The position numbers and the translations under genes were made by a program. Positions 1-64,000 of a DNA stretch of 64,000 nt are shown piece after piece. Source of the stretch: Paraflavitalea pollutisoli. Lineage in GTDB: Bacteria; Bacteroidota; Bacteroidia; Chitinophagales; Chitinophagaceae. The notes under the pieces were generated by a model. That model was given only the letters and a program-made list of their open reading frames with translations, had not been told where the DNA came from and ran no database searches. Location of the stretch: the NCBI RefSeq assembly GCF_029360705.1, contig NZ_JARKMX010000008.1, forward strand, positions 3,727,479 through 3,791,478, read 5' to 3'. Within the stretch, counting starts at the first letter, position 1, and every line of letters starts with the position of its first letter.

Positions 1-51
1 GAGTTGCGGGACAACGAGCCCCTTCCACAACACATAGCCCGCTATGATTTA

Positions 52-2937
52 TTACTTCAATTCTTCTTTCAGGAACTTCGCGGTATGGCTTTCCTTCACC
101 TTTAGCAGATCTTCCGGCGTACCTTCAAACAAGATCCTGCCACCGCCATCGCCCCCTTCCGGGCCGAGATCGATGATATGATCGGCTACTTTGATCACAT
201 CCATATTGTGTTCGATCACCAGTACCGTATTGCCCCGGTCTACCAGTTTATACAGTACCGTCAGCAGGTGCTGAATATCTTCGAAGTGAAGGCCGGTCGT
301 AGGCTCATCGAGGATGTAGAATGTTTTACCGGTATCCTTTTTCGATAGTTCGGTAGCCAGCTTCACCCGCTGTGCCTCTCCGCCACTCAGGGTTACCGCA
401 CTTTGACCGAGGGTAATGTAACCAAGTCCTACCTCTTCCAGCACTTTGATCTTCCTGTAGATGTAGGGTACGTTCTGGAAAAACTCCACGGCATCTTCTA
501 CCGTCATATCCAGCACATCACTGATGGATTTTCCCTTGTACCGTATCTCCAGTGTTTCGCGATTGTAGCGCTTGCCCTGGCATTTCTCACAGTGTACATA
601 TACATCGGGCAGGAAATTCATTTCTATGACGCGCATGCCGCCCCCTTCACATACATCGCAACGACCATTCTTCACATTGAAGGAGAATCGACCTGCATTG
701 TAGCCCCTGATCTTGGCTTCGGGCACCGACGCAAACAAGGTTCTGATATCGGTGAAGAAACCACAATAAGTGGCCGGATTGCTGCGTGGTGTACGCCCAA
801 TCGGCGACTGGTCGATCTCGATCACCTTATCGACATGCTCCAGTCCCTTGATGCTTTTGTACTCCAACGGATTCATCTTGGAGTTGTACGCATGTTTGCT
901 CAGGATGGGGTACAGTGTTTCATTGATCAGCGTCGACTTGCCGCTACCGCTTACGCCGGTTACTACAATGAGTTTACCGAGCGGGAATTTGGTATCGACT
1001 CCTTTCAGGTTATTGCCTTTGGCGCCTTTCAGTTCGAGGAACTTGCCATTTCCCTTCCTTCTTTCTTTCGGCACTACAATGGCCCTGTGTCCATTGATAT
1101 AAGAAGACGTGAGCGTATCGAGCTTCAGCAGTGCAGCAGGATCACCTTGTGCCACTACCCTACCTCCATGAAATCCGGCCTTGGGCCCGATATCCACCAG
1201 GTGGTCGGCAGCCAGCATGATGTCTTTATCGTGCTCCACCACCAATACGCTATTACCGATATTACGCAGGTTCTTCAGTGCTTCAATCAGCCGCATGTTA
1301 TCGCGTTGGTGCAAACCGATGCTCGGCTCATCGAGGATATAAGTAATACCCTGCAACTGAGACCCGATCTGCGTCGCCAACCGGATACGCTGCGACTCAC
1401 CTCCACTAAGGGTACGTGACGCGCGGTTCATGGTCAGGTAAGTGAGCCCTACATCGAGCAGGAACTGCAGGCGCTCCCGGATCTCCTTCAGCACATCCTT
1501 GGCAATGGCATTTTGCTTGGTGCTAAGCCGCTTTTCTATACCGACAAACCATTTGATCAGTTTATCGAGGTTCATCTCACTGAGTTCGGAAATATTCTTT
1601 TCATCGACCTTGAACCACAGGCTTTCTTTTTTGAGGCGTGCCCCGTTGCAGGAGCTACAGATTTTCAGCTCCATAAACTGCTCCACCCAATCGCGCAAAG
1701 CATCTGTATTGCCACCGGCAAACCAACGCTTCAATTGCGGGATCACCCCTTCGTATTCCGTTTGATAGAGGGGACCTGCGGTAGCCGTATCATCAAAATC
1801 AACCTGCTCCTCTTCTTCGGGAGGTGTTTCGGCCCCGTACAATACCAGGTTCAACGCTTTTTTCGGCAGATCCTTGATAGGTGCATCGAGGCTGAACTTG
1901 TTCTTGCGGGCCAGCTGCTGCACCTGCTTGAACACATGTGCATCCCGTTCTGCCCCCAGCGGCGCGATGGCACCTTCATTGATAGATAGGTTCTTATCGG
2001 GCATGATGGCCTCCAGACTGATCTGGTAGACGTTGCCCAATCCCTTACAAACGGGACAAGCCCCATAAGGACTGTTGAAAGAAAAGGTGTTGGGGGAAGG
2101 CTCCTCATAACTGATACCGCTGTCCTCGCACATCAGCAACTTCGAGTACTGTATCACCTTATCGTCGTTGACCTGCAGAAACATCAGGTCTTTACCTACC
2201 TGCAAGGCTTTCTGCACGCTTTGGCTCAGGCGAACCCGCATATCATCTGTCACGGGTAACCGGTCGATCACAACTTCGATATCATGGATCTTATACCGGT
2301 CTACCTGCATCTTGGGCACCAGGTCTTTTACTTCTCCATCGATACGCGCCTTGAGGTATCCTTTCTTACGGATATCTTCGAACAGTTCGCGGTAATGCCC
2401 TTTACGGCCACGGATCAACGGTGCCAGCACCGTGATCTTTTTACCTTTGAACTTCTTGTATACATTGTCGACGATCTCTTCTTCACTGAACTTTATCATC
2501 TTCTTACCCGTGTTGAAGCTGTATGCTTCTCCTGCACGGGCGTATAACAACCGCATGAAATCGTATACTTCGGTAATGGTACCTACTGTAGAACGGGGGT
2601 TCTTGTTGGTGGTCTTTTGTTCGATCGAGATCACTGGCGACAAACCGGTAATCTTGTCGACTTCCGGACGTTCCATATCACCGATGAACTGACGGGCATA
2701 GGCGCCGAAGCTTTCCATATACCTTCTTTGTCCTTCGGCATAGATCGTATCGAAGGCCAGTGATGATTTACCACTGCCACTAATACCCGTAATGACTACC
2801 AGCTTGTTTTTGGGAATACTAATATCAATGTTCTTGAGATTATGTACCCGGGCTCCATACACTTCGATTGCATCCTGCGGTCCGTTACTGCCGGTTTGTC
2901 CGTTGACGGCCGGCACTGCCTTTTTAACTTTCGCCAT
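52..2937 (-). CDS. uvrA: Excinuclease ABC subunit A (UvrA)
   Basis: Damage-recognition ATPase of nucleotide excision repair; it works as a dimer with UvrB in the cytoplasm. The 961-aa protein has the full tandem ABC layout: first Walker A GISGSGKS at about 51-58, first signature [12 protein letters not shown], second Walker [10 protein letters not shown] at about 661-669, the C-terminal zinc finger starting CDVCEGGG near 760, and second signature [12 protein letters not shown] near 850. Length matches the family. An upstream in-frame start at 3000 would add 21 residues, but a TATCTTTG promoter element at 2958-2965 lies inside that extension, so the ATG at 2937 (MAKVKK) is preferred. It is a single gene, diverging from the OmpA-type lipoprotein gene. 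Identification is secure. Confidence 0.97.
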
Positions 2938-2957
2938 AATATTTTTTGGGAAGGGTC

Positions 2958-2965
2958 CAAAGATA
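2958..2965 (-). promoter_or_regulatory. Candidate -7 promoter element of uvrA
   Basis: On the minus strand this reads TATCTTTG, an exact match to the Bacteroidota -7 consensus TAnnTTTG. Transcription would begin near 2951, about 14 nt before the uvrA ATG at 2937. No TTTG is seen at the expected -33 spacing, so the assignment rests on the -7 box and its position. Confidence 0.45.
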
Positions 2966-3103
2966 AGAACAATTGGCAGACTGAATGGTTGGCAATCCAA
3001 ATGAGGATTTTCTTTCTCATTTTCAGGCAGATATGGCAGATTTCAGCTTTGTGGTATAACATTTGAAAGGGGTGATCTGGATTTATATTAAAAAACTATC
3101 GTC

Positions 3104-3775
3104 ATGAAACCACTTCACAACACCCTCACAGCCATCTTGGCCGCTGCCATTTTATTAGGCGGTTGCAAGAGTATGAACAAATCACAGAAAGGTGCAGTTA
3201 TCGGAACAGCAGGCGGCGCAGCAGTTGGCGCTGTAGTCGGTAAAGTAGCAGGAAACACTGCATTGGGAGCCATCATTGGTGCAGCCGTTGGCGGCGTCAG
3301 CGGAACCCTGATCGGTAAGAAAATGGATAAGCAAGCGAGAGAAATTGAAAACCGCGTACCTGGCGCCAAAGTTGAACGCGTAGGCGAAGGCATCGTCGTT
3401 GAATTCAGCGATAAGATCCTTTTCGGCTTTGACCGGTCTGACCTGTCAGCCACCGCAGAAGGTAACCTCGACAAGCTGGTCAATGTATTGAAAGAATACC
3501 CCGATACGGATATCGAGATCCAGGGCCATACCGACAGCAAAGGCGCTGATGCGTACAATATGACCTTGTCGCAGAAAAGAGCCACGGCCGTATCTACCTA
3601 CCTGAAGAACCGCGGTGTAGCCAGCGGCCGTGTCACGACTAAAGGTTATGGTGAAACTGCCCCTGTTGCTTCAAATGATACCGAAGACGGACGTGCACAA
3701 AACCGTCGTGTCAACTTCCTCATCACTGCCAACGATAAGATGAAGCAGGATGCGAAGAAAGAGTCGGGTCAATAA
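3104..3775 (+). CDS. OmpA-family lipoprotein with glycine-zipper segment
   Basis: Predicted outer-membrane lipoprotein of 223 aa that would anchor the envelope to peptidoglycan. A lipoprotein signal ends in the lipobox LLGGC (Cys about 21). Residues about 30-75 are a Gly/Ala-rich glycine-zipper region (repeats such as GTAGGAAVGAVVG) of the kind that inserts in or packs against membrane. The C-terminal half, about 95-215, is an OmpA-like domain with the peptidoglycan-binding pattern GHTDSKGADAYNMTLSQKRA. The YiaD-like architecture is common in Gram-negative bacteria. The next gene, 58 bp downstream on the same strand, encodes a beta-barrel protein, so the two may be co-transcribed. The general class is clear; the cellular role is inferred. 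Confidence 0.85.
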   Translation: MKPLHNTLTAILAAAILLGGCKSMNKSQKGAVIGTAGGAAVGAVVGKVAGNTALGAIIGAAVGGVSGTLIGKKMDKQAREIENRVPGAKVERVGEGIVVEFSDKILFGFDRSDLSATAEGNLDKLVNVLKEYPDTDIEIQGHTDSKGADAYNMTLSQKRATAVSTYLKNRGVASGRVTTKGYGETAPVASNDTEDGRAQNRRVNFLITANDKMKQDAKKESGQ

Positions 3776-3833
3776 CACATGACTTTACTTACCAATACCT
3801 TTAAAAGAAAGTTATTAATTAAATCAATAGCGT

Positions 3834-4502
3834 ATGAAAACGAAAGCGATCGCACTTATTACTGCCTGTTTGTTTACCGGATTACTGACCCTGGCCCAAA
3901 GCAAGAAAGCTGCAACAGGCGGCGCCAGTTTTGGCATCCGTGCCGGTGTCAATTTTCAGAACCTGAACGGTGAATTCATCGGAGCAGATCTCGACAACAA
4001 AATAAAGACTGGATTCAATGTAGGTGTCAATGCCGAGATCCCTTTGGCAGATGAGTTCTACCTGCAACCAGGATTGTTGTTCACGACGAAGGGCGCCGAT
4101 CTTGACGACAACAACAACAGCAAATTCAACATCTCTTACCTGGAATTGCCCGTTACCTTCCTGTACAAGCCGATGCTCGGTACCGGTCACCTGTTACTCG
4201 GTGTAGGACCTTATGCAGGGTATGCTATCGGCGGTAAGATCAAACGCGACAATGGTGATATCGACCTGGAGTTTAATAGCAAACTGACCGGCGCTGAAGC
4301 AATTCGGTACGGCTATACCATCAGACGTTTCGATTTTGGTGGTAATCTGCTGTTTGGGTACGAATTCAGCAACCGGCTTTCTGCCCAGTTAAATGCCCAA
4401 TTGGGTCTGGCCAATATCAGCCCCAAAACGGACGGGTTGGATACGGATGACAACTATACCAAGAACACCGGTTTTGGTGTGTCTTTGGGATATCGTTTCT
4501 AA
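3834..4502 (+). CDS. Outer membrane beta-barrel protein (PorT-like class)
   Basis: 222-aa protein with a cleavable signal peptide (MKTKAIALITACLFTGLLTL, cleavage likely after AQS) followed by alternating hydrophobic/polar strands and a terminal aromatic (GYRF), the usual beta-barrel C-terminus. An early segment resembling FGIRAGVNFQNL is typical of the Bacteroidota family annotated as outer membrane beta-barrel or PorT family. It follows the OmpA-family lipoprotein gene by 58 bp and is closed by the terminator at 4524-4553. Substrate or partner cannot be told from the sequence. Confidence 0.75.
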   Translation: MKTKAIALITACLFTGLLTLAQSKKAATGGASFGIRAGVNFQNLNGEFIGADLDNKIKTGFNVGVNAEIPLADEFYLQPGLLFTTKGADLDDNNNSKFNISYLELPVTFLYKPMLGTGHLLLGVGPYAGYAIGGKIKRDNGDIDLEFNSKLTGAEAIRYGYTIRRFDFGGNLLFGYEFSNRLSAQLNAQLGLANISPKTDGLDTDDNYTKNTGFGVSLGYRF

Positions 4503-4523
4503 CACAAAGAGCCAAGTTTATAA

Positions 4524-4553
4524 GAGGGACGCCACGAAAAGGCGTCCCTTTTT
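4524..4553 (+). terminator. Intrinsic terminator after the beta-barrel gene
   Basis: Stem AGGGACGCC / GGCGTCCCT (4525-4533 and 4541-4549) with a 7-nt loop, followed by a T run. It closes the two-gene envelope unit. Confidence 0.85.
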
Positions 4554-4681
4554 GTTGGCAGATACTTCCCCATCTTTAGCGAATATTTTTCAAGGCCTTC
4601 TAAACACATCATTATTAAGCTATTAACGAACATTTTCACTGCACTCTTGAACACCTTCCGGCCTTCTTTTATGAAAAGAAA

Positions 4682-4712
4682 TTTGGAAATTTATTACGCG
4701 GTTCTATCTTTG
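4682..4712 (+). promoter_or_regulatory. Promoter of the SAM-riboswitch operon (TTTG-N19-TATCTTTG)
   Basis: TTTG at 4682-4685 and TATCTTTG at 4705-4712 are separated by exactly 19 bp, matching the Bacteroidota primary sigma factor consensus TTTG-N19-TAnnTTTG. Transcription would start near 4718, just before the riboswitch P1 stem at 4733. Confidence 0.85.
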
Positions 4713-4730
4713 CACCAGTTCTTTTAACAT

Positions 4731-4844
4731 CTCTTATCAAGAAAGGCAGAGGGAAATGGCCCGATGAAGCCTTGACAACCTGTCACACGAAAGTGTGATA
4801 AGGTGCCACGTCCAGCTCCAATGCAAATTGGAGACAGATAAGTC
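4731..4844 (+). ncRNA. SAM-I (S-box) riboswitch aptamer
   Basis: The P1 stem pairs CTTATC (4733-4738) with GATAAG (4837-4842). Inside are hallmark S-box stretches: the AGAGGGA-type internal loop strand, TGGCCCGATGAAGCC, a GACAACC segment, a P3 hairpin (TCACACGAAAGTGTGA), AAGGTGCCACGTCCAGC, and a P4 hairpin (CTCCAATGCAAATTGGAG). It lies between an exact promoter and an intrinsic terminator at 4884-4918, and upstream of sulfur amino acid genes, which is where SAM-I riboswitches are found. High SAM should favour termination. The class assignment is strong; the switching mechanism is inferred. Confidence 0.95.
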
Positions 4845-4883
4845 AGATCAATAGCTTCTACAATATTGTATACAACATATTAG

Positions 4884-4918
4884 AAAAGCTCTTCTGACTC
4901 ATCGGAAGAGCTTTTTTG
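4884..4918 (+). terminator. Riboswitch expression-platform terminator
   Basis: Perfect 11-bp stem AAAAGCTCTTC / GAAGAGCTTTT (4884-4894 and 4905-4915) with a 10-nt loop and trailing Ts. It sits 40 nt after the SAM-I aptamer and about 190 bp before the first gene, so it should act as the SAM-controlled terminator. Confidence 0.88.
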
Positions 4919-5105
4919 TTTTTGGCTCCGTCCGTATCTGACAACAGTTTTCCGATGAAAACTTTGCAGCCTACAGACACACTCCAGTCAATAACGAAAT
5001 TCCTTCCGAAGAACATCCTCTTGATAAGTGCTGTCGCAGAACACTGTTTAATCATCATTCATCGTTCACACGCCGCACAGCGGCCAGAACAAAAAACTGT
5101 TTATC

Positions 5106-6287
5106 ATGCAAGCGACAACACAACTCATTCACAGCATTCCTGTAGATCCACTGACCGGCGCTATCTCTGTGCCTATTTATCAAACATCCACTTTTGTACA
5201 AGACGCACCGGGCGTCAACAAAGGGTATGATTACGCCCGCAGTGGCAATCCTACCAGAGCTACCCTCGAAAGCCTGCTGGCTACCCTGGAAGGTGGTGAA
5301 GTAGGGCTCGCTTTCAGCAGCGGCCTGGCAGCTATCGATGCCATCGCCAAACTGTTGAAGACCGGCGACGAAATCATTGCCGTGGACGATATCTACGGAG
5401 GTGCTTACCGCCTGTTTACACAAGTCTATCAGCAATTTGGTATCAAGATCAATTTCGTCGACACGTCGGATCCGGCCAATATACTGGATGCGATCACACC
5501 ACAAACGAAGCTGATCTGGCTCGAAACGCCCACCAACCCCACGTTGAAGATCTCGGACATCGAAGCCATCGGCAAGATTGCAAAAGCTCACAACATCCTG
5601 TTTTGTGTAGACAACACCTTTGCCACGCCTGCCTTACAAAAACCTTTGTTGCTGGGAGCAGATATCGTTGTGCATTCTGCCACCAAATACCTGGGTGGTC
5701 ATAGCGACCTGATCGCCGGCGCAGTAGTGACCAAAGACAAAGAGCTGGGTGCCAGGATCAAATTCTTTCAAAATGCCTGTGGTAATATCCTCGGCCCCTT
5801 TGATAGCTGGTTGGTGATCCGTGGCATCGAGACGCTGCACCTACGTCTTCGCCAGCATTGTACTACGGCACTGGAAATTGCTCAATTCCTGCAAACACAC
5901 CCTGCAGTCGATAAAGTATACTATCCCGGTTTGGCCACCCATCCGAACCATGCTATTGCTAAAAAGCAAAGCAAGGGCTTTGGTGGCATCGTAACCTTCA
6001 GTTTAAAACAGGACACCGTAGAAGCGGCCACGGGTTTTGCCACTTCTACCCACCTCTTCAAGCTGGCTGAAAGCCTGGGAGGTATCAAGAGCCTGATCAG
6101 TCATCCGGCCACCATGACCCATAAGACGATTCCAGCTGACAAGCGCCAGTCTGCCGGTGTTGTAGACAGCCTGCTGCGCCTGAGCATTGGCCTGGAAGAA
6201 GCAGAGGACCTGATCGAAGACCTGCAGGCAGCCCTGGATGGCGTATTGGCGCAGTCGGCGAAAAACCTTAGTACGGCTGCTGCTTAA
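5106..6287 (+). CDS. Cys/Met-metabolism PLP enzyme (cystathionine gamma-synthase type)
   Basis: 393-aa fold-type I PLP enzyme of the trans-sulfuration family. Visible signatures are YQTSTF near the N-terminus, [23 protein letters not shown], and the lysine motif [17 protein letters not shown], whose Lys forms the internal aldimine. Length fits cystathionine gamma-synthase, cystathionine lyase and O-acetylhomoserine-using enzymes, which cannot be separated by eye. The position behind a SAM-I riboswitch and in front of homoserine dehydrogenase favours a biosynthetic role in methionine formation from activated homoserine. No homoserine acyltransferase gene lies in this operon. The start ATG at 5106 gives the expected N-terminus. 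Confidence 0.88.
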
Positions 6288-6459
6288 ATAGTGCTGGCAA
6301 ACAGTTCGGCCAAGGGCCACCAATAAACATTATCCAAGAAAACCTGTTAAAGATATACTGGCCCATCAGGGGTAGCATTTACCGGCGATAGCCGATGCAA
6401 TAGCAACACAACGACAACAACAAACAACAGTTCAGGAACAAAAAAAATCGCAATAGTAC

Positions 6460-7716
6460 ATGGAAGCGCACAAACAGTTGACAATTGGTTTATTCGGTTT
6501 TGGTGTGGTAGGTGAAGGTTTATACAAGGTATTACAACAAACCCCTTCGCTGAAAGCCACCATCAAGAAAGTATGTATCAAAAACCCCGGTAAAAAGCGG
6601 GAAGCCCCTGAGGATCTTTTCACTACAGACAAAGACCTGCTGCTCAACGACCCCGAGATCAATGTGATCGTAGAAGTGATCAATGAATCGGTACCCGCCT
6701 TCGAGATCGTTTCCACAGCCCTCAAAAACGGTAAAGATGTGGTAAGCGCCAGCAAGAAGATGATCGCGGAAAATCTTCCCGAATTGCTGGAATTACAGCA
6801 AAAGACCGGCAGGTCGCTGTTGTACGAAGCTGCCGCCTGTGCTTCCATTCCCGTGATCCGGAACCTGGAAGAATACTACGACAATGACCTGTTGCATTCC
6901 ATCAAGGCCATTGTAAACGGATCAACCAATTTCATCCTTACCAAGATGTTCGAGGATAAGCTCGGCTACCAGGAAGCGGTATTGCTGGCCCAGCAATTGG
7001 GCTTTGCAGAGACTGATCCCAAACTGGATGTGGAAGGATATGATGCCGTCAACAAATGGGCGTTCCTCATCACCCATGCCTATGGCATTGTGGAGACCAC
7101 CGACCATATCGTCTTCAACGGTATCCAGAATATCCAGGGCAGCGACGCTACGGTAGCTGCTGAAAAACATTTCGACATCAAACTGGTGGCACAAGCCAAG
7201 AAACTCCAGAACGGCAAAGTAGCAGCCTTTGTGTTGCCACAATTCATCAAGCAGGATGATCACCTTACTTTCGTAAAGAACGAATACAACGGAGTAGTCA
7301 TCGAAAGCGGATTCGCCGACAAGCAATTCTTTTATGGCAAAGGGGCTGGTAGCTTCCCGACGGCTTCTGCCGTATTGAGTGATCTATCGGCACTTCGTTA
7401 TCAATATAAATACGAATACAAGAAGCTATACCATCACGTACCGCAGGAACTGACCAGCGATTTTTATGTTCGCGTATATGTCAGCTTCGACGATTGGAAG
7501 TTCATTCCCAAAGACAAATTCGAGTGGATCGAAGAATGGCATGCCGAAACCGATCGTAAATACCTCGTGGGGGTATTGCCTTTCAAAGAATTACAGGACA
7601 ATAGCTGGTGGAAGGAAAACAATACTTCCCTGATCCTCTCGCCCGAGGCGATCATCGAAGATGTGGAGATCCGAAAACTGAAGAAGAAAAGCCTGGAACT
7701 GGCAGGCATTATATAA
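6460..7716 (+). CDS. hom: Homoserine dehydrogenase (stand-alone, SAM-riboswitch operon)
   Basis: 418-aa enzyme reducing aspartate semialdehyde to homoserine with NAD(P)H. The N-terminal Rossmann motif GLFGFGVVGEGLYKVL lies at about 9-24. The catalytic region contains YEAAACASIPVIRNLEEY, VNGSTNFILTKM and a GFAETDPKLDVEGYDAVNK segment, all typical of the family. Length allows a short C-terminal regulatory part. It lies 172 bp after the trans-sulfuration gene, with no terminator seen between them, so both should be read from the SAM-I promoter. A second homoserine dehydrogenase is fused to aspartokinase at 11219-13663; this copy probably feeds methionine synthesis. Confidence 0.93.
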   Translation: MEAHKQLTIGLFGFGVVGEGLYKVLQQTPSLKATIKKVCIKNPGKKREAPEDLFTTDKDLLLNDPEINVIVEVINESVPAFEIVSTALKNGKDVVSASKKMIAENLPELLELQQKTGRSLLYEAAACASIPVIRNLEEYYDNDLLHSIKAIVNGSTNFILTKMFEDKLGYQEAVLLAQQLGFAETDPKLDVEGYDAVNKWAFLITHAYGIVETTDHIVFNGIQNIQGSDATVAAEKHFDIKLVAQAKKLQNGKVAAFVLPQFIKQDDHLTFVKNEYNGVVIESGFADKQFFYGKGAGSFPTASAVLSDLSALRYQYKYEYKKLYHHVPQELTSDFYVRVYVSFDDWKFIPKDKFEWIEEWHAETDRKYLVGVLPFKELQDNSWWKENNTSLILSPEAIIEDVEIRKLKKKSLELAGII

Positions 7717-7764
7717 GACTTTGTTCGTCTGTTTTTTTGTTGTTGTATTTGCATGAAAAGCAAA

Positions 7765-7792
7765 AAGCCCGCTTACTTCTGTAAGGGGGCTT
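7765..7792. terminator. Bidirectional terminator between hom and the DUF2167 gene
   Basis: AAGCCCGCTTAC (7765-7776) pairs with GTAAGGGGGCTT (7781-7792) apart from one mismatch, with a 4-nt loop. A-rich sequence before and T-rich sequence after suit both of the converging transcripts. Confidence 0.7.
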
Positions 7793-7814
7793 CTTTATGT
7801 AATTACTATTTTGT

Positions 7815-8750
7815 TTATGCGTTGGTCTCGTTGTTGTTTTCGACCGGCGCCACAGCCACTTCCGGCTCTTCATTCCTTTTGCGCCTGAAGAACTTCATGA
7901 TGAATCCACCGGCTGCTACCAAGCCAATGGCGATCAGCTTCCAGAACTTGGCGAGCACAACCAGTATACCTGCCTTGGCCAGTAACTTGCCCGCTACCAG
8001 ACCACCAATCGTCCAGGCTGCTACCTCATCGATATTGGAATCGAAATCTTTGTAGGCGTTACCTTCCGTAAAAGTGGCCATGTGCAACACCTTACCGATG
8101 TCTTTCTTTACCAGGGGCAACTCGGCCATGGTACCCACCGCATTGAGCGAAAGAATCCCTTTGCGACCCAGTATACGGACATCGTAGTTCAGCGTATGTA
8201 CGCCATCATCCTCTCCAAATTTCAATTCCTTGGCCCAATGCAATACTTTGTTTTCTTTATCGTAATAAGGCTTTTGTGCCCAGCCGATCATGTGTATGGA
8301 CTCATAGCCCAATTTTGCTCTTTCTTTATTGGCTTCCGGCTCTTCCTCCTGCATTTGTTTCAGCAACTTGTCGTAGTCCATTTCATCCGCATCTTCGTCC
8401 TTCACATAACCCATAGCATCGTAGGATATGATAAACGCGTAGCTACTGTCGCTGAACGGATCGGCGTTTACCGGAAAGATCATACCGTCCACATCTTCAC
8501 GGGGAGGGTTGCCCCAGAGTTCGGTGATCACGAATTTGCTTTGCTCCGCATTCAGGAATTTAAATCCGGCAGGCACATTGAGCTTAGCCACCTTATTGGG
8601 CAAATTGACAACGCCGGTTTCGTATTTCAACGCCGATCTTACAGAATCGACGATATGCTGGTAGGCAGTCAGCTGCAGCGAATCTTTGTCGCCCGCATAC
8701 AGCAAACGGGTAGCCATCACGGCGACCAGCAGGAAAATCAACTTTTTCAT
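7815..8750 (-). CDS. DUF2167 family membrane protein
   Basis: 311 aa, with an N-terminal signal peptide (MKKLIFLLVAVMATRLLYAG), a long periplasmic domain and one C-terminal hydrophobic helix (about 255-285, FWKLIAIGLVAAGGFIMKFF) followed by a basic RRKRN stop-transfer and an acidic tail. The segments ELWGNPPREDVDGMIFP, YVKDEDADEMDYDKLL and MIGWAQKPYYDKENKVLHWAKELKF are characteristic of DUF2167, a family of unknown function. It begins 95 bp after thrC on the same strand, so read-through from the thr operon is possible, but no functional link is evident. Confidence 0.8.
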   Translation of the reverse strand: MKKLIFLLVAVMATRLLYAGDKDSLQLTAYQHIVDSVRSALKYETGVVNLPNKVAKLNVPAGFKFLNAEQSKFVITELWGNPPREDVDGMIFPVNADPFSDSSYAFIISYDAMGYVKDEDADEMDYDKLLKQMQEEEPEANKERAKLGYESIHMIGWAQKPYYDKENKVLHWAKELKFGEDDGVHTLNYDVRILGRKGILSLNAVGTMAELPLVKKDIGKVLHMATFTEGNAYKDFDSNIDEVAAWTIGGLVAGKLLAKAGILVVLAKFWKLIAIGLVAAGGFIMKFFRRKRNEEPEVAVAPVENNNETNA

Positions 8751-8845
8751 GTTGGAGAGTTTGGGGGTTTATGGCCGGCAATTAACCGTTTTTTTACCGC
8801 ACCCAAAAACTTTTCCTGATCTATTTTTCAAGCTGGCAGTTGGTT

Positions 8846-10150
8846 TTAATGGTACCGGCCACGCAAATACGCGCTTAGCTCCTCATAGTCAGGCGCTATG
8901 ACATGGCTTTGCTTTTCAAGGTCCACGATTGATTGCACAGCTGGGGGCAACGGGATCGCCGTACCGATTACAGGCTCTACCACATCATAAAACTTAACCG
9001 GGTGAGCCGTTTCCAGGAAAAAGCCCCTCTGCCCCTGATGCTCACCGAGGTAACGCTCCAATGCCAGCAAACCCACGGCACCATGGGGATCGGTCAGGTA
9101 GCCGTCCTGCTCAAATACCCGCCTGATGGTTTGCTTTGTCTCCTCGTCGCTGATGCTGGCACTACTCAACACCTTCGACAGCGATCCGAATTCATGGTTA
9201 AACAGCTCCAGTATCCTTACAAAATTGCTGGGATTACCAACATCCATGGCGTTGGACAAAGTCGGTACCGCCTTTTGAGGCTGATAGTCGCCTCCCTGGA
9301 GGTAACGGGTCACCACATCATTGGCATTGCAGGCTGCAATAAAATGACTGGCAGGTAAGCCAGACCGGTGTGCCAACAGGCCAGCACAGATATTGCCGAA
9401 GTTACCGCTCGGCACACAGATAACCGGCGGCTGCTCCTTCTCCTTCCATTGTTTCCAGGCCAGCAGGTAATAGATCTGCTGCGGCAACCAACGCGCCACG
9501 TTGATAGAATTGGCGCTTGTCAGAAAAATACGGGAAGTAAGTGCGGCATCCGTGAAAGCCTGCTTGACCAGTTGCTGACAATCATCAAAGCTGCCCGTTA
9601 CTTCCAGTGCATGAATATTTTTACCCAGGGTGGTCAACTGCTTTTCCTGTACACTGCTCACCTTGCCAGATGGATACAGGATCACCACATCAACACCCGG
9701 CACATCATAAAAACCATGGGCAACGGCTCCACCCGTGTCTCCGGAGGTGGCAACGAGTACCACTACCCGTTCGCTACGCTCCCTGGCAAAATAACCGAGG
9801 CAGCGGCTCATGAACCGGGCCCCTACATCTTTAAATGCCAGCGTGGGGCCATGGAAAAGCTCCAGTGAATAAATATCCTCCCGCACCTTTTCAAGCGGTA
9901 TGGGAAAGTTGATGGTTTCGCCCACGATCCTGGCCAGCTCTTCATCTGGCAGGGCTCCTTCCACATACGGCTTCAGCAGGCGGAAGGCAATATCTTCGTT
10001 GCTGTATTGTTCTATCTTGTCGAAGTACTCTTTTTCGATGACCGGAATATGGTCAGGAAAATACAACCCCTTGTCGGGGGCCTGTCCCTGGAGGGTAGCT
10101 TCTTTGAAACCTACATCCGGAGACTGCTTGTTCAAACTAAAGTAGCGCAT
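8846..10150 (-). CDS. thrC: Threonine synthase
   Basis: 434-aa fold-type II PLP enzyme converting O-phosphohomoserine to threonine. Motifs seen are the N-terminal threonine synthase stretch (GLYFPDHIPV), the PLP-lysine segment LFHGPTLAFKDVGARFM, the TSGDTGGAVAHGF loop, CVPSGNFGNICAGLLA and a late DPHGAVGLLALERYL. Length and motif order match the bacterial family. It is the last gene of thrA-thrB-thrC, 34 bp after thrB, and should share control by the Thr/Ile leader upstream of thrA. Confidence 0.95.
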   Translation of the reverse strand: MRYFSLNKQSPDVGFKEATLQGQAPDKGLYFPDHIPVIEKEYFDKIEQYSNEDIAFRLLKPYVEGALPDEELARIVGETINFPIPLEKVREDIYSLELFHGPTLAFKDVGARFMSRCLGYFARERSERVVVLVATSGDTGGAVAHGFYDVPGVDVVILYPSGKVSSVQEKQLTTLGKNIHALEVTGSFDDCQQLVKQAFTDAALTSRIFLTSANSINVARWLPQQIYYLLAWKQWKEKEQPPVICVPSGNFGNICAGLLAHRSGLPASHFIAACNANDVVTRYLQGGDYQPQKAVPTLSNAMDVGNPSNFVRILELFNHEFGSLSKVLSSASISDEETKQTIRRVFEQDGYLTDPHGAVGLLALERYLGEHQGQRGFFLETAHPVKFYDVVEPVIGTAIPLPPAVQSIVDLEKQSHVIAPDYEELSAYLRGRYH

Positions 10151-10184
10151 CGGAGCTTTCGTTATAGCTGTTTATTGAAGTTGA

Positions 10185-11150
10185 TTATTCTGCATCCATG
10201 ACCTTTACACCCTCATAACTGATGGTGGTGACATAGGTCTTGAACTCAATACCGAGTTTTACGTACACCTCGGTCATGGCATATTCTACCTGCTGGGCGG
10301 TACTCTCTTCTTTACTGAGCATAAAGATGGAAGGACCGGAACCAGAAATACCACCACCCAGTGCACCCGCTTCCTTGCTGTGCTTCTTGACGTCGTCAAA
10401 CCCCGGGATCAGCATACTACGCACGGGTTCAATGATGACATCTTCGAGGGAGCGGCCGATGAGCCCATAGTCATTTTTCAGGAATCCGGTGACCAGGCCG
10501 GCGATATTACCCCACTGCCGGATCGCACTTTTCAGTTGTACCTCTTTGCGCAGGATCTGCCGTGCATCGGAAGTCCGCACTTCGATCTGCGGATGTACTA
10601 CGGTCACATACAGCGGGGGTGCAGTAAGTTGCACGATGTCGAGTGGAAAAATGGAACGAATCAGGGTAATGCCGCCATAAATGGCGGGTGCAATATTGTC
10701 GGCATGCTTGACGCCGCTGGCAACTTTTTCACCGTTCATGGCAAAACGCACCAGGTCTTCATTGGTGAAAATATGGCCCAGTAAATGGTTGGCCGCTACG
10801 ACAACACCCGCAGAGCTGGCAGCACTGGAGCCCAGACCACTGCCTGGTTTGATCCGTTTATCGATGGTCACCTCGAATCCAAAGGGGGTATCGGCCTCTT
10901 CCAGGAGTGCCAGCAGGGCAGCCCCCGCTACATTTTTTGCCGGTTCTACCGGCAATTGGTATCCATCGGTATGTCGTATAGAAATGCCTGGTCGATCGGT
11001 TAGCTGTACCCCCATAAGGTCCTGCGGCTTGTGCAGGGCCATACCCAGTACATCGAATCCGCAAACGAGGTTGGCTACAGTAGCTGGCGCGAAGACCTTG
11101 ACTGCATTACCTGCTTCTACCTGTTTGCTTTTCAGTAATTGTTCTTTCAT
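10185..11150 (-). CDS. thrB: Homoserine kinase
   Basis: 321-aa GHMP-family kinase phosphorylating homoserine. The nucleotide-binding motif PGSGLGSSAASSAG is clear, preceded by the family N-terminus VFAPATVANLVCGFDVLGMAL and followed by a C-terminal GGGISGSGPSIFML segment. The ATG at 11150 (MKEQLL) gives the expected N-terminus; an in-frame start at 11183 would add 11 atypical residues. It lies between thrA (68 bp upstream) and thrC (34 bp downstream) in one operon. Confidence 0.94.
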   Translation of the reverse strand: MKEQLLKSKQVEAGNAVKVFAPATVANLVCGFDVLGMALHKPQDLMGVQLTDRPGISIRHTDGYQLPVEPAKNVAGAALLALLEEADTPFGFEVTIDKRIKPGSGLGSSAASSAGVVVAANHLLGHIFTNEDLVRFAMNGEKVASGVKHADNIAPAIYGGITLIRSIFPLDIVQLTAPPLYVTVVHPQIEVRTSDARQILRKEVQLKSAIRQWGNIAGLVTGFLKNDYGLIGRSLEDVIIEPVRSMLIPGFDDVKKHSKEAGALGGGISGSGPSIFMLSKEESTAQQVEYAMTEVYVKLGIEFKTYVTTISYEGVKVMDAE

Positions 11151-11218
11151 TGTTGCTGTTTGATGAAGTTTTCCCTGTCCCACATATTCATTCGCTGCTG
11201 AATAATTGACTACGCCGT

Positions 11219-13663
11219 TTAGTGAGCCGCTCTGATAATATCGGCAAAGACACCCGATGCCGTTACTTCAGCTCCTGCGCCAGCACCTTTCACCACCAAT
11301 GGTTGCTCGGCATATCGATTGGTGTAGAACAATACAACATTGTCTTTTCCGTACAGGTGATAAAAATCATGTTGCGGATCGATGTGTTGCAGCCCAACCG
11401 AGGCCTTTCCATTTTCATATTTCGCGACAAACTTGAGCTTCTTCCCTGCCTGTACCGCTTGCTGGTACAATGCTTTGAAATGCGCCTCCTGTTTGCCCAT
11501 TTCCACATAGAAGTCATCCACACTACCAGTCATACAGGAGGGAGGCATGAAGGTATTGTTGGTAATATCATCCATCTCCAAGCGCTCACCGCTCTCCCGG
11601 GCCAGGATCATGATCTTACGCATGACATCGGTACCGCTGAGATCGAGGCGGGGATCAGGCTCGGTATAGCCTTCATCCTGCGCTTGCTTCACCACTTCTG
11701 CAAAGCTTTTTTCGCCATTATAGTTGTTGAAAACAAAGTTAAGGGTACCGCTTAGCACCGCTTCAATCCGGTTAACGACATCACCGCTGCGCATCAGATC
11801 ATTGAGCGTGCCAATAACGGGAAGTCCGGCGCCAACATTGGTCTCAAACAGGAAGGCGGCATTGTATTCGCGCGCCAGGTCCTTCAACTTACGATAGTAG
11901 GCATAGGCCGACGAACAGGCTACTTTGTTGCAGGCAACCACCGAAATGCTTTTTCCCAGCAACCGCTCGTACACCTTGGCGACCTGGTCATTGGCAGTAA
12001 CATCGGCAAATACAGCATTGCGCAGGTTCTTGGCACGGATGTTATCGATAAACCGGTTGAGGTCCATGGGTTCTCCCTTTTCCAATACCTCTTTCCATTG
12101 CTGCAGGTTTATGCCCTCATCATTGAAGATCATCCTACGACTATTGGCTATGCCAATTACCCGCACCTGCAAACGGAGTTGCTCCAGTAAATAACCCTGT
12201 TGCTGGGCCAGTTGGGCCAGCAGTTTGCTACCAACATTACCAGCTCCTGCGATAAACAGATTGACTTGCTTGTAGCTGGTCTCAAAGAATTCTTCATGCA
12301 GCACGTTGATCGCTTTCTTCACATCTGCCGCTGCTATGACTGCAGAGATATTCCGCTCAGAGGATCCTTGCGCAATGGCCCGGATGTTGACACCGTTGCG
12401 ACCGATGGCACCAAACATCTTTCCGCTCACACCAGGATGGCTTTTCATATTGTCGCCAACCAGTGCTACAATAGAAAGGCCTGCCTCGACGATCAGCGGC
12501 TCTACTTTACCGGTTTCTATTTCATAGCCAAATGCTTGATCTACCGCCTTACGGGCGTCGTTGGCGTAGGCCTCATCTACCCCTACACAGATAGAATGTT
12601 CGGAAGAACCCTGGGTGATCAGAATGACATTGATCTGCCTGGCAGCCAACGCCTCGAAAAGCCTTTTGGAAAAGCCGGGAATACCCACCATGCCGCTACC
12701 TTCCAGACTCAGTAGCGCGATCTTGTTGATGCTGGTGATGCCACGAATATTGTTACCATTTCGTTTTACCACTTCATTCTCGATAACGGTACCATGTGCC
12801 TGTGGCTCAAAGGTATTCTTGATCCACACCGGAATGCTTTTCTTCATCACGGGTTGAATGGTAGGCGGGTAGATTACCTTGGCCCCAAAATGAGATAGCT
12901 CCATCGCCTCCTGGTAAGAAATATGAGGTAATGCTTTGGCATGTGGTACCAGGCGGGGATCGGCGGTCATCATACCACTCACATCGGTCCAGATCTCCAG
13001 CACCCTTGCTTCCAGCGCACCGGCAAGAATGGCCGCGGTATAGTCGGAGCCACCACGTCCCAGGGTGGTAGTAAGCCCCTCTGCATTGGCGGCAATAAAG
13101 CCAGGCAGAATAAACAACGACTCTTTGGCTTCTGCAAAATAAGTGCGGATGTTGAAGTCGGTCAGTGTAAAGTCAACAGCCGCGTAACCATAATTGGAAT
13201 CGGTCAGGATCAGCTCACGCGAATCTTTCCATACTACATCTGCCCCAAGCGCCTTCAGCCTGGCGGCCACAATCTGCGAAGAGATCAATTCTCCAAAACT
13301 CACGATGCGGTCACGGGTACGATCGGATAGCTCGCCCAACAGGAAAACACCATTGCAGATATCTTCTATCTCATTGCAACGCTGCTTCACCCAGCTCAGG
13401 ATACTGCTTTGCGTGGCTATAGGTACCAATACCTTAACGGCATCGAGATGCCGGAGCTCAATGGCCGAGAGCACTTCTTTATAAGATTCATCGCCAACGG
13501 CGGCCAACGCCCCGGCTTTCAGAAGATGGTCGGTTACGCCACCGAAGGCCGAAACGACAACAGCGGTTCTTTCCTGCTGTAATGCCTGTTGCACAATGGC
13601 TACCACCCTGTTGATGTTATCTGCATTGGCTACCGAAGTACCGCCAAACTTGAGGACCTGCAT
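11219..13663 (-). CDS. thrA: Bifunctional aspartokinase / homoserine dehydrogenase
   Basis: 814-aa fusion catalysing the first and third steps from aspartate to homoserine. Residues about 1-290 are the aspartokinase catalytic domain (MQVLKFGGTSVANADNINRV; later GRGGSDYTAAILAGAL). Residues about 310-460 hold two ACT regulatory repeats (SLEGSGMVGIPGFSKRLFEA, ALVGDNMKSHPGVSGKMF). From about 465 a Rossmann motif NLFIAGAGNVGSKLL opens the homoserine dehydrogenase domain, with FETNVGAGLPVIGTLNDL and LSGTLNFVFNNY. The layout equals E. coli ThrA. Threonine feedback through the ACT repeats is known for the family. A Thr/Ile-rich leader ORF ends 104 bp upstream. Confidence 0.96.
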   Translation of the reverse strand: MQVLKFGGTSVANADNINRVVAIVQQALQQERTAVVVSAFGGVTDHLLKAGALAAVGDESYKEVLSAIELRHLDAVKVLVPIATQSSILSWVKQRCNEIEDICNGVFLLGELSDRTRDRIVSFGELISSQIVAARLKALGADVVWKDSRELILTDSNYGYAAVDFTLTDFNIRTYFAEAKESLFILPGFIAANAEGLTTTLGRGGSDYTAAILAGALEARVLEIWTDVSGMMTADPRLVPHAKALPHISYQEAMELSHFGAKVIYPPTIQPVMKKSIPVWIKNTFEPQAHGTVIENEVVKRNGNNIRGITSINKIALLSLEGSGMVGIPGFSKRLFEALAARQINVILITQGSSEHSICVGVDEAYANDARKAVDQAFGYEIETGKVEPLIVEAGLSIVALVGDNMKSHPGVSGKMFGAIGRNGVNIRAIAQGSSERNISAVIAAADVKKAINVLHEEFFETSYKQVNLFIAGAGNVGSKLLAQLAQQQGYLLEQLRLQVRVIGIANSRRMIFNDEGINLQQWKEVLEKGEPMDLNRFIDNIRAKNLRNAVFADVTANDQVAKVYERLLGKSISVVACNKVACSSAYAYYRKLKDLAREYNAAFLFETNVGAGLPVIGTLNDLMRSGDVVNRIEAVLSGTLNFVFNNYNGEKSFAEVVKQAQDEGYTEPDPRLDLSGTDVMRKIMILARESGERLEMDDITNNTFMPPSCMTGSVDDFYVEMGKQEAHFKALYQQAVQAGKKLKFVAKYENGKASVGLQHIDPQHDFYHLYGKDNVVLFYTNRYAEQPLVVKGAGAGAEVTASGVFADIIRAAH

Positions 13664-13707
13664 ATCGTGTATGATTAGTTGTATGGTAAGATAAGAATAG
13701 AAAGTAA

Positions 13708-13729
13708 TGATCCCTTCCGGGAAAGATCA
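13708..13729 (-). terminator. Candidate attenuator hairpin in the thr leader
   Basis: On the minus strand a 22-nt hairpin forms between UGAUC and GAUCA arms, extended by two G-U pairs and one U-A pair around a CCCGGA loop. It is followed by a U-rich but interrupted stretch (UUACUUUCUAUUCUU). It lies between the leader stop (13768) and the thrA ATG (13663), where a terminator is expected. The stem is modest and no convincing antiterminator was found. Confidence 0.4.
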
Positions 13730-13760
13730 GCTAAAAGCCCAATTGGTAATATGGAAACGT

Positions 13761-13779
13761 ACAACCCTTAGCGGGTTGT
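13761..13779 (-). promoter_or_regulatory. Hairpin overlapping the thr leader stop codon
   Basis: Perfect 7-bp stem ACAACCC / GGGTTGT around a GCTAA loop. Its 5' arm is made of the last Thr codons and the stop codon of the leader ORF, so a ribosome moving through these codons would disrupt it. That suits a role as a pause or regulatory hairpin. Confidence 0.5.
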
Positions 13780-13857
13780 GATAATTGTAGTCGTTGTTGT
13801 AGCCGTGGAAGCTACAATGGAGGAAGAAGAAATAATATCGTGTTGACTACGTACCAA
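13768..13857 (-). CDS. thrL: Thr/Ile-rich leader peptide of the thr operon
   Basis: Short frame upstream of thrA whose 3' half reads Ser-Thr-Ala-Thr5-Ile2-Thr2-Arg-stop: eight Thr and two Ile in the last 12 codons. Clustered codons for the operon's end products are the hallmark of ribosome-mediated attenuation, as in E. coli thrL. The start is the weak point: there is no in-frame ATG. The best candidate is TTG at 13857 (29 aa), about 9 nt after the predicted transcription start of the TATATTTG box at 13872-13879. The frame is open further upstream. The codon cluster and its position 104 bp before thrA are direct observations; attenuation is inferred. Confidence 0.65.
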   Translation of the reverse strand: MVRSQHDIISSSSIVASTATTTTTIITTR

Positions 13858-13871
13858 AACGTAAGGATAAC

Positions 13872-13879
13872 CAAATATA
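13872..13879 (-). promoter_or_regulatory. Candidate -7 element of the thr operon
   Basis: Minus strand reads TATATTTG, an exact TAnnTTTG match. The upstream -33 element is weak (CTTG at 16-bp spacing). Transcription would start near 13866, directly ahead of the Thr/Ile leader frame. Confidence 0.5.
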
Positions 13880-14125
13880 CAAAACAAAACGATAACAAGT
13901 GTTAGTTTATAGAAAAATGTCTATCAGGTATGTAGAGTAATGATGAAAAAGGGCCTTCGCAGTACCGACTACCTTATAGAGCGTACAGCTAATCAACCCG
14001 GCTTGCTGATGCCGCTTCCACCCTGCTAGTTTTTGTCTTCTTGATTTTTCATCGTACTTTCATCCCCATTTGTGTTGCTGCTTGTTATATGTAATCAATT
14101 GATTATTGCCAAAAATACATTCCAT

Positions 14126-16705
14126 ATGGACCACCAGTCGACGAGAGGACTGCAGCAATTCAAGAACTTTGTAGGTATCAAGTTCCAACTTTACAACAGC
14201 CTTTTTACATCACTCCCATTTCACCGCATCGAGAAAACAGGTATCCTGTTATCATTATTATTAAATAACTGTGAAGAGGGGTATAAACACAAACAAAGCC
14301 CGACGCAGATCATCGAAGAGTTCTTCGAAAAGCATACACCGTATCAGAAGGACCAGGATCGTTGTGATCTGTTGTTCCGATTCATTCAATATGTGGAACG
14401 CCAGGTGGTATTGTTCGATGCTTTGGAAGATGCGTCTTTCCGTGATGTACAGGACATGAATGGAATTGGTACCCTCAAGTACCTTGAATCGGAAGTCATT
14501 CAGGAAAACGCACAGGAGAAGCTGGCCGAGAAGTTACGAGACTTCTCCATCCGCCTGGTACTGACTGCCCACCCTACTCAATTCTATCCCGGTTCCGTTC
14601 TGGGTATCATCAACGATCTGTCGAAGGCACTGGCCGACAACAACACGAACCAGATCAACATGTACCTTCAGCAGCTGGGTAAAACGCCTTTCTTCAAAAA
14701 GCAAAAGCCTACCCCATTTGATGAAGCGATCAGCCTGGTTTGGTACCTGGAAAATGTATTTTACCCGGCAGCCGGCAGGATCGTCACCTTCCTGAAAAAT
14801 CAGTTTCACCAAGCTATTCCCGACAACAATCCGCTCATCACGATGGGCTTCTGGCCAGGCGGCGACCGCGATGGTAACCCATTCGTAACAGCCGACACGA
14901 CCCTTAAAGTGGCAGACCTGCTTCGCGGCAGTATCATCAAATGTTACTACCTCGATGTTCGCAGACTGAAACGGCGCCTGACCTTCAAAGGCATCGATAC
15001 CATCCTGGCCGAACTGGAAAAACAACTGTACAACAACATATTCATTCCCGGTCAACGTACCGCGCTTACCAAAGACGGTATTCTCGGAGAACTGTATAAG
15101 ATCCGCGAGATCCTGACCTACCAGCACAATGGCCTCTTCCAACACCTGGTAGAAAACCTGATCAACAAGATCCAGGTATTTGGGCTGCACTTTGCCTCCC
15201 TGGATGTAAGACAAGACAGCTCGATCCACAACACGGTACTGGAAGCCGTTGCCGACAAAGAGAAACTGCTGCCCGACAATTATAGCAGCCTGTCGGAGCA
15301 GGAGAAGATTACCGCACTGGCAAATATTAAAGGCACTGCTCATCCCGAATTATACGAGGAAGGAGTGATACGCGATACCTTGGAAAGCATTACCACGATC
15401 CGCAATATCCAGGAATACAATGGCCCGGAAGGCTCCAACAGGTACATCATCAGCCAATGTAACAGCGCCTTAAACCTCATGGAAGTGTATGGCCTGTTCC
15501 TGATGAATGGCTGGACCAGGGACACATTGAACATCGACATCGTGCCTCTGTTTGAAACGATCGATGATCTTGTAAAGGCAGGCGAAGTGATGGAGTCCCT
15601 GTACAACAACGAGGTTTATCGCGAACACCTGAAACGCCGCAACAAACGCCAGACGATCATGCTTGGTTTCTCAGATGGTACGAAAGATGGCGGCTACCTC
15701 ATGGCCAACTGGAGCATTTATAAGGCAAAGGAAGAACTCACCCGCATCTCGCGCAACTACGAGATTGATGTGGTATTCTTCGATGGTCGTGGAGGACCTC
15801 CCGCACGAGGTGGTGGCAAGACGCATAAGTTCTATGCCTCCATGGGCAACAACATCTCCAACAAAGAGATCCAGCTTACCATCCAGGGGCAAACCGTCAG
15901 TTCCAACTTCGGCACGATCGATTCAGCACAATTCAATATCGAACAATTGCTGAATGCAGGTATATCCAATTCGATTTTCGAGACCAGGGAAAAAACCTTG
16001 CACAAAGAAGATGAAGTGTTATTGAAAGAACTGGCCGACGAGAGTCTGAAAGCGTATACCACGTTGAAGAACCACCCTGACTTCCTGAATTACCTGGCAC
16101 ATATAAGCCCGTTGAAATTTTACAGTGAAACGAATATTGGTAGCCGTCCTGCCAAACGGGGCAGTTCCTCCAAACTGAGCCTGAAGGACCTGCGGGCGAT
16201 TCCGTTCGTAGGCGCCTGGAGCCAGCTGAAGCAAAACGTAACCGGTTACTATGGTGTAGGCATGGCTTTGCAGGCACTGGAGAAGCGTGGTAAACTGCCC
16301 GCCATCAAGCAACTGTATAAAAACTCGCAGTTCTTCAAAACACTGATCGACAACTGCGAGATGGCGATGCGAAAATGCTTCTTCCCGCTTACCGAATACT
16401 TGTCGAACGACCCGCGCTATGGCGAGATCTGGAATATGATCTTTCACGAGTATGAGCTTACGAAGAAATTCATCTTCCAACTTTCGGGCAAAAACGAGTT
16501 GATGTACGATTATCCCGTTGAACAGCTATCGATCCAGACGCGGGAAAGGATTGTACTACCGCTGACAACCATTCAGCAATATGCCATGACCCGTATCCGC
16601 CAGTTGGAAGAACAACAGGCGCCTGCCGGCCATAAAGAAATATTCGAGAAGCTGGTGATCCGCTGTTCCTTTGGCATCATCAATGCCGGCAGAAACTCTG
16701 CATAA
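14126..16705 (+). CDS. ppc: Phosphoenolpyruvate carboxylase
   Basis: 859-aa anaplerotic enzyme making oxaloacetate from PEP and bicarbonate; it supplies the aspartate used by the neighbouring thr genes. Catalytic motifs are intact: VLTAHPTQF (His), GFWPGGDRDGNPFVTADTT, MLGFSDGTKDGGYLMANW and the glycine-rich loop FFDGRGGPPARGGGKTH. Length is close to that of bacterial PEPCs. An upstream in-frame start at 14072 would add 18 residues resembling non-coding sequence; MDHQSTRGL at 14126 is preferred. It is transcribed divergently from thrA across about 460 bp and closed by a terminator at 16726-16757. Confidence 0.95.
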   Translation: MDHQSTRGLQQFKNFVGIKFQLYNSLFTSLPFHRIEKTGILLSLLLNNCEEGYKHKQSPTQIIEEFFEKHTPYQKDQDRCDLLFRFIQYVERQVVLFDALEDASFRDVQDMNGIGTLKYLESEVIQENAQEKLAEKLRDFSIRLVLTAHPTQFYPGSVLGIINDLSKALADNNTNQINMYLQQLGKTPFFKKQKPTPFDEAISLVWYLENVFYPAAGRIVTFLKNQFHQAIPDNNPLITMGFWPGGDRDGNPFVTADTTLKVADLLRGSIIKCYYLDVRRLKRRLTFKGIDTILAELEKQLYNNIFIPGQRTALTKDGILGELYKIREILTYQHNGLFQHLVENLINKIQVFGLHFASLDVRQDSSIHNTVLEAVADKEKLLPDNYSSLSEQEKITALANIKGTAHPELYEEGVIRDTLESITTIRNIQEYNGPEGSNRYIISQCNSALNLMEVYGLFLMNGWTRDTLNIDIVPLFETIDDLVKAGEVMESLYNNEVYREHLKRRNKRQTIMLGFSDGTKDGGYLMANWSIYKAKEELTRISRNYEIDVVFFDGRGGPPARGGGKTHKFYASMGNNISNKEIQLTIQGQTVSSNFGTIDSAQFNIEQLLNAGISNSIFETREKTLHKEDEVLLKELADESLKAYTTLKNHPDFLNYLAHISPLKFYSETNIGSRPAKRGSSSKLSLKDLRAIPFVGAWSQLKQNVTGYYGVGMALQALEKRGKLPAIKQLYKNSQFFKTLIDNCEMAMRKCFFPLTEYLSNDPRYGEIWNMIFHEYELTKKFIFQLSGKNELMYDYPVEQLSIQTRERIVLPLTTIQQYAMTRIRQLEEQQAPAGHKEIFEKLVIRCSFGIINAGRNSA

Positions 16706-16725
16706 CCTATCGATGTACAAAATAT

Positions 16726-16757
16726 AAAAAGCCGCCTCTTGAAAGAGACGGCTTTTT
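16726..16757 (+). terminator. Terminator after ppc
   Basis: AAAAAGCCG and CGGCTTTTTT arms enclose an inner CTCT / AGAG stem with a GAAA-type turn, ending in six Ts. It starts about 20 bp after the ppc stop. Confidence 0.8.
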
Positions 16758-16783
16758 TATTTTCGGGTGTCGTTCTGTAAAAG

Positions 16784-16807
16784 GAGACACCGGTCGCCCG
16801 GTGCCTC
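16784..16807 (-). terminator. Likely terminator after the BBP2 porin gene
   Basis: Minus strand: GAGGCACCGG pairs with CCGGTGTCTC (10 bp, one G-U) around a GCGA tetraloop, followed by CTTTTA. It lies about 140 bp past the stop of the minus-strand gene at 16950. The region 16810-16949 holds an 11-bp inverted pair TAACAAAACAA / TTGTTTTGTTA and no gene. Confidence 0.55.
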
Positions 16808-16949
16808 TCATTCTTAACAAAACAACACTAAACTCCTGAGTGACTTTGAATGGCTGTGTGAACAAGTAGTCGTTGATGCTGTAGCCACTCTTTTGTTTTG
16901 TTATGAAAAATGGCGATAGAAGTACCAGGCAGATATTTCAACAGTGTTC

Positions 16950-18017
16950 TTAGAAATGATAGGTGGCAGCCAGGATGAATGATCCGGTAGACTTGGTAGG
17001 TGCCAGGTTGTGTTTCAGGAACATCTCATCTTTGGCATTGTCGAACCTGAACTCGGGAATGATGGTCAGGTTATCGATCTTGAAATTCGCTGACAAGGTG
17101 GGCGCAACAATAGAGGTATTGAAACCCAGTACGTCCTTCTTGTCATTGAAGTATTCACCACGCAGTGTGAGGCCAAACCAGGAAATAGGATCGTAGTTTA
17201 CATACAACGCTGCATCATACCAGCTGTTCGAATCACCCCATTTATCATCACTACCCTTTGCATTGCGCGACTGCCAGGTAGCATTCAATCCCAGGCCAAA
17301 CTTGGCAGATGCTGCCAGTGTTGCCGTTAGGTCGAACTGAGTAAGACGGGAAACATCGTCATATTTACCTCCCTGATAGTTTAAGAAGGCTTTTAAAGCG
17401 CCGTCTTTCGTACCAGTAGAGAACTGGCCAATGAACATTTTAGGCTCTACACTGGCGCTCTTGAAGTCGGTAGGATTGGTAACACCCACCATCAAGGCAC
17501 TGGTACCCCCTAAGCTGATGTCTGCTTTCAGGCCAGTATGGAAGAAGGGACCATAAGAGAAGCCGTAGCTCATGCTATAGTTACGGTTCAGGTAAGCATC
17601 GAGCAACTCATATCCGATATGCGTACCAAAGCTACCCAGGGTGAACTTGATTTTGTCGGAAGGCGCGTAAGTTATGTACAACTGTTTCACTGCCAATTGA
17701 GTATTCTCATCATTGTAAGAGAATTCTTCGGCCCTTTTACCAAAGCCAAGGTCGGCTACCATGCCTACTTTACCGATGGAATGCTCAACTTTGACAGAGG
17801 CCATACCCAATGCAAAGGTGTTGTGGGTATTGGTGAAGCTGGTGAAATTATTGTAGTGGTCGAAAGCAGGGTCTTTGGTCGGATTAGCAAAATTGTACCT
17901 ATAATAGACATCTGCGGAGCCGGAGATATTAAAATTTGATTTTTTAGTTGAGTCTTGCGAGAAAGCACACGTCGAACAGGCCATACCTATGGCCAATACA
18001 GAGAATTTTCTTAACAT
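16950..18017 (-). CDS. Outer membrane beta-barrel porin, BBP2/OmpL-like
   Basis: 355 aa, with a signal peptide (MLRKFSVLAIGMACSTCAFS) and then alternating amphipathic strands to the C-terminal LAATYHF, an aromatic barrel terminus. The opening NFNISGSADVYYRYNFANPT and the NTHNTFALGMASVKVEHS segment fit the putative beta-barrel porin-2 family. It starts 82 bp after amtB on the same strand. A porin of this family beside an ammonium transporter is a recurring Bacteroidota pairing as far as I recall, and suggests passage of ammonium or another small nitrogen compound through the outer membrane. Specificity is inferred from context only. Confidence 0.78.
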   Translation of the reverse strand: MLRKFSVLAIGMACSTCAFSQDSTKKSNFNISGSADVYYRYNFANPTKDPAFDHYNNFTSFTNTHNTFALGMASVKVEHSIGKVGMVADLGFGKRAEEFSYNDENTQLAVKQLYITYAPSDKIKFTLGSFGTHIGYELLDAYLNRNYSMSYGFSYGPFFHTGLKADISLGGTSALMVGVTNPTDFKSASVEPKMFIGQFSTGTKDGALKAFLNYQGGKYDDVSRLTQFDLTATLAASAKFGLGLNATWQSRNAKGSDDKWGDSNSWYDAALYVNYDPISWFGLTLRGEYFNDKKDVLGFNTSIVAPTLSANFKIDNLTIIPEFRFDNAKDEMFLKHNLAPTKSTGSFILAATYHF

Positions 18018-18099
18018 TGCTAAAGATTTTAAGTGTTAATAGGAAGGGTACGGCGGAATGAGCTTGTGTCAGAAGCTTATTTAGATGCTGTACCTTTTC

Positions 18100-19503
18100 T
18101 TATAAACCATGCTCTACCAGTTTATCCTCCATTTTACCATTGTCATGCACGAGCAGTGTACCTTGTAAGTACTTTTCATTGTGCTGAGTAGCATCCAGAC
18201 CAAGCTCTTCTTCTTCAGATGTTACACGCATTGGGAGTATTAAGTTGATGAATTTGAAGATCACGAATGATACAGTGAAGCTGTACACCACTACGATCGA
18301 CATAGCTTTCAATTGTGTCAGGAAGAAAGCAGGGTTACCGTAGAAGAGACCTTGAGGCCCACCTTTGATGCCATGCGCCAGTTCATTGGCAAATACACCG
18401 GTCATCAGCATACCAACCATACCACCAATACCGTGGCAGGGGAATACATCCAGTGTATCGTCGAGGGTAGACTTTTGCTTGATACCAACTGCGATGTTGG
18501 AGATCAGCGCACCCACTACACCAATGATGATGCTTTGGGGAATACCAACGAAACCGGCAGCAGGTGTGATGGCCACGAGACCAACCACGGCACCGATACA
18601 GAAACCAAGCACAGAAGGCTTTTTACCCTTCAGTACATCAAAGAACATCCAGGCCAAACCGGCAGCTGCAGCGGCAGTATTGGTAGTTCCGAGGGCGTTA
18701 ACGGCCAGCGGAGAAGCACCTACGGCAGAACCTGCGTTGAAACCAAACCATCCAAACCATAACAGACCGGTACCAATCAGTACATAAGGCACGTTGGCTG
18801 GTGGGATCTCCCTGTTTTCCTGGTGAGCTTTACGACGCTTGAGCACCAAAGCACCCGCGAGGGCCGCACAACCAGCTGTAATGTGAACAACCGTGCCGCC
18901 GGCAAAATCCCAGGCGCCCATTTTGGCCAAGAAGCCTTCCGGATGCCAGGACCAGTGTGCCACCGGTGCATACACCAGCAAGCTGAACAGTACGATGAAT
19001 AAGATATAAGAAGTAAAGCGAATACGTTCTGCCACGGCTCCTACTACGAGACCGGGAGTAATGATGGCGAACATCAGCTGAAACAAGGCAAACAATGATA
19101 GCGGAATGCTGGCGGCAGCAGGCCAGGCTGGACCAGATTTTACCCCTTTGAAGAACAAATAAGTGGAGGGATTTCCGATAAATCCACCGATAGACTCGCC
19201 AAAACTCAGGCTGAAGCCTACCGCGATCCACAATACACCTACCACTCCAGCTGCTACCACGCTCTTGATCATGGTAGAAATTACATTTTTACGGTGCACC
19301 ATGCCACCATAAAAGAAGGCCAAACCAGGTGTCATGAGGAATACCAGGGCGGCTGAAACAAGTACAAAGGCAATGTCAGCTGTGCTGTATTGGGTTTCCG
19401 TAGCACCAGGGACGTAGTCGGCTTCCGGAGTCACAAACATGGCAATCAGGGCCACGATGACAAGGACAAGAAACGGAGCGACCGTTTTAAGGCTCAATTT
19501 CAT
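18100..19503 (-). CDS. amtB: Ammonium transporter (Amt family)
   Basis: 467-aa inner-membrane channel with about eleven helices. Family motifs: FFYGGMVHRKNV, WSWHPEGFLAKMGAWDFAGG, GTVVHITAGCAALAGALVL with the first channel His, GTGLLWFGWFGFNAGSA, and FPCHGIGGMVGML with the second channel His. The N-terminal helix may be a cleaved signal as in E. coli AmtB. No glnK (PII) gene is adjacent. Neighbours are a porin downstream and glutamate synthase genes upstream on the same strand, forming a nitrogen-assimilation block separated by terminators. Confidence 0.95.
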   Translation of the reverse strand: MKLSLKTVAPFLVLVIVALIAMFVTPEADYVPGATETQYSTADIAFVLVSAALVFLMTPGLAFFYGGMVHRKNVISTMIKSVVAAGVVGVLWIAVGFSLSFGESIGGFIGNPSTYLFFKGVKSGPAWPAAASIPLSLFALFQLMFAIITPGLVVGAVAERIRFTSYILFIVLFSLLVYAPVAHWSWHPEGFLAKMGAWDFAGGTVVHITAGCAALAGALVLKRRKAHQENREIPPANVPYVLIGTGLLWFGWFGFNAGSAVGASPLAVNALGTTNTAAAAAGLAWMFFDVLKGKKPSVLGFCIGAVVGLVAITPAAGFVGIPQSIIIGVVGALISNIAVGIKQKSTLDDTLDVFPCHGIGGMVGMLMTGVFANELAHGIKGGPQGLFYGNPAFFLTQLKAMSIVVVYSFTVSFVIFKFINLILPMRVTSEEEELGLDATQHNEKYLQGTLLVHDNGKMEDKLVEHGL

Positions 19504-19690
19504 ACCAGTTGATTTTAGTTGTTAAATTAAGAATGAGTTGAATGTGTTATTCTAAATCTAAATTAGCATTTTTCTGCCTGTTTTTGATCAACTCGCATAC
19601 ATGAGATTTATTAACATATTAACAATACAAGGAAGTTCTATACGTTGAAACAATTATCCCACCTGTATTATAGAGAATATCAAATATCGA

Positions 19691-19721
19691 AATAGAAAAA
19701 GCTGTCGTTTTTGGACAGCTT
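19691..19721 (-). terminator. Terminator-like hairpin upstream of amtB
   Basis: Minus strand: perfect 8-bp stem AAGCTGTC / GACAGCTT (19699-19721) with a 7-nt loop, followed by TTTTTCTATT. It lies 196 bp before the amtB start and after the gltD terminator. It may be a second terminator for gltD or a leader terminator of amtB; no promoter between the two hairpins was recognised. Confidence 0.55.
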
Positions 19722-19850
19722 CTAAAAAATATTTTTTTTACATACTGTATTAAACTTGTTTTTTCCGTCTCAAGAGCTCATGAATGATGCATTTATCAAT
19801 AAAAACCAGCATTCATGCGTCTTTTTGCAGCTAACGTGTATAGGTAACAC

Positions 19851-19883
19851 AAAAGCCACCCACCTTTCGGCGGATGGCTTTTT
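19851..19883 (-). terminator. Terminator after gltD
   Basis: Minus strand: AGCCATCCGCC and GGTGGGTGGCT arms around a GAAA tetraloop, followed by TTTTG, about 22 bp past the gltD stop. T-rich on the other side too, so it may work in both directions. The rest of 19722-19850 contains an imperfect inverted repeat CATGAATGATGC / GCATTCATG and no gene. Confidence 0.75.
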
Positions 19884-19904
19884 TCAGCACTCTATGTTGT
19901 TTTG

Positions 19905-21410
19905 TTAAACCGCCATGATAACATTCTGATCCCGGCTCTCGAGCAACGAAACACCACCACTCAGGTATTCATCTACTTTCCGGGCACATTCACGCCCTTC
20001 GCTGATCGCCCATACGACCAGACTTTGGCCGCGACGTACGTCACCAGCAGCAAATACCTTTTGGATATTGGTCTGGTACGACTTTTCAGTCGCACGTACA
20101 TTACGACGCTCATCCAACTCTACCCCCAACTCGTTGATCAGGCCATCGTGTTGTGGGTGTACAAAACCCATTGCCAGCAGGGCCAGTTCGCAGGGAAGCT
20201 CTCTTTCGCTGCCTGCCACTTCCACAAACTGCGCCGGACGACCGTCTTCTGTGATCTTCCACTCCAGGTCAACCACCTTGAGCGCTTTGAGGTTGCCCTT
20301 GTCATCGCCAACGAACGATTTGGTGGCAATAGCCCAGTGACGAGCAGCCCCCTCTTCGTGTGACGAAGATGTTTTCAACGTCATCGGATAGGTTGGCCAG
20401 GGCATAAACGTAGTACGGCCTTCCGGTGGCTTGGGCATCAACTCAAACTGAGTAACCGACAAAGCACCATGCCTGTTGGAGGTACCCACACAGTCACTGC
20501 CAGTATCACCACCACCAATCACGATCACATTTTTATCGGTTGCGAAAATATCTTCAGAGAAAATATTGCTTTCAATATCGGCATTGGCCAGCGGATCTTT
20601 GCCAGCCACGCGCTTGTTCTGCTGCTTGAGGAATGTCATGGCATAATGAACGCCCTTCAGCTCGCGGCCGGGCACCGGAAGATCACGTGGCACGGTAGAA
20701 CCACCTGCCAACACGATCGCATGGAATTCACGCAGCAAGTCGTTGATGCTGACATTTACACCCACGTTGGCGTTGGTTTTAAAGGTGATCCCCTCTTCTT
20801 CCATCAGCGCAATACGGCGGTCGATCACCCACTTTTCCAACTTGAAATCGGGGATGCCATAACGCAGCAATCCACCAGGAGAATCGTCACGCTCGAATAC
20901 AGTAACGGAATGCCCTGCAAAGTTCAATTGAGCAGCAGCAGCCAGACCAGCAGGACCAGACCCTACCACAGCCACTTTCTTACCGCTGCGCAGATTCGGC
21001 TTGCGGGGCTTTACAAATCCCTTTTCAAAAGCAATCTCGATGATGTGCTTTTCGATCTCCTCGATAGCTACCGCAGGTTGATTGATACCCAATACGCAGG
21101 CGCTTTCGCAAGGCGCAGGGCAAATGCGTCCGGTAAACTCCGGGAAGTTATTGGTCGAGGAAAGAATATCATAGGCTTCTTCCCAGCTTTTACGGTAAAC
21201 CGCGTCGTTGAATTCGGGAATCACGTTACCCAAAGGGCATCCGCTATGACAGAAGGGAACGCCGCAGTTCATGCAACGGGCACTTTGCTGGTTCAGCTTC
21301 TCTGCACTGTAACGCTCTACAAATTCATTGTAGTTTTTCACCCTGTCCTGCACCGGCAATTTACCGGGCAACTCTCTCGTAAACTCTAAAAAACCCGATG
21401 GCTTACCCAT
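19905..21410 (-). CDS. gltD: Glutamate synthase small (beta) subunit
   Basis: 501-aa flavoprotein passing electrons from NAD(P)H to the large subunit. N-terminal Cys clusters for Fe-S centres are CMNCGVPFCHSGCPLGN and CPAPCESACVLGINQ. Two dinucleotide-binding motifs follow: VAVVGSGPAGLAAAAQL (FAD) at about 147-163 and NVIVIGGGDTGSDCVGTS (NADPH). A late AAGDVRRGQSLVVWAI closes the FAD site. It starts 45 bp after gltB in one operon. Confidence 0.96.
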   Translation of the reverse strand: MGKPSGFLEFTRELPGKLPVQDRVKNYNEFVERYSAEKLNQQSARCMNCGVPFCHSGCPLGNVIPEFNDAVYRKSWEEAYDILSSTNNFPEFTGRICPAPCESACVLGINQPAVAIEEIEKHIIEIAFEKGFVKPRKPNLRSGKKVAVVGSGPAGLAAAAQLNFAGHSVTVFERDDSPGGLLRYGIPDFKLEKWVIDRRIALMEEEGITFKTNANVGVNVSINDLLREFHAIVLAGGSTVPRDLPVPGRELKGVHYAMTFLKQQNKRVAGKDPLANADIESNIFSEDIFATDKNVIVIGGGDTGSDCVGTSNRHGALSVTQFELMPKPPEGRTTFMPWPTYPMTLKTSSSHEEGAARHWAIATKSFVGDDKGNLKALKVVDLEWKITEDGRPAQFVEVAGSERELPCELALLAMGFVHPQHDGLINELGVELDERRNVRATEKSYQTNIQKVFAAGDVRRGQSLVVWAISEGRECARKVDEYLSGGVSLLESRDQNVIMAV

Positions 21411-21455
21411 TGTATTTTATAGTTTAGTATTGTTAGTCTTAGTTATTCTATTCAG

Positions 21456-24400
21456 TTACTTAACCTGAGCAGGTACTTTCTTTGCCTGCAGCACTTTCTT
21501 GTAATCGGAAGGGAATACCTTCACGAAATTCTTCAGCTGGCTTTCAAAATCATCCAGCACAAATTTCGCTACCGTACTACCTGTGTAAGCATAGTGCTTC
21601 ATGATCAGGTCATGCAACACTTTCGCATCTTCCGCATCAACGGGATCGAGATCGACCATTTCCTTGTTGCAACGATCAGCGAACTGCGCTTTCACATCGT
21701 AGATGTAGGCAATACCACCACTCATACCCGCAGCGAAGTTGCGGCCTGTTTCTCCCAGGATCACCACCGTGCCACCCGTCATGTATTCGCAGCCGTGGTC
21801 GCCGGTACCTTCCACCACCACGCGGGCACCGGAATTACGTACACAGAAACGCTCACCTGCTTTACCGCGGATGTAGGATTCGCCGGAGGTAGCTCCATAG
21901 AAAGCCGTGTTGCCGATGATGATATTTTCTTCCGGAACATAGGATGCCTGCTTGGGCGGATACACGATGAGCTTGGCACCGCTCAATCCTTTACCAAAGT
22001 AATCGTTGGCATCCCCTTCCAGTTCGAGGGTTACTCCGTTTGTATTGAAAGCGCCGAAGCTTTGTCCTGCCGTACCGTTCAGGTTGAAGTGGATGGTATC
22101 GTCGGGTAAGCCAGCAGCTTTGTATTTCTTGGTAATCTCGTTAGACAGCAGCGTTCCTAAGGTGCGATCGGTATTCTTCACCGCAAAGGAAGCCGATACC
22201 CGCTCCTGCTTATCGATGGCTGGTTTCGCCGCCTCGAGCAGTTGCCAGTCGAGTATGGTTTCCAATCCATGGTCTTGCTGCTCCTGGTTGTACAAGCCAG
22301 TATATAGGGACGCAGGCTCTTTGTACAAGACAGGCGAAAGGTCCAGTTTGCTGTATTTCCAATGCGTGATATCGTCTCTCATTTCCAGCATATCTACCTG
22401 ACCGATCATTTCATTGACGGTACGATAGCCCAGCTCAGCCATGATCTCGCGGAGCTCCTGGGTAATATATTTGAAGAAGTTGACAACATGGTCTGCATTA
22501 CCGGAAAAGCGCGAGCGCAGTTCAGGGTCTTGTGTTGCCACCCCTACCGGACAGGTATTGAGGTGACATTTGCGCATCATGATACAACCTTCTACCACGA
22601 GGGCAGCCGTAGCTACACCCCACTCTTCGGCCCCCAACAAGGTGGCGATCGCGATATCCTTACCGGTCTTCATCTGGCCGTCTGCCTGCAATACAACCCG
22701 GCTACGCAATTTATTCTTCACCAGTGTCTGGTGTGCTTCTGCAAGACCCAGCTCCCAGGGCAAGCCGGCATGCTTGATCGAGCTGATCGGTGAAGCACCG
22801 GTACCGCCATCGAAACCGGAGATCAACACCACATCTGCCTTCGCTTTGGCTACACCGGCAGCGATCGTACCTACACCCGCTTTGGATACCAGCTTTACGT
22901 TGATACGGGCAGCGCGGTTCGCATTCTTCAGGTCGAAGATGAGCTGCGAAAGATCTTCGATAGAATAAATATCGTGGTGCGGAGGTGGCGAAATAAGACC
23001 TACACCTGGTGTAGAATGCCTGGTTTTACCGATCCAGTCATCCACTTTATGGCCGGGCAACTGTCCACCCTCTCCGGGCTTGGCACCCTGCGCCATCTTG
23101 ATCTGCAACTCATCCGCTTCGGTCAGGTAATAAGCCGTTACACCAAAGCGAGCGGAGGCCACCTGCTTGATAGCACTGCGCATCGAATCGCCATTCTCCA
23201 AAGGTGTATAGCGCTTTTCATCTTCTCCCCCTTCACCGGTATTGCTCTTACCACCCAGGCGGTTCATCGCAATAGCCAGTGTAGTGTGCGCTTCCCAGGA
23301 GATCGAGCCAAAGGACATCGCTCCCGTAGCAAAGCGTTTATAGATATTTTCTGCTGGCTCTACTTCGTCGATCGAGATAGCCGGCCTGTTGCGCTTGAAG
23401 CGGAATAAGCTCCGGAGCGTAGCAGCCTTCTCACCCTGATCGTTGATCAGCTTGGAATATTTTTTGAACGTGTTGTAATCGCCCATGCGGGTAGAATACT
23501 GCAGCAGGTGAATCGTTTGCGGATTGAAGAGGTGAAATTCTCCTTTGCGCTTCCATTGATACACCCCACCCACGGAAAGGCGATTGACAGGCACATCCTT
23601 ACGACTGAACGCAAACTGGTGCTTGGCGAGTGTTTCTTTGGCAACCTCATCGAGGCCCATGCCTTCAATACGGGAGGTAGCGCCGGTGAAATACTTGTCC
23701 ACCACATCCCTGTTCAGGCCGATGATCTCCAGGATCTGTGCGCCCTGGTAAGACTGCAAGGTCGAGATACCCATTTTAGAGAACACCTTCAGCAGACCAT
23801 CGCTCACCGCCTTGATGTAATTCTTCTTGAGATAGTCCACATCGAGGTTGGTTTCCAGCTTGCCCGTGAGCTTCATGTCGCGGATAGAAGACAAGGCGAG
23901 GTAAGGGTTGATAGCCGTCGCACCAAATGCCAGCAAACAGGCAAAGTGGTGTACTTCCCACACATCGCCAGCTTCCACGATGATACCAACCTGTCCACGC
24001 AACCCTTTACGGATCAGGTGGTGGTGTACCGCCGAGGTAGCGAGCAGTGAAGGGATCGGCGCGTGATCGGAATCGATCGCCCTGTCTTGCAGGATCAATA
24101 CTTCGAAGCCATCATTGGCTGCATCTACCGCATACCGGCAGATACGGTCCAGCGCTGCTTTCAGTGAACCTGGTTTGCCATCAGCCCTGAAATAACACTG
24201 CAGGGTCTTGGCCTGGAATACGCCCGTGTCGATACTACGGATGCTTTCCAGTTCGTGATTCGTAAGGACGGGATGTTTCAGTGCCACGGTATGGCAGCTT
24301 AGCGGATCTTCTTCCAGCAGGTTTCCGTTGTTGCCGACAAAAGTGGCCAGCGACATCACCATACGCTCCCGGATGGGATCGATCGGCGGATTGGTTACCT

Positions 24401-25970
24401 GGGCAAAGAGCTGTTTGAAATAGCTGCTGAGGTGCTGTGGCTGATCGCTCAGTACCGCCAGCGGCGTGTCAGTACCCATAGAACCGATGGGCTCTTTTCC
24501 ATCGAGGGCCATGGGGGCAATAATCGTATCGAGGTCTTCTGTGGAATAACCGAAAGCTTTTTGGTATTTGAATACCTGATCGTGCTCCAGGTGCGTGAAC
24601 ATGACCCTTGGTTCGGGCAGTTCATTCAACCGGATCTTGTATTTGTTGAGCCATTCTGCATAAGGCTTTTGCGAACAGATGTTCCGCTTCAGTTCACCAT
24701 CGCTGATGATACGCCCTTGTTCCATATCTACTACGAACATCTTACCAGGCTGCAGACGGCCTTTTTCTTTAATGAGTGTTGGGTGAATGGGCAATACCCC
24801 TGTTTCAGAAGCCATGATCACCCGGTCATCGGTGGTTACGCAGTAACGGGAAGGACGAAGGCCGTTCCGGTCAAGCGTCGCGCCAATGATCTTACCATCG
24901 GTAAATGAAATAGAAGCAGGACCGTCCCAGGGTTCCATCATCGAGGCATGGAACTCATAGAAAGCCTTCTTAACAGGATCCATCTCTTCGTTACCATCCC
25001 AGGCTTCGGGGATCAGCATCATCATTACATGAGGCAGCGAACGACCGGTAAGCGCCAGCAACTCGATGACGTTATCGAGGCAGGCAGAGTCAGACTGACC
25101 TTCCGTAACGATCGGCAACAGCATGTCCATCTCTTCTTTGGTGAAGAAGGGCGATGCAAAGCCAGGTACGCTGGTCTTGAGCCAGTTCAGGTTGCCCTGC
25201 AGGGTATTGATCTCCCCATTGTGCGCAATGAAACGGAATGGCTGCGCCAATTTCCAGGAGGGGAAGGTATTGGTAGCAAAACGGGAGTGTACAAGGCCGA
25301 AGGCACTCACCAAACGTTTATTGCTAAGATCGGGGAAATAGCCACGCACCTGGTTACTGGTGAGCTGGCCTTTATACACGATGGTTTTGTAAGACATGGA
25401 TGCGATGTAAAAACCGATCGCGTCCTTCTTAACAGTATTGGTGATCGTATGGCTGGCGTAGTTGCGCAAAATAAACAACTTACGCTCAAAATCATCCGGA
25501 TTGGTGATATGATCGGGACAAGCGATAAATACCTGCTCCATTTCGGGCTCTACACTCAAGGCAGTAGCACCGATCCCTTCAGGGTTCACAGGCACTTTGC
25601 GGTAGGCAAGTATCTCCAGTCCCAGCTTTTCAGCTGTACGGTTGAAAATATCGCGGCACTCTTCGCGCAGCCGTATTTCGCGGGGGAAAAAGACAACGCC
25701 GACGCCATAACGGCCAAAAGGAGGTAGGGGTACGCCCAGCTTTATAAATTCATCAAAGAAGAATTCATGCGGCGTCTGGATCATGATGCCCGCTCCATCG
25801 CCGGTATTGCTTTCGCAACCACAGGCGCCACGGTGTTCCATGTTCTCCAGAACAGTAAGTGCGTCGGAAATGTGTTGATGAGACTTGTGGCCCTTAATAT
25901 TTGCCACGAAACCAATACCACATGCATCGTGTTCAAACGAAGGATCATACAGACCTTGATTGCTTGCCAT
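21456..25970 (-). CDS. gltB: Glutamate synthase large (alpha) subunit
   Basis: 1504-aa enzyme making two glutamates from glutamine and 2-oxoglutarate. The start at 25970 gives MASNQGLYDPSFEHDACGIG; cleavage before the Cys of ACGIG would expose the class-II glutaminase nucleophile, as known for GltB. The central FMN domain carries GEGGEDEKRYTPLENGDS and ISGFDGGTGASPISSIKHAG. The 3Fe-4S ligand motif CHLNTCPVGVATQDPELR is present. The C-terminal part holds the GXGXG beta-helix repeats (GTAGQSFGAFNTNGVTLELE, MTGGTVVILGETGRNFAAGM). An in-frame start at 26000 is less likely. First gene of gltB-gltD. Confidence 0.97.
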   Translation of the reverse strand: MASNQGLYDPSFEHDACGIGFVANIKGHKSHQHISDALTVLENMEHRGACGCESNTGDGAGIMIQTPHEFFFDEFIKLGVPLPPFGRYGVGVVFFPREIRLREECRDIFNRTAEKLGLEILAYRKVPVNPEGIGATALSVEPEMEQVFIACPDHITNPDDFERKLFILRNYASHTITNTVKKDAIGFYIASMSYKTIVYKGQLTSNQVRGYFPDLSNKRLVSAFGLVHSRFATNTFPSWKLAQPFRFIAHNGEINTLQGNLNWLKTSVPGFASPFFTKEEMDMLLPIVTEGQSDSACLDNVIELLALTGRSLPHVMMMLIPEAWDGNEEMDPVKKAFYEFHASMMEPWDGPASISFTDGKIIGATLDRNGLRPSRYCVTTDDRVIMASETGVLPIHPTLIKEKGRLQPGKMFVVDMEQGRIISDGELKRNICSQKPYAEWLNKYKIRLNELPEPRVMFTHLEHDQVFKYQKAFGYSTEDLDTIIAPMALDGKEPIGSMGTDTPLAVLSDQPQHLSSYFKQLFAQVTNPPIDPIRERMVMSLATFVGNNGNLLEEDPLSCHTVALKHPVLTNHELESIRSIDTGVFQAKTLQCYFRADGKPGSLKAALDRICRYAVDAANDGFEVLILQDRAIDSDHAPIPSLLATSAVHHHLIRKGLRGQVGIIVEAGDVWEVHHFACLLAFGATAINPYLALSSIRDMKLTGKLETNLDVDYLKKNYIKAVSDGLLKVFSKMGISTLQSYQGAQILEIIGLNRDVVDKYFTGATSRIEGMGLDEVAKETLAKHQFAFSRKDVPVNRLSVGGVYQWKRKGEFHLFNPQTIHLLQYSTRMGDYNTFKKYSKLINDQGEKAATLRSLFRFKRNRPAISIDEVEPAENIYKRFATGAMSFGSISWEAHTTLAIAMNRLGGKSNTGEGGEDEKRYTPLENGDSMRSAIKQVASARFGVTAYYLTEADELQIKMAQGAKPGEGGQLPGHKVDDWIGKTRHSTPGVGLISPPPHHDIYSIEDLSQLIFDLKNANRAARINVKLVSKAGVGTIAAGVAKAKADVVLISGFDGGTGASPISSIKHAGLPWELGLAEAHQTLVKNKLRSRVVLQADGQMKTGKDIAIATLLGAEEWGVATAALVVEGCIMMRKCHLNTCPVGVATQDPELRSRFSGNADHVVNFFKYITQELREIMAELGYRTVNEMIGQVDMLEMRDDITHWKYSKLDLSPVLYKEPASLYTGLYNQEQQDHGLETILDWQLLEAAKPAIDKQERVSASFAVKNTDRTLGTLLSNEITKKYKAAGLPDDTIHFNLNGTAGQSFGAFNTNGVTLELEGDANDYFGKGLSGAKLIVYPPKQASYVPEENIIIGNTAFYGATSGESYIRGKAGERFCVRNSGARVVVEGTGDHGCEYMTGGTVVILGETGRNFAAGMSGGIAYIYDVKAQFADRCNKEMVDLDPVDAEDAKVLHDLIMKHYAYTGSTVAKFVLDDFESQLKNFVKVFPSDYKKVLQAKKVPAQVK

Positions 25971-26330
25971 GAAAAGAAGCTTTGTTTTGAAAATATTCAA
26001 TAAAACCCACGAATTCCATAGGAATTTTCAATATGGCAGCAAGCAACGCTTTAAAAATACAATAAAAAGAGGGAAAAACCGTAGATACATGCAATTATTT
26101 TCCACACTAACAGGCGTGAGTTCTTTACCAAAATGTTACCTAAATCTTAAATATTTGTATTTTCTCCCTCACTAGACCGTTTTTGATAAATATCATTGTG
26201 CTATATGTGTCTTTAGGGTGAACACGATATCCAAATCGATATAAATATTATCCAAACAGTAAACATTAATTTATTTTATATTCATACTAAATGCCTGCTA
26301 CTTTTGCATTACCGGCTACAACTCGCAACA
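25971..26330. other. Intergenic region upstream of gltB without a recognised gene
   Basis: AT-rich stretch of about 360 bp. A plus-strand TACTTTTG at 26299-26306 fits TAnnTTTG but faces the opposite strand of the next gene, so it is probably chance. No open frame or structured RNA is evident. Confidence 0.5.
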
Positions 26331-26365
26331 AAAAGTCGCCATTTCAACACGAAATGACGACTCTT
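26331..26365 (-). terminator. Terminator after the lipoprotein gene
   Basis: Minus strand: AGTCG-CATTTC and GAAATG-CGACT arms with small symmetric mismatches and a 5-nt loop, followed by TTTTTG, about 20 bp past the stop at 26385. Confidence 0.75.
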
Positions 26366-26384
26366 TAAACCGCGTACACCCAGC

Positions 26385-27203
26385 CTACTTATTGTATTTA
26401 TGGGAAAACTGTACAGCGGGTCCTCCATTAACACCAATGACCACGATGATCAACCCATTATTCCAGAACTTACTGCCCACTTCCTGCACAAAAGGCAGGA
26501 AAGCCGTTTTGTTGTTGATGTACTTATCCGCCGTGTAACATCCGTCGCGGCACTCCCAGATCATCTCCGCCACCTTCGCATTGGCTCCGCCTTCCAATCT
26601 GTTACTGGCATAGCGCTCTATATAAAAGAAGTTCCACGTATTGTCGCGTACCTGCACATCAAAATGAGGATTTGTATTATCGAGCGCTACGGCAACCGAT
26701 ACCCCCTGCTCTTCCTGCCTGAAAAACGCATAGGGCTTCCAGGAATCGGTAATGGCGCCCGTAGGGGCAGTAAGGCTGATCGACTCCTTCAGCCCGCCCG
26801 CCGGCAATGTAAACGCCTTCTCCTGTTGATAACGACGCCCGCCCGTGGCATCGAAGCGGGAAAACAGGTACATCTCCGCCGTCCAATTACCCGCTGTCAG
26901 GTCTTCCAGCGAAAACCACAGGAGTTTATCTTTTTTACTAAACCGTTTGAAGAACTGGTTGGTAGCGCCCGCCTTTTTCAATACCACAAATCCGGAATCG
27001 ATCAGGCTGTAATCGACAGCACCAGTACCAAAGGCAACTTCCAGATTGATCTCACCGGTAGGTGGCGGCGGATCCTGCCGATCCTTTCTGCAGGCCACCA
27101 GCGAAACCGTAATTGCACTGATCACAACAATATTTTTACCGAGGGCTGTCAGTCCGATACCGCAAAAGAATCTACGGTCCTTATTGAGAAGGAGCTTTTT
27201 CAT
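26385..27203 (-). CDS. Hypothetical lipoprotein
   Basis: 272-aa protein I do not recognise. The N-terminus is basic (MKKLLLNKDRR), then a hydrophobic segment ends in the lipobox SLVAC (Cys about 38), giving a lipoprotein signal longer than usual. Residues after the Cys (RKDRQDPPPPTGE) form a Pro-rich linker, followed by a beta-rich domain with several Trp and Phe. Four Cys are present in all (CGIG early, VAC, ECRDGC), the last two perhaps forming a disulfide. Single gene with its own terminator, divergent from the ATP-grasp trio. Confidence 0.7.
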   Translation of the reverse strand: MKKLLLNKDRRFFCGIGLTALGKNIVVISAITVSLVACRKDRQDPPPPTGEINLEVAFGTGAVDYSLIDSGFVVLKKAGATNQFFKRFSKKDKLLWFSLEDLTAGNWTAEMYLFSRFDATGGRRYQQEKAFTLPAGGLKESISLTAPTGAITDSWKPYAFFRQEEQGVSVAVALDNTNPHFDVQVRDNTWNFFYIERYASNRLEGGANAKVAEMIWECRDGCYTADKYINNKTAFLPFVQEVGSKFWNNGLIIVVIGVNGGPAVQFSHKYNK

Positions 27204-27316
27204 GGCTATACTTATTTGTTTGAGCTATTGACAGCGAAGTAAGAGGAATCGTTGTTAACGAAATGTCAGCAAGGGGCAAAACCACATCAACATGTGGGTT
27301 CCTGACTTGTTTTCCT

Positions 27317-27324
27317 TATATTTG
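27317..27324 (+). promoter_or_regulatory. Candidate -7 element of the ATP-grasp operon
   Basis: Exact TAnnTTTG match (TATATTTG), about 57 bp before the ATG at 27381. No matching -33 TTTG is seen. Confidence 0.45.
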
Positions 27325-27380
27325 ATTACGTCAACGTTATAACTAAGATCTACTTGCCATTCTAACCAAAGCCCCCTGCT

Positions 27381-28829
27381 ATGCTAACGAACGAGCTATT
27401 GAATGGCTATTGCCCCGACAGTAATACCTGGGATGAAATGTATAATACGGGTTCTGTGCGCCAGCAATACAGCGGTGTAGTAGATTTCCTCCAGCGATTG
27501 AGTATAGAAGAACTGGGCAAAAAAGAAGAGCAGGCCAAAAGGCTGTTCATGACCCAGGGCATCACCTTCACCGTATATAATAGTGGTGAAGGCATTGAAA
27601 AGATCTTCCCCTTCGATATCATCCCCCGTATCATAACCGCCACCGAATGGGCCTACATCGAAAAAGGTATTCAACAACGCCTGAAAGCCCTCAACCTCTT
27701 TTTGAAAGATGTATACAATGAACAGTTCATCATTAAAGACGGGCTGGTTCCATTGTCCATAATTTACAGCTGCCCGCACTTCCTGCGCGAAATGGTGCGC
27801 TTTCCGGTACCCTATGATATATATGTACATATTGCCGGCATCGACCTCATCCGCGACAACGACGGCTCCTTTTACGTATTGGAAGACAACCTGCGCACGC
27901 CAAGCGGCGTAAGCTATATGCTGGAGAACCGCGAGATCACCAAACGCATCTTCCCCGACTTGCTGCCCCTCATCAATGTGCGCAGTGTGATGGAGTATCC
28001 CAATATATTGCACAAAAACCTCGTATCCCTGGCACCACGGCAAAACAGCAATCCTACCGTCGTATTGCTATCGCCGGGCATTTACAATTCCGCGTATTTC
28101 GAACATACGACCCTTGCCCGTATGATGGGCATCGAACTGGTGGAAGGCCGCGACCTCGTGGTAGACAACCACCGGGTATATATGAAAACGACAGCCGGCT
28201 TGCAGCAGGTAGATGTCATTTACCGCCGGGTAGATGATGATTTCCTCGATCCACTCGTATTCAACGCCTCCAGCGCCCTGGGAGTTTCTGGTATTATGAG
28301 TGCTTATCGCAAGGGCAATGTAGCCATCGTCAATGCCGTTGGCAATGGCGTGGCCGACGACAAAGCGATTTATGCCTATGTACCTGCCATGATTCGCTAC
28401 TACCTCAATGAAGAACCTATACTTAAAAATGTGCCCACCTATCAATTGGGCAATATAGAAGAGCGGGAGCATGTGTTCAAGAACATGAACCAAATGGTGA
28501 TCAAGAAGACCAATGAAAGCGGCGGCTATGGAATGTTGATGGGGCACAGCGCCAGTGACAAGGAAATCGCCGATTTTCAGGCCGCTATTATCAAAGATCC
28601 CCGTCAGTTCATTGCACAACCAACCATCAGTTTGTCTTCTGCCCCCTGTTACATGAATGGCAAGCTACAACCGCGGCGGGTAGACCTTCGTCCCTACGCA
28701 CTTTGTGGTCCCAACGGCATTCGCATCGTTCCGGGCGGGCTCACCCGCGTGGCGCTGCGCGAAGGCTCGCTGGTCGTCAACTCCTCACAGGGTGGTGGCA
28801 GCAAAGACACCTGGGTGCTGGCGGTATAG
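27381..28829 (+). CDS. Circularly permuted ATP-grasp type 2 protein
   Basis: 482-aa protein of the DUF404/DUF407 circularly permuted ATP-grasp group, predicted to form amide bonds between amino acids or peptides using ATP. Recognisable stretches are the N-terminal WDEMYNTGSVRQQYSGVVDF, FPFDIIPRIITATEWAYIEKG, FYVLEDNLRTPSGVSYMLENR, VDVIYRRVDDDFLDPL, VIKKTNESGGYGMLMG and a C-terminal VDLRPYALCGPNGIRIVPGG. It is followed on the same strand by an alpha-E gene (62 bp) and a transglutaminase gene, the usual partners of this family in predicted peptide-modification operons (Iyer and colleagues' comparative genomics of amidoligases). The product is unknown. Confidence 0.88.
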   Translation: MLTNELLNGYCPDSNTWDEMYNTGSVRQQYSGVVDFLQRLSIEELGKKEEQAKRLFMTQGITFTVYNSGEGIEKIFPFDIIPRIITATEWAYIEKGIQQRLKALNLFLKDVYNEQFIIKDGLVPLSIIYSCPHFLREMVRFPVPYDIYVHIAGIDLIRDNDGSFYVLEDNLRTPSGVSYMLENREITKRIFPDLLPLINVRSVMEYPNILHKNLVSLAPRQNSNPTVVLLSPGIYNSAYFEHTTLARMMGIELVEGRDLVVDNHRVYMKTTAGLQQVDVIYRRVDDDFLDPLVFNASSALGVSGIMSAYRKGNVAIVNAVGNGVADDKAIYAYVPAMIRYYLNEEPILKNVPTYQLGNIEEREHVFKNMNQMVIKKTNESGGYGMLMGHSASDKEIADFQAAIIKDPRQFIAQPTISLSSAPCYMNGKLQPRRVDLRPYALCGPNGIRIVPGGLTRVALREGSLVVNSSQGGGSKDTWVLAV

Positions 28830-28891
28830 GTCGTAACCAACACCCGAACCAGGACCGTGTACAAGAATTGCTCAACATTAACTGCTTTTTC

Positions 28892-29827
28892 ATGCTAAGT
28901 AGAGTAGCCGATAGTTTATTCTGGATGAACAGGTATATGGAAAGAACCGATGGCATCCTGCGTATGTTGAAAACCAACTATGCACTATCGCAGGATGACC
29001 TGCAATATTTTTCCTGGCAGCCGGTATTGAAGATCTTTACCTTTTTATCGGATGAAGAAGCCGCCACAATTGCTTGCCAGGGAAGAACCGTATTACAGTA
29101 TATGGTATCAGATAAAGAGAACCCCAATTCGGTGCTGAATATTGTAACCCAGGCGCGCGAAAACGCCCGCAGTGTTCAGGACCACATTACCAAAGAGCTT
29201 TGGCAATGTCTCAATGACTTTTACCATACCGTGCGCGATGAACAATTACTGGAGTGGCTATACAAGGAAGACCCTATTACTGCCCTCGACGTCCTGATCA
29301 AGCAGGGATTGCTTTTTTACGGCACTGCCGATATTACCATGGCGCGGGGAGAAGGTTATTCCTTTATGAATATCGGTCGCTTCCTCGAGCGCGCGATTCA
29401 AAGTGCCAACATCCTCGACGTAAAATTCAGCGATAGCAAGTTCGATTTCTCCAATGTCACGGATACCACCTATTGGCGCTACCTGTTGTTGTCTATATCC
29501 GGCTACGAACTTTACCTGCGCAAGTATTCCGGCGGCTTCGAAGCGCGACGCGTAGTGGAGCAGATCGTACTCAATGACCACTTCCCCCGGTCCGTCATGT
29601 ATTCCATCGATCAGGTGAGCAGGTATTTCGAACGAATGAAAAGTGAGCAAACGACCTCTGCTTACAACAGCATCGATTTCATGATCGGCAAGGTAAAAAG
29701 CCGTGTGCGGTATTCTACTCCGGAAACGATCATGCAGCAGGGACTGCATGAATTCCTGACCGGTGTAAAAAACGACCTTTATGCCATCGGCACCGCACTC
29801 AGCCAGCATTATTTTGCCTACACCTGA
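28892..29827 (+). CDS. Alpha-E domain-containing protein
   Basis: 311-aa, mainly alpha-helical protein of the Alpha-E family. The typical N-terminus MLSRVADSLFWMNRYMERTD sets the start at 28892; the frame stays open upstream to 28703 but that part overlaps the ATP-grasp gene and does not resemble the family. A central YSFMNIGRFLERAIQSANIL segment and the GLHEFLTGVKNDLYAIGTAL C-terminal helix are also seen. It sits between the ATP-grasp and transglutaminase genes; the family is almost always found with them and presumably acts with the ATP-grasp enzyme. No catalytic residues are known. Confidence 0.88.
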   Translation: MLSRVADSLFWMNRYMERTDGILRMLKTNYALSQDDLQYFSWQPVLKIFTFLSDEEAATIACQGRTVLQYMVSDKENPNSVLNIVTQARENARSVQDHITKELWQCLNDFYHTVRDEQLLEWLYKEDPITALDVLIKQGLLFYGTADITMARGEGYSFMNIGRFLERAIQSANILDVKFSDSKFDFSNVTDTTYWRYLLLSISGYELYLRKYSGGFEARRVVEQIVLNDHFPRSVMYSIDQVSRYFERMKSEQTTSAYNSIDFMIGKVKSRVRYSTPETIMQQGLHEFLTGVKNDLYAIGTALSQHYFAYT

Positions 29828-29863
29828 CACGAGTAATAATGCCATTGCTGTAAACTTTTGAAC

Positions 29864-29871
29864 TACATTTG
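29864..29871 (+). promoter_or_regulatory. Possible internal -7 element before the transglutaminase gene
   Basis: TACATTTG matches TAnnTTTG, with TTG at a short 16-bp spacing. It lies in the 75-bp gap between the alpha-E and transglutaminase genes. May be chance. Confidence 0.25.
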
Positions 29872-29902
29872 AGCCAGAACAACCAGAAACTGTTTGTCAT
29901 TC

Positions 29903-30880
29903 ATGCCCAGATTCAAGATCCACCACGTTACCCGATATTGTTATGAGGTTCCGGTCATAGACAGCGCGAACCAGATTATGCTATTCCCCCTGGAAGACGA
30001 ATTCCAGGATGTATTGAGACATGAACTGATGATCACCGGCGAGCCGGTGATCGACCTGTACCAGGATTATTACGGCAACAAGGTCGGTTCATTCATGTAT
30101 ACACCTTCGCACAACGAACTGGTGATCGATGCGCGTATGGAGATCGTCACCCAACAACGGGCACTTCCTGCCTCCTCACATCCGGTAGAAGAACAATGGA
30201 ATCACCTCATTTCATTGGCTTACCAAATTCCCTACATCGATTTCCTGAAACAGGAAAAATTTGAGGCGCTGGAAGAGGTACAGGCAATAGCCAATGCTAC
30301 AGACAGCCGGCAGCTATCCGTACTGGGTGCTGCCAATAAGCTCAATGAATACGTCTACAATAACTTTCAGTATATACAGGGAGTAACATCTGTCGAAACC
30401 ACCTTAGGGGAGATCTGGAAAATAAAGGCAGGGGTATGCCAGGACTTTGCCCATATCCTGTTGGCCATGCTGCGGATGATCGACATACCTGCACGGTATG
30501 TAAGTGGTTATGTGTGTCCCAACAAGAACGGCATGCGGGGAGAAGGAGCAACACACGCCTGGGTCGAAGCCTATATCCCCTTTTATGGATGGCTCGGATT
30601 TGACCCCACCAACAATTGTATCGCCAACGAACTACACGTAAGGCTGGCAGTAGGTCGCAGTTTCATAGACTGTTCACCCGTGAAAGGAACCTATAAAGGT
30701 ACCGCCAATCATCGGCTGGATGTAGGCGTATCGGTTTCCTATGAAGATGGCATCACACAAAATGATACCGCGACGGTGCTTACACCACAGCCGGTAGCAC
30801 CTTCCAATGGTCAACCCAAAAATTCCTGGAGGCAGCATATGGACATGATCCAGATGCAGCAACAGCAGCAACAACAATAG
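29903..30880 (+). CDS. Transglutaminase-like cysteine protease family protein
   Basis: 325-aa protein with an N-terminal bacterial transglutaminase-associated domain (MPRFKIHHVTRYCYEVPVID) and a catalytic core holding the Cys-His-Asp triad: GVCQDFAHILLAMLR (Cys), GATHAWVEAYIPFYGW (His), GFDPTNN (Asp). The ATG at 29903 gives the family start. The C-terminus is a Gln-rich tail ending in seven Gln encoded by CAG/CAA repeats (about 30856-30877), likely variable between strains. It is the third gene of the ATP-grasp / alpha-E / transglutaminase trio and is thought to hydrolyse or transfer peptide amides. No signal peptide is seen. Confidence 0.88.
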   Translation: MPRFKIHHVTRYCYEVPVIDSANQIMLFPLEDEFQDVLRHELMITGEPVIDLYQDYYGNKVGSFMYTPSHNELVIDARMEIVTQQRALPASSHPVEEQWNHLISLAYQIPYIDFLKQEKFEALEEVQAIANATDSRQLSVLGAANKLNEYVYNNFQYIQGVTSVETTLGEIWKIKAGVCQDFAHILLAMLRMIDIPARYVSGYVCPNKNGMRGEGATHAWVEAYIPFYGWLGFDPTNNCIANELHVRLAVGRSFIDCSPVKGTYKGTANHRLDVGVSVSYEDGITQNDTATVLTPQPVAPSNGQPKNSWRQHMDMIQMQQQQQQQ

Positions 30881-30936
30881 CATACGGCAATTGCGCTGAA
30901 TCTGGCCAACCCACCGGCCATCGCCAGTGGATTACC

Positions 30937-32193
30937 TTATACCAGGTAACCAAACAGGTTGTCGTCCTTATTTAATTCCGTGTAGTTGATATTGTAACGG
31001 CGCATATTGGTAAGCAATACCGCGTAGTCTTCGGTAGATTGTAATTCGACGCCAACCAGCGCCGGTCCCGTTTCCTTGTTATGCTTCTGCATGTATTCAA
31101 AACGGGTAATATCGTCATTGGGGCCTAGTACATGGCTGACGAATTCTTTCAGCGCACCAGGACGTTGGGCAAAACGGATGAGGAAGTAATGCTTGAGACC
31201 TTCATATTGTAAGCTTCTTTCTTTGATCTCCTGCATGCGATCGATATCATTGTTGCTGCCGCTTACTATGCAAACAACATTTTTCCCTTTGATGACTTCC
31301 GCAAAAGCGTCCAGTGCCGCTATCGATAAAGCACCTGCAGGTTCCACCACGATGGCATCTTCATTGTACAAGCGCAGGATGGTAGAGCAGATCTTACCTT
31401 CCGGCACCAGGTGCATGCCGTCAAGCACTTCCTGGCAAATGGAGAAAGTGAGATCACCCACCCGCTTTACAGCAGCACCATCTACGAAACGTTCAATATT
31501 ATCGAGTGTAACTGGATGTCCCGCTTCCAGGGCTCTTTTCATGGAAGGCGCACCTTCTGGTTCCAGCCCAATGATCTTGGTCTTGGGCGCGTAGGTCTTG
31601 AAATAAGAGCCGATGCCGGCACTCAGCCCACCACCACCAACCGGTACGAATACGTAGTCGATGTCCGACTGCTCTTCCAGTATTTCGACGGCGACAGTCG
31701 CCTGCCCCTCGATGATCCGTGGATGATCGAACGGGGGAATAAAGGTCATGCCGTTTTCTTCGGTAAACGCTTTGGCAGCGATCGCACAATCATCGAAGGT
31801 ATCGCCGATCAATCGGACCTCGATCAGGTCTTCGCCAAACATTTTCGTCTGTTTCACTTTCTGATTGGGCGTTATGATAGGCATGAACACCACACCTTTC
31901 ACGCCCAGCTTCTTACAGGAATAAGCAAATCCCTGCGCATGATTGCCGGCACTGGCGCATACCACGCCTTTTGATAGTTGCTCAGGCGACAGGCTGCTCA
32001 TCATATTATAAGCGCCACGCAGCTTGTACGAACGAACGATTTGCAGGTCTTCGCGCTTCAGATAAACGTTGCATTGATATTTGCGGGAGAGATTGGCATT
32101 GAGGGTCAAAGGAGTTTTATTGACCACTTTCTTCAGCCTGAGGGCAGCTTTGTGAAATTCCAGTTCGGCAGTATGGGGCACAGGTACGCTCAT
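30937..32193 (-). CDS. ilvA: Threonine dehydratase (deaminase)
   Basis: 418-aa fold-type II PLP enzyme converting threonine to 2-oxobutanoate, the entry to isoleucine. PLP-lysine region REDLQIVRSYKLRGAYNMM, CASAGNHAQGFAYSCKKLG, and glycine loop VPVGGGGLSAGIGSYF are present. The C-terminal part (about 325-418, HYFLIRFAQRPGALKEFVSH) is a single ACT-like domain as in the shorter IlvA type. It is the last gene of the ilvEDBNCA run, 81 bp after ilvC; that gap holds a 13-bp perfect inverted repeat. Confidence 0.95.
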   Translation of the reverse strand: MSVPVPHTAELEFHKAALRLKKVVNKTPLTLNANLSRKYQCNVYLKREDLQIVRSYKLRGAYNMMSSLSPEQLSKGVVCASAGNHAQGFAYSCKKLGVKGVVFMPIITPNQKVKQTKMFGEDLIEVRLIGDTFDDCAIAAKAFTEENGMTFIPPFDHPRIIEGQATVAVEILEEQSDIDYVFVPVGGGGLSAGIGSYFKTYAPKTKIIGLEPEGAPSMKRALEAGHPVTLDNIERFVDGAAVKRVGDLTFSICQEVLDGMHLVPEGKICSTILRLYNEDAIVVEPAGALSIAALDAFAEVIKGKNVVCIVSGSNNDIDRMQEIKERSLQYEGLKHYFLIRFAQRPGALKEFVSHVLGPNDDITRFEYMQKHNKETGPALVGVELQSTEDYAVLLTNMRRYNINYTELNKDDNLFGYLV

Positions 32194-32220
32194 GTTACTT
32201 TGGAGAGATTTGCAGAGACA

Positions 32221-32258
32221 CCAAGGCGCAAAGAGAAACAGATAACTTTGCGCCTTGG
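32221..32258. repeat. 13-bp perfect inverted repeat between ilvC and ilvA
   Basis: CCAAGGCGCAAAG (32221-32233) and CTTTGCGCCTTGG (32246-32258) pair perfectly around a 12-nt loop. There is no T run, so it is not a standard terminator. The core resembles short dispersed intergenic repeats seen in many Bacteroidota, but only one copy was noticed here. Confidence 0.8.
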
Positions 32259-32274
32259 GAATCTTGCAATATGA

Positions 32275-33357
32275 TTAGTTAGCTACTTCAGCTTTCTTGG
32301 CAGGTTGTGCAGCCTGATTCTCAGGACGCAGACTTCTTACAGTCTTACCAGCTTGCCACATTTCGCTTTCGCGGAGTTCTTTCAGTTCCAGTTCCAGCTT
32401 TTCGCGGTAATCAGCCTGGCTGTTGGAGTCGATAGAACGTTGGCTTTCTTTACCGGTAGCAACACTTTCATACAGTTCAGTGAATACAGGCAAAGTAGCG
32501 TCGCGGAACTTCTTCCACCAGTCGAGCGCACCACGCTGAGCAGTAGTAGAACAGTTAGCGTACATCCAATCCATACCGTTCTCGGCAACGAGTGGCATCA
32601 GCGATTGAGTCAGCTCTTCTACAGTTTCGTTGAATGCTTCAGAAGGAGTATGTCCTTTCTTGCGCAGTACTTCGTACTGTGCAGCGAAGATACCCTGGAT
32701 AGCACCCATCAGTGTACCTCTTTCACCAGTCAGGTCAGAGAATACTTCTTTCTTGAAATCAGTTTCGAACAGGTAACCGCTACCTACAGCGATACCCAGT
32801 GCTACTACTCTTTCCTTAGCTTTACCGGTAGCATCCTGGAAGATGGCGTAGCTGGAGTTCAGACCACGACCTTGCAGGAACATACGGCGCAGTGAAGTAC
32901 CGGAACCTTTAGGAGCAACCAGGAATACGTCTACATCGCTGGGAGGAACGATACCAGTTTGCTCATTGAATGTAATACCGAATCCATGAGAGAAGTACAG
33001 AGCCTTACCAGGCGTCAGGTGCTTCTTCACAGTTGGCCACAGTTGGATCTGAGCAGCATCGCTGAGCAGGTAACAGATAATGGTACCACGCTCCAATGCT
33101 TCTTCTATTTCGAACAAAGTTTCGCCGGGAACGAAGCCGTCGCGCACTGCCTTATCCCAGGTCTTGGAGTTCTTACGCTGACCAACGATTACGTTGATAC
33201 CGTTATCTTTTTGGTTCAGTGCCTGACCAGGACCTTGAACACCGTAGCCAATAACTGCTACAGTTTCGTTTTTCAATACAGCTTGCGCTTTGGCCAGTGG
33301 GAACTCTTCACGGGTTACTACGTTTTCTTCCACACCGCCGAAATTTAACTTTGCCAT
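32275..33357 (-). CDS. ilvC: Ketol-acid reductoisomerase
   Basis: 360-aa enzyme of the isoleucine/valine pathway. The N-terminal Rossmann motif is GYGVQGPGQALNQKDNG, a Bacteroidota-type variant of the usual GYGSQGHAQ loop. YFSHGFGITF, VFLVAPKGSGTSLRR and the C-terminal domain's acidic cluster follow (DLTGERGTLMGAIQGIF, with the metal-ligand Asp and Glu). Length fits class I rather than the duplicated class II form. 83 bp gap from ilvN and 81 bp to ilvA. Confidence 0.95.
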   Translation of the reverse strand: MAKLNFGGVEENVVTREEFPLAKAQAVLKNETVAVIGYGVQGPGQALNQKDNGINVIVGQRKNSKTWDKAVRDGFVPGETLFEIEEALERGTIICYLLSDAAQIQLWPTVKKHLTPGKALYFSHGFGITFNEQTGIVPPSDVDVFLVAPKGSGTSLRRMFLQGRGLNSSYAIFQDATGKAKERVVALGIAVGSGYLFETDFKKEVFSDLTGERGTLMGAIQGIFAAQYEVLRKKGHTPSEAFNETVEELTQSLMPLVAENGMDWMYANCSTTAQRGALDWWKKFRDATLPVFTELYESVATGKESQRSIDSNSQADYREKLELELKELRESEMWQAGKTVRSLRPENQAAQPAKKAEVAN

Positions 33358-33439
33358 TTTGTAATGTTTATGGTTTTTAGTTTTTTGTTTGTTGTTGGGT
33401 GACCAACGGGTTGTCTATTTTTATGAAGGAGGTAATCAA

Positions 33440-34030
33440 CTACATGGTAAATACTTCATCCTGCTTGTCGAGGAACTCATTCTCGACCACTACTTCACTC
33501 GGCTCTGCCTCTTCAAATTCCTTGAGTTTCTCGTGGAAACCACTACTGGCTTTGATGATGGCTACACGCGCACTGCGCACAAACTCGATCAGTCCGTAAG
33601 GCTCCAGTACCGAGATCAGCTTATCGGTCTCTTCGCGTTGACCGGTTGTCTCGAACACCGTATAATCTTTGCGGATCACTACCGCACGTGCACCATGTTC
33701 GCGCAATAGCCTCTCTACCTTTACCTTTTCGGCAATGGTATCGGTGGGCACTTTGTACATGGCCAGTTCCTGCCAAACGATCTCTTCATTGGTATTGAAG
33801 TAAGCTTTCAGCACTTCAACCTGCTTTTCAATCTGGCGGGCCAGCTTTCTTACGACATCTTCGGTCTCATTGATGACGATGGTGAAGCGGTGTATGCCTT
33901 CCACTTCGCTGGGAGAAGTATTCAGGCTTTCTATATTGATCTTACGACGGGAAAACATGATGGCGATGCGGTTGAGCAGGCCGATCTGGTTCTCTGTATA
34001 TACCGTAACGGTAAATTCCTGTTTTGACAT
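33440..34030 (-). CDS. ilvN: Acetolactate synthase small (regulatory) subunit
   Basis: 196-aa regulatory subunit binding valine. An N-terminal ACT domain is clear (FTVTVYTENQIGLLNRIAIM, then RRKINIESLNTSPSE), followed by a second domain typical of the longer IlvN/IlvH type. The ATG at 34030 (MSKQEF) is used; the frame extends to 34069 without similarity. It starts 61 bp after ilvB. Confidence 0.93.
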   Translation of the reverse strand: MSKQEFTVTVYTENQIGLLNRIAIMFSRRKINIESLNTSPSEVEGIHRFTIVINETEDVVRKLARQIEKQVEVLKAYFNTNEEIVWQELAMYKVPTDTIAEKVKVERLLREHGARAVVIRKDYTVFETTGQREETDKLISVLEPYGLIEFVRSARVAIIKASSGFHEKLKEFEEAEPSEVVVENEFLDKQDEVFTM

Positions 34031-34091
34031 CTCTGTGTTTTTATGATTGAGCGATAAGGGCCTGACCAAATCAGCCTCCCCTACCCTGCTT

Positions 34092-35834
34092 TTATTTCAG
34101 CCTGATTTCCGATACGCTGGCCCCTTGTGGAACCATGGGGAATACATTGTTTTCTTTACCCACCATTACTTCCAGCAGGAAAGAACCCTTATGCTCCAGC
34201 ATTTGCTGAACGCTGGCCTGGAGGTCTTTTCTATCGGAAATACTGTTGCCCGCAATGCCATAACCTTTGGCTACCTGTACAAAGTCGGGGCTGGTGATAT
34301 CTACAAATGAATAGCGTTTGTCATGGAAAAGCTGTTGCCATTGACGCACCATACCGAGGAACCGGTTGTTCAGGATGAGGATCTTTACATCCACTTCACT
34401 TTGCATAATGGTACCCAATTCCTGCAACGTCATCTGGAAACCGCCATCGCCGATGATGGCTACTACAGTCCGCTCAGGGGCGCCGAATTTGGCACCGATC
34501 GCTGCCGGCAACGCAAAGCCCATGGTACCCAGACCACCGGAAGTCACGTTACTACGTGTCTTATTGAACTTCGCATAACGGCAGGCTACCATCTGGTGTT
34601 GACCTACGTCGGTTACCACCACAGCGTCTCCACCTGTCAGTTCATTCAACACCTTGATGACCTCACCCATGGTGAGCTCATCGGTAGTAGGATTCAGTTC
34701 GGGATTGATACAAGCTTCTTCCTCTTGTGCCTGGTAGTCGCGGAAGCGTTGCAGCCACTGAGGATACACTTTTTGCTCTACCAGCTCCGTGAGCAATGGC
34801 AAGGTTTCTTTACAATCACCCCAAACAGGTACAGCCGATTTAACGTTCTTGTCGATCTCGGAAGGATCGATATCGAGATGGATCACTTTCGCCTGTTTGG
34901 CATATTTATCGAGGCGGCCGGTTACGCGATCATCGAAACGCATCCCAACAGCAATGAGAACATCACATTCATTGGTCAATACGTTCGGGCCGTAGTTTCC
35001 GTGCATACCCAGCATACCTACTCCCAAAGGATGGTCGGTTGGCAGGGCACTTTCACCCATGATGGTCCAGGCTGTGGGGATACCCGCCTTTTCAATGAAC
35101 TTGCGGAATTCGTTCTCGGCTTTGCCGAGGATTACACCCTGACCAAAGATCACGAAAGGCTGCTGCGCTTCATTGATCATCTTGGCAGCCTCTGCAACAT
35201 ATTCCTTGCGCACCAGGGGCTTGGGTCGATAGCTGCGGATATGATTGCATTTCTCATAACCACTATAATCAAACTTCTGCAGTTGTGCATTCTTGGTAAT
35301 GTCGATCAGTACGGGACCAGGTCTTCCGCTCTTGGCGATATAAAAAGCCTTTGCCAGTACAGCGGGAATCTCAGTGGCATCCGTTACCTGGTAATTCCAT
35401 TTGGTAACAGGCGTTGTGATGTTGATGACATCCGTTTCCTGGAAGGCATCGGTACCCAGCAGATGGGCAAATACCTGTCCGGTAATGGCAACCAGCGGTG
35501 TGCTGTCGATCATGGCATCGGCCAGTCCGGTAACTAGGTTCGTAGCGCCAGGACCACTGGTGGCGAAGACCACACCGGTACGACCAGATGTGCGGGCATA
35601 CCCCTGAGCGGCATGTATGCCACCCTGCTCGTGACGCACCAGTATGTGTTTCAGCTTTGTCTGGTAATCATACAAAGCATCATAGATAGGCATGATAGCA
35701 CCGCCCGGATAACCAAAGATGGTATCCACGCCTTCGGCCAGAAAAGCTTCCAACACCGCCTGAGAGCCACTCAGACTCGTCAGATTGGGTTGGGCCTCGA
35801 TCTTCTTGGGCGCCACTTCGATTGTACTGCTCAT
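34092..35834 (-). CDS. ilvB: Acetolactate synthase large (catalytic) subunit
   Basis: 580-aa thiamin-diphosphate enzyme. Motifs: the catalytic Glu region GYPGGAIMPIYDAL near the N-terminus, HEQGGIHAAQGYARTSG, GPGATNLVTGLADAMID, and the ThDP-binding GDGGFQMTLQELGTIMQ with the Asn 25-30 residues later (LILNNRFLGMVRQWQQ). Length is standard. It makes acetolactate and acetohydroxybutyrate with IlvN, encoded directly downstream. Confidence 0.96.
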   Translation of the reverse strand: MSSTIEVAPKKIEAQPNLTSLSGSQAVLEAFLAEGVDTIFGYPGGAIMPIYDALYDYQTKLKHILVRHEQGGIHAAQGYARTSGRTGVVFATSGPGATNLVTGLADAMIDSTPLVAITGQVFAHLLGTDAFQETDVINITTPVTKWNYQVTDATEIPAVLAKAFYIAKSGRPGPVLIDITKNAQLQKFDYSGYEKCNHIRSYRPKPLVRKEYVAEAAKMINEAQQPFVIFGQGVILGKAENEFRKFIEKAGIPTAWTIMGESALPTDHPLGVGMLGMHGNYGPNVLTNECDVLIAVGMRFDDRVTGRLDKYAKQAKVIHLDIDPSEIDKNVKSAVPVWGDCKETLPLLTELVEQKVYPQWLQRFRDYQAQEEEACINPELNPTTDELTMGEVIKVLNELTGGDAVVVTDVGQHQMVACRYAKFNKTRSNVTSGGLGTMGFALPAAIGAKFGAPERTVVAIIGDGGFQMTLQELGTIMQSEVDVKILILNNRFLGMVRQWQQLFHDKRYSFVDITSPDFVQVAKGYGIAGNSISDRKDLQASVQQMLEHKGSFLLEVMVGKENNVFPMVPQGASVSEIRLK

Positions 35835-35913
35835 ATAATTTCTTTTAAAAGTCTATTGTATAATGGTCAATGTAAGCCGGACCATGGTATCGGCCCGGTA
35901 ACGATTTCAGTTA

Positions 35914-37596
35914 TTAGTTTTCGTCGGTCACGCATCCTTCAGACGCATCCTTTACGCTCCTGGCGTATTTGAACAGCAATCCTTTGGTGACTTTCAACGC
36001 AGGCTGTTGCCACTTGGCCCGGCGTTCTGCAATGATGTTGTCGGATACTTTCAACACGATCGCATTCTTGACTGCATCCAGTTCGATCTCATCACCATCC
36101 TGCACCAGGCCGATCAATCCACCTTCATGTGCTTCCGGCGTAATGTGACCTACCACGAATCCGTGAGTACCACCGCTGAAACGACCATCGGTGATCAGGG
36201 CTACACTTTTACCCAATCCCGCACCAATGAGGGCAGAAGTCGGTTTCAGCATCTCCGGCATGCCAGGGGCCCCCTTGGGACCTACATGGCGGATCACCAC
36301 CACATCACCAGCCTGGATCTTACCGCTGTTGATACCGGCGATCAATTCAAACTCTCCATCAAACACCCGGGCAGGGCCTACAAAACGCTCCCCTTCCTTA
36401 CCGCTGATCTTGGCAACACTGCCACGCTCGGCGAGGTTACCGTACAGGATCTGCAGGTGACCGGTAGCCTTGATAGGATGTTCGAGGGGCAGGATGATCT
36501 TTTGCTGATCGAAATCGAGATCGGGTGCCTCAGCCAGGTTTTCCGCCAGCGTCTTCCCTGTTACCGTCAGGCAATCACCGTGCAGCAGTCCCTTTTGCAG
36601 CAGGTATTTCATCACAGCAGGCACACCACCATATTGGTGCAGATCCTGCATCATGTACTTACCACTGGGTTTGAAATCGGCCAGTACCGGAATCCGGTCG
36701 CTGATGGCCTGGAAGTCGTCCTGCGTCAGCGGAACGTCTACACTCTTCGCCATTGCGATCAGGTGCAATACCGCGTTGGTAGAGCCACCGAGGATCATGA
36801 TGGTCACGATAGCATTTTCAAAAGCCTTCCGGGTCATGATGTCGCGGGGCTTGATATCTTTTTCGAGAAGCAGGCGGATCGCTTTACCAGCGTCGCGGCA
36901 TTCCTTTTGTTTGTCTTCGCTGAGGGCAGGATTCGAAGAGGAGTAGGGCAAGCTCATCCCCAGGGCTTCAATGGCAGAGGCCATGGTATTCGCAGTATAC
37001 ATACCACCGCAAGCACCTGCACCAGGGCAAGCGTTACGAACGATGCCCTGAAAATCGGTGTCGGACAGATTGCCGGCCATTTTCTGACCCAGTGCTTCAA
37101 AGGCAGAAACGATGTTGAGGTCCTGCCCTTTGTAATGACCGGGGGCGATGGTACCACCGTACACCATGATCGCAGGACGGTTGAGGCGTCCCATCGCGAT
37201 CAAAGCACCAGGCATGTTCTTATCGCAACCAGGCAGTGCGATCACACCGTCGTAGTACTGTGCGCCACATACCGCTTCGATAGAATCGGCAATAACATCC
37301 CGGCTTACGAGCGAATAACGCATACCTTCCGTTCCATTGCTCATACCGTCACTTACGCCGATCGTATTAAAGATCAACCCCACCAGGTCATTGTCCCACA
37401 CACCATCCTTGACCACTTTGGCGAGGTCATTGAGGTGCATATTGCAGGTATTGCCATCATATCCCATGCTGACGACACCGACCTGCGCCTTCTTCAAATC
37501 TTCGTCTGTAAATCCTAGGCCATAAAACATGGCTTGCGCCGCAGGCTGGGTAACATCCTGTGTGAGTGTCTTTGAATACTTGTTAATCTCTTTCAT
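35914..37596 (-). CDS. ilvD: Dihydroxy-acid dehydratase
   Basis: 560-aa Fe-S dehydratase for the valine/isoleucine precursors. Cluster ligands lie in [17 protein letters not shown] and [34 protein letters not shown] and the C-terminal [18 protein letters not shown] are family signatures. Length is typical. It lies 36 bp after ilvE and 79 bp before ilvB. Confidence 0.96.
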
Positions 37597-37632
37597 TGTG
37601 TTCCTTGAATACTGTTAAGTGTATGGTGCTTG

Positions 37633-38574
37633 TTATCGTGTAGCTATTGCTTCTTTGCTTTTCAATCCTTTGTTGCCGTCCAGTTTTTCCGGCGCCAGCG
37701 CCTGTTCAGTCACCCTGTCTTTATAGGCTTGTTGCAGCACCCTGCCCAGGCTATCGTTCCAATTCAACGGGAACTTCACTTCATCCAGTGATTCCCATCC
37801 GATCACTTCAGCAGCTGTACCACAGAAGAAGGCCGAGTCTGCTTGCTTCAGGGTGTCGGGTGTGAACTGCTTTTCCTCTACTGTAATCTTCAACTCCTGG
37901 CACAATTCGATGATGGTCGCCCTGGTAATGCCCGGTAGGATATTACCCAGCGCAGGCGTGATCAGTTTGCCATCTTTTTCATAGAACATATTAGCGCCGG
38001 GTCCTTCTGCTACAAATCCATGCATATCGGTCAACAGGGCCTCGTCATATCCTTTTGCTTTGGCATCCTGGCTCGCGAGTATGGAGTTGACGTAATGACC
38101 GCAGGCTTTCGCTTCTATCTTAAAGGCGGCAGGATTGGGCCGTTGGAAGGGCGAGGTCATTACACGCAGTAATTTATCGCCGAGAAACTTACCCATCTCC
38201 CATACCTCGATCACAATATGCGATTCGGCGTTCAGATTGAAACTCATATTAGCCGGTCCGTATACGAGCGGCCTGATGTAAGCATCCTGCAGATTGTTGC
38301 GCTGCAACACTTCATACGTAGCGTTGATCAGGTCGATATCGTGCCAGGGATAAGGCATATTGAGCGCTTCAGCAGATTTGCGCAGGCGTTCGTAATGCTC
38401 CCAGGCTTTAAAGATCTTCGTATCGCCGTTGACGTTCCTGTAAGAACGGATGCCTTCGAAAACGCCCAGACCATAATGCAAGGTTTGTCCGTACAGATCA
38501 ACCTTCGCCTCCGTGGATTTTACATACTTACCGTCAAGATAAACAATCGTGTGCTCGTTGTAATAGGATGCCAT
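37633..38574 (-). CDS. ilvE: Branched-chain amino acid aminotransferase
   Basis: 313-aa class IV PLP aminotransferase performing the last step to Ile, Val and Leu. The likely PLP lysine is in KIEAKACGHYVNSILASQDA, followed by EGPGANMFYEKDGKLITPAL and LPGITRATIIELC. The N-terminal YLDGKYVKSTEAKV and HYGLGVFEGIRSY are also diagnostic. First structural gene after the ilvL-type leader and its terminator (38607-38638), only 32 bp beyond the terminator U run. Confidence 0.95.
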   Translation of the reverse strand: MASYYNEHTIVYLDGKYVKSTEAKVDLYGQTLHYGLGVFEGIRSYRNVNGDTKIFKAWEHYERLRKSAEALNMPYPWHDIDLINATYEVLQRNNLQDAYIRPLVYGPANMSFNLNAESHIVIEVWEMGKFLGDKLLRVMTSPFQRPNPAAFKIEAKACGHYVNSILASQDAKAKGYDEALLTDMHGFVAEGPGANMFYEKDGKLITPALGNILPGITRATIIELCQELKITVEEKQFTPDTLKQADSAFFCGTAAEVIGWESLDEVKFPLNWNDSLGRVLQQAYKDRVTEQALAPEKLDGNKGLKSKEAIATR

Positions 38575-38606
38575 GATTCATGATTTTGTGTTAGGACAGG
38601 TTTAAA

Positions 38607-38638
38607 CAAAAAAGAAACCCGCCTTTTTGGAGGCGGGT
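38607..38638 (-). terminator. Attenuator terminator upstream of ilvE
   Basis: Minus strand: ACCCGCC / GGCGGGT stem around a TCCAAAAA loop (38617-38638) followed by TTCTTTTTTG. The 5' arm with adjoining loop bases (CCGCCUCC) can instead pair with GGAGGUGG at 38677-38684 in the last leader codons: eight contiguous pairs including one G-U. This gives mutually exclusive terminator and antiterminator forms. Confidence 0.88.
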
Positions 38639-38669
38639 CGCTTAGTATTTTTAACTGTTTTATTATACG

Positions 38670-38771
38670 TTAAACACCACCTCCGTTTGATGCAGGAATA
38701 ATAATGACCACGACCACAATAATTATTGCGGCTAACACAGTGATCACATTATTGAATCTGCTTTTCAACAT
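38670..38771 (-). CDS. ilvL: Branched-chain leader peptide (IlvL type)
   Basis: 33-aa ORF with an ATG start: MLKSRFNNVITVLAA, then three Ile, four Val and three Ile in a row, then PASNGGGV and stop. The uninterrupted Ile/Val block is the same design as enterobacterial IlvL. Its last codons (GGA GGT GGT) form one arm of an antiterminator against the terminator at 38607-38638. A ribosome stalled on Ile or Val codons would leave that arm free; a ribosome reaching the stop would cover it. A one-mismatch promoter box TATATTCG lies at 38790-38797, about 20 bp upstream. The attenuation mechanism is inferred from this arrangement. Confidence 0.88.
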   Translation of the reverse strand: MLKSRFNNVITVLAAIIIVVVVIIIPASNGGGV

Positions 38772-38931
38772 AGAAGGAATGATGTACTGCGAATATACAC
38801 CCCCCGCTTCAAAAAAAGAACTACAGCCAGCAACTTTATTTTGCATCACCAGCTATCATGACAACTGTTCGCATCCGATACCCGGCGATAAGATCTTCAC
38901 TTCAAGAACATTGAGACCAGGTCTTCCTTTA

Positions 38932-40047
38932 TTATATAATGGTAGACTTCCTCAATTCAATATTGGCCTTGTTCACACCATCTGGTATACGATTGGCAAC
39001 ATAGTCGCAGATCAGTTCACCAATGGTAGACGTGAAATAGAAATTAATGGGATCGATGTCTTTCGTCACAAATCCGTTTTGCAAAGTCCACTCCACAGCT
39101 TCCCTTACCAACACCGCTTCTTTGGGAAGACCCAGAAAATCCAGCATCATGGCTGCAGACAGGATAGAACCCAATGGGTTCGCAATATCCTTGCCAGCCG
39201 CCTGTGGATAAGAACCATGAATGGGCTCAAACAAAGCTGCTCCCTTACCTACAGAAGCTGAAGGCAATAAACCCAGCGAACCGGCAATCACACTGGCTTC
39301 ATCACTGATAATATCGCCAAACATGTTTTCCGTAAGCACCACGTCAAACTGACGGGGGTTCAGGATGATCTGCATCGCCGCATTATCGACAAACAGGAAG
39401 TCTACAGCAACGTCGGGGTATTGAACAGCGATCTCCTGTACTACCTTACGCCAAAGTCTGGAAGTCTCCAAAACATTCGCCTTGTCTACCAAGGTTAACT
39501 TCTTCCGGCGTTGCTGAGCCGACCTGAAGGCAAGGTGCGAAACCCGTTCAATCTCCTCGCGGGTATACACACAATCGTCAGAGGCTTGTGTATGCTCTTC
39601 GTTAACTTCTTTTTTACCGAAGTAAATACCACCCGTCAGCTCACGGAAGATCACAAAATCAACGCCTTCAATATTCTTAGCTTTCAGGGGCGACAGGTGT
39701 TGCAGGGCAGGATACGTAGTTACCGGCCGTATATTGGCAAACAATTGCAGTGACTTGCGCAACTTCAGCAGACCTTGCTCAGGACGCACTTTTGCCGACG
39801 GGTCATTGTCGTATTTAGGATGCCCGATGGCACCAAACAGGATGGCATCGCTGTTAAGGCTGGCTTCGATGGTTTCATCAGGTAAGGGGTTGCCTGTTTT
39901 ATCGATGGCGTCGGCACCCATCAGACAGTACTTGTAATGGAAGTGGTGACCAAACTGCTCTGCAATAGCATTGAGCACTTTGAGCGACTGCCGGGTGACT
40001 TCCGGGCCGATCCCATCACCTTCTATTACAACAATATTTTTTTCCAT
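38932..40047 (-). CDS. leuB: 3-isopropylmalate dehydrogenase
   Basis: 371-aa NAD-dependent decarboxylating dehydrogenase of leucine synthesis. N-terminal IVVIEGDGIGPEVTRQSL, RPEQGLLKLRKSLQLFANIRP (substrate Arg residues), VIFRELTGGIYFG, NMFGDIISDEASVIAGSLGLLPSAS and EPIHGSYPQAAGKDIANP are all in place. 32 bp after leuD. The 160-bp gap before the ilv leader contains no gene. Confidence 0.95.
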   Translation of the reverse strand: MEKNIVVIEGDGIGPEVTRQSLKVLNAIAEQFGHHFHYKYCLMGADAIDKTGNPLPDETIEASLNSDAILFGAIGHPKYDNDPSAKVRPEQGLLKLRKSLQLFANIRPVTTYPALQHLSPLKAKNIEGVDFVIFRELTGGIYFGKKEVNEEHTQASDDCVYTREEIERVSHLAFRSAQQRRKKLTLVDKANVLETSRLWRKVVQEIAVQYPDVAVDFLFVDNAAMQIILNPRQFDVVLTENMFGDIISDEASVIAGSLGLLPSASVGKGAALFEPIHGSYPQAAGKDIANPLGSILSAAMMLDFLGLPKEAVLVREAVEWTLQNGFVTKDIDPINFYFTSTIGELICDYVANRIPDGVNKANIELRKSTII

Positions 40048-40079
40048 GTAGTGGTTTGTTTTCTGGCTTAGGATAACGT

Positions 40080-40676
40080 TCAGGGGCGGGCCGTTTCAAA
40101 GGCCACGATATCATTACGCATGCTCAACAGATAGTCGATATCATCATATCCGTTCAGTAGGCAGGTCTTCTTATAGCTGTTAATATCAAATGACTCCCGG
40201 GCACCGGTCGCCAGGAGCGTAATGGTTTGTTCTTCCAGGTTTACTTCGATTTCCGCTGTGGCATCCTGCTCTACAGCCTGGAACAATTGCTGCAGGAACG
40301 CTTCACTCACCTGTACCGGCAGCAGAAAATTGTTGAGCGAGTTGTTACGGAAAATGTCTGCGAAGAAGCTGCTGACCACTACATCAAAGCCAGCATCCTT
40401 GATGGCCCAGGCTGCATGCTCACGGGAAGATCCGCAACCGAAATTACGGGCACCCACCAGTATCCTGCCTTTGTAGGCCGGATTGTTCATCACAAAATCC
40501 TGTTTGGGCTGCTGCTCATCATCGTTCTGAAAGCGCCAGTCGCGAAACAGGTTCTTACCAAACCCATCACGGCTGGTAGCCTTGAGGAAACGCGCCGGAA
40601 TGATCTGATCAGTATCGATATTTTCGATATTGACCGGAACCGCCGTACTCTTAATTATATTGATCGCTTTGCTCAT
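40080..40676 (-). CDS. leuD: 3-isopropylmalate dehydratase small subunit
   Basis: 198-aa swivel-domain subunit. Signatures: [34 protein letters not shown] and [18 protein letters not shown]. It works with LeuC to isomerise 2- to 3-isopropylmalate. Starts 15 bp after leuC. Confidence 0.95.
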
Positions 40677-40691
40677 TATTTACATTGTTGA

Positions 40692-42089
40692 CTACAGAAA
40701 CTCACGTACGTCACCCACTTCACCGGTAATAGCAGCCACCGCAGCGGTCAGCGGACTCGCCAGCAGGGTCCGGGCACTGGGGCCTTGTCTGCCTTCGAAA
40801 TTGCGGTTGGAAGTAGAGATACAATATTTACCAGCCGGGATCTTGTCCTCATTCATGGCCAGGCAGGCCGAGCAACCAGGCTGACGAAGCTGAAATCCAG
40901 CCTCTTCAAATATTTTATCGATGCCTTCGGCAATGGCTTGTTTTTCTACCTGCTTGGAACCGGGTACGATCCAAACCTCTACACCATCGGCTTTCTTCCG
41001 TCCTTTTACGAACGACGCCACCAGGCGCAGATCCTCGATGCGACTGTTGGTACAGCTGCCAATGAAAACATAATCTACCTTACGTCCTTTGATGACCGTA
41101 CCGGGCTTCAGTCCCATATAGTCTAGAGATTTCAGGAAGGAAGGCTTTTCCTTGGCTTCAATCTCGTGCTCGGCGGGAATATGTCCCGAAACACCCATAC
41201 CCATACCGGGATTGGTACCGTAGGTGATCATAGGCTCAATGTCAGCCGCCGCAATCGTTATTTCCCGGTCGAATACTGCATCGGCATCGGTATACAACTC
41301 TTTCCAGGCAGCCAGCTTACGTTCCCACTGGGCAACACCTGGAGCAAACAGCCGGCCTTTGATATAATCGAAAGTAATGTCGTCCGGAGCGATCATACCG
41401 CCACGGGCGCCCATCTCGATACTCATATTGCAGATCGTCATCCGCGCTTCCATACTCAGGCCGCGGATGGCCGAGCCGGCAAACTCTACAAAATAGCCGG
41501 TAGCACCACTGGCAGATAACTGCGCAATGATGTACAGCACGATATCTTTCGATACCACTCCTTTATTCAATGTCCCCTCTACGTTGATGCGCATCAGTTT
41601 GGGCTTGCTCTGCATAAGGCATTGCGTAGCCATCACCATTTCCACTTCACTGGTACCGATACCAAAGGCAATCGATCCAAAAGCGCCGTGGGTAGAAGTA
41701 TGACTGTCGCCACAAACGATGGTCATGCCAGGTTGCGTAACGCCCAGTTCGGGACCTATTACATGCACAATGCCCTGGAACGGGTGTCCAAGGCCATATA
41801 ATTCGATGTCGTGATGTTTACAATTGTCGATGAGTTGTTGTACCTGGTTGCGCGAGAGCTCATCTTTGATGGGAAGGTGCTGCTGAACGGTGGGAACGTT
41901 GTGATCTGCCGTGGCTACAACCTGCTGCGGACGGAATACCTTGAGGCCGCGCTTCTCCAATCCTTTGAATGCCTGGGGGCTCGTCACCTCGTGAATGAAA
42001 TGCTTATCGATATACAACACCGCAGGCCCACCGTCAATTTGCCTGACGACGTGCTTCTCCCAGATCTTATCGAATAATGTTTTGCCCAT
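40692..42089 (-). CDS. leuC: 3-isopropylmalate dehydratase large subunit
   Basis: 465-aa aconitase-family subunit. Cluster ligands are in [14 protein letters not shown] and [41 protein letters not shown] is the family signature. The ATG at 42089 ([15 protein letters not shown]) is the expected start; the frame continues to 42143 without similarity. 96 bp after leuA. Confidence 0.95.
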
Positions 42090-42185
42090 TTCTTTTTGTG
42101 CTTGCTTTCCTTCGGGAATGAAAGCGTGGCGCAAAAGCGCCACGCCTAAACAAAAACTACATGATTATGAGAAAATACTGCTCTC

Positions 42186-43358
42186 TTAGGCTACAATGGC
42201 TTTACCCTGATATTGGGTAGCCAGTTCCTGCAGGTCTTCATCACCCACCTCTTTCTTTCTATCGGCCACTTTCAGGAATTGTTCATAGAGTACATCCACA
42301 TCATTCCGGTTGAACTGGAAGCCCAGCTTCTGGAAGCGGTGAGCCAGCGCACTACGGCCGCTACGGGCGGTCAGCACGATCTTGCTGCCATCTGCACCCA
42401 CTTCTTCCGGATTGATGATCTCATAGGTTTGTGCATCTTTCAGGAACCCGTCCTGGTGAATACCGGAGGAGTGCGAGAAAGCATTGGCCCCTACGATGGC
42501 TTTATTGGGCTGAACCGGCATCCGCATGGTATCCGATACCAGGCGGCTGAGCGGATTCAACTGCTTACTGTTGATATCGGTATAGAAACCGAGGGTACTC
42601 GCGTGTTGCTTGATCACCATCACCACTTCTTCGAGGGAGGTATTACCAGCTCTTTCACCCAGTCCGTTGATGGTACATTCGATCTGACGGGCGCCACTGA
42701 TCACACCGGCAATGGAGTTGGCAGTAGCCAGACCCAGGTCGTTGTGGCAATGACAAGACAGTACCGCCTTATCGATATTGGGTACGTTGTTGACCAGGAA
42801 AGCGATCTTTTCGCCATACTGGTGTGGCAGGCAATAACCTGTTGTATCGGGGATATTGACAGTGGTAGCACCGGCTGCGATCACCGCTTCTACTACCCGG
42901 GCCAGGTACTCGTTGTCGGTACGGCCAGCATCCTCCGCGTAAAACTCCACGTCGTCGGTGAAGTTGCGCGCCCACTTTACAGCCTGGGCAGCACGCTCCA
43001 GGATCTCTTCGCGGGTAGAATTAAACTTTGATTTAATATGAAAGTCGGAGGTACCGATACCGGTGTGGATCCGCCTCCGTTTAGCACTCTGCAAAGCTTC
43101 TGCAGCCACCTCGATGTCTTTCTGCACCGCACGGCTCAGGCCGCACACCACCGCATTCTTGATGACCTTACCAATCTCATTAACACTTTGGAAATCGCCA
43201 GGTGATGAGATGGGAAAACCAGCTTCGATGATGTCTACTCCCAGTGCTTCGAGCGCCAACGCTATTTCAATCTTTTCGGTAGTGTTCAGCTTACATCCGG
43301 GTACTTGCTCCCCATCGCGTAAAGTAGTGTCAAAAATGAAGACCTTTTGTCCTGGCAT
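42186..43358 (-). CDS. leuA: 2-isopropylmalate synthase
   Basis: 390-aa enzyme condensing acetyl-CoA with 2-oxoisovalerate. N-terminal [40 protein letters not shown], and [16 protein letters not shown] are diagnostic. It ends after the catalytic and linker domains; the C-terminal leucine-binding regulatory domain of E. coli-type LeuA (about 520 aa) is absent, so feedback by leucine may be lost or the enzyme may be of the short type. Start at 43358 (MPGQKV); the frame open to 43439 begins with TTG and lacks similarity. First gene of the leu-ilv cluster. Confidence 0.92.
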
Positions 43359-43571
43359 AATAAATTTTGAAAAAGGGTAATAAGATAAAGGAGCAGGCTG
43401 CTTAAATTTGTGTTGCTTGCTTAGATACCATTTAAACAACCTGCGTTACCGAAATTATCTCTGTTTACCGAGGAAGGGAAATCAAAATTGTGAGTAATTT
43501 ACACTGCTTAACCCCTGCACACCAATACATAACTATTTGAATTACAACAGGTTTAACGTTTATTAAATACG

Positions 43572-45143
43572 ATGCCCAATCGCTCAACCGATGCTCTTTT
43601 TCAGCTGATTCACTCCCTGGAGAAGTCTGAAAAGCGGAATTTTAAACTGTATGTCCAGCGCAACTCCTCCAGCGAGGAGCTGAAGGTCGTGCAGTTATTC
43701 GACGCACTGGATAAGATGGAAGAATATGACGAGGTGCTGCTATTGCGGAAAAATGAAAGCATCAGGAAGCAGCAACTATCCAATATCAAGGCCCATTTAT
43801 ACAAACAGATCCTCTCCAGCCTGCGACTGCTGAAGGACGACAGCAATATCGATATCCAGCTGCACGAACAGATGGATTATGCCCGCATACTGTACAACAA
43901 GGGGCTATACCTGCAAAGCCTGAAGATCCTCGACCGCATGAAAGAAACGGCCAGGGCCCACAACCAGGTCACTTACCTCCTGCAGGCCCTTTTCTTCGAA
44001 AAGAAGATCGAGGCACTCCACATCACGCGCAGTATGCAGGACCGGGCCGAAAGACTTACCAGCGAGGTGAATGAGGTCAACAACAAACTCGTCAATACCG
44101 GCAAGCTCTCCAACCTGTCGCTGATGCTGTACAGCTGGTACATCAAGAACGGACATGCCCGCAACGAAAAAGACGAAGCGGCCGTGCGTCTCTTCTTCGA
44201 ATCCCATATCCCCCCTGCCGGCGAGGAGATCAAAGGTTTTTACGAAAAACTCTACCTGTACCAAAGCTATTGCTGGTATTCGTTTATCCGACAGGACCTG
44301 TTACAATACTACCGGTATACGCAAAAATGGGTGGAGCTATTCGAGAAAGAACCGTTTATGATAGAAGTGGAAACCGCCCACTTCATCAAAGGCATGCACA
44401 ACCTGCTGAGTGCCCATTTTGATTTGCAGAACTACCAGAAGTTCAATGAAACCCTCGGCAAATTTGAAGCATTCGCCCGCTCGGAGGCAGCCGACATCAA
44501 TACCAACAGCCGCATCCAGACCTTCGTATACCTGCAGATCGCCCGGATGAACAAGCACTTTATGGAAGGCACTTTCAGTGAAGGACTGGCGCTGGTACCC
44601 GAAACGGAAGCCAAACTAAAGGATTACTACCTGTATCTCGACCGCCACCGCATCCTTATCTTCTACTATAAGATTGCTTCCCTGTATTTTGGCAGCGCTC
44701 ATTATGAGCAGGCGATCGACTACCTCAACAAGATCATCAACTGGAAAGTCGACCTCCGCACCGACCTGCAATGTTATTCGCGGCTATTGCACCTGATCGC
44801 ACACTATGAACTCGGCAATTTCGATCTGCTCGAATACCTGTTCAAATCAGTTTACCGCTTTATGGCCAAGATGGAGAACCTGAGTGTGGTAGAAGAAGAG
44901 ATCTTCCGATTCCTGCGCAGGTCGTTTCATGTATCGCCGAAACAATTGAAAGGAGAGTTTGAAAAGCTGTTGAACAAACTGAAACAACATGAACGCAATC
45001 GCTTCGAAACACGGGCATTCATGTACCTCGATATCATTTCCTGGCTCGAAAGCAAGATCAACAACACCCCCGTACAGGATGTGATCCGCCAGAAATACCT
45101 GGCTGCCGTAAAGCACAAGGCTACCGAACTAAAGGGAGAATAA
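43572..45143 (+). CDS. Conserved hypothetical helical-repeat protein
   Basis: 523 aa, almost entirely alpha-helical with many charged residues and no signal peptide or membrane helix. Helix pairs spaced like TPR units are visible, for example DYARILYNKGLYLQSLKILDR and KIASLYFGSAHYEQAIDYLN. I recognise it only as a Bacteroidota-type conserved hypothetical and cannot assign a function. Divergent from leuA (gap 213 bp) and closed by the terminator at 45212-45244. Confidence 0.75.
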   Translation: MPNRSTDALFQLIHSLEKSEKRNFKLYVQRNSSSEELKVVQLFDALDKMEEYDEVLLLRKNESIRKQQLSNIKAHLYKQILSSLRLLKDDSNIDIQLHEQMDYARILYNKGLYLQSLKILDRMKETARAHNQVTYLLQALFFEKKIEALHITRSMQDRAERLTSEVNEVNNKLVNTGKLSNLSLMLYSWYIKNGHARNEKDEAAVRLFFESHIPPAGEEIKGFYEKLYLYQSYCWYSFIRQDLLQYYRYTQKWVELFEKEPFMIEVETAHFIKGMHNLLSAHFDLQNYQKFNETLGKFEAFARSEAADINTNSRIQTFVYLQIARMNKHFMEGTFSEGLALVPETEAKLKDYYLYLDRHRILIFYYKIASLYFGSAHYEQAIDYLNKIINWKVDLRTDLQCYSRLLHLIAHYELGNFDLLEYLFKSVYRFMAKMENLSVVEEEIFRFLRRSFHVSPKQLKGEFEKLLNKLKQHERNRFETRAFMYLDIISWLESKINNTPVQDVIRQKYLAAVKHKATELKGE

Positions 45144-45211
45144 AGAACGGGCAACCTGTCGCACATCCCATAGGCAGCCCTGAACTGTAAACGTTCTCCT
45201 GGAGCAATGTA

Positions 45212-45244
45212 TAAAAAAAGCCGGTCTATCAGGACCGGCTTTTT
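45212..45244. terminator. Bidirectional terminator between converging genes
   Basis: Perfect 8-bp stem AGCCGGTC / GACCGGCT (45219-45226 and 45233-45240) flanked by an A run and a T run; it serves both the gene ending at 45143 and the cysteine cluster ending at 45250. Confidence 0.88.
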
Positions 45245-45249
45245 GACGC

Positions 45250-46413
45250 TTAATATTTTGACAGTTCGGGACGAACCTCGTCAATATAGCCAAGGATGCC
45301 CCCTTTCAGGTTGTACAGATTGGTGAATCCGAATTTCTCCTCCAGCTCTCGAATGGCTTTGGCACTACGGCCACCCATCTTACAATGCACCACCACCTTT
45401 ACATCGCGGCTGAATTTATCGGCGTTGGCAGCGACTGTACCCAGTGGGATCAGTTCGGCCCCAATGTTGACGAAATCATATTCATCCTGTTCCCGTACAT
45501 CCACCAGCTGAAACGCTTCTCCCTTCACCTGCCAATCATACAGGTCACGGGCAGATATTTCCTTCACGGGCTTCTCAACAGCCTTCATACCGCAAAATTG
45601 TTCATAATCGATCAACGCCGTGATCGTAGGATTTTTACCGTTCAGCGGGTTGTCTTCGCGGCGTGAAATATTGAACGTACGGCTCTCGAAATTGAGCGCG
45701 TCGAACATGTAAAAACGCCCCACCAGCGGCTCTCCCACCCCCGTGATCACTTTGATCACCTCCAGCGCCTGCAGACTGCCAATGATACCGGGCAGTACAC
45801 CCAATACCCCACCTTCAGCACAACTGGGCACAAGACCCGGCGGTGGAGGTGTTGGATACAGGTCGCGGTAGTTAGGGCCTACCACTCCATCTTTATTGGT
45901 ATAGTTGAATACCGAAACCTGGCCCTCGAATTGGAAAATAGAGGCATAAATATTGGGCTTACCGAGTAGTACCGCAGCATCATTGACCAGGTAACGGGTA
46001 GGAAAATTATCCGTACCATCGGCTACCAGGTCATAGTCCTTCAGAATATCCAGCGCGTTCTTCGAGGTAAGTTGTGTATTGTGTAAAATGATATGGATAT
46101 GCGGATTGAGTGCCTGTAACCGTGCCTTGGCGGCCTCTACCTTGGGCGTACCGACAGCTTCCACACCAAACAGGATCTGGCGTTGCAGGTTGCTGTCATC
46201 CACCACATCAAAATCCACAATACCTATAGTACCAACGCCTGCCGCAGCCAGGTACAGCAAGGCCGGACTGCCCAGACCTCCGGAACCAACGATCAATACT
46301 TTGGCAGCTTTCAGCTTCTGCTGGGCCTCCAGGCCAAATTCAGGAATGATGATATGCCTGTTGTAACGGGCCAGTTCTTCTTTGGAAAAGGTTATGTTGG
46401 AATGATTACTCAT
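45250..46413 (-). CDS. moeB: E1-like adenylyltransferase (ThiF/MoeB) with C-terminal rhodanese
   Basis: 387-aa two-domain protein. Residues about 1-260 are a ThiF/MoeB/HesA fold: VLIVGSGGLGSPALLYLAAAGV (ATP loop), DFDVVDDSNLQRQILF (Asp and Arg for adenylation), DGTDNFPTRYLVND. Residues about 285-387 are a rhodanese with active-site HCKMGGRSAKAI. Such fusions activate the C-terminal Gly-Gly of a ubiquitin-like sulfur carrier and load sulfur as thiocarboxylate. The gene follows the carrier gene at 46485 by 71 bp, so its substrate is most likely that carrier. Mycobacterium uses the comparable MoeZ with CysO. The usual CxxC zinc sites of E. coli MoeB appear reduced (only PSCAEGG is evident). Confidence 0.9.
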   Translation of the reverse strand: MSNHSNITFSKEELARYNRHIIIPEFGLEAQQKLKAAKVLIVGSGGLGSPALLYLAAAGVGTIGIVDFDVVDDSNLQRQILFGVEAVGTPKVEAAKARLQALNPHIHIILHNTQLTSKNALDILKDYDLVADGTDNFPTRYLVNDAAVLLGKPNIYASIFQFEGQVSVFNYTNKDGVVGPNYRDLYPTPPPPGLVPSCAEGGVLGVLPGIIGSLQALEVIKVITGVGEPLVGRFYMFDALNFESRTFNISRREDNPLNGKNPTITALIDYEQFCGMKAVEKPVKEISARDLYDWQVKGEAFQLVDVREQDEYDFVNIGAELIPLGTVAANADKFSRDVKVVVHCKMGGRSAKAIRELEEKFGFTNLYNLKGGILGYIDEVRPELSKY

Positions 46414-46484
46414 TGTTGTTTGATTGAATGATGATTAAAAGCAGGTGTGGCTGCCACAGGGTAAAGACCAGGTTGACCTTAATC

Positions 46485-46763
46485 TCAGGCAAACCCTCCT
46501 GCAATGGCAGGCACAATGCTGATTACAGTATCGGTCTGCACAGGCGTCTTACCTTGTTGCAGGTCACGGATATCATCGTTTCCGACAAAGATGTTGACAA
46601 ATGACCGGATCTGCCCCTTGTCGTCCAGCAAATGCTTCTTCAGGTCAGGAAAGTTAAGGGTTAATTCATGCACGGTATTTTCGATCGTATCTGCCTTGAT
46701 ATCCAGGCGGGCCGTGTTGTTGGTAAACTTACGCAATGGTGTGGGAATGATTACTGTTGCCAT
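46485..46763 (-). CDS. CysO-like sulfur-carrier protein with C-terminal GGFA
   Basis: 92-aa ubiquitin-fold protein of the MoaD/ThiS/CysO group. The N-terminal VIIPTPLRKFTNN and the DDIRDLQQGKTPVQTDTVIS core match CysO-type carriers. The C-terminus reads VPAIAGGFA: the active Gly-Gly (89-90) is followed by Phe-Ala, so the dipeptide must be removed before adenylation. The adjacent JAMM protease gene is the obvious candidate, as QbsD trims QbsE in Pseudomonas. Context (E1-like plus rhodanese, Mec, CysM) points to protein-bound sulfide for cysteine synthesis rather than molybdopterin or thiamin. Confidence 0.9.
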   Translation of the reverse strand: MATVIIPTPLRKFTNNTARLDIKADTIENTVHELTLNFPDLKKHLLDDKGQIRSFVNIFVGNDDIRDLQQGKTPVQTDTVISIVPAIAGGFA

Positions 46764-46828
46764 GATCGTTGATGTTGTATTTGTTGTGTAAAATAGATGA
46801 ATCGGATACTGTTTAATGGCTAACGGGG

Positions 46829-47275
46829 TTATGCATTTTCAGCGCCCGTCGACAGCACAGGCACTGCTACCGATTCCTCTTCAAACTGTGCCTCATCGTT
46901 CAATCTCCAGGAACGCACCGGCCCCACCTTTCTTTCCAGCACAGAAACGATGACATAAGAGAAAAAAGGTTGTGCCGCTATGCGGTCATGTTCCGACGGG
47001 ATGGCTGGATGATTGGGATGCGAATGGTAAACACCCAGCAAGGTCAATCCGCTTTCCTCGGCGAATTGTTCCGCCTGGATATAGTCCAACGGCGCAATGA
47101 CGAAACGCCGGCGCTTATCGCCTTCCTTTGCATTATTGACTACCCGGATGGTAGTGATCGTCCGGTGTCCCTCACCGTCTTCCTGCCCAAATAGAAAGCC
47201 GCAGCATTCATCGGGGAAAGCTTGTACGGCATCTGCTAGCATAAGTTCCCGGGCTGTAGATTGAATAAGGATCAT
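46829..47275 (-). CDS. mec: JAMM/MPN+ metalloprotease, Mec-like
   Basis: 148-aa zinc metalloprotease of the M67 family. The JAMM residues are present: Glu23 in PDECCGF, His84 and His86 in YHSHPNHPAIPSEHD, Asp97 at its end. In Mycobacterium the Mec protein releases cysteine from the CysO-cysteine adduct. Here it may also trim the Phe-Ala tail of the neighbouring carrier. Its start codon overlaps the cysM stop by 4 bp (47272-47275), so the two are translationally coupled; the carrier gene follows after 65 bp. Confidence 0.9.
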   Translation of the reverse strand: MILIQSTARELMLADAVQAFPDECCGFLFGQEDGEGHRTITTIRVVNNAKEGDKRRRFVIAPLDYIQAEQFAEESGLTLLGVYHSHPNHPAIPSEHDRIAAQPFFSYVIVSVLERKVGPVRSWRLNDEAQFEEESVAVPVLSTGAENA

Positions 47276-48216
47276 CGCTGTATGAGTTTATTGATTACTT
47301 CGCTGTATTTATCGGCATTGTCAGGAAATACGGTTACTACTGTACCGGCGTCCAGTCGCTGGGCTACGCGGATAGCACCCGCCAGGTTGGCGGCAGCTGA
47401 TGGGCTGAGTAACAATCCTTCATACTGGTAGGCCGCCTTTAAAATTTCGTAGGCTTCTTCTGTACCTACTTCCAGGTTTTCGTCGGCTACGGTAGTATCG
47501 TAAATCGTAGGCACCACCGCAGTTTCCATATGCTTCCACCCTTCCATACCATGCAGCGGATTATCCGGTTGCAAAGAAATGAGCTGTACATCCGGAACCA
47601 GTTCGCGCAAACGACGGCCCGTACCGACGAAGGTGCCACTGGTGCCCAGGCCCGTTACAAAATGAGTAATGCCGGGAAGATCCTGAACAACTTCCAGCGC
47701 CGTACCATGGTAGTGAGCTTTCCAGTTGTTGTCATTCTTGTATTGATCGGCGTAGAAAAATTGATCAGGATGCTTAAGGGCAAGTTCTTTGGCAACGGCC
47801 TGGGCGCCATCTGTACCTTCGTACTTCGAGGTATAAATGATAGTTGCCCCTAATGACTGCAGGATCTCTTTTCTTTCTTTGGAAGCATTTTCAGGAAGAC
47901 ACAGTGTAACCGGTACCTGTAGCTGATGACCAACAGCCGCATAAGCGATGCCTGTATTTCCACTGGTAGCATCCAACAGCACTTTATTCCTGGTCAATTG
48001 CCCCCGCTCGATCGCCGACCTGAAAATATTATAACCGGCGCGGGCTTTCACGCTGCCCGATAACTGCAGCCATTCCTGCTTGGCGTAAATGGCAACGTTG
48101 GGCTTACTGAACAATTTGGTTATCCTATATAAAGGTGTGTTGCCTATCTGGTTACCCAGCAAACGGGTGCTGTCCAGCAATTGCTCATCTACGGGGTCAG
48201 CGATCAGGTCTTGCAT
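47272..48216 (-). CDS. cysM: Cysteine synthase, CysM type
   Basis: 314-aa fold-type II PLP enzyme. The PLP lysine lies in QLSGSVKARAGYNIF, then DATSGNTGIAYAAVG (substrate loop) and FVTGLGTSGTFVGTGR (phosphate loop). The ATG at 48216 (MQDLIADP) is preferred over an open frame to 48279 that would run into the attenuator terminator. In the cluster with Mec, CysO-like carrier and MoeB-rhodanese it is expected to accept sulfur from the carrier thiocarboxylate, with O-phosphoserine or O-acetylserine as co-substrate; which one cannot be read from the sequence. Preceded by a poly-Cys leader and terminator. Confidence 0.92.
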   Translation of the reverse strand: MQDLIADPVDEQLLDSTRLLGNQIGNTPLYRITKLFSKPNVAIYAKQEWLQLSGSVKARAGYNIFRSAIERGQLTRNKVLLDATSGNTGIAYAAVGHQLQVPVTLCLPENASKERKEILQSLGATIIYTSKYEGTDGAQAVAKELALKHPDQFFYADQYKNDNNWKAHYHGTALEVVQDLPGITHFVTGLGTSGTFVGTGRRLRELVPDVQLISLQPDNPLHGMEGWKHMETAVVPTIYDTTVADENLEVGTEEAYEILKAAYQYEGLLLSPSAAANLAGAIRVAQRLDAGTVVTVFPDNADKYSEVINKLIQR

Positions 48217-48263
48217 CGGCTCTGTGTTAAAGTTAGTTTTTGAATAGGTTGACTGATATAGAC

Positions 48264-48293
48264 ATAAAAAAAGCCCCACACAACGGTGGAGCT
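48264..48293 (-). terminator. Attenuator terminator upstream of cysM
   Basis: Minus strand: 8-bp stem AGCTCCAC / GTGGGGCT (48286-48293 and 48272-48279, one G-U) with a CGTTGT loop and a run of seven Ts. It lies 32 bp after the poly-Cys leader stop and about 50 bp before the cysM ATG. Its 5' arm (CUCCACC) can alternatively pair with GGUGGG at 48341-48346 in the leader, a six-pair candidate antiterminator. Confidence 0.88.
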
Positions 48294-48324
48294 CACAATA
48301 TGTTGAATAATAGATATTCAGCTG

Positions 48325-48411
48325 CTACCCATGGCTATCGCCCACCCCAATAACCCTGGTGTGTTGACAACAACAGCAACAACAATTTTTATGTGGGTTT
48401 TGAAATGTCAT
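48325..48411 (-). CDS. Poly-cysteine leader peptide of the cysM operon
   Basis: 28-aa ORF with an ATG start: MTFQNPHKN, then six consecutive Cys codons (TGT TGT TGC TGT TGT TGT), then QHTRVIGVGDSHG and stop. It lies 108 bp before the cysM ATG, about 19 nt after the predicted transcription start of the TATATTTG element at 48436-48443, and before a strong intrinsic terminator. This is the layout expected for attenuation sensing charged Cys-tRNA. Poly-Cys leader ORFs acting as cysteine-responsive attenuators have been described in mycobacteria; I know of no description in Bacteroidota. The ORF, Cys run and terminator are seen directly; regulation is inferred. Confidence 0.88.
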   Translation of the reverse strand: MTFQNPHKNCCCCCCQHTRVIGVGDSHG

Positions 48412-48435
48412 GATGGGCAAATCCATATAGGCTTA

Positions 48436-48443
48436 CAAATATA
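48436..48443 (-). promoter_or_regulatory. Candidate -7 element of the cysM operon
   Basis: Minus strand TATATTTG, exact TAnnTTTG match, placing the transcript start near 48430, just ahead of the leader ATG at 48411. No clear -33 TTTG at 19 bp. Confidence 0.55.
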
Positions 48444-48576
48444 AAGGGATTTTTCCGATAATTCCTACAGACAATGTAGACTAATTTGTTAAAACGCCCG
48501 CCCAGGCCGGTAAAGCTGCGATTGGCTGCACCAGATCGCAGCAATACGGCTGACAGGCGCCGTAACACATCAAAAA

Positions 48577-48620
48577 CATATAGAGCACATAAGGAAGACA
48601 TATAGAGTACATATAGAGAC
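48577..48620. repeat. Tandem 11-bp repeats, array A (CATATAGAGNN)
   Basis: Four head-to-tail 11-mers: CATATAGAGCA, CATAAGGAAGA (degenerate), CATATAGAGTA and CATATAGAGAC, in the gap between the cysM promoter and the DNA glycosylase gene. The unit is not a multiple of three and no ORF is implied. Confidence 0.85.
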
Positions 48621-48741
48621 GTCCGCTTATGGTACGCAGTAGGATGGTAGCAGGTTGCTGCATAGGTTCTTAACGCCCCTTCCGTACCGGAGCCATACCC
48701 TATTCGTATCCTATTAGTCACCTGCCGTAACGGGTAACAAA

Positions 48742-48796
48742 GTTATAGAGACCTTATAGAGAGCTTATAGCAGCGTTATAGAGAGGTTATAGAGAG
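48742..48796. repeat. Tandem 11-bp repeats, array B (NTTATAGAGAN)
   Basis: Five head-to-tail 11-mers: GTTATAGAGAC, CTTATAGAGAG, CTTATAGCAGC, GTTATAGAGAG, GTTATAGAGAG. Shares the TATAGAG core with array A at 48577-48620, and the start-to-start distance of the arrays (165 bp) is 15 units. Function unknown. Confidence 0.88.
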
Positions 48797-48939
48797 AACC
48801 GCTAGAGCGTCAGGCAAGGTATAGGTAAGGGGTAAGCAGGGGGCAGTCGATAGCACACCGCAACCCAGCCAGCCAGCCCCCCTGCATCGAAAGAGCCTTT
48901 GCCGCAAGATTCAGGTGGGGCCGTATATATAAGGCGTCT

Positions 48940-48947
48940 TACATTTG
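48940..48947 (+). promoter_or_regulatory. Possible -7 element directly before the glycosylase ATG
   Basis: TACATTTG matches TAnnTTTG. It ends 4 bp before the ATG at 48952, so if used the mRNA would be nearly leaderless. No -33 match; low confidence. Confidence 0.3.
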
Positions 48948-48951
48948 GCCC

Positions 48952-49845
48952 ATGAAGCGTATCCTGATTCCCAGGCCCAACCTGTTCAGCTTTGACGAAT
49001 GCCTGTGGTTCCTGAACCGGAACTACGATGATTGCCTGCATGTCATAGAACCGGGTAAGATACATAAGGCGATCTGTATCAACGGACAGAACATAGCCTT
49101 CACCCTGCAGGCCGATGAACGGCACCTCCTGTTGCACCTGGGAGATCAGCAGCTATCTCCTCAACAAGAGCAGGCACTGGAACGCTATATCAGCGATTGG
49201 TTTGACCTCGACCGGGACATCACGCCGTTCTACAAACTGCTCGCCAAACACAAACAACTGGCCTACATGGCCACCGACTATGCCGGCTTTCGCCTGATCG
49301 GTATACACGATCTCTTCGAAGCATTGTGCTGGAGCATTATCGGCCAGCAGATCAACCTCACATTCGCCTATATCCTCAAAAGAAGACTGGTGGAACAATA
49401 TGGTACCCCGATATCGTTCAACGATCATACCCTCCACATCTTCCCGGCACCTGAGGTATTGCAATCAGTCAGCATGGAAGCACTGCGCGCGCTGCAATTT
49501 TCTACCCGCAAAGCAGAATACCTGTTATCCATCGCAAGTCTGTTCGCAGCTGGCACCTTGAGCAAAGAACGCCTGCAGCAATGCAGCAGTTACAACGAAC
49601 AGGTCGCTCAACTAACAGCCGTCCGTGGCATCGGGGTCTGGACGGCTAATTATGCGATCATGAAATCGCTGAAGCAGTTGCAGGCGATACCGATGGGAGA
49701 CGTGGGGCTGCTGAATGCCCTCACCAATCACCAGTTGATCAAAGACCGCCAGGACCATACCCGCATCGACAAATTGTTCAAACAGTTCAAGGGCTGGGAA
49801 AGCTACCTGGTATTCTACCTGTGGCGAAGCCTGAGCCATGCCTGA
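48952..49845 (+). CDS. DNA-3-methyladenine glycosylase (AlkA-like)
   Basis: 297-aa base-excision repair glycosylase of the HhH-GPD superfamily. The helix-hairpin-helix with Gly/Pro-rich loop and catalytic Asp is seen as LTAVRGIGVWTANYAIMKSL followed by QAIPMGDVGLLNAL (Asp). An upstream segment ALCWSIIGQQINLTFAYILK is the AlkA core helix pair. The first 110 residues would form the AlkA-type N-terminal domain. No Ada domain is fused. Start ATG at 48952. Confidence 0.88.
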   Translation: MKRILIPRPNLFSFDECLWFLNRNYDDCLHVIEPGKIHKAICINGQNIAFTLQADERHLLLHLGDQQLSPQQEQALERYISDWFDLDRDITPFYKLLAKHKQLAYMATDYAGFRLIGIHDLFEALCWSIIGQQINLTFAYILKRRLVEQYGTPISFNDHTLHIFPAPEVLQSVSMEALRALQFSTRKAEYLLSIASLFAAGTLSKERLQQCSSYNEQVAQLTAVRGIGVWTANYAIMKSLKQLQAIPMGDVGLLNALTNHQLIKDRQDHTRIDKLFKQFKGWESYLVFYLWRSLSHA

Positions 49846-49890
49846 GATCAATAAGAACATGGGCAGGCTGCTGTACCCCAACATACAAAA

Positions 49891-49915
49891 CGGGCGCCCT
49901 TATCAGGAGCGCCCG
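49891..49915 (-). terminator. Terminator after the T9SS OmpA gene
   Basis: Perfect 7-bp GC-rich stem CGGGCGC / GCGCCCG, extended by CC/GG, followed on the minus strand by TTTTG. It lies between converging genes and may also stop the glycosylase transcript. Confidence 0.75.
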
Positions 49916-49940
49916 CTTGATTATACAGTGTGCGAACGTG

Positions 49941-51356
49941 TTAATCTTTGTCGTGGATCACAACTTCAACGCGTCGGTTGAGCCATGCATGGGCCGGTGT
50001 ATTTTCCGCTACAGGATATTCTTTACCATAGTAGCTGACGATCAACCTTTCGGCTGCAATGCCCCGGCTCGTCATATAATTGAATGCCATTTGTGCACGT
50101 CTCATCGAAAGGAAGTTATTGTATTCTGTAGATCCCACGTTATCCGTATACCCCTTGATGTCTACCACCTTAGTCGGGTCATTTTTCAGTTGGGTGATCA
50201 CCTTGTCGATCGTGCCAAATGCCCGCGAGGTCAGTGAAAAGTCTTTGTAGTAGAAGTATACGGTGAATTTAATCACTTGTTTACCGTTGATGGTATCCAC
50301 CTGGTAATCGATCAGATCAAAGGCCTGGGCTGTTTTACCACCCGCCAGAGAATCTCCGAAGTCGCTCTGACCATCTTCCCGGTTGTTGCTCCAGTCACTA
50401 TTCTTGTTTTTACCACTGGGTAATTTGCTGGCATTACCTTGCCCATTTTTGCCCTGCCCAATCTTACCCTGGCTGTTGTTGCCCTGGCTTCCCTGACCAC
50501 CCTGGCTGCCATCTCCACCATTTTCATCCACACCGGCGTTACCATTGTTATGGCCTCCCGCCTCGGTGCCAGTGGCGCCATTGTTGATACCACCATTCGC
50601 CCCTTGCTGCGCCTTCAGCAATGAATCTACATTCACATTATAGAAGTAGTTGTTAATAATCGTCGCTTTGGAGCTATCCGGCTTTTTCGCCAGACTATCG
50701 GCCAGTTTCATCGAATCAAGAGCCGCCTGTTCAGCCGCTGCCTTATCCTTGTCCGATTTCTTCTTTTTCTTGTTGTTGATACCTATATACATACCCACAG
50801 AATACATCAGGGTATTAGCCATATTCTTGCTGACCGAATAGCCATAAGCTGCCTGGCCCATGATCATGATCTTCTTGGAAGTGAACTTCAAACCCACGCC
50901 CATCGGCGCACTGGTATAAGAAGAATCATTGATCAGGTTATTGATGCCCGCCGAAATGAAGGGCTGCAGCCGGTAACGATGGCTCAACAAATGATAGTAC
51001 AAGGTAGCATTGAGCAGGTTATAAGTCTCCTTCTTGGTAGTACTGATCAACCGGTCTTTGCTGGTAACATGACCATATGCCAGGCCAATATCTACACTGA
51101 AAGACAGCCGGCCGACTATATTCTTGTAGGCAGACGCCGCAAAGGATGCATTGATCTTATCCATGATCGGCAGCTCATTGGCGTTGCTGACAAAACCATG
51201 TTTGTTTTTCTCCAGCATACCAAATTCCTGGATCTGGAATTTAGTGAGGGGTGAAATAAACCATCTGTTATCCCATTCCCTCGCCACCTCCTGTGCGTGG
51301 ATGGCTTTTGCGGCCAGCACCAGGCACACCGCCAAACAGACTAATACCTTTTTCAT
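49941..51356 (-). CDS. OmpA-family protein of the T9SS adhesin locus
   Basis: 471 aa. Signal peptide MKKVLVCLAVCLVLAAKAIHA; about 25-195 is a beta-barrel-like domain; then a Lys/Ala-rich segment and a low-complexity Gly/Asn/Gln linker (about 255-320, repeats such as GSQGGQGSQGNNSQGK); about 345-471 is an OmpA peptidoglycan-binding domain with VDIKGYTDNVGSTEYNNFLSMRRA. It lies 47 bp after a PorP/SprF gene and downstream of a giant adhesin; adhesin, PorP/SprF and OmpA-type genes form a common Bacteroidota unit in which the barrel tethers the type IX-secreted adhesin at the surface. Confidence 0.85.
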   Translation of the reverse strand: MKKVLVCLAVCLVLAAKAIHAQEVAREWDNRWFISPLTKFQIQEFGMLEKNKHGFVSNANELPIMDKINASFAASAYKNIVGRLSFSVDIGLAYGHVTSKDRLISTTKKETYNLLNATLYYHLLSHRYRLQPFISAGINNLINDSSYTSAPMGVGLKFTSKKIMIMGQAAYGYSVSKNMANTLMYSVGMYIGINNKKKKKSDKDKAAAEQAALDSMKLADSLAKKPDSSKATIINNYFYNVNVDSLLKAQQGANGGINNGATGTEAGGHNNGNAGVDENGGDGSQGGQGSQGNNSQGKIGQGKNGQGNASKLPSGKNKNSDWSNNREDGQSDFGDSLAGGKTAQAFDLIDYQVDTINGKQVIKFTVYFYYKDFSLTSRAFGTIDKVITQLKNDPTKVVDIKGYTDNVGSTEYNNFLSMRRAQMAFNYMTSRGIAAERLIVSYYGKEYPVAENTPAHAWLNRRVEVVIHDKD

Positions 51357-51403
51357 TGGTTATTGATTTTTCAAGGGTTATTGCATAGGTATCAAGGTAA
51401 GTC

Positions 51404-52375
51404 TTAGAAATCAAGTCGAATGGCCATCTCCAATCCATTACGTTTTATACCGGCAGCATTAAGCTCTGTAATATTGACATCATACGAAATACCAAGTATC
51501 AGTTTCATATACCGTAACTCCAGGTTCGGTACCAGGGCATCTTCATAGCGGTATCCAAGTCCGAACCCGACAGCCGCCCCCGGCATTTGTTTGATGGGGG
51601 TAGCATAGGTACCGTTGAAAAAATGCTTATAGGCCCTACCCTGCCAGTTCATCGACACATACACCCCGCACTCATCGTCATCGAGGCCAGTCGCAAATTT
51701 GTATCCGCCCTGTATACCAATCGCCTGGCGCAGTTTAAAGTCCTTTGTTCTTTCTTTATCCGTGAAAGGCTTATTGATGTGCATGACGGAAGCACCGACA
51801 TACCACTTATTAAACGCTGAATTATTAAAAATTGAGATGCCGGCATTCACATTAAAATATCCATACGACCAGCCATTCGCAAAACGATCGGAACTGGCCA
51901 TCCCATCTACCGGACCATATTTGTCAAACTGGTCGCCAAACAGGTTCCCCCCATTGATATTCAGGTTGCTTTGGTAGTACACCCCCTGAAAGCCAGCCGC
52001 GATATAGGTCTCTTTTTTGTCGATGGGAATGGCATACGAAATCCCCAGCAAGCCGAGGGTATTGTTGAGTATGCCCTGATTCGATTTATCGGAAGCCGCA
52101 CCCGCACTGGCGCTGAAATATCCTCCGCTACTGGCAGCCTCCTTTTTCTCCTTCGAGAGGATCGGCATATCGGCCATCGCGCTGATACTATTGTACGCAA
52201 TCAGGCCGCCATATTTTACATTCCGGTAGTTTAGCTTGATGCTATTCTGTTTATCCGTCTTCAGCGACTGGTTGTACCAGACAGCCATATCCTGCACCCG
52301 GGAGAAGTTGATCTCCTGCGCCCCGGCGATTGCCGTCCATGTGATGCCCGCGATGAGTAACCAAACTGATTTCAT
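51404..52375 (-). CDS. PorP/SprF family type IX secretion membrane protein
   Basis: 323-aa outer-membrane barrel with signal peptide (MKSVWLLIAGITWTAIAGAQ). The opening INFSRVQDMAVWYNQSLKTD, then NVKYGGLIAYNSISAMADMP and a C-terminal ELRYMKLILGISYDVNITEL are typical of the PorP/SprF family, whose members retain individual T9SS substrates on the cell surface. It lies 66 bp after the adhesin gene and before the OmpA gene, on one strand. Confidence 0.9.
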   Translation of the reverse strand: MKSVWLLIAGITWTAIAGAQEINFSRVQDMAVWYNQSLKTDKQNSIKLNYRNVKYGGLIAYNSISAMADMPILSKEKKEAASSGGYFSASAGAASDKSNQGILNNTLGLLGISYAIPIDKKETYIAAGFQGVYYQSNLNINGGNLFGDQFDKYGPVDGMASSDRFANGWSYGYFNVNAGISIFNNSAFNKWYVGASVMHINKPFTDKERTKDFKLRQAIGIQGGYKFATGLDDDECGVYVSMNWQGRAYKHFFNGTYATPIKQMPGAAVGFGLGYRYEDALVPNLELRYMKLILGISYDVNITELNAAGIKRNGLEMAIRLDF

Positions 52376-52441
52376 TTGGCCTTGGTTTTAATTTTTGATA
52401 TCGGATATACCCTGATCATTACACATAATATTGGGGCACGC

Positions 52442-55400
52442 TTACCTTACCAGCGAGATCATTCCCCTGCGAACGATCTTCTTTTTGTCTTTATCAAGAC
52501 CTTCCGCTATCCACAGATAAGTTTCTACCGGTTGTAGTACGCCCTTGAACCTGCCATCCCAACCCATGTTCGGATCTTTTGTCGTAAATAACAGGTTACC
52601 CCACCGGTTGTAAATACTGAAGTAGTGGAAAGTAGTCAATCCAACCACGATTGGCTTCGCGACATCGTTCTTTCCGTCACTGTTCGGCGTGAACACTCTT
52701 GGAACATAGATATCGATCGGCACAAAACGCAGCTTGGCCGGACTGCCGAAAACAATTGGCTTATCAATCACTTTGGCTGTAACCGTTACTGCACCGGCAG
52801 TTTTGCTGGCCAGTAAGATGGTAGCATCACCATTCACGTCGGTCAGCACCGGTTGTATGGTCAACACAGTGGCATCCCCCGATTCAATACGGAAGAAGAC
52901 TTCCTTCAGGTTAAGCGGCGTACCATTGGCGTCCACCACATGAGCTTTGACACTGTTTGTTTCAACACCATCGGCTATGGCATCGTTGCTCACAACGATC
53001 AACTTCGTTTCAGGATGAGTAACATCAGGATCCGAGACAAAAAGGAGCGTTGCCGGACTACCGTTGATGACATCCAGGCCATCAGCTTTAGCCGTGATCT
53101 CCACGGTTCCACCAATGGTACTGGTGAGCGTAATGATCACTTCCCCTTTTTCATCCGTCACATAAGGGCCAGCCTCGACAATGGTTGCCGTACCGGTTGC
53201 CACGGTAAACTCGACAGGCACACCGGGCACCGCGTTACCATAGAAATCTGCCACACGAACCTTTACGCTGTTGGTGGCAATCCCGTTGGCACTTGCTTTA
53301 TCAGCCAGCACCACCAATTCGGTCGATTTATTGGTAGGCTCAGGTTCTCCAGCTACGAAGGTGACGATAGCAGGACTGCCATTGACGATCTCGACTCCAT
53401 TGGCTGTCGCTGTCAGGTTTACCCTGCCAGCCACCGTACTATATAAGGTAATGTGTGCGTCCCCATTGGCGTCGGTCAGGATCGGGCCATTTTCAGCGAT
53501 CGTGGCTGTACCGGAAACGAACGTGAATACAATGTTCGCGCCTTGAATAGGGTGTCCACCCGCATCGACGATCTTGACAACTACTTTATTCAGATCTGCC
53601 CCATTTGCTTTTGCATTGTCGGCCTGAACGGCGATATAGGAAAATGCATTGCCAGGATCTGGTGGGCCTAAAATAAACTCTACAGTCGCGGGACTTTGAT
53701 GCGTGATGGGAGCAGCAACAGGAGACACGATCTCTGCAGTCAACGTTGCCGTTCCAATTACATCGCTGTAAAGGGTCACCACCGCGTCACCGTCTTTGTT
53801 CGTAGTGACTGTCGGCCCATCCTTAAAGCTAGCCGTTCCCGCCGCAATGGTAAACCTAACCACTACATTGGGCACTGGGTTACCAAAAGCATCCACCACA
53901 TGGGCTTTGACGGAGGTAAGTGATTTATTATCGGCTAATGCCTTCTCGATCACAACGATCAGCTTGGTTTCCAAATGTCCGGGATCCGGATCGCCAGCGA
54001 TAAATTCTACCTGGGCCGGACTACCATATTCAATTGACTTAGTGCCGATCACTGCCGTAACATCCACTTTACCGGCAACGGTACTGACCAATGCCACGAT
54101 CACATCCCCGTTTCCATCGGTGATACCGAACGCGTCACCAAAGAAGGTAGCGTCTCCACTGGCCTTCGTAAAGTCAACCCGTATACCGGGTACCGGGTTA
54201 CCTTGCGCATCTTCCACATGTGCGCGAACTTCGTTCACCGCCACTCCATTGGCAAGCGCGCCGGTAGTTTTCACAATAAGTCTGGTAGAAGGATTGCTGG
54301 TCGCCGGCTCGTCAACGATAAATTCCACCTGTACCTGGCCACCAGGAGCCGGGTTCAGGATAGCAACACCATTAACTTTCGCCGTCACGCTGACAATGCC
54401 TACCACGGTACTGGTAAATTCTATATAGGCATCTCCGTTGTCATCCGTTTTGAACTGGTTGTTATCGTCCTCTACATTGGCAGCACCTATCCAGGAAAAC
54501 TCTACCGTCGCATTCTTCACAGGATTTCCGTTGGCATCGACGATATGAGCCTTGACCTTGGTGATCGCCGTTCCGTTCGCTATAGCTTTTGGAATGACCA
54601 CAGAAAGGGTGGTCAGCGGATTGGCGGGCTCCGGATCATCAGCCACAAATATGACAACAGTCGGGCTGCCGTTGGTGATATCTTTTCCATCCACCGTTGC
54701 CGTGATCTCAAATTCACCGGCTACAGTACTGGTCAATTGTATTTCGGCCTGGCCGTTGACCAGTGTTGGCGTGGCGCTGGTAAAGAACACCGCACCATTC
54801 TTCTTAAAGGTGATGACCACATTGCTTACCGGGTTGCCGTTGGCATCCACGACAAAGGCTTCAACAATGTTGACCGCAATGCCATTGGCCTTGGCATAAT
54901 TTTGTTTTACCCGCAGATAAGTGGCAGGCTTGGTTACATCTGGCGGACCGCTTACAAAAGTCACCACCTGCGGACTGCCATTCACGATCGGCTGACCGTT
55001 GACAGTGGCCACCACTTTGGCAGTACCCACCTTGGTGCTTTTAACTATGATCTCAGCAATACCGCTGGTATTGGTATAAGCAGAGCCATTTGGCAGAGCG
55101 GCCGTAGTAGACGTTCCGCCGGGCTCGATCGAAAATATCACCAGCTGTCCCTGAACAGGATTACCGTTGGCATCGACCACTTTGGCTTTCACCGTAGCAA
55201 AATCAATATAGTCTGCCACCGCTACAGGATCACCGGGTAACAAGGTGGTTTCCGGACGGGTGGTGGAAGGGTCATCTGCTACAAATTTCACGCTAACCGT
55301 ATTACCGACCGGATTACCGTTGATGATAGCTCCTACCACAACGTCACCGGCAACAGCGCTTTTTAGACTGATGGTAGCTTCGCCATTGGGACCGGTTGTT

Positions 55401-57340
55401 GCAACACCGTTAGCGGGAACAAAGCTGGCATCGCCAGATTGCTTAACAAATTGTACTGTTGCATTCGGAACAGGATTGCCGTTGGCATCTACAACAATCA
55501 CCTTCACCACGGCAAGATCCGCATCATTGGCCTTGGCTACACCCACCACAACAACCAACCTCGTTAATGGGTTACCGGTATTAGGCTGATCCGCAACGAA
55601 GCGAACAACACCCGGACTGCCAGAAATAGTCTGTCCACCGAGGGTGGCCGTTACCGATACGGTTCCTGCGTATTTATTGGTAACTTTTATGATGGCATTG
55701 CCATTGACATCAGTCTTTACAATACCGGTAAATTCGTCAAATACAGCGGTCCCGGCTACAGAACCACCCGAGATGGTAAATACCACCTCGGCATCTTTAA
55801 CGGGATTACCGAATTTATCGACGATGTGCGCGCGGAGCACCGTTTGATCGGTACCATTCGCGACTGCTTCATCGTCATCTACGAATAACTTTGTGCTTGG
55901 ATGCGTTGTGCTGGGCACATCATGAATGAAAGTAATGATCGCCGGGCTATAGTTAATGATCTCCTGGCCATCAACGTAAGCCTTGACATGCACTTGCCCT
56001 ACAACCGGGCTGGTGTAGTAGAGATAGGCATTGCCGCCTGCAGAAGTAGTGACGGTAGCGCTGCCCACCGGATTACCGGTTCCGCTTACAACCACAAAAG
56101 TTACCTGTGCACCTCCTACCGGGTTTCCATTAGCATCGGCGATCCTTGCGCGAACACGGTTACGGTCCACATTGTCAGCAATCGCCATGTCATCTACAAC
56201 AAACAACCTGGTCGACCCGCCTACAACATCCGGCGGGCCAGCTACAAATTTTACAGTAACAGAAGGCTGAGGGTTTATAATTGGAATATTGTTCACGGTG
56301 GCAGTAACGACTGCATCACCTGCTTTTTTACTGATCAGGTAACCAAAGAATTCACCGTTCGCATCCGTGACCCCAGAAAAGATATTATGCTTAAACTCAC
56401 CCACACTTCCACTCGTAAGCGCAAAGCTCACCGCAGCACCGGGTACCGGATTGCCATTGGCATCGACTATGCGGGCTTTCACCACACCTTCATCCAGGTA
56501 ATCCGCCGTGGCTACTGGCTCAACGGTAAGCAGAACCGTAGAAGGATTGGTTGGTTCAGGAACATCGGCTATAAATTCAACGATCGTAGGGATATCTCCA
56601 TATTTAAAGTCGATGCCATTTAATTGGGCTTTTAATATCACTTTCCCTGCTACAAAACTTGTCAGTTCTATTTCAAATACCCCAGAGGCGTTGGTCAGGC
56701 CGTCCCATTGAGTGCTGACCGGAGTGGCTGTACCCGATTGGAGTATAAACTGTACGGCTGCCTTATCGATGGGTAGACCCCATTTATCCTTTACGGTAGC
56801 CCGTATGATGGTTCGGTCTGTATTATTGGCAATGGCCGTTCCTTTAATAATATCGATCCTGGTATTTTCGGAATCAACAGAAGGATTTTCCGCTTTAAAA
56901 TATACGGTCACTGTTTTCTTGACAGGGCTGGTACCAATAGAGATGGAGATCGTAAACGCTCCCACCGAGGTCCGCCCTACGGAAAACGTTATCGAACCAT
57001 CCGGCTGTGTCACCGGTGCTTGCGTAGTTCCATCAGGTAAGAAAAAGTACACCGGAACCTTATCCAGCGGATTGTTGTCCTTATCCACTACCACTACCTT
57101 AACAATATTCTGGTCAATACCGTTAGCGATCGAGTTATTCTTGACAATAACGAATTGCGACTTTGTCAGATCCGGGTCGGTTGCCACAGGCGGCTTGCCC
57201 GCGTCTCCTGTAAATGCGAAAACGCCCGTATGTACGCCCAGCATACACACAAGCATGGCAAATAGTACCGTCAAATAGCTTTTGAAACGGTTAGCCCCAG
57301 TTACGATCGCGGGGACAGCGGGTTCTGACAAAGTAACCAT
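52442..57340 (-). CDS. Giant Ig-like repeat adhesin with type IX (type B) sorting domain
   Basis: 1632-aa secreted protein. The N-terminal hydrophobic segment (about 20-43) is preceded by a 19-residue extension, giving a long signal peptide. Residues about 60-1545 consist of 14 tandem domains of about 104 aa with the invasin/intimin-like (Big_1) pattern: xANGxxxNxVKAxVVDANGNPVPG near the start, TDxNGxA in the middle, STVAGxVxVTAxVNG later, and GSPAxVxFVADxP at the end. The last about 85 residues (VPRVFTPNSDGKNDVAKPI to GMISLVR) are the gliding-motility-type C-terminal sorting domain. Directly upstream of PorP/SprF and OmpA genes. Probably a rod-like surface adhesin. Confidence 0.92.
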   Translation of the reverse strand: MVTLSEPAVPAIVTGANRFKSYLTVLFAMLVCMLGVHTGVFAFTGDAGKPPVATDPDLTKSQFVIVKNNSIANGIDQNIVKVVVVDKDNNPLDKVPVYFFLPDGTTQAPVTQPDGSITFSVGRTSVGAFTISISIGTSPVKKTVTVYFKAENPSVDSENTRIDIIKGTAIANNTDRTIIRATVKDKWGLPIDKAAVQFILQSGTATPVSTQWDGLTNASGVFEIELTSFVAGKVILKAQLNGIDFKYGDIPTIVEFIADVPEPTNPSTVLLTVEPVATADYLDEGVVKARIVDANGNPVPGAAVSFALTSGSVGEFKHNIFSGVTDANGEFFGYLISKKAGDAVVTATVNNIPIINPQPSVTVKFVAGPPDVVGGSTRLFVVDDMAIADNVDRNRVRARIADANGNPVGGAQVTFVVVSGTGNPVGSATVTTSAGGNAYLYYTSPVVGQVHVKAYVDGQEIINYSPAIITFIHDVPSTTHPSTKLFVDDDEAVANGTDQTVLRAHIVDKFGNPVKDAEVVFTISGGSVAGTAVFDEFTGIVKTDVNGNAIIKVTNKYAGTVSVTATLGGQTISGSPGVVRFVADQPNTGNPLTRLVVVVGVAKANDADLAVVKVIVVDANGNPVPNATVQFVKQSGDASFVPANGVATTGPNGEATISLKSAVAGDVVVGAIINGNPVGNTVSVKFVADDPSTTRPETTLLPGDPVAVADYIDFATVKAKVVDANGNPVQGQLVIFSIEPGGTSTTAALPNGSAYTNTSGIAEIIVKSTKVGTAKVVATVNGQPIVNGSPQVVTFVSGPPDVTKPATYLRVKQNYAKANGIAVNIVEAFVVDANGNPVSNVVITFKKNGAVFFTSATPTLVNGQAEIQLTSTVAGEFEITATVDGKDITNGSPTVVIFVADDPEPANPLTTLSVVIPKAIANGTAITKVKAHIVDANGNPVKNATVEFSWIGAANVEDDNNQFKTDDNGDAYIEFTSTVVGIVSVTAKVNGVAILNPAPGGQVQVEFIVDEPATSNPSTRLIVKTTGALANGVAVNEVRAHVEDAQGNPVPGIRVDFTKASGDATFFGDAFGITDGNGDVIVALVSTVAGKVDVTAVIGTKSIEYGSPAQVEFIAGDPDPGHLETKLIVVIEKALADNKSLTSVKAHVVDAFGNPVPNVVVRFTIAAGTASFKDGPTVTTNKDGDAVVTLYSDVIGTATLTAEIVSPVAAPITHQSPATVEFILGPPDPGNAFSYIAVQADNAKANGADLNKVVVKIVDAGGHPIQGANIVFTFVSGTATIAENGPILTDANGDAHITLYSTVAGRVNLTATANGVEIVNGSPAIVTFVAGEPEPTNKSTELVVLADKASANGIATNSVKVRVADFYGNAVPGVPVEFTVATGTATIVEAGPYVTDEKGEVIITLTSTIGGTVEITAKADGLDVINGSPATLLFVSDPDVTHPETKLIVVSNDAIADGVETNSVKAHVVDANGTPLNLKEVFFRIESGDATVLTIQPVLTDVNGDATILLASKTAGAVTVTAKVIDKPIVFGSPAKLRFVPIDIYVPRVFTPNSDGKNDVAKPIVVGLTTFHYFSIYNRWGNLLFTTKDPNMGWDGRFKGVLQPVETYLWIAEGLDKDKKKIVRRGMISLVR

Positions 57341-57416
57341 ACGGTATAGAGTTTAGTCAATATCAAAATCTATTACTGCGCTACAATGCTTCAAAGCACT
57401 ATAGATACGATGATCG

Positions 57417-57435
57417 TTACCGGTGACACCGGTAA
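57417..57435. promoter_or_regulatory. 9-bp palindrome upstream of the adhesin gene
   Basis: TTACCGGTG and CACCGGTAA flank a single A, a perfect 9+1+9 inverted repeat 77 bp before the adhesin ATG. The size and symmetry suit a dimeric regulator's operator; no T run follows, so it is not a terminator. Confidence 0.5.
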
Positions 57436-58148
57436 GTAATGATTAGGTTATTGATTACAGGGAAAAGTAAAATGCACGGTGTAACCCCTGTCAACGTTGA
57501 ATAGCCGCCGCACTGTTGGCTGTGTCGCCATTGTGTTGCGTACTCTCTTCGAGACAGCTTAATAACACCCGGTAAACAAAAGGCAGAAAAGGCCTGGATA
57601 GTGTAGGGGTTAGGGTCATGATATTGGTTTTAAAAAGTTTAGTATACGGTTTTTAGGATCGATATTGGATTGATGCTTTGCGTGTAAAATTATATCTGTT
57701 TCGGGGAATTCAAAATATCCCCTCAAACATTCATAATTCACCTATATATAACACCTATAACTTTTCCGATGCCGATAAAATTGTATCGTTTTGGGAATTT
57801 ATTTCAGGATGGGTATAATTACGCATAACCCCATTGGATAAGGCATTCAGGCTTTCTTAAACTGGGAAATTGACACGTAAAATACCGCTATTGAGATGTG
57901 CAAGGGGTTAACCCCAATTTTTCCACAGTCACAATCGTATTTTTACGAACCTGCTCCCCGCTTGGCATATTAAATAATTAACAATACCACTATTCTGCCC
58001 TACCCTGCCCCCAAATTGCCGCTAATATGTCCAAATTGTTAAGAAAACCATACGGGATAGATACTTTTAAACTCTTTTTTTACCTTTTTTGAGCGTTGGA
58101 CATCATGGCAATTTATTAGCTAAACCCTTGCTGGACTTGCGTTTCACA
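57436..58148. other. About 700-bp gene-free region
   Basis: No convincing ORF on either strand and no recognised RNA family. A tiny frame from the ATG at 58027 (21 codons, ending in a poly-Phe/Leu tract over T runs) is unlikely to be real. Confidence 0.5.
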
Positions 58149-58190
58149 AAGCCTATCGAAGCTTTACGATAGGGAAACCAGGCTTTTTTT
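58149..58190 (+). terminator. Terminator hairpin with no known upstream gene
   Basis: CCTATCG / CGATAGG inner stem (8-nt loop) and an outer AAGCCT / AGGCTT pairing, then seven Ts. It ends just before the promoter at 58194 of the small secreted protein. No plus-strand gene precedes it, which raises the possibility of a small RNA ending here. Confidence 0.6.
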
Positions 58191-58193
58191 GGT

Positions 58194-58224
58194 TTTGGGG
58201 GCGTGAATTCCCGGTTTATGTTTG
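58194..58224 (+). promoter_or_regulatory. Promoter TTTG-N19-TATGTTTG
   Basis: TTTG at 58194-58197 and TATGTTTG at 58217-58224 with exactly 19 bp between. It is followed by CATCATGAA, also found after the promoter of the paralog at 60062. Predicted 5' UTR of about 140 nt to the ATG at 58370. Confidence 0.85.
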
Positions 58225-58369
58225 CATCATGAAATAAAGAGAACGCAGATCAGGCGTTCATCTCCGGAGAAACTCCTCCTTCTTTTCTGCCTTCAATTGC
58301 CTGCCCGGTTGCCCATCCATACGAAGATTTTCTCAAAAACTGTATTTAAAAACTTTTAAACATACTATT

Positions 58370-58777
58370 ATGAAAACGCTGAGAAATTATGGAATGATGG
58401 CGATCGCCCTGGTGGCTTTTACTGTAGCCTTTACAAACACCACACTGGCTAACAACGAAAAAGAAAAAGTAGCTGCCGCTATAGAACTGAAGTTCATTGG
58501 TCACTACGAAAACCAACCGGTTTTCCAACTGAACCTGACCAACAAAGAAGAAGATGAGTTTACCATTACTTTCCGCGATGACTTCGGCAACGTACTGTAC
58601 AGCACTAAAGTAAAAGGCACAACGATCTCCAAGAAATTTATGCTGAATGTAGAAGAGATCGGTGACAATGTATTGAATGTGGAAGTAAGATCTAAGAAGA
58701 ACGCTCAAAGCGAAGTGTACAAGATCAACAGAAACCGCAGCTACGTAGAAGAAACAGTTGTCAGCAAGATAAAATAG
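58370..58777 (+). CDS. Small secreted protein, paralog 1
   Basis: 135-aa exported protein of unknown function. Signal peptide about 1-28 (hydrophobic MMAIALVAFTVAF core, TTLAN cleavage region). The mature domain of about 99 aa begins IELKFIGHYENQPVFQLNL and ends RSYVEETVVSKIK; it is beta-rich with many Lys and Glu and no Cys. By hand count about 80 of 99 mature residues match the paralog at 60242-60637. It has an exact promoter, a long 5' UTR and its own terminator (58805-58833), so it is monocistronic and probably well expressed. Confidence 0.8.
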   Translation: MKTLRNYGMMAIALVAFTVAFTNTTLANNEKEKVAAAIELKFIGHYENQPVFQLNLTNKEEDEFTITFRDDFGNVLYSTKVKGTTISKKFMLNVEEIGDNVLNVEVRSKKNAQSEVYKINRNRSYVEETVVSKIK

Positions 58778-58804
58778 TTTACAGGCCGCTTACCTTCTTG
58801 AAAC

Positions 58805-58833
58805 AGGGAGTATCAGCAATGATGCTCCCTTTT
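58805..58833 (+). terminator. Terminator after small secreted protein 1
   Basis: GGGAG-ATCA / TGAT-CTCCC stem with one internal mismatch and a GCAA loop, followed by TTTTCTTTTT. Confidence 0.85.
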
Positions 58834-58890
58834 CTTTTTACGATGGGGATGTTTGAGCTGGCTTTGAAATGATGTTATCACTACATACAC

Positions 58891-58934
58891 AAAAGAAAAG
58901 GGTCACTGCCATATTGCGGTGCCCCTTTTCTCTT
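58891..58934. terminator. Terminator after terC
   Basis: AGAAAAGGG and CCCTTTTCT arms around an imperfect inner stem; on the minus strand it ends in TTTTCTTTTG and lies about 27 bp past the terC stop. Possibly bidirectional. Confidence 0.65.
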
Positions 58935-58960
58935 ATATAGTCCGATCAATTAAGCTGCTT

Positions 58961-59728
58961 TTAAACGTCAGTTTGCTTTTTCTTGCCAAACAATGTAGTA
59001 TAAAAAATGGGGACCACAAAGATGGAAATAGTCAGGATAGATACCCCCCAATCGGCCGCATGACTTCCCAGAAACTTACTGAAGGTGGTATCCGGCTGAA
59101 AATGTTCATAAAGCGATAACATCAACTTGAGACCTAGGATGGCAATGACAATAAAGGCTGCCGTCTCGAGAAAAGCAAACTTCTCCATGAGCTTAACAAA
59201 TCCCTGCGCCACAAAGCGCATGGCAAGTATACCGATGAATACGCCCAACCAGATCAGGATGATATTGTCGGAGAAAGCAACTGCGGCAAAAACATTATCG
59301 ATAGAGAAAGCCAGATCCATGATCTCTACCAGGGCTACTGTTGCCCAGAAATTACCAAGCGCACCTACTGTTACCCGATACAACCAATTACTTTTTTTGT
59401 CTAACGTATCATCTTCTTCCTCGATCGTTTTTTTACTCTTCCACCAATCCCATACCAGGTACAATAAGTATAAACCACCAAGTGGTTTCAACCACCAGAT
59501 CTTAATGATATAGGCCGCCAGCAGTAAACAAATACCACGAAACACATAGGCACCAATGATCCCATAACGCAGCGCCCGGCTCCTTTGCTCCTTTGGCAGA
59601 TCCATGACCATCGTAGCGAGCACGGCAGCATTATCCACAGATAACAGACTTTCAATAACAATGAGATTCCCAACGACCGCCAACGCAGCCCACGGATTGT
59701 TGAGTATCTCCTGGATCATTTCATTCAT
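58961..59728 (-). CDS. TerC family integral membrane protein
   Basis: 255 aa with about seven hydrophobic helices. The family's conserved acidic motifs are visible: LIVIESLLSVDNAAVLATMV in the first helix and MDLAFSIDNVFAAVAFSDN in the middle, each with an Asp-Asn pair. TerC relatives have been linked to tellurite resistance and to Mn2+ export to exoenzymes; the substrate here is unknown. No yybP-ykoY manganese riboswitch was recognised upstream. It sits between two paralogous secreted-protein genes on the opposite strand. Confidence 0.88.
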   Translation of the reverse strand: MNEMIQEILNNPWAALAVVGNLIVIESLLSVDNAAVLATMVMDLPKEQRSRALRYGIIGAYVFRGICLLLAAYIIKIWWLKPLGGLYLLYLVWDWWKSKKTIEEEDDTLDKKSNWLYRVTVGALGNFWATVALVEIMDLAFSIDNVFAAVAFSDNIILIWLGVFIGILAMRFVAQGFVKLMEKFAFLETAAFIVIAILGLKLMLSLYEHFQPDTTFSKFLGSHAADWGVSILTISIFVVPIFYTTLFGKKKQTDV

Positions 59729-59800
59729 GATGTACGCTTGTTTATGTAAACTTCCTTAAAACCTTAAAAATCACCCACCCTACGGACAGTTTGGGGCGTT

Positions 59801-59808
59801 CAAAACTA
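59801..59808 (-). promoter_or_regulatory. Candidate -7 element of terC
   Basis: Minus strand TAGTTTTG, exact TAnnTTTG match, about 73 bp before the terC ATG. No -33 match. Confidence 0.4.
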
Positions 59809-59856
59809 TAACATCCCGCTGAATTTTTACCGATAGATTCCGTTGCGAGCCGGCTT

Positions 59857-59874
59857 GGGCTGTTTTTACAGCCC
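59857..59874. other. Perfect hairpin in the terC upstream region
   Basis: GGGCTGT / ACAGCCC, 7 bp with a T-rich 4-nt loop, in an otherwise gene-free stretch (59809-60038). It lies upstream of the predicted terC transcript start. Function unknown. Confidence 0.4.
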
Positions 59875-60038
59875 TCCCTGCAAGTGCCTCCTGCGGGAAA
59901 TCGGCCTGCAATTTAAATAATATTTGGGGCCAAAAACGGCTTGGGCATCATGGCTCCAAAAACCTGAAACGCAGTACCAGTCTACATTTTAACATTTCCC
60001 TCACGCGTTTAGCATGCTGAAATCAGCCTTTTGTTGTG

Positions 60039-60069
60039 TTGTGGAGCGGTAAATCCCGCTGTAAGTTTG
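60039..60069 (+). promoter_or_regulatory. Promoter TTG-N20-TAAGTTTG
   Basis: TAAGTTTG at 60062-60069 matches TAnnTTTG; TTG at 60039-60041 is 20 bp upstream. Followed by CATCATGAA as at 58225. Predicted 5' UTR about 165 nt. Confidence 0.7.
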
Positions 60070-60241
60070 CATCATGAACGAAGGGAATTACAAAACACCG
60101 CCCCTTCAGAACAAAAGAACACTAAAGCGGTAGACAATAAGTCCCCAGAAGGGGCAGGCAGCCTGGAAATGGCGCCGACGATTCCAACCGATTGCCAGGC
60201 CTGCTGAACCATTTCGTAAAAAACAAAATAATATAAAGAGT

Positions 60242-60637
60242 ATGAAAATCATGAAGAACATCGCAATCCTGCTGATCGCATTTGTAGCCCTTTCAACTAC
60301 AACCCTGGCCAATGGCGAAAAGACTCCCGCAACATCAACTATAGAGCTGAAATTCATCGGCCACTACGAGAACCAACCCGTTTTCCAACTGAACCTGAAC
60401 AATGCCACTGAAGACGAATACGCAATCACCTTCCGTGATGAGTTTGGCAACGTACTGTATGCTGCCAAAGTAAAAGGTAGCAACATCTCCAAAAAGTTCA
60501 TGTTGAACACGGAAGAAATTGGTGACAATGTGCTGAATGTAGAAGTAAAGTCAAAGAAGAACGATAAGTCTGAAGTATACCAGATCAACAGAAACCGCAG
60601 CATTGTTGAGGAAACTGTTGTGAACAAGGTTAAGTAA
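60242..60637 (+). CDS. Small secreted protein, paralog 2
   Basis: 131-aa exported protein, near-duplicate of 58370-58777. Signal peptide MKIMKNIAILLIAFVALSTT, cleavage around TTLAN; mature part starts IELKFIGHYENQPVFQLNL as in the paralog and ends RSIVEETVVNKVK. Differences are mostly conservative and the signal peptides have diverged more than the mature domains. Own promoter, long 5' UTR, strong terminator. Function unknown. Confidence 0.8.
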   Translation: MKIMKNIAILLIAFVALSTTTLANGEKTPATSTIELKFIGHYENQPVFQLNLNNATEDEYAITFRDEFGNVLYAAKVKGSNISKKFMLNTEEIGDNVLNVEVKSKKNDKSEVYQINRNRSIVEETVVNKVK

Positions 60638-60676
60638 TTAGTTTTCAGCTACAGTTAGTTTTCGTTTATGTGTTTG

Positions 60677-60709
60677 AGTACACCGGACTGCACCGGTGTA
60701 CTTTTTTTT
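60677..60709 (+). terminator. Terminator after small secreted protein 2
   Basis: Perfect 10-bp stem AGTACACCGG / CCGGTGTACT with a 6-nt loop and eight Ts. Confidence 0.93.
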
Positions 60710-60717
60710 GTACCTGC

Positions 60718-61548
60718 TCAATCAAAATCAGCTACAGGATGCTGTTTATAGATCATGTCAGGAACGTTCTTCATGGTCCATGTTTCCTGCCAGGTAATAA
60801 ATTGTTGTTGCAGTTGAGGATAGGCCAACATCAGCATCGCTTTGGAAGAATTGACATTGACCCGTACCCGTCCATGTTCTGCATAGGTTTTCTCCCCATC
60901 TTTATTGGTAAGGCCCGATACCCATACAGGGGTAATGCCGCGCATAGATCGGAGGGTAGAGGCCGCAGGTAGGTTGGTCACCGAACCTGGATCAAACGCG
61001 TACTGCGCTCTATAGGCCTCCACTTCATCTTCAAGGTCTTGCAGATAACACTTATTGAAGCGGGCATCAAACATGATCTCACCGGTTTCATATTGCCAGC
61101 CATGCATCAGTTCGTGAATAAAGTTGGCAGTAGAGCCTACAGAAAGTATGATGCACTTTTTATGAACATCCCAGGAGGTAGAGCCCACGTCATTGCTGGT
61201 TCCTTTCAGCACATACTCAACATCGCTGTTTTCCAGTATGCCGATCTGGGCAATGACCTTTTCTAACTTGTCAAATCTTGCTTGAAGAACAGCCAGATCC
61301 TGTTGCGCTTTATCGCTTTTACACTTGGCCCGGTCGAGGATGGCGTAGGAAAGACTATCCCGTTTTGCAAGGATCAACTCCTTATGCCTGGACCATTCGC
61401 CCAGACTCAAGGAGTTGATGCCTTTGGGAGAAAGTATTGTTGCTGAAACTGGAATGGGATCATTCGCAACAGATGGAGCGGGATGGCTGGTAACAGCTCC
61501 CATACAGACAAGGTTAATGTACAAGACATAGGTAAGGTGAATGGACAT
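60718..61548 (-). CDS. Putative secreted HExxH metallopeptidase
   Basis: 276-aa protein with an N-terminal hydrophobic segment (about 5-20) that may be a signal peptide. The key motif is NFIHELMHGWQYE: HELMH at 145-149 is a zinc-binding HExxH, and a conserved-looking acidic stretch DLEDEVEAYRAQYAF at about 171-185 could give the third ligand (Glu), as in gluzincins. A Lys/Glu-rich helical region (about 50-105) precedes the catalytic part. I do not recognise a named family, and substrate is unknown. The gene converges on small secreted protein 2 with an 80-bp gap. Confidence 0.7.
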   Translation of the reverse strand: MSIHLTYVLYINLVCMGAVTSHPAPSVANDPIPVSATILSPKGINSLSLGEWSRHKELILAKRDSLSYAILDRAKCKSDKAQQDLAVLQARFDKLEKVIAQIGILENSDVEYVLKGTSNDVGSTSWDVHKKCIILSVGSTANFIHELMHGWQYETGEIMFDARFNKCYLQDLEDEVEAYRAQYAFDPGSVTNLPAASTLRSMRGITPVWVSGLTNKDGEKTYAEHGRVRVNVNSSKAMLMLAYPQLQQQFITWQETWTMKNVPDMIYKQHPVADFD

Positions 61549-61894
61549 ATAGCTAAGGTTTAATGGAATGTCAATATCTTATCAGCCATGCCTACGCACG
61601 GTCAGCCAATCGATTCAGCCTAAAACTTCGGGTATGTCTTCAACTTGTACGGAGTTCGACGCATTGGTTGTCGGTCAGGGGAAGTGTGGTGCTACTGTTG
61701 TTACGCCTTTGGGACTAATCAGAATTGCGGAACAAGTTTAACGAGATTTCGCCCCATTCTCAACATTTCAATGTTAAAAGTATATTTATTTTGATCTATG
61801 TTAAGATGTCGCCAACAACACTAAGTGGAAACCTATAATGAAAATAAGCAGATTGGTGTAAGCCGACCCGAAGGAGGTAGGTCGATAAAAGGTG
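61549..61894. other. Intergenic region without a recognised gene
   Basis: About 350 bp between the putative peptidase gene and the superoxide dismutase terminator. It contains a small CGACC / GGTCG inverted repeat near 61864-61884. No ORF, promoter match or known RNA was seen. Confidence 0.5.
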
Positions 61895-61921
61895 AAAGGG
61901 CAGCTGTAATGGCTGCCCTTT
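61895..61921 (-). terminator. Terminator after the superoxide dismutase gene
   Basis: Perfect 10-bp stem AAAGGGCAGC / GCTGCCCTTT with a 7-nt loop, about 30 bp beyond the stop at 61953. The arms carry their own A and T ends, so it may act in both directions. Confidence 0.75.
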
Positions 61922-61952
61922 CGGTTGTATAGCGATACTGTTTGGTGCGGTA

Positions 61953-62714
61953 TTATCCGATAACTGTAGCGGCACGTTTACCCACGAAATCCCAGTTTAC
62001 AGCGTTGAACCAGGCCGTAATATAGTCAGGACGACGATTCTGGTATTTCAGGTAATAAGCATGCTCCCATACGTCGAGCCCGAGGATCGGAAATCCTTTA
62101 ACTTCCGCGACGTCCATCAGCGGATTATCCTGGTTGGGCGTGGAAACGATAGACAGTTTCTTGTCATTGTTCGCTATTAACCAGGCCCATCCACTACCGA
62201 AACGTCCTTTGGCAGCGTCGGAGAATTGTGTTTTGAAGGCATCGAATGAGTTGAAGTCTTTCTCGATAGCAGACAACAACTTACCCGAAGGCTTAGCCCC
62301 ATCTACGGGCGCCTTGAGCGTTTTCCAGAATAACTCGTGGTTATAATGCCCACCGGCGTTGTTACGCATTTTAGGAGAATATTTGGATACACCTGCCAGT
62401 AAAGTCTCCAGCGAAGTCACTTTGGTATCGACCTTTTCGGCAGTAACCGCTTCGCCAAGAGCCTTGGCGTAAGCTGCCGCATGTTTGGTGTAATGGATCT
62501 CCATCGTCATGGCGTCGATAGAGGGCTCCAGGGCATTGTAGGCGTACGGCAGCGGTTGCTGTTCATACGGCGTAGAAGCGCCGGCAGTTACGGCAGGGGC
62601 CTGATTGCAACCGGCAGCCAGTGAATCGAGCACTGGCAATGCAAAAGCAGCTGCCAGTCCGGCCTTTCCTGTTTGTTTCAGGAACTCCCGACGGTTATTA
62701 GTGGTGTTTGCCAT
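61953..62714 (-). CDS. Fe/Mn superoxide dismutase with Tat signal
   Basis: 253-aa enzyme. Residues about 1-35 form a twin-arginine signal (NRREFLKQTGKAGLAAAFAL) ending in LAAGC, a possible lipoprotein cleavage site, so the enzyme is probably exported already folded. Metal ligands are visible: His in MEIHYTKHAAAY, His in AGGHYNHELFW, and Asp and His in LDVWEHAYYLKYQNRR. GWAWL and the C-terminal NWDFVGKR are typical of the family. Fe versus Mn cannot be decided by eye. Monocistronic. Confidence 0.92.
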   Translation of the reverse strand: MANTTNNRREFLKQTGKAGLAAAFALPVLDSLAAGCNQAPAVTAGASTPYEQQPLPYAYNALEPSIDAMTMEIHYTKHAAAYAKALGEAVTAEKVDTKVTSLETLLAGVSKYSPKMRNNAGGHYNHELFWKTLKAPVDGAKPSGKLLSAIEKDFNSFDAFKTQFSDAAKGRFGSGWAWLIANNDKKLSIVSTPNQDNPLMDVAEVKGFPILGLDVWEHAYYLKYQNRRPDYITAWFNAVNWDFVGKRAATVIG

Positions 62715-63135
62715 AGTATAGGTGTGTGTTTTATATTTGATGGAACAATATTACAATGATTGTGGAATGGGCCAATCTTTTTTTCCCGGCTGTTCATGCA
62801 ATTTTAATACCTGATTATCAGGCACGGCGCTCCTTTTGACGGAACCATGTGCAACGCAATCGATCAGCTAGAAAGCAATATAATCAAGGCAGATAGGCCG
62901 CAGTGGCTCGTTGCAGCCAATGCCCGAATAGCTTGATCATCAGGCAAAGAGTGCCTGTTTATACGCAAACCAGGTTCAGACGCCTACCCCATACCAGGTC
63001 AGCCACCGATAAAAATTTCCCATCTGCGTAAACCGGAAAGGCTGGGAAATAGCCGTCGGCACTACGTATCCGGCAAATGACCGTGACAAAATACAGGGCA
63101 CATAAAAAATTAATTTTCAAGTTCTTGTTTTTGAA
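62715..63135. other. Intergenic region upstream of the tRNAs
   Basis: About 420 bp with no ORF. It contains a CCTGAT-T-ATCAGG palindrome near 62811, a related GATCATCAGGCA stretch near 62937 that starts a CAGGCA / TGCCTG hairpin, and a plus-strand TATATTTG at 62732-62739 with TTTG 21 bp upstream that leads to no gene. Confidence 0.5.
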
Positions 63136-63166
63136 TTTGCTATTTGAATTTTTACTCTTATTTTTG
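63136..63166 (+). promoter_or_regulatory. tRNA promoter TTTG-N19-TATTTTTG
   Basis: TTTG at 63136-63139 and TATTTTTG at 63159-63166 with exactly 19 bp between; transcription would start near 63172, about 10 bp before tRNA-Ser. Probably also serves tRNA-Pro. Confidence 0.88.
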
Positions 63167-63181
63167 CCCTCCCGAAAAAAC

Positions 63182-63272
63182 GGAGAGGTGCCTGAGTGGC
63201 CGAAAGGGCCGGTTTGCTAAACCGTTATACGAGCTTAAACTTGTATCGAGGGTTCGAATCCCTCCCTCTCCG
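63182..63272 (+). tRNA. tRNA-Ser (GCT)
   Basis: Acceptor stem GGAGAGG / CCTCTCC with discriminator G, anticodon loop with GCT (reads AGC/AGU), long variable arm as expected for Ser, T stem GAGGG / CCCTC around TTCGAAT. No encoded CCA. Confidence 0.96.
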
Positions 63273-63364
63273 CTCCCGGTTGCAGAAGCAACCTTCAGGA
63301 AGTAAAACGCCTGAACACCGGCAAAGAAAATAGATTGCCCAATGCATTGTTGAAGCAGTCGACT

Positions 63365-63438
63365 CGGGAAGTAGCGCAGGCCGGTAGCGCACCTGGTTTG
63401 GGACCAGGGGGTCGCAGGTTCGAATCCTGTCTTCCCGA
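63365..63438 (+). tRNA. tRNA-Pro (TGG)
   Basis: Acceptor CGGGAAG / CTTCCCG with discriminator A; anticodon stem CCTGG / CCAGG around TTTGGGA, anticodon TGG (reads CCA and related Pro codons). CCA is not encoded. 92 bp after tRNA-Ser. Confidence 0.96.
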
Positions 63439-63445
63439 CTGATAA

Positions 63446-63480
63446 AAAACCCGCAGCGAAAGCTGCGGGTTTTGTTTTTT
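63446..63480 (+). terminator. Terminator after the tRNA pair
   Basis: Perfect 12-bp stem AAAACCCGCAGC / GCTGCGGGTTTT with a GAAA tetraloop, then TTTTTT. It lies 7 bp after tRNA-Pro and also faces the minus-strand gene ending at 63555, so it may serve both. Confidence 0.92.
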
Positions 63481-63554
63481 CAGAGCATGCAGCTCTTGTA
63501 CGCCAACGCAGCCTTTACGGATCAGGTTGGCTAATGGCGAAACTCAATAGCAAT

Positions 63555-64000
63555 TCACCTTACTGTAAACCACACCTTACCCTGAAACACCCCCGTATCA
63601 GTAATACCCTGCACCATACATTGAAAAGTGCCGGTAACAAGATTGGTATGAAATGATACTTCAGCCTGGCCCTGATCATCCGTCAACAACAAGGGCGCCC
63701 AATAAAGCGTCGTTCTATGAAGTAACTCGGGCGGATTATCAGCGGTTACATCCAGATCATAAAACACCTCCGGATACCAGGTAGCATTGATGGACTGTAT
63801 ATGCTTAGGTCGCCCCGGGTAAGCACAATGATAAATGACAGACCTGGTACCCAACGCCCCTTCTACAGCATATCGTTCTCCTTCTACCGGCAACCGCGTT
63901 CCTTCTGCACCTTTGGGGTGTATCGGGCAATTCAAAAAACCAAGACGGCACACATAGTCATCGCACACACCATTATCGTTCATCTTCGACACATATTCAT
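63555..64000 (-). CDS. C-terminal fragment of a large MG2-type (macroglobulin-like) protein
   Basis: The frame is open to the window edge, so only the last about 148 residues are seen; the GTG at 63992 is unlikely to be the true start. The region NDNGVCDDYVCRLGFLNCPIHPKG followed by RTTLYWAPLLLTDDQGQAEV and TGTFQCMVQGITDTG resembles the C-terminal domain of Bacteroidota macroglobulin-like (MG2) surface proteins: a Cys-rich linker, then a final beta-sandwich. The four Cys in the linker may form disulfides. Identity is inferred by resemblance to family wording I recall; the rest of the gene lies outside the window. Confidence 0.55.
   Translation of the reverse strand, partial: EYVSKMNDNGVCDDYVCRLGFLNCPIHPKGAEGTRLPVEGERYAVEGALGTRSVIYHCAYPGRPKHIQSINATWYPEVFYDLDVTADNPPELLHRTTLYWAPLLLTDDQGQAEVSFHTNLVTGTFQCMVQGITDTGVFQGKVWFTVR

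Follow-up and report, generated by a model that had tools for sequence, protein, structure and literature searches.

The classical leader-peptide attenuators are those of the trp, his and ilv operons. Leaders carrying runs of Cys codons have been described in Mycobacterium, Propionibacterium acnes and Bifidobacterium longum, and there are clues for leader-peptide attenuation in Flavobacterium, as far as the matching passages of these papers go (PMC4833913, PMC8632094, PMC9723704, PMC7366714, PMC13236596, PMC1262725, PMC9094748, PMC2965389, PMC4633059, PMC8079986). The original prediction for the locus treated here had stated that poly-Cys leaders are described in mycobacteria; those passages bear this out and add other Actinobacteria. 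The mycobacterial examples are leaderless short ORFs, cysteine-responsive attenuators by the title of the primary report (Canestrari et al., 2020, via PMC13236596, PMC9094748, PMC4633059). Seliverstov et al. (2005) reported no conserved terminator hairpin in Mycobacterium, in the passages available (PMC1262725). Within Bacteroidota, Flavobacterium psychrophilum shows hints of leader-peptide attenuation ahead of operons for amino acid biosynthesis (PMC9723704). The statement that no Cys leader was known in Bacteroidota or on a cysM-cysO operon holds provisionally, there being none among the matches listed from the open-access literature.

The window analyzed here is a stretch of 64,000 nucleotides from Paraflavitalea pollutisoli. 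Between 48443 and 48216 on its minus strand are found, in this order, a TATATTTG box, a 28-codon ORF, a hairpin with a T-run, and the ATG of cysM. The box (48436..48443, minus strand) lies just upstream of the leader, as had been predicted; by sequence it matches TAnnTTTG, which we take to be the Bacteroidota -7 box, and its end is 24 nt from the leader ATG. The ORF itself (MTFQNPHKNCCCCCCQHTRVIGVGDSHG; 48325..48411, minus strand) also proved to be as first described, extending from an ATG at 48411 to a TAG stop at 48327-48325 and including six consecutive Cys codons (TGT TGT TGC TGT TGT TGT; 48367..48384, minus strand), presumably the sensing codons, with 13 codons between this run and the stop. 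A second in-frame ATG at 48426 would give a 33-codon leader; genus relatives retain the 48411 start and not the 48426 start, and in L005-L008 the distance from the start codon to the Cys run is that of the window. GGTGGG lies within the ORF at 48346-48341, as part of a putative antiterminator strand, TTGGGGTGGG (48341..48350, minus strand), that can pair with the 5′ arm of a predicted intrinsic terminator (48264..48294, minus strand). The terminator is composed of a 9-bp hairpin at 48294-48271, GAGCTCCACC-GTTGTG-TGGGGCTT, with the 5′ arm CTCCACC at 48291-48285, followed by the T-run. This hairpin has the most pairs of three terminator-like sites in 46500-49500, where 2.2 would arise by chance and the count alone is uninformative. 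The gap between leader stop and hairpin measures 30 nt and not the 32 bp claimed. Ahead of the Cys run lies a possible protector strand (48391..48420, minus strand; GCCCATCA at 48418-48411, with AAACCCA further on); it appears in the MFE fold, where its pairing with the antiterminator strand would put the Cys codons in a loop.

The gene that begins at the end of this region, cysM (47272..48216, minus strand), encodes a member of the PLP-dependent cysteine synthase family (TIGR01138, E 2.2e-80, under cut-off), with PDB matches that include 3dki (cysteine synthase B / O-phosphoserine sulfhydrylase) and 3dwg. It is followed on the same strand by a mec-like JAMM/MPN protease (46829..47275; NF041370 desampylase under cut-off; 2kcq, Mov34/MPN/PAD-1, E 1.2e-22), a cysO-like sulfur carrier with a C-terminal GGFA (46485..46763; 3dwg_C, E 8.6e-10; SAMP1 and MoaD models under cut-off), and a moeZ/moeB-like adenylyltransferase with a rhodanese-like C-terminus (45250..46413; PRK07878 MoeZ, E 9.6e-140, under cut-off), whose product scores above the cut-off of PRK05690 MoeB. 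The best solved relative of the carrier is chain C of 3dwg, of which chain A is cysteine synthase B. Because the NCBIfam matches to CysM, Mec, CysO and MoeZ fall under their curated cut-offs, these names rest on family and gene order: predicted cysM, JAMM protease, ubiquitin-like carrier and E1/rhodanese genes are adjacent on one strand, as in the mycobacterial-type CysM/CysO/Mec pathway. The GGFA ending leaves the carrier with two residues past Gly-Gly that would have to go before activation, and perhaps the neighboring JAMM protease trims them.

Relatives of CysM were assembled as 41 loci from named genome contigs, the closest of them in Paraflavitalea, Niastella and Pseudobacter, with further cysM matches, at the E-values applied, from overlapping genome samples: all 5 genomes of the genus, 25 of 294 family genomes, 60 of 298 order genomes and 27 of 395 phylum genomes. 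Removal of 15 loci whose final 250 upstream nt were identical to those of another locus, and of 5 that had less than 100 nt upstream, reduced 146 loci to 126; leaving out 11 records from other phyla and one locus with less than 300 nt upstream gave 114 Bacteroidota loci, among which near-identical upstreams were retained. A Cys-run ORF, defined by three consecutive Cys or by two Cys pairs no more than 2 residues apart, was present in 95 of the 126 loci. Among the 114 Bacteroidota loci, a run lay within 450 nt upstream of cysM in 94, with at least four consecutive Cys in 77 and at least five in 69; the reverse complement gave a run in 6 of 114 and four or more in a row in one, and shuffled sequence gave 1.1% and 0%, respectively. 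When one locus was kept per CysM cluster, the run was present in 82 of 100 (<90% identity), 53 of 64 (<75%) and 18 of 25 (<65%), so leader presence drops somewhat with distance. The 94 runs are written in 40 distinct nucleotide strings (388 TGT and 114 TGC codons), which indicates that the codon meaning is kept and not the DNA. The longest run in a leader is anywhere between 2-3 and 8 Cys long, the residues around it vary strongly between lineages, and leader length spans 14 to 34 codons (5th to 95th percentile of the cysM set). Loss of the Cys codons in relatives had been named in advance as grounds for abandoning the idea; they are instead kept, with synonymous turnover, in those 94 of 114 loci. 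In 35 of 94 loci TAnnTTTG occurs no more than 45 nt ahead of the start codon that is closest to the run, compared to an expectation of 0.02 per stretch; in 59 it is missing from that 45-nt stretch.

A hairpin with a T-run was found between the leader run and cysM in 88 of 95 loci, and in 39 of 475 shuffled stretches. Across an alignment of 30 loci, taken from 41 candidates for it, the terminator helix was 99.6% paired. Two of its nine pairs changed on both sides, a number reached in 1 of 500 shuffles; further pair types in the helix of this 30-sequence alignment were not above shuffles (60 of 500). Rfam 15 returned only two matches in window positions 46000-50000 (E 0.25 and 0.44, both under gathering score), and a scan of ten cysM loci returned no family at gathering score. 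In Chitinophagaceae-like loci the hairpin reads AGCTCCACC...GGTGGRGCT, and in the leader about 20 nt separate the last Cys codon from a GGTGG further on. The terminators are lineage-specific, with arms such as CTCCACC, GCCTTTCC, GCCTCACC, CCCTTCCG and TTGCCCCTCC, and leader segments match accordingly. For example, the terminator GGCCUUUCCGAUCC goes with the leader segment GGUCGGAAAGGC in L110, GUUGCCCCUCC with GGGGGGGGCAAC in L119, CCUCACCU with AGGUGAGG in L156, CUCUUGCC with GGCAAGAG in L168, and CCAUCGAU with AUCGAUGG in L172. In L017 and L019, a CTCCCCG terminator arm faces a GGTGGAG leader that is only partly complementary. Leader segment and terminator change together between lineages.

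This joint change was quantified in 87 loci, a set that leaves out L089, where the hairpin precedes the leader stop. The duplex of each leader with its own terminator averaged -14.43 kcal/mol, compared to -11.16 (sd 0.27) with permuted terminators, and none of 10,000 permutations was as good. Own duplexes likewise stood out among 24 divergent representatives (-15.91 vs. -11.38 permuted) and among 11 (-16.19 vs. -11.04), with 0 of 20,000 permutations as good in either case, and 0 of 20,000 permutations matched the own pairing of 51 divergent representatives. Only in 13 of 51, 8 of 24 and 6 of 11 representatives did the own terminator rank first among all partners. Against shuffled terminator arms, the leader paired at P<=0.01 in 25 and at P<=0.05 in 43 of 87 loci, whereas a control segment upstream of the Cys run did so in 1 and 2; terminator arms against shuffled leaders gave 26 and 47 of 87. 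Antiterminator pairing had P>0.5 in 6 of 87 loci. The first GGTGG after the Cys run occupies three frames (25, 9 and 4 loci) and is absent from 56 of 94; its differing frames suggest retention as RNA. One part of the leader thus seems, by comparison of loci, to have been kept by selection on its Cys codons and the other by RNA pairing.

For the window by itself, the evidence is weaker. The original prediction held that GGUGGG within the ORF can pair with CUCCACC of the terminator 5′ arm, and the position of GGTGGG and the pairing over the set of loci agree with it, but in the window alone the pairing was no better than with shuffled leaders (P=0.345), because the leader is G-rich and its shuffles pair equally well. 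The leader fold was modest as well (z=-1.95; 7 of 200 shuffles equally good). With both of these weak, the case depends on the comparative set. The stretch ahead of the Cys run may form a protector pairing, which is weaker than the antiterminator: against shuffled leaders it reached P<=0.01 in 16 of 87 loci and had P>0.5 in 17, with P=0.01 in the window against a shuffled upstream segment. Permutation had made the protector hairpin seem strong, but it does not correct for base composition that the loci share, and shuffles leave the signal moderate.

We consider it very probable (about 0.86), from sequence comparison, that this leader is part of a ribosome-mediated transcription attenuator that senses tRNA-Cys charging and controls the cysM-mec-cysO-moeZ operon. 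Comparison supports the proposal of attenuation tuned to Cys-tRNA through a conserved Cys-run ORF, a terminator, a leader segment that changes jointly with it, and linkage to the operon; from these we infer the promoter, start site, ribosome pausing, Cys-tRNA as the signal, and read-through. RNA polymerase would initiate near 48430 with a ribosome trailing on the 28-codon leader. When Cys-tRNA is plentiful, the ribosome would clear the six Cys codons, reach the stop codon and mask GGTGGG, so that the CTCCACC hairpin could form and transcription would terminate. When Cys-tRNA is scarce, the ribosome would stall on the Cys codons and leave GGTGGG, about 20 nt downstream, free to pair with CTCCACC; no terminator would form and the operon would be transcribed. 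In an untranslated leader, the upstream protector may sequester GGTGGG. A ribosome covers roughly 12-15 nt downstream of its A site. The median spacings over the 87 loci are 18 nt between the Cys run and the pairing segment, 5 nt between that segment and the leader stop, and 29 nt between the stop and the hairpin, so that a ribosome stalled on the Cys codons would leave the segment free and one at the stop would cover it. The model requires transcription-translation coupling in Bacteroidota, a phrase absent among the matches listed from the open literature.

Other explanations must account for the same data. The nascent Cys-run peptide could be a metal or redox sensor that arrests the ribosome, with the same RNA switch downstream, given that cysteine clusters bind metals. 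The authors of the mycobacterial leaders at first left cysteine homeostasis and redox undecided, in the passages available (PMC4633059). However, the flanking residues vary strongly and the longest run ranges from 2-3 to 8, unlike arrest peptides, which have fixed sequence. Moreover, the operon makes cysteine, and cysH operons also bear Cys-run ORFs, and we judge a sensor of this kind improbable. We think about as poorly of a leader acting on translation only, in which stalling or reinitiation would alter access to the cysM start and the hairpin would be an ordinary terminator or a stabilizer. Mycobacterial cysteine genes are cited, in the matching passage, as under translation attenuation (PMC13236596), and five of the loci L111-L116 showed no intrinsic terminator. 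Such a leader would nonetheless need no joint change of leader segment and terminator arm, yet this change is seen, and the hairpin with T-run is present in far more loci than shuffling yields (88/95 vs. 39/475).

Chance, in the form of a trinucleotide repeat next to an unrelated terminator, can be gauged from the genome itself. Its 8.76 Mb contain 36 matches to five consecutive Cys codons, some overlapping, and nearly all of the 30 examined (those outside the window, which has the other 6) are in frames within larger ORFs. A repeat of this origin is nevertheless scarcely credible for a run conserved across families with synonymous changes, 40 distinct strings among 94. One of the genomic matches, L079 (G000:C15:3593626-3593640), is an intergenic short ORF with five terminal Cys plus Leu upstream of a SusC-like gene, where no terminator was seen.

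The attenuator reading also fits the distribution of the leader with respect to its operon. A leader was found in 92 of 105 loci with mec adjoining cysM, the other 13 being without a Cys run, and in none of six loci (L126, L132, L173-L175, L178) with enough downstream sequence and no mec by cysM. These counts leave out L100, L154 and L170 (the last ends 320 nt past the cysM match); with them, 2 of 9 loci without mec by cysM have a leader, namely L100 and L154, whose contigs end 19 and 158 nt past the match. In other phyla a Cys run was found in 1 of 11 records (L044), and L039-L041 (Acidobacteria) and L047 have mec, cysO and moeZ without it. L044, a Gammaproteobacteria MAG, has the same operon, a three-Cys leader and a segment resembling the 3′ arm of the terminator; its place in a Gammaproteobacteria bin would reflect transfer or misbinning.

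Some loci depart from the simple model. In L018 the terminator is retained and the leader is a weaker one, CC...C. In one genus (L157, L162, L164) there is no Cys leader and a different hairpin, common to the three loci and built around TGCTGGTTCG-AAGGATA, lies upstream of cysM; no Rfam match was found there. In another (L111-L116), a single Ser codon after the Cys run ends the leader, and five of the six loci are without a hairpin and T-run, L113 having a weak one. A single mechanism therefore does not fit all loci. Several of L111-L116 show an inverted repeat, TTACCGG...CCGGTAA, past the leader stop.

Cys leaders are not confined to cysM. A covariance model containing only the terminator helix, searched in 294 family genomes, gave 20 strong matches (E<=6.1e-9), all beside cysM. 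The next match, L200 (E 3.3e-7), is a leader, MYNPSSICCCMCCCISLRGRKLYCN, with its own terminator that precedes a gene read as siroheme methyltransferase (a tetrapyrrole methylase) and one for a flavodoxin-domain protein. Of ten weak matches examined as alignments (L200-L209), only L200 qualifies as such a leader; L207 is beside cysM, and the rest look like ordinary terminators. Among the best 12 methyltransferase loci (L210-L221), a Cys run lay within 1500 nt upstream in 11, preceding cysH instead of the methyltransferase in L215 and L221; a run lay upstream in 15 of all 30 such loci scanned, a count that has neither shuffles nor the opposite strand to compare with. A repeated motif like CTACCAAAATTGTAGACTAATG is present at leader and gene start codons in several of L213-L219, possibly a regulator site.

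Among 72 cysH loci, 32 have a Cys-run short ORF no more than 600 nt upstream, compared to 6 of 72 on the opposite strand and 2.1% of shuffles; with L215 and L221 set aside, both picked for their leader, the count is 30 of 70. The run reaches the stop codon in 15 of these 32 leaders, and 6, two of them weak, have a hairpin with a T-run; Rho-dependent and translational control are candidates for this class. The genome studied here has such a leader of its own before cysH (L240:1352-1402, G000:C1), MQYN...YCYNYCCCC-stop, with TATCTTTG upstream and no intrinsic terminator found. It is conserved in all five genus genomes, as MQYN... ending in CCCC or CCCCC, and had been missed by the genome search for five Cys codons because its run is four codons. 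One genome (G290:C1; L085 and L276) has cysM and cysH on the same strand with about 3 kb between them, and each gene is preceded by a Cys leader of its own that is followed by a terminator. A wider cysteine regulon can be proposed with moderate confidence. The fuller version, for which we see the odds as even, is a Bacteroidota cysteine regulon built on leader peptides, in which cysM-cysO attenuators would have had terminator and antiterminator rewritten many times around a kept Cys run, while sulfate-assimilation operons (cysH, siroheme methyltransferase) would largely follow a second design that lacks an intrinsic terminator, places its Cys codons at the stop or close to it and acts through Rho or on translation; one genome, this one included, could have both designs. 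If true, translation trails transcription closely enough in Bacteroidota to gate termination.

Such leaders would bring cysteine-specific leader attenuation into Bacteroidota and into the pathway that makes cysteine on a carrier protein (CysO), and could serve as a natural reporter for transcription-translation coupling in this phylum. The set of loci offers a regulatory RNA with stable logic and mostly changing sequence, and the cysH leaders hint at a cysteine regulon that annotation easily overlooks on account of its short ORFs (in the cysM set, 14 to 34 codons). In the passages available on the mycobacterial ORFs, the likeness lies in clustered Cys codons within a short ORF ahead of cysteine or sulfur genes. 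Those ORFs are leaderless with the Cys cluster at the C-terminus, and one precedes cysA2 (PMC4633059 among the sources), whereas the window leader has 13 codons past its run, an intrinsic terminator, and the antiterminator strand inside the ORF; it thus falls outside a type marked by C-terminal Cys codons and no conserved intrinsic terminator, to which the cysH leader class is closer than the cysM leaders are. Similar in another way is uORFC-8-2, upstream of cysS in Rhodobacterales, a predicted ribosome-mediated attenuator with leader Cys codons and a terminal U-run; as described in the matching passage, it differs in having two Cys codons, a cysteinyl-tRNA synthetase target and a distribution limited to Rhodobacterales (PMC8632094). 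The F. psychrophilum candidates share the phylum, but the section on attenuation in that paper names no cysteine or cysM leader, and cysM is absent from its text (PMC9723704). With the trp, his and ilv attenuators and with ilvB1 of M. tuberculosis, as the latter is presented in the matching passage (PMC13236596), the cysM leaders share regulatory codons, competing antiterminator and terminator, and possibly a protector hairpin. They differ in amino acid and phylum, and in their simple form, where the antiterminator strand lies within the leader ORF. Provisionally, and relative to the open-access literature searched, the mechanism is classical, and what is new is the phylum, the operon and the extent.
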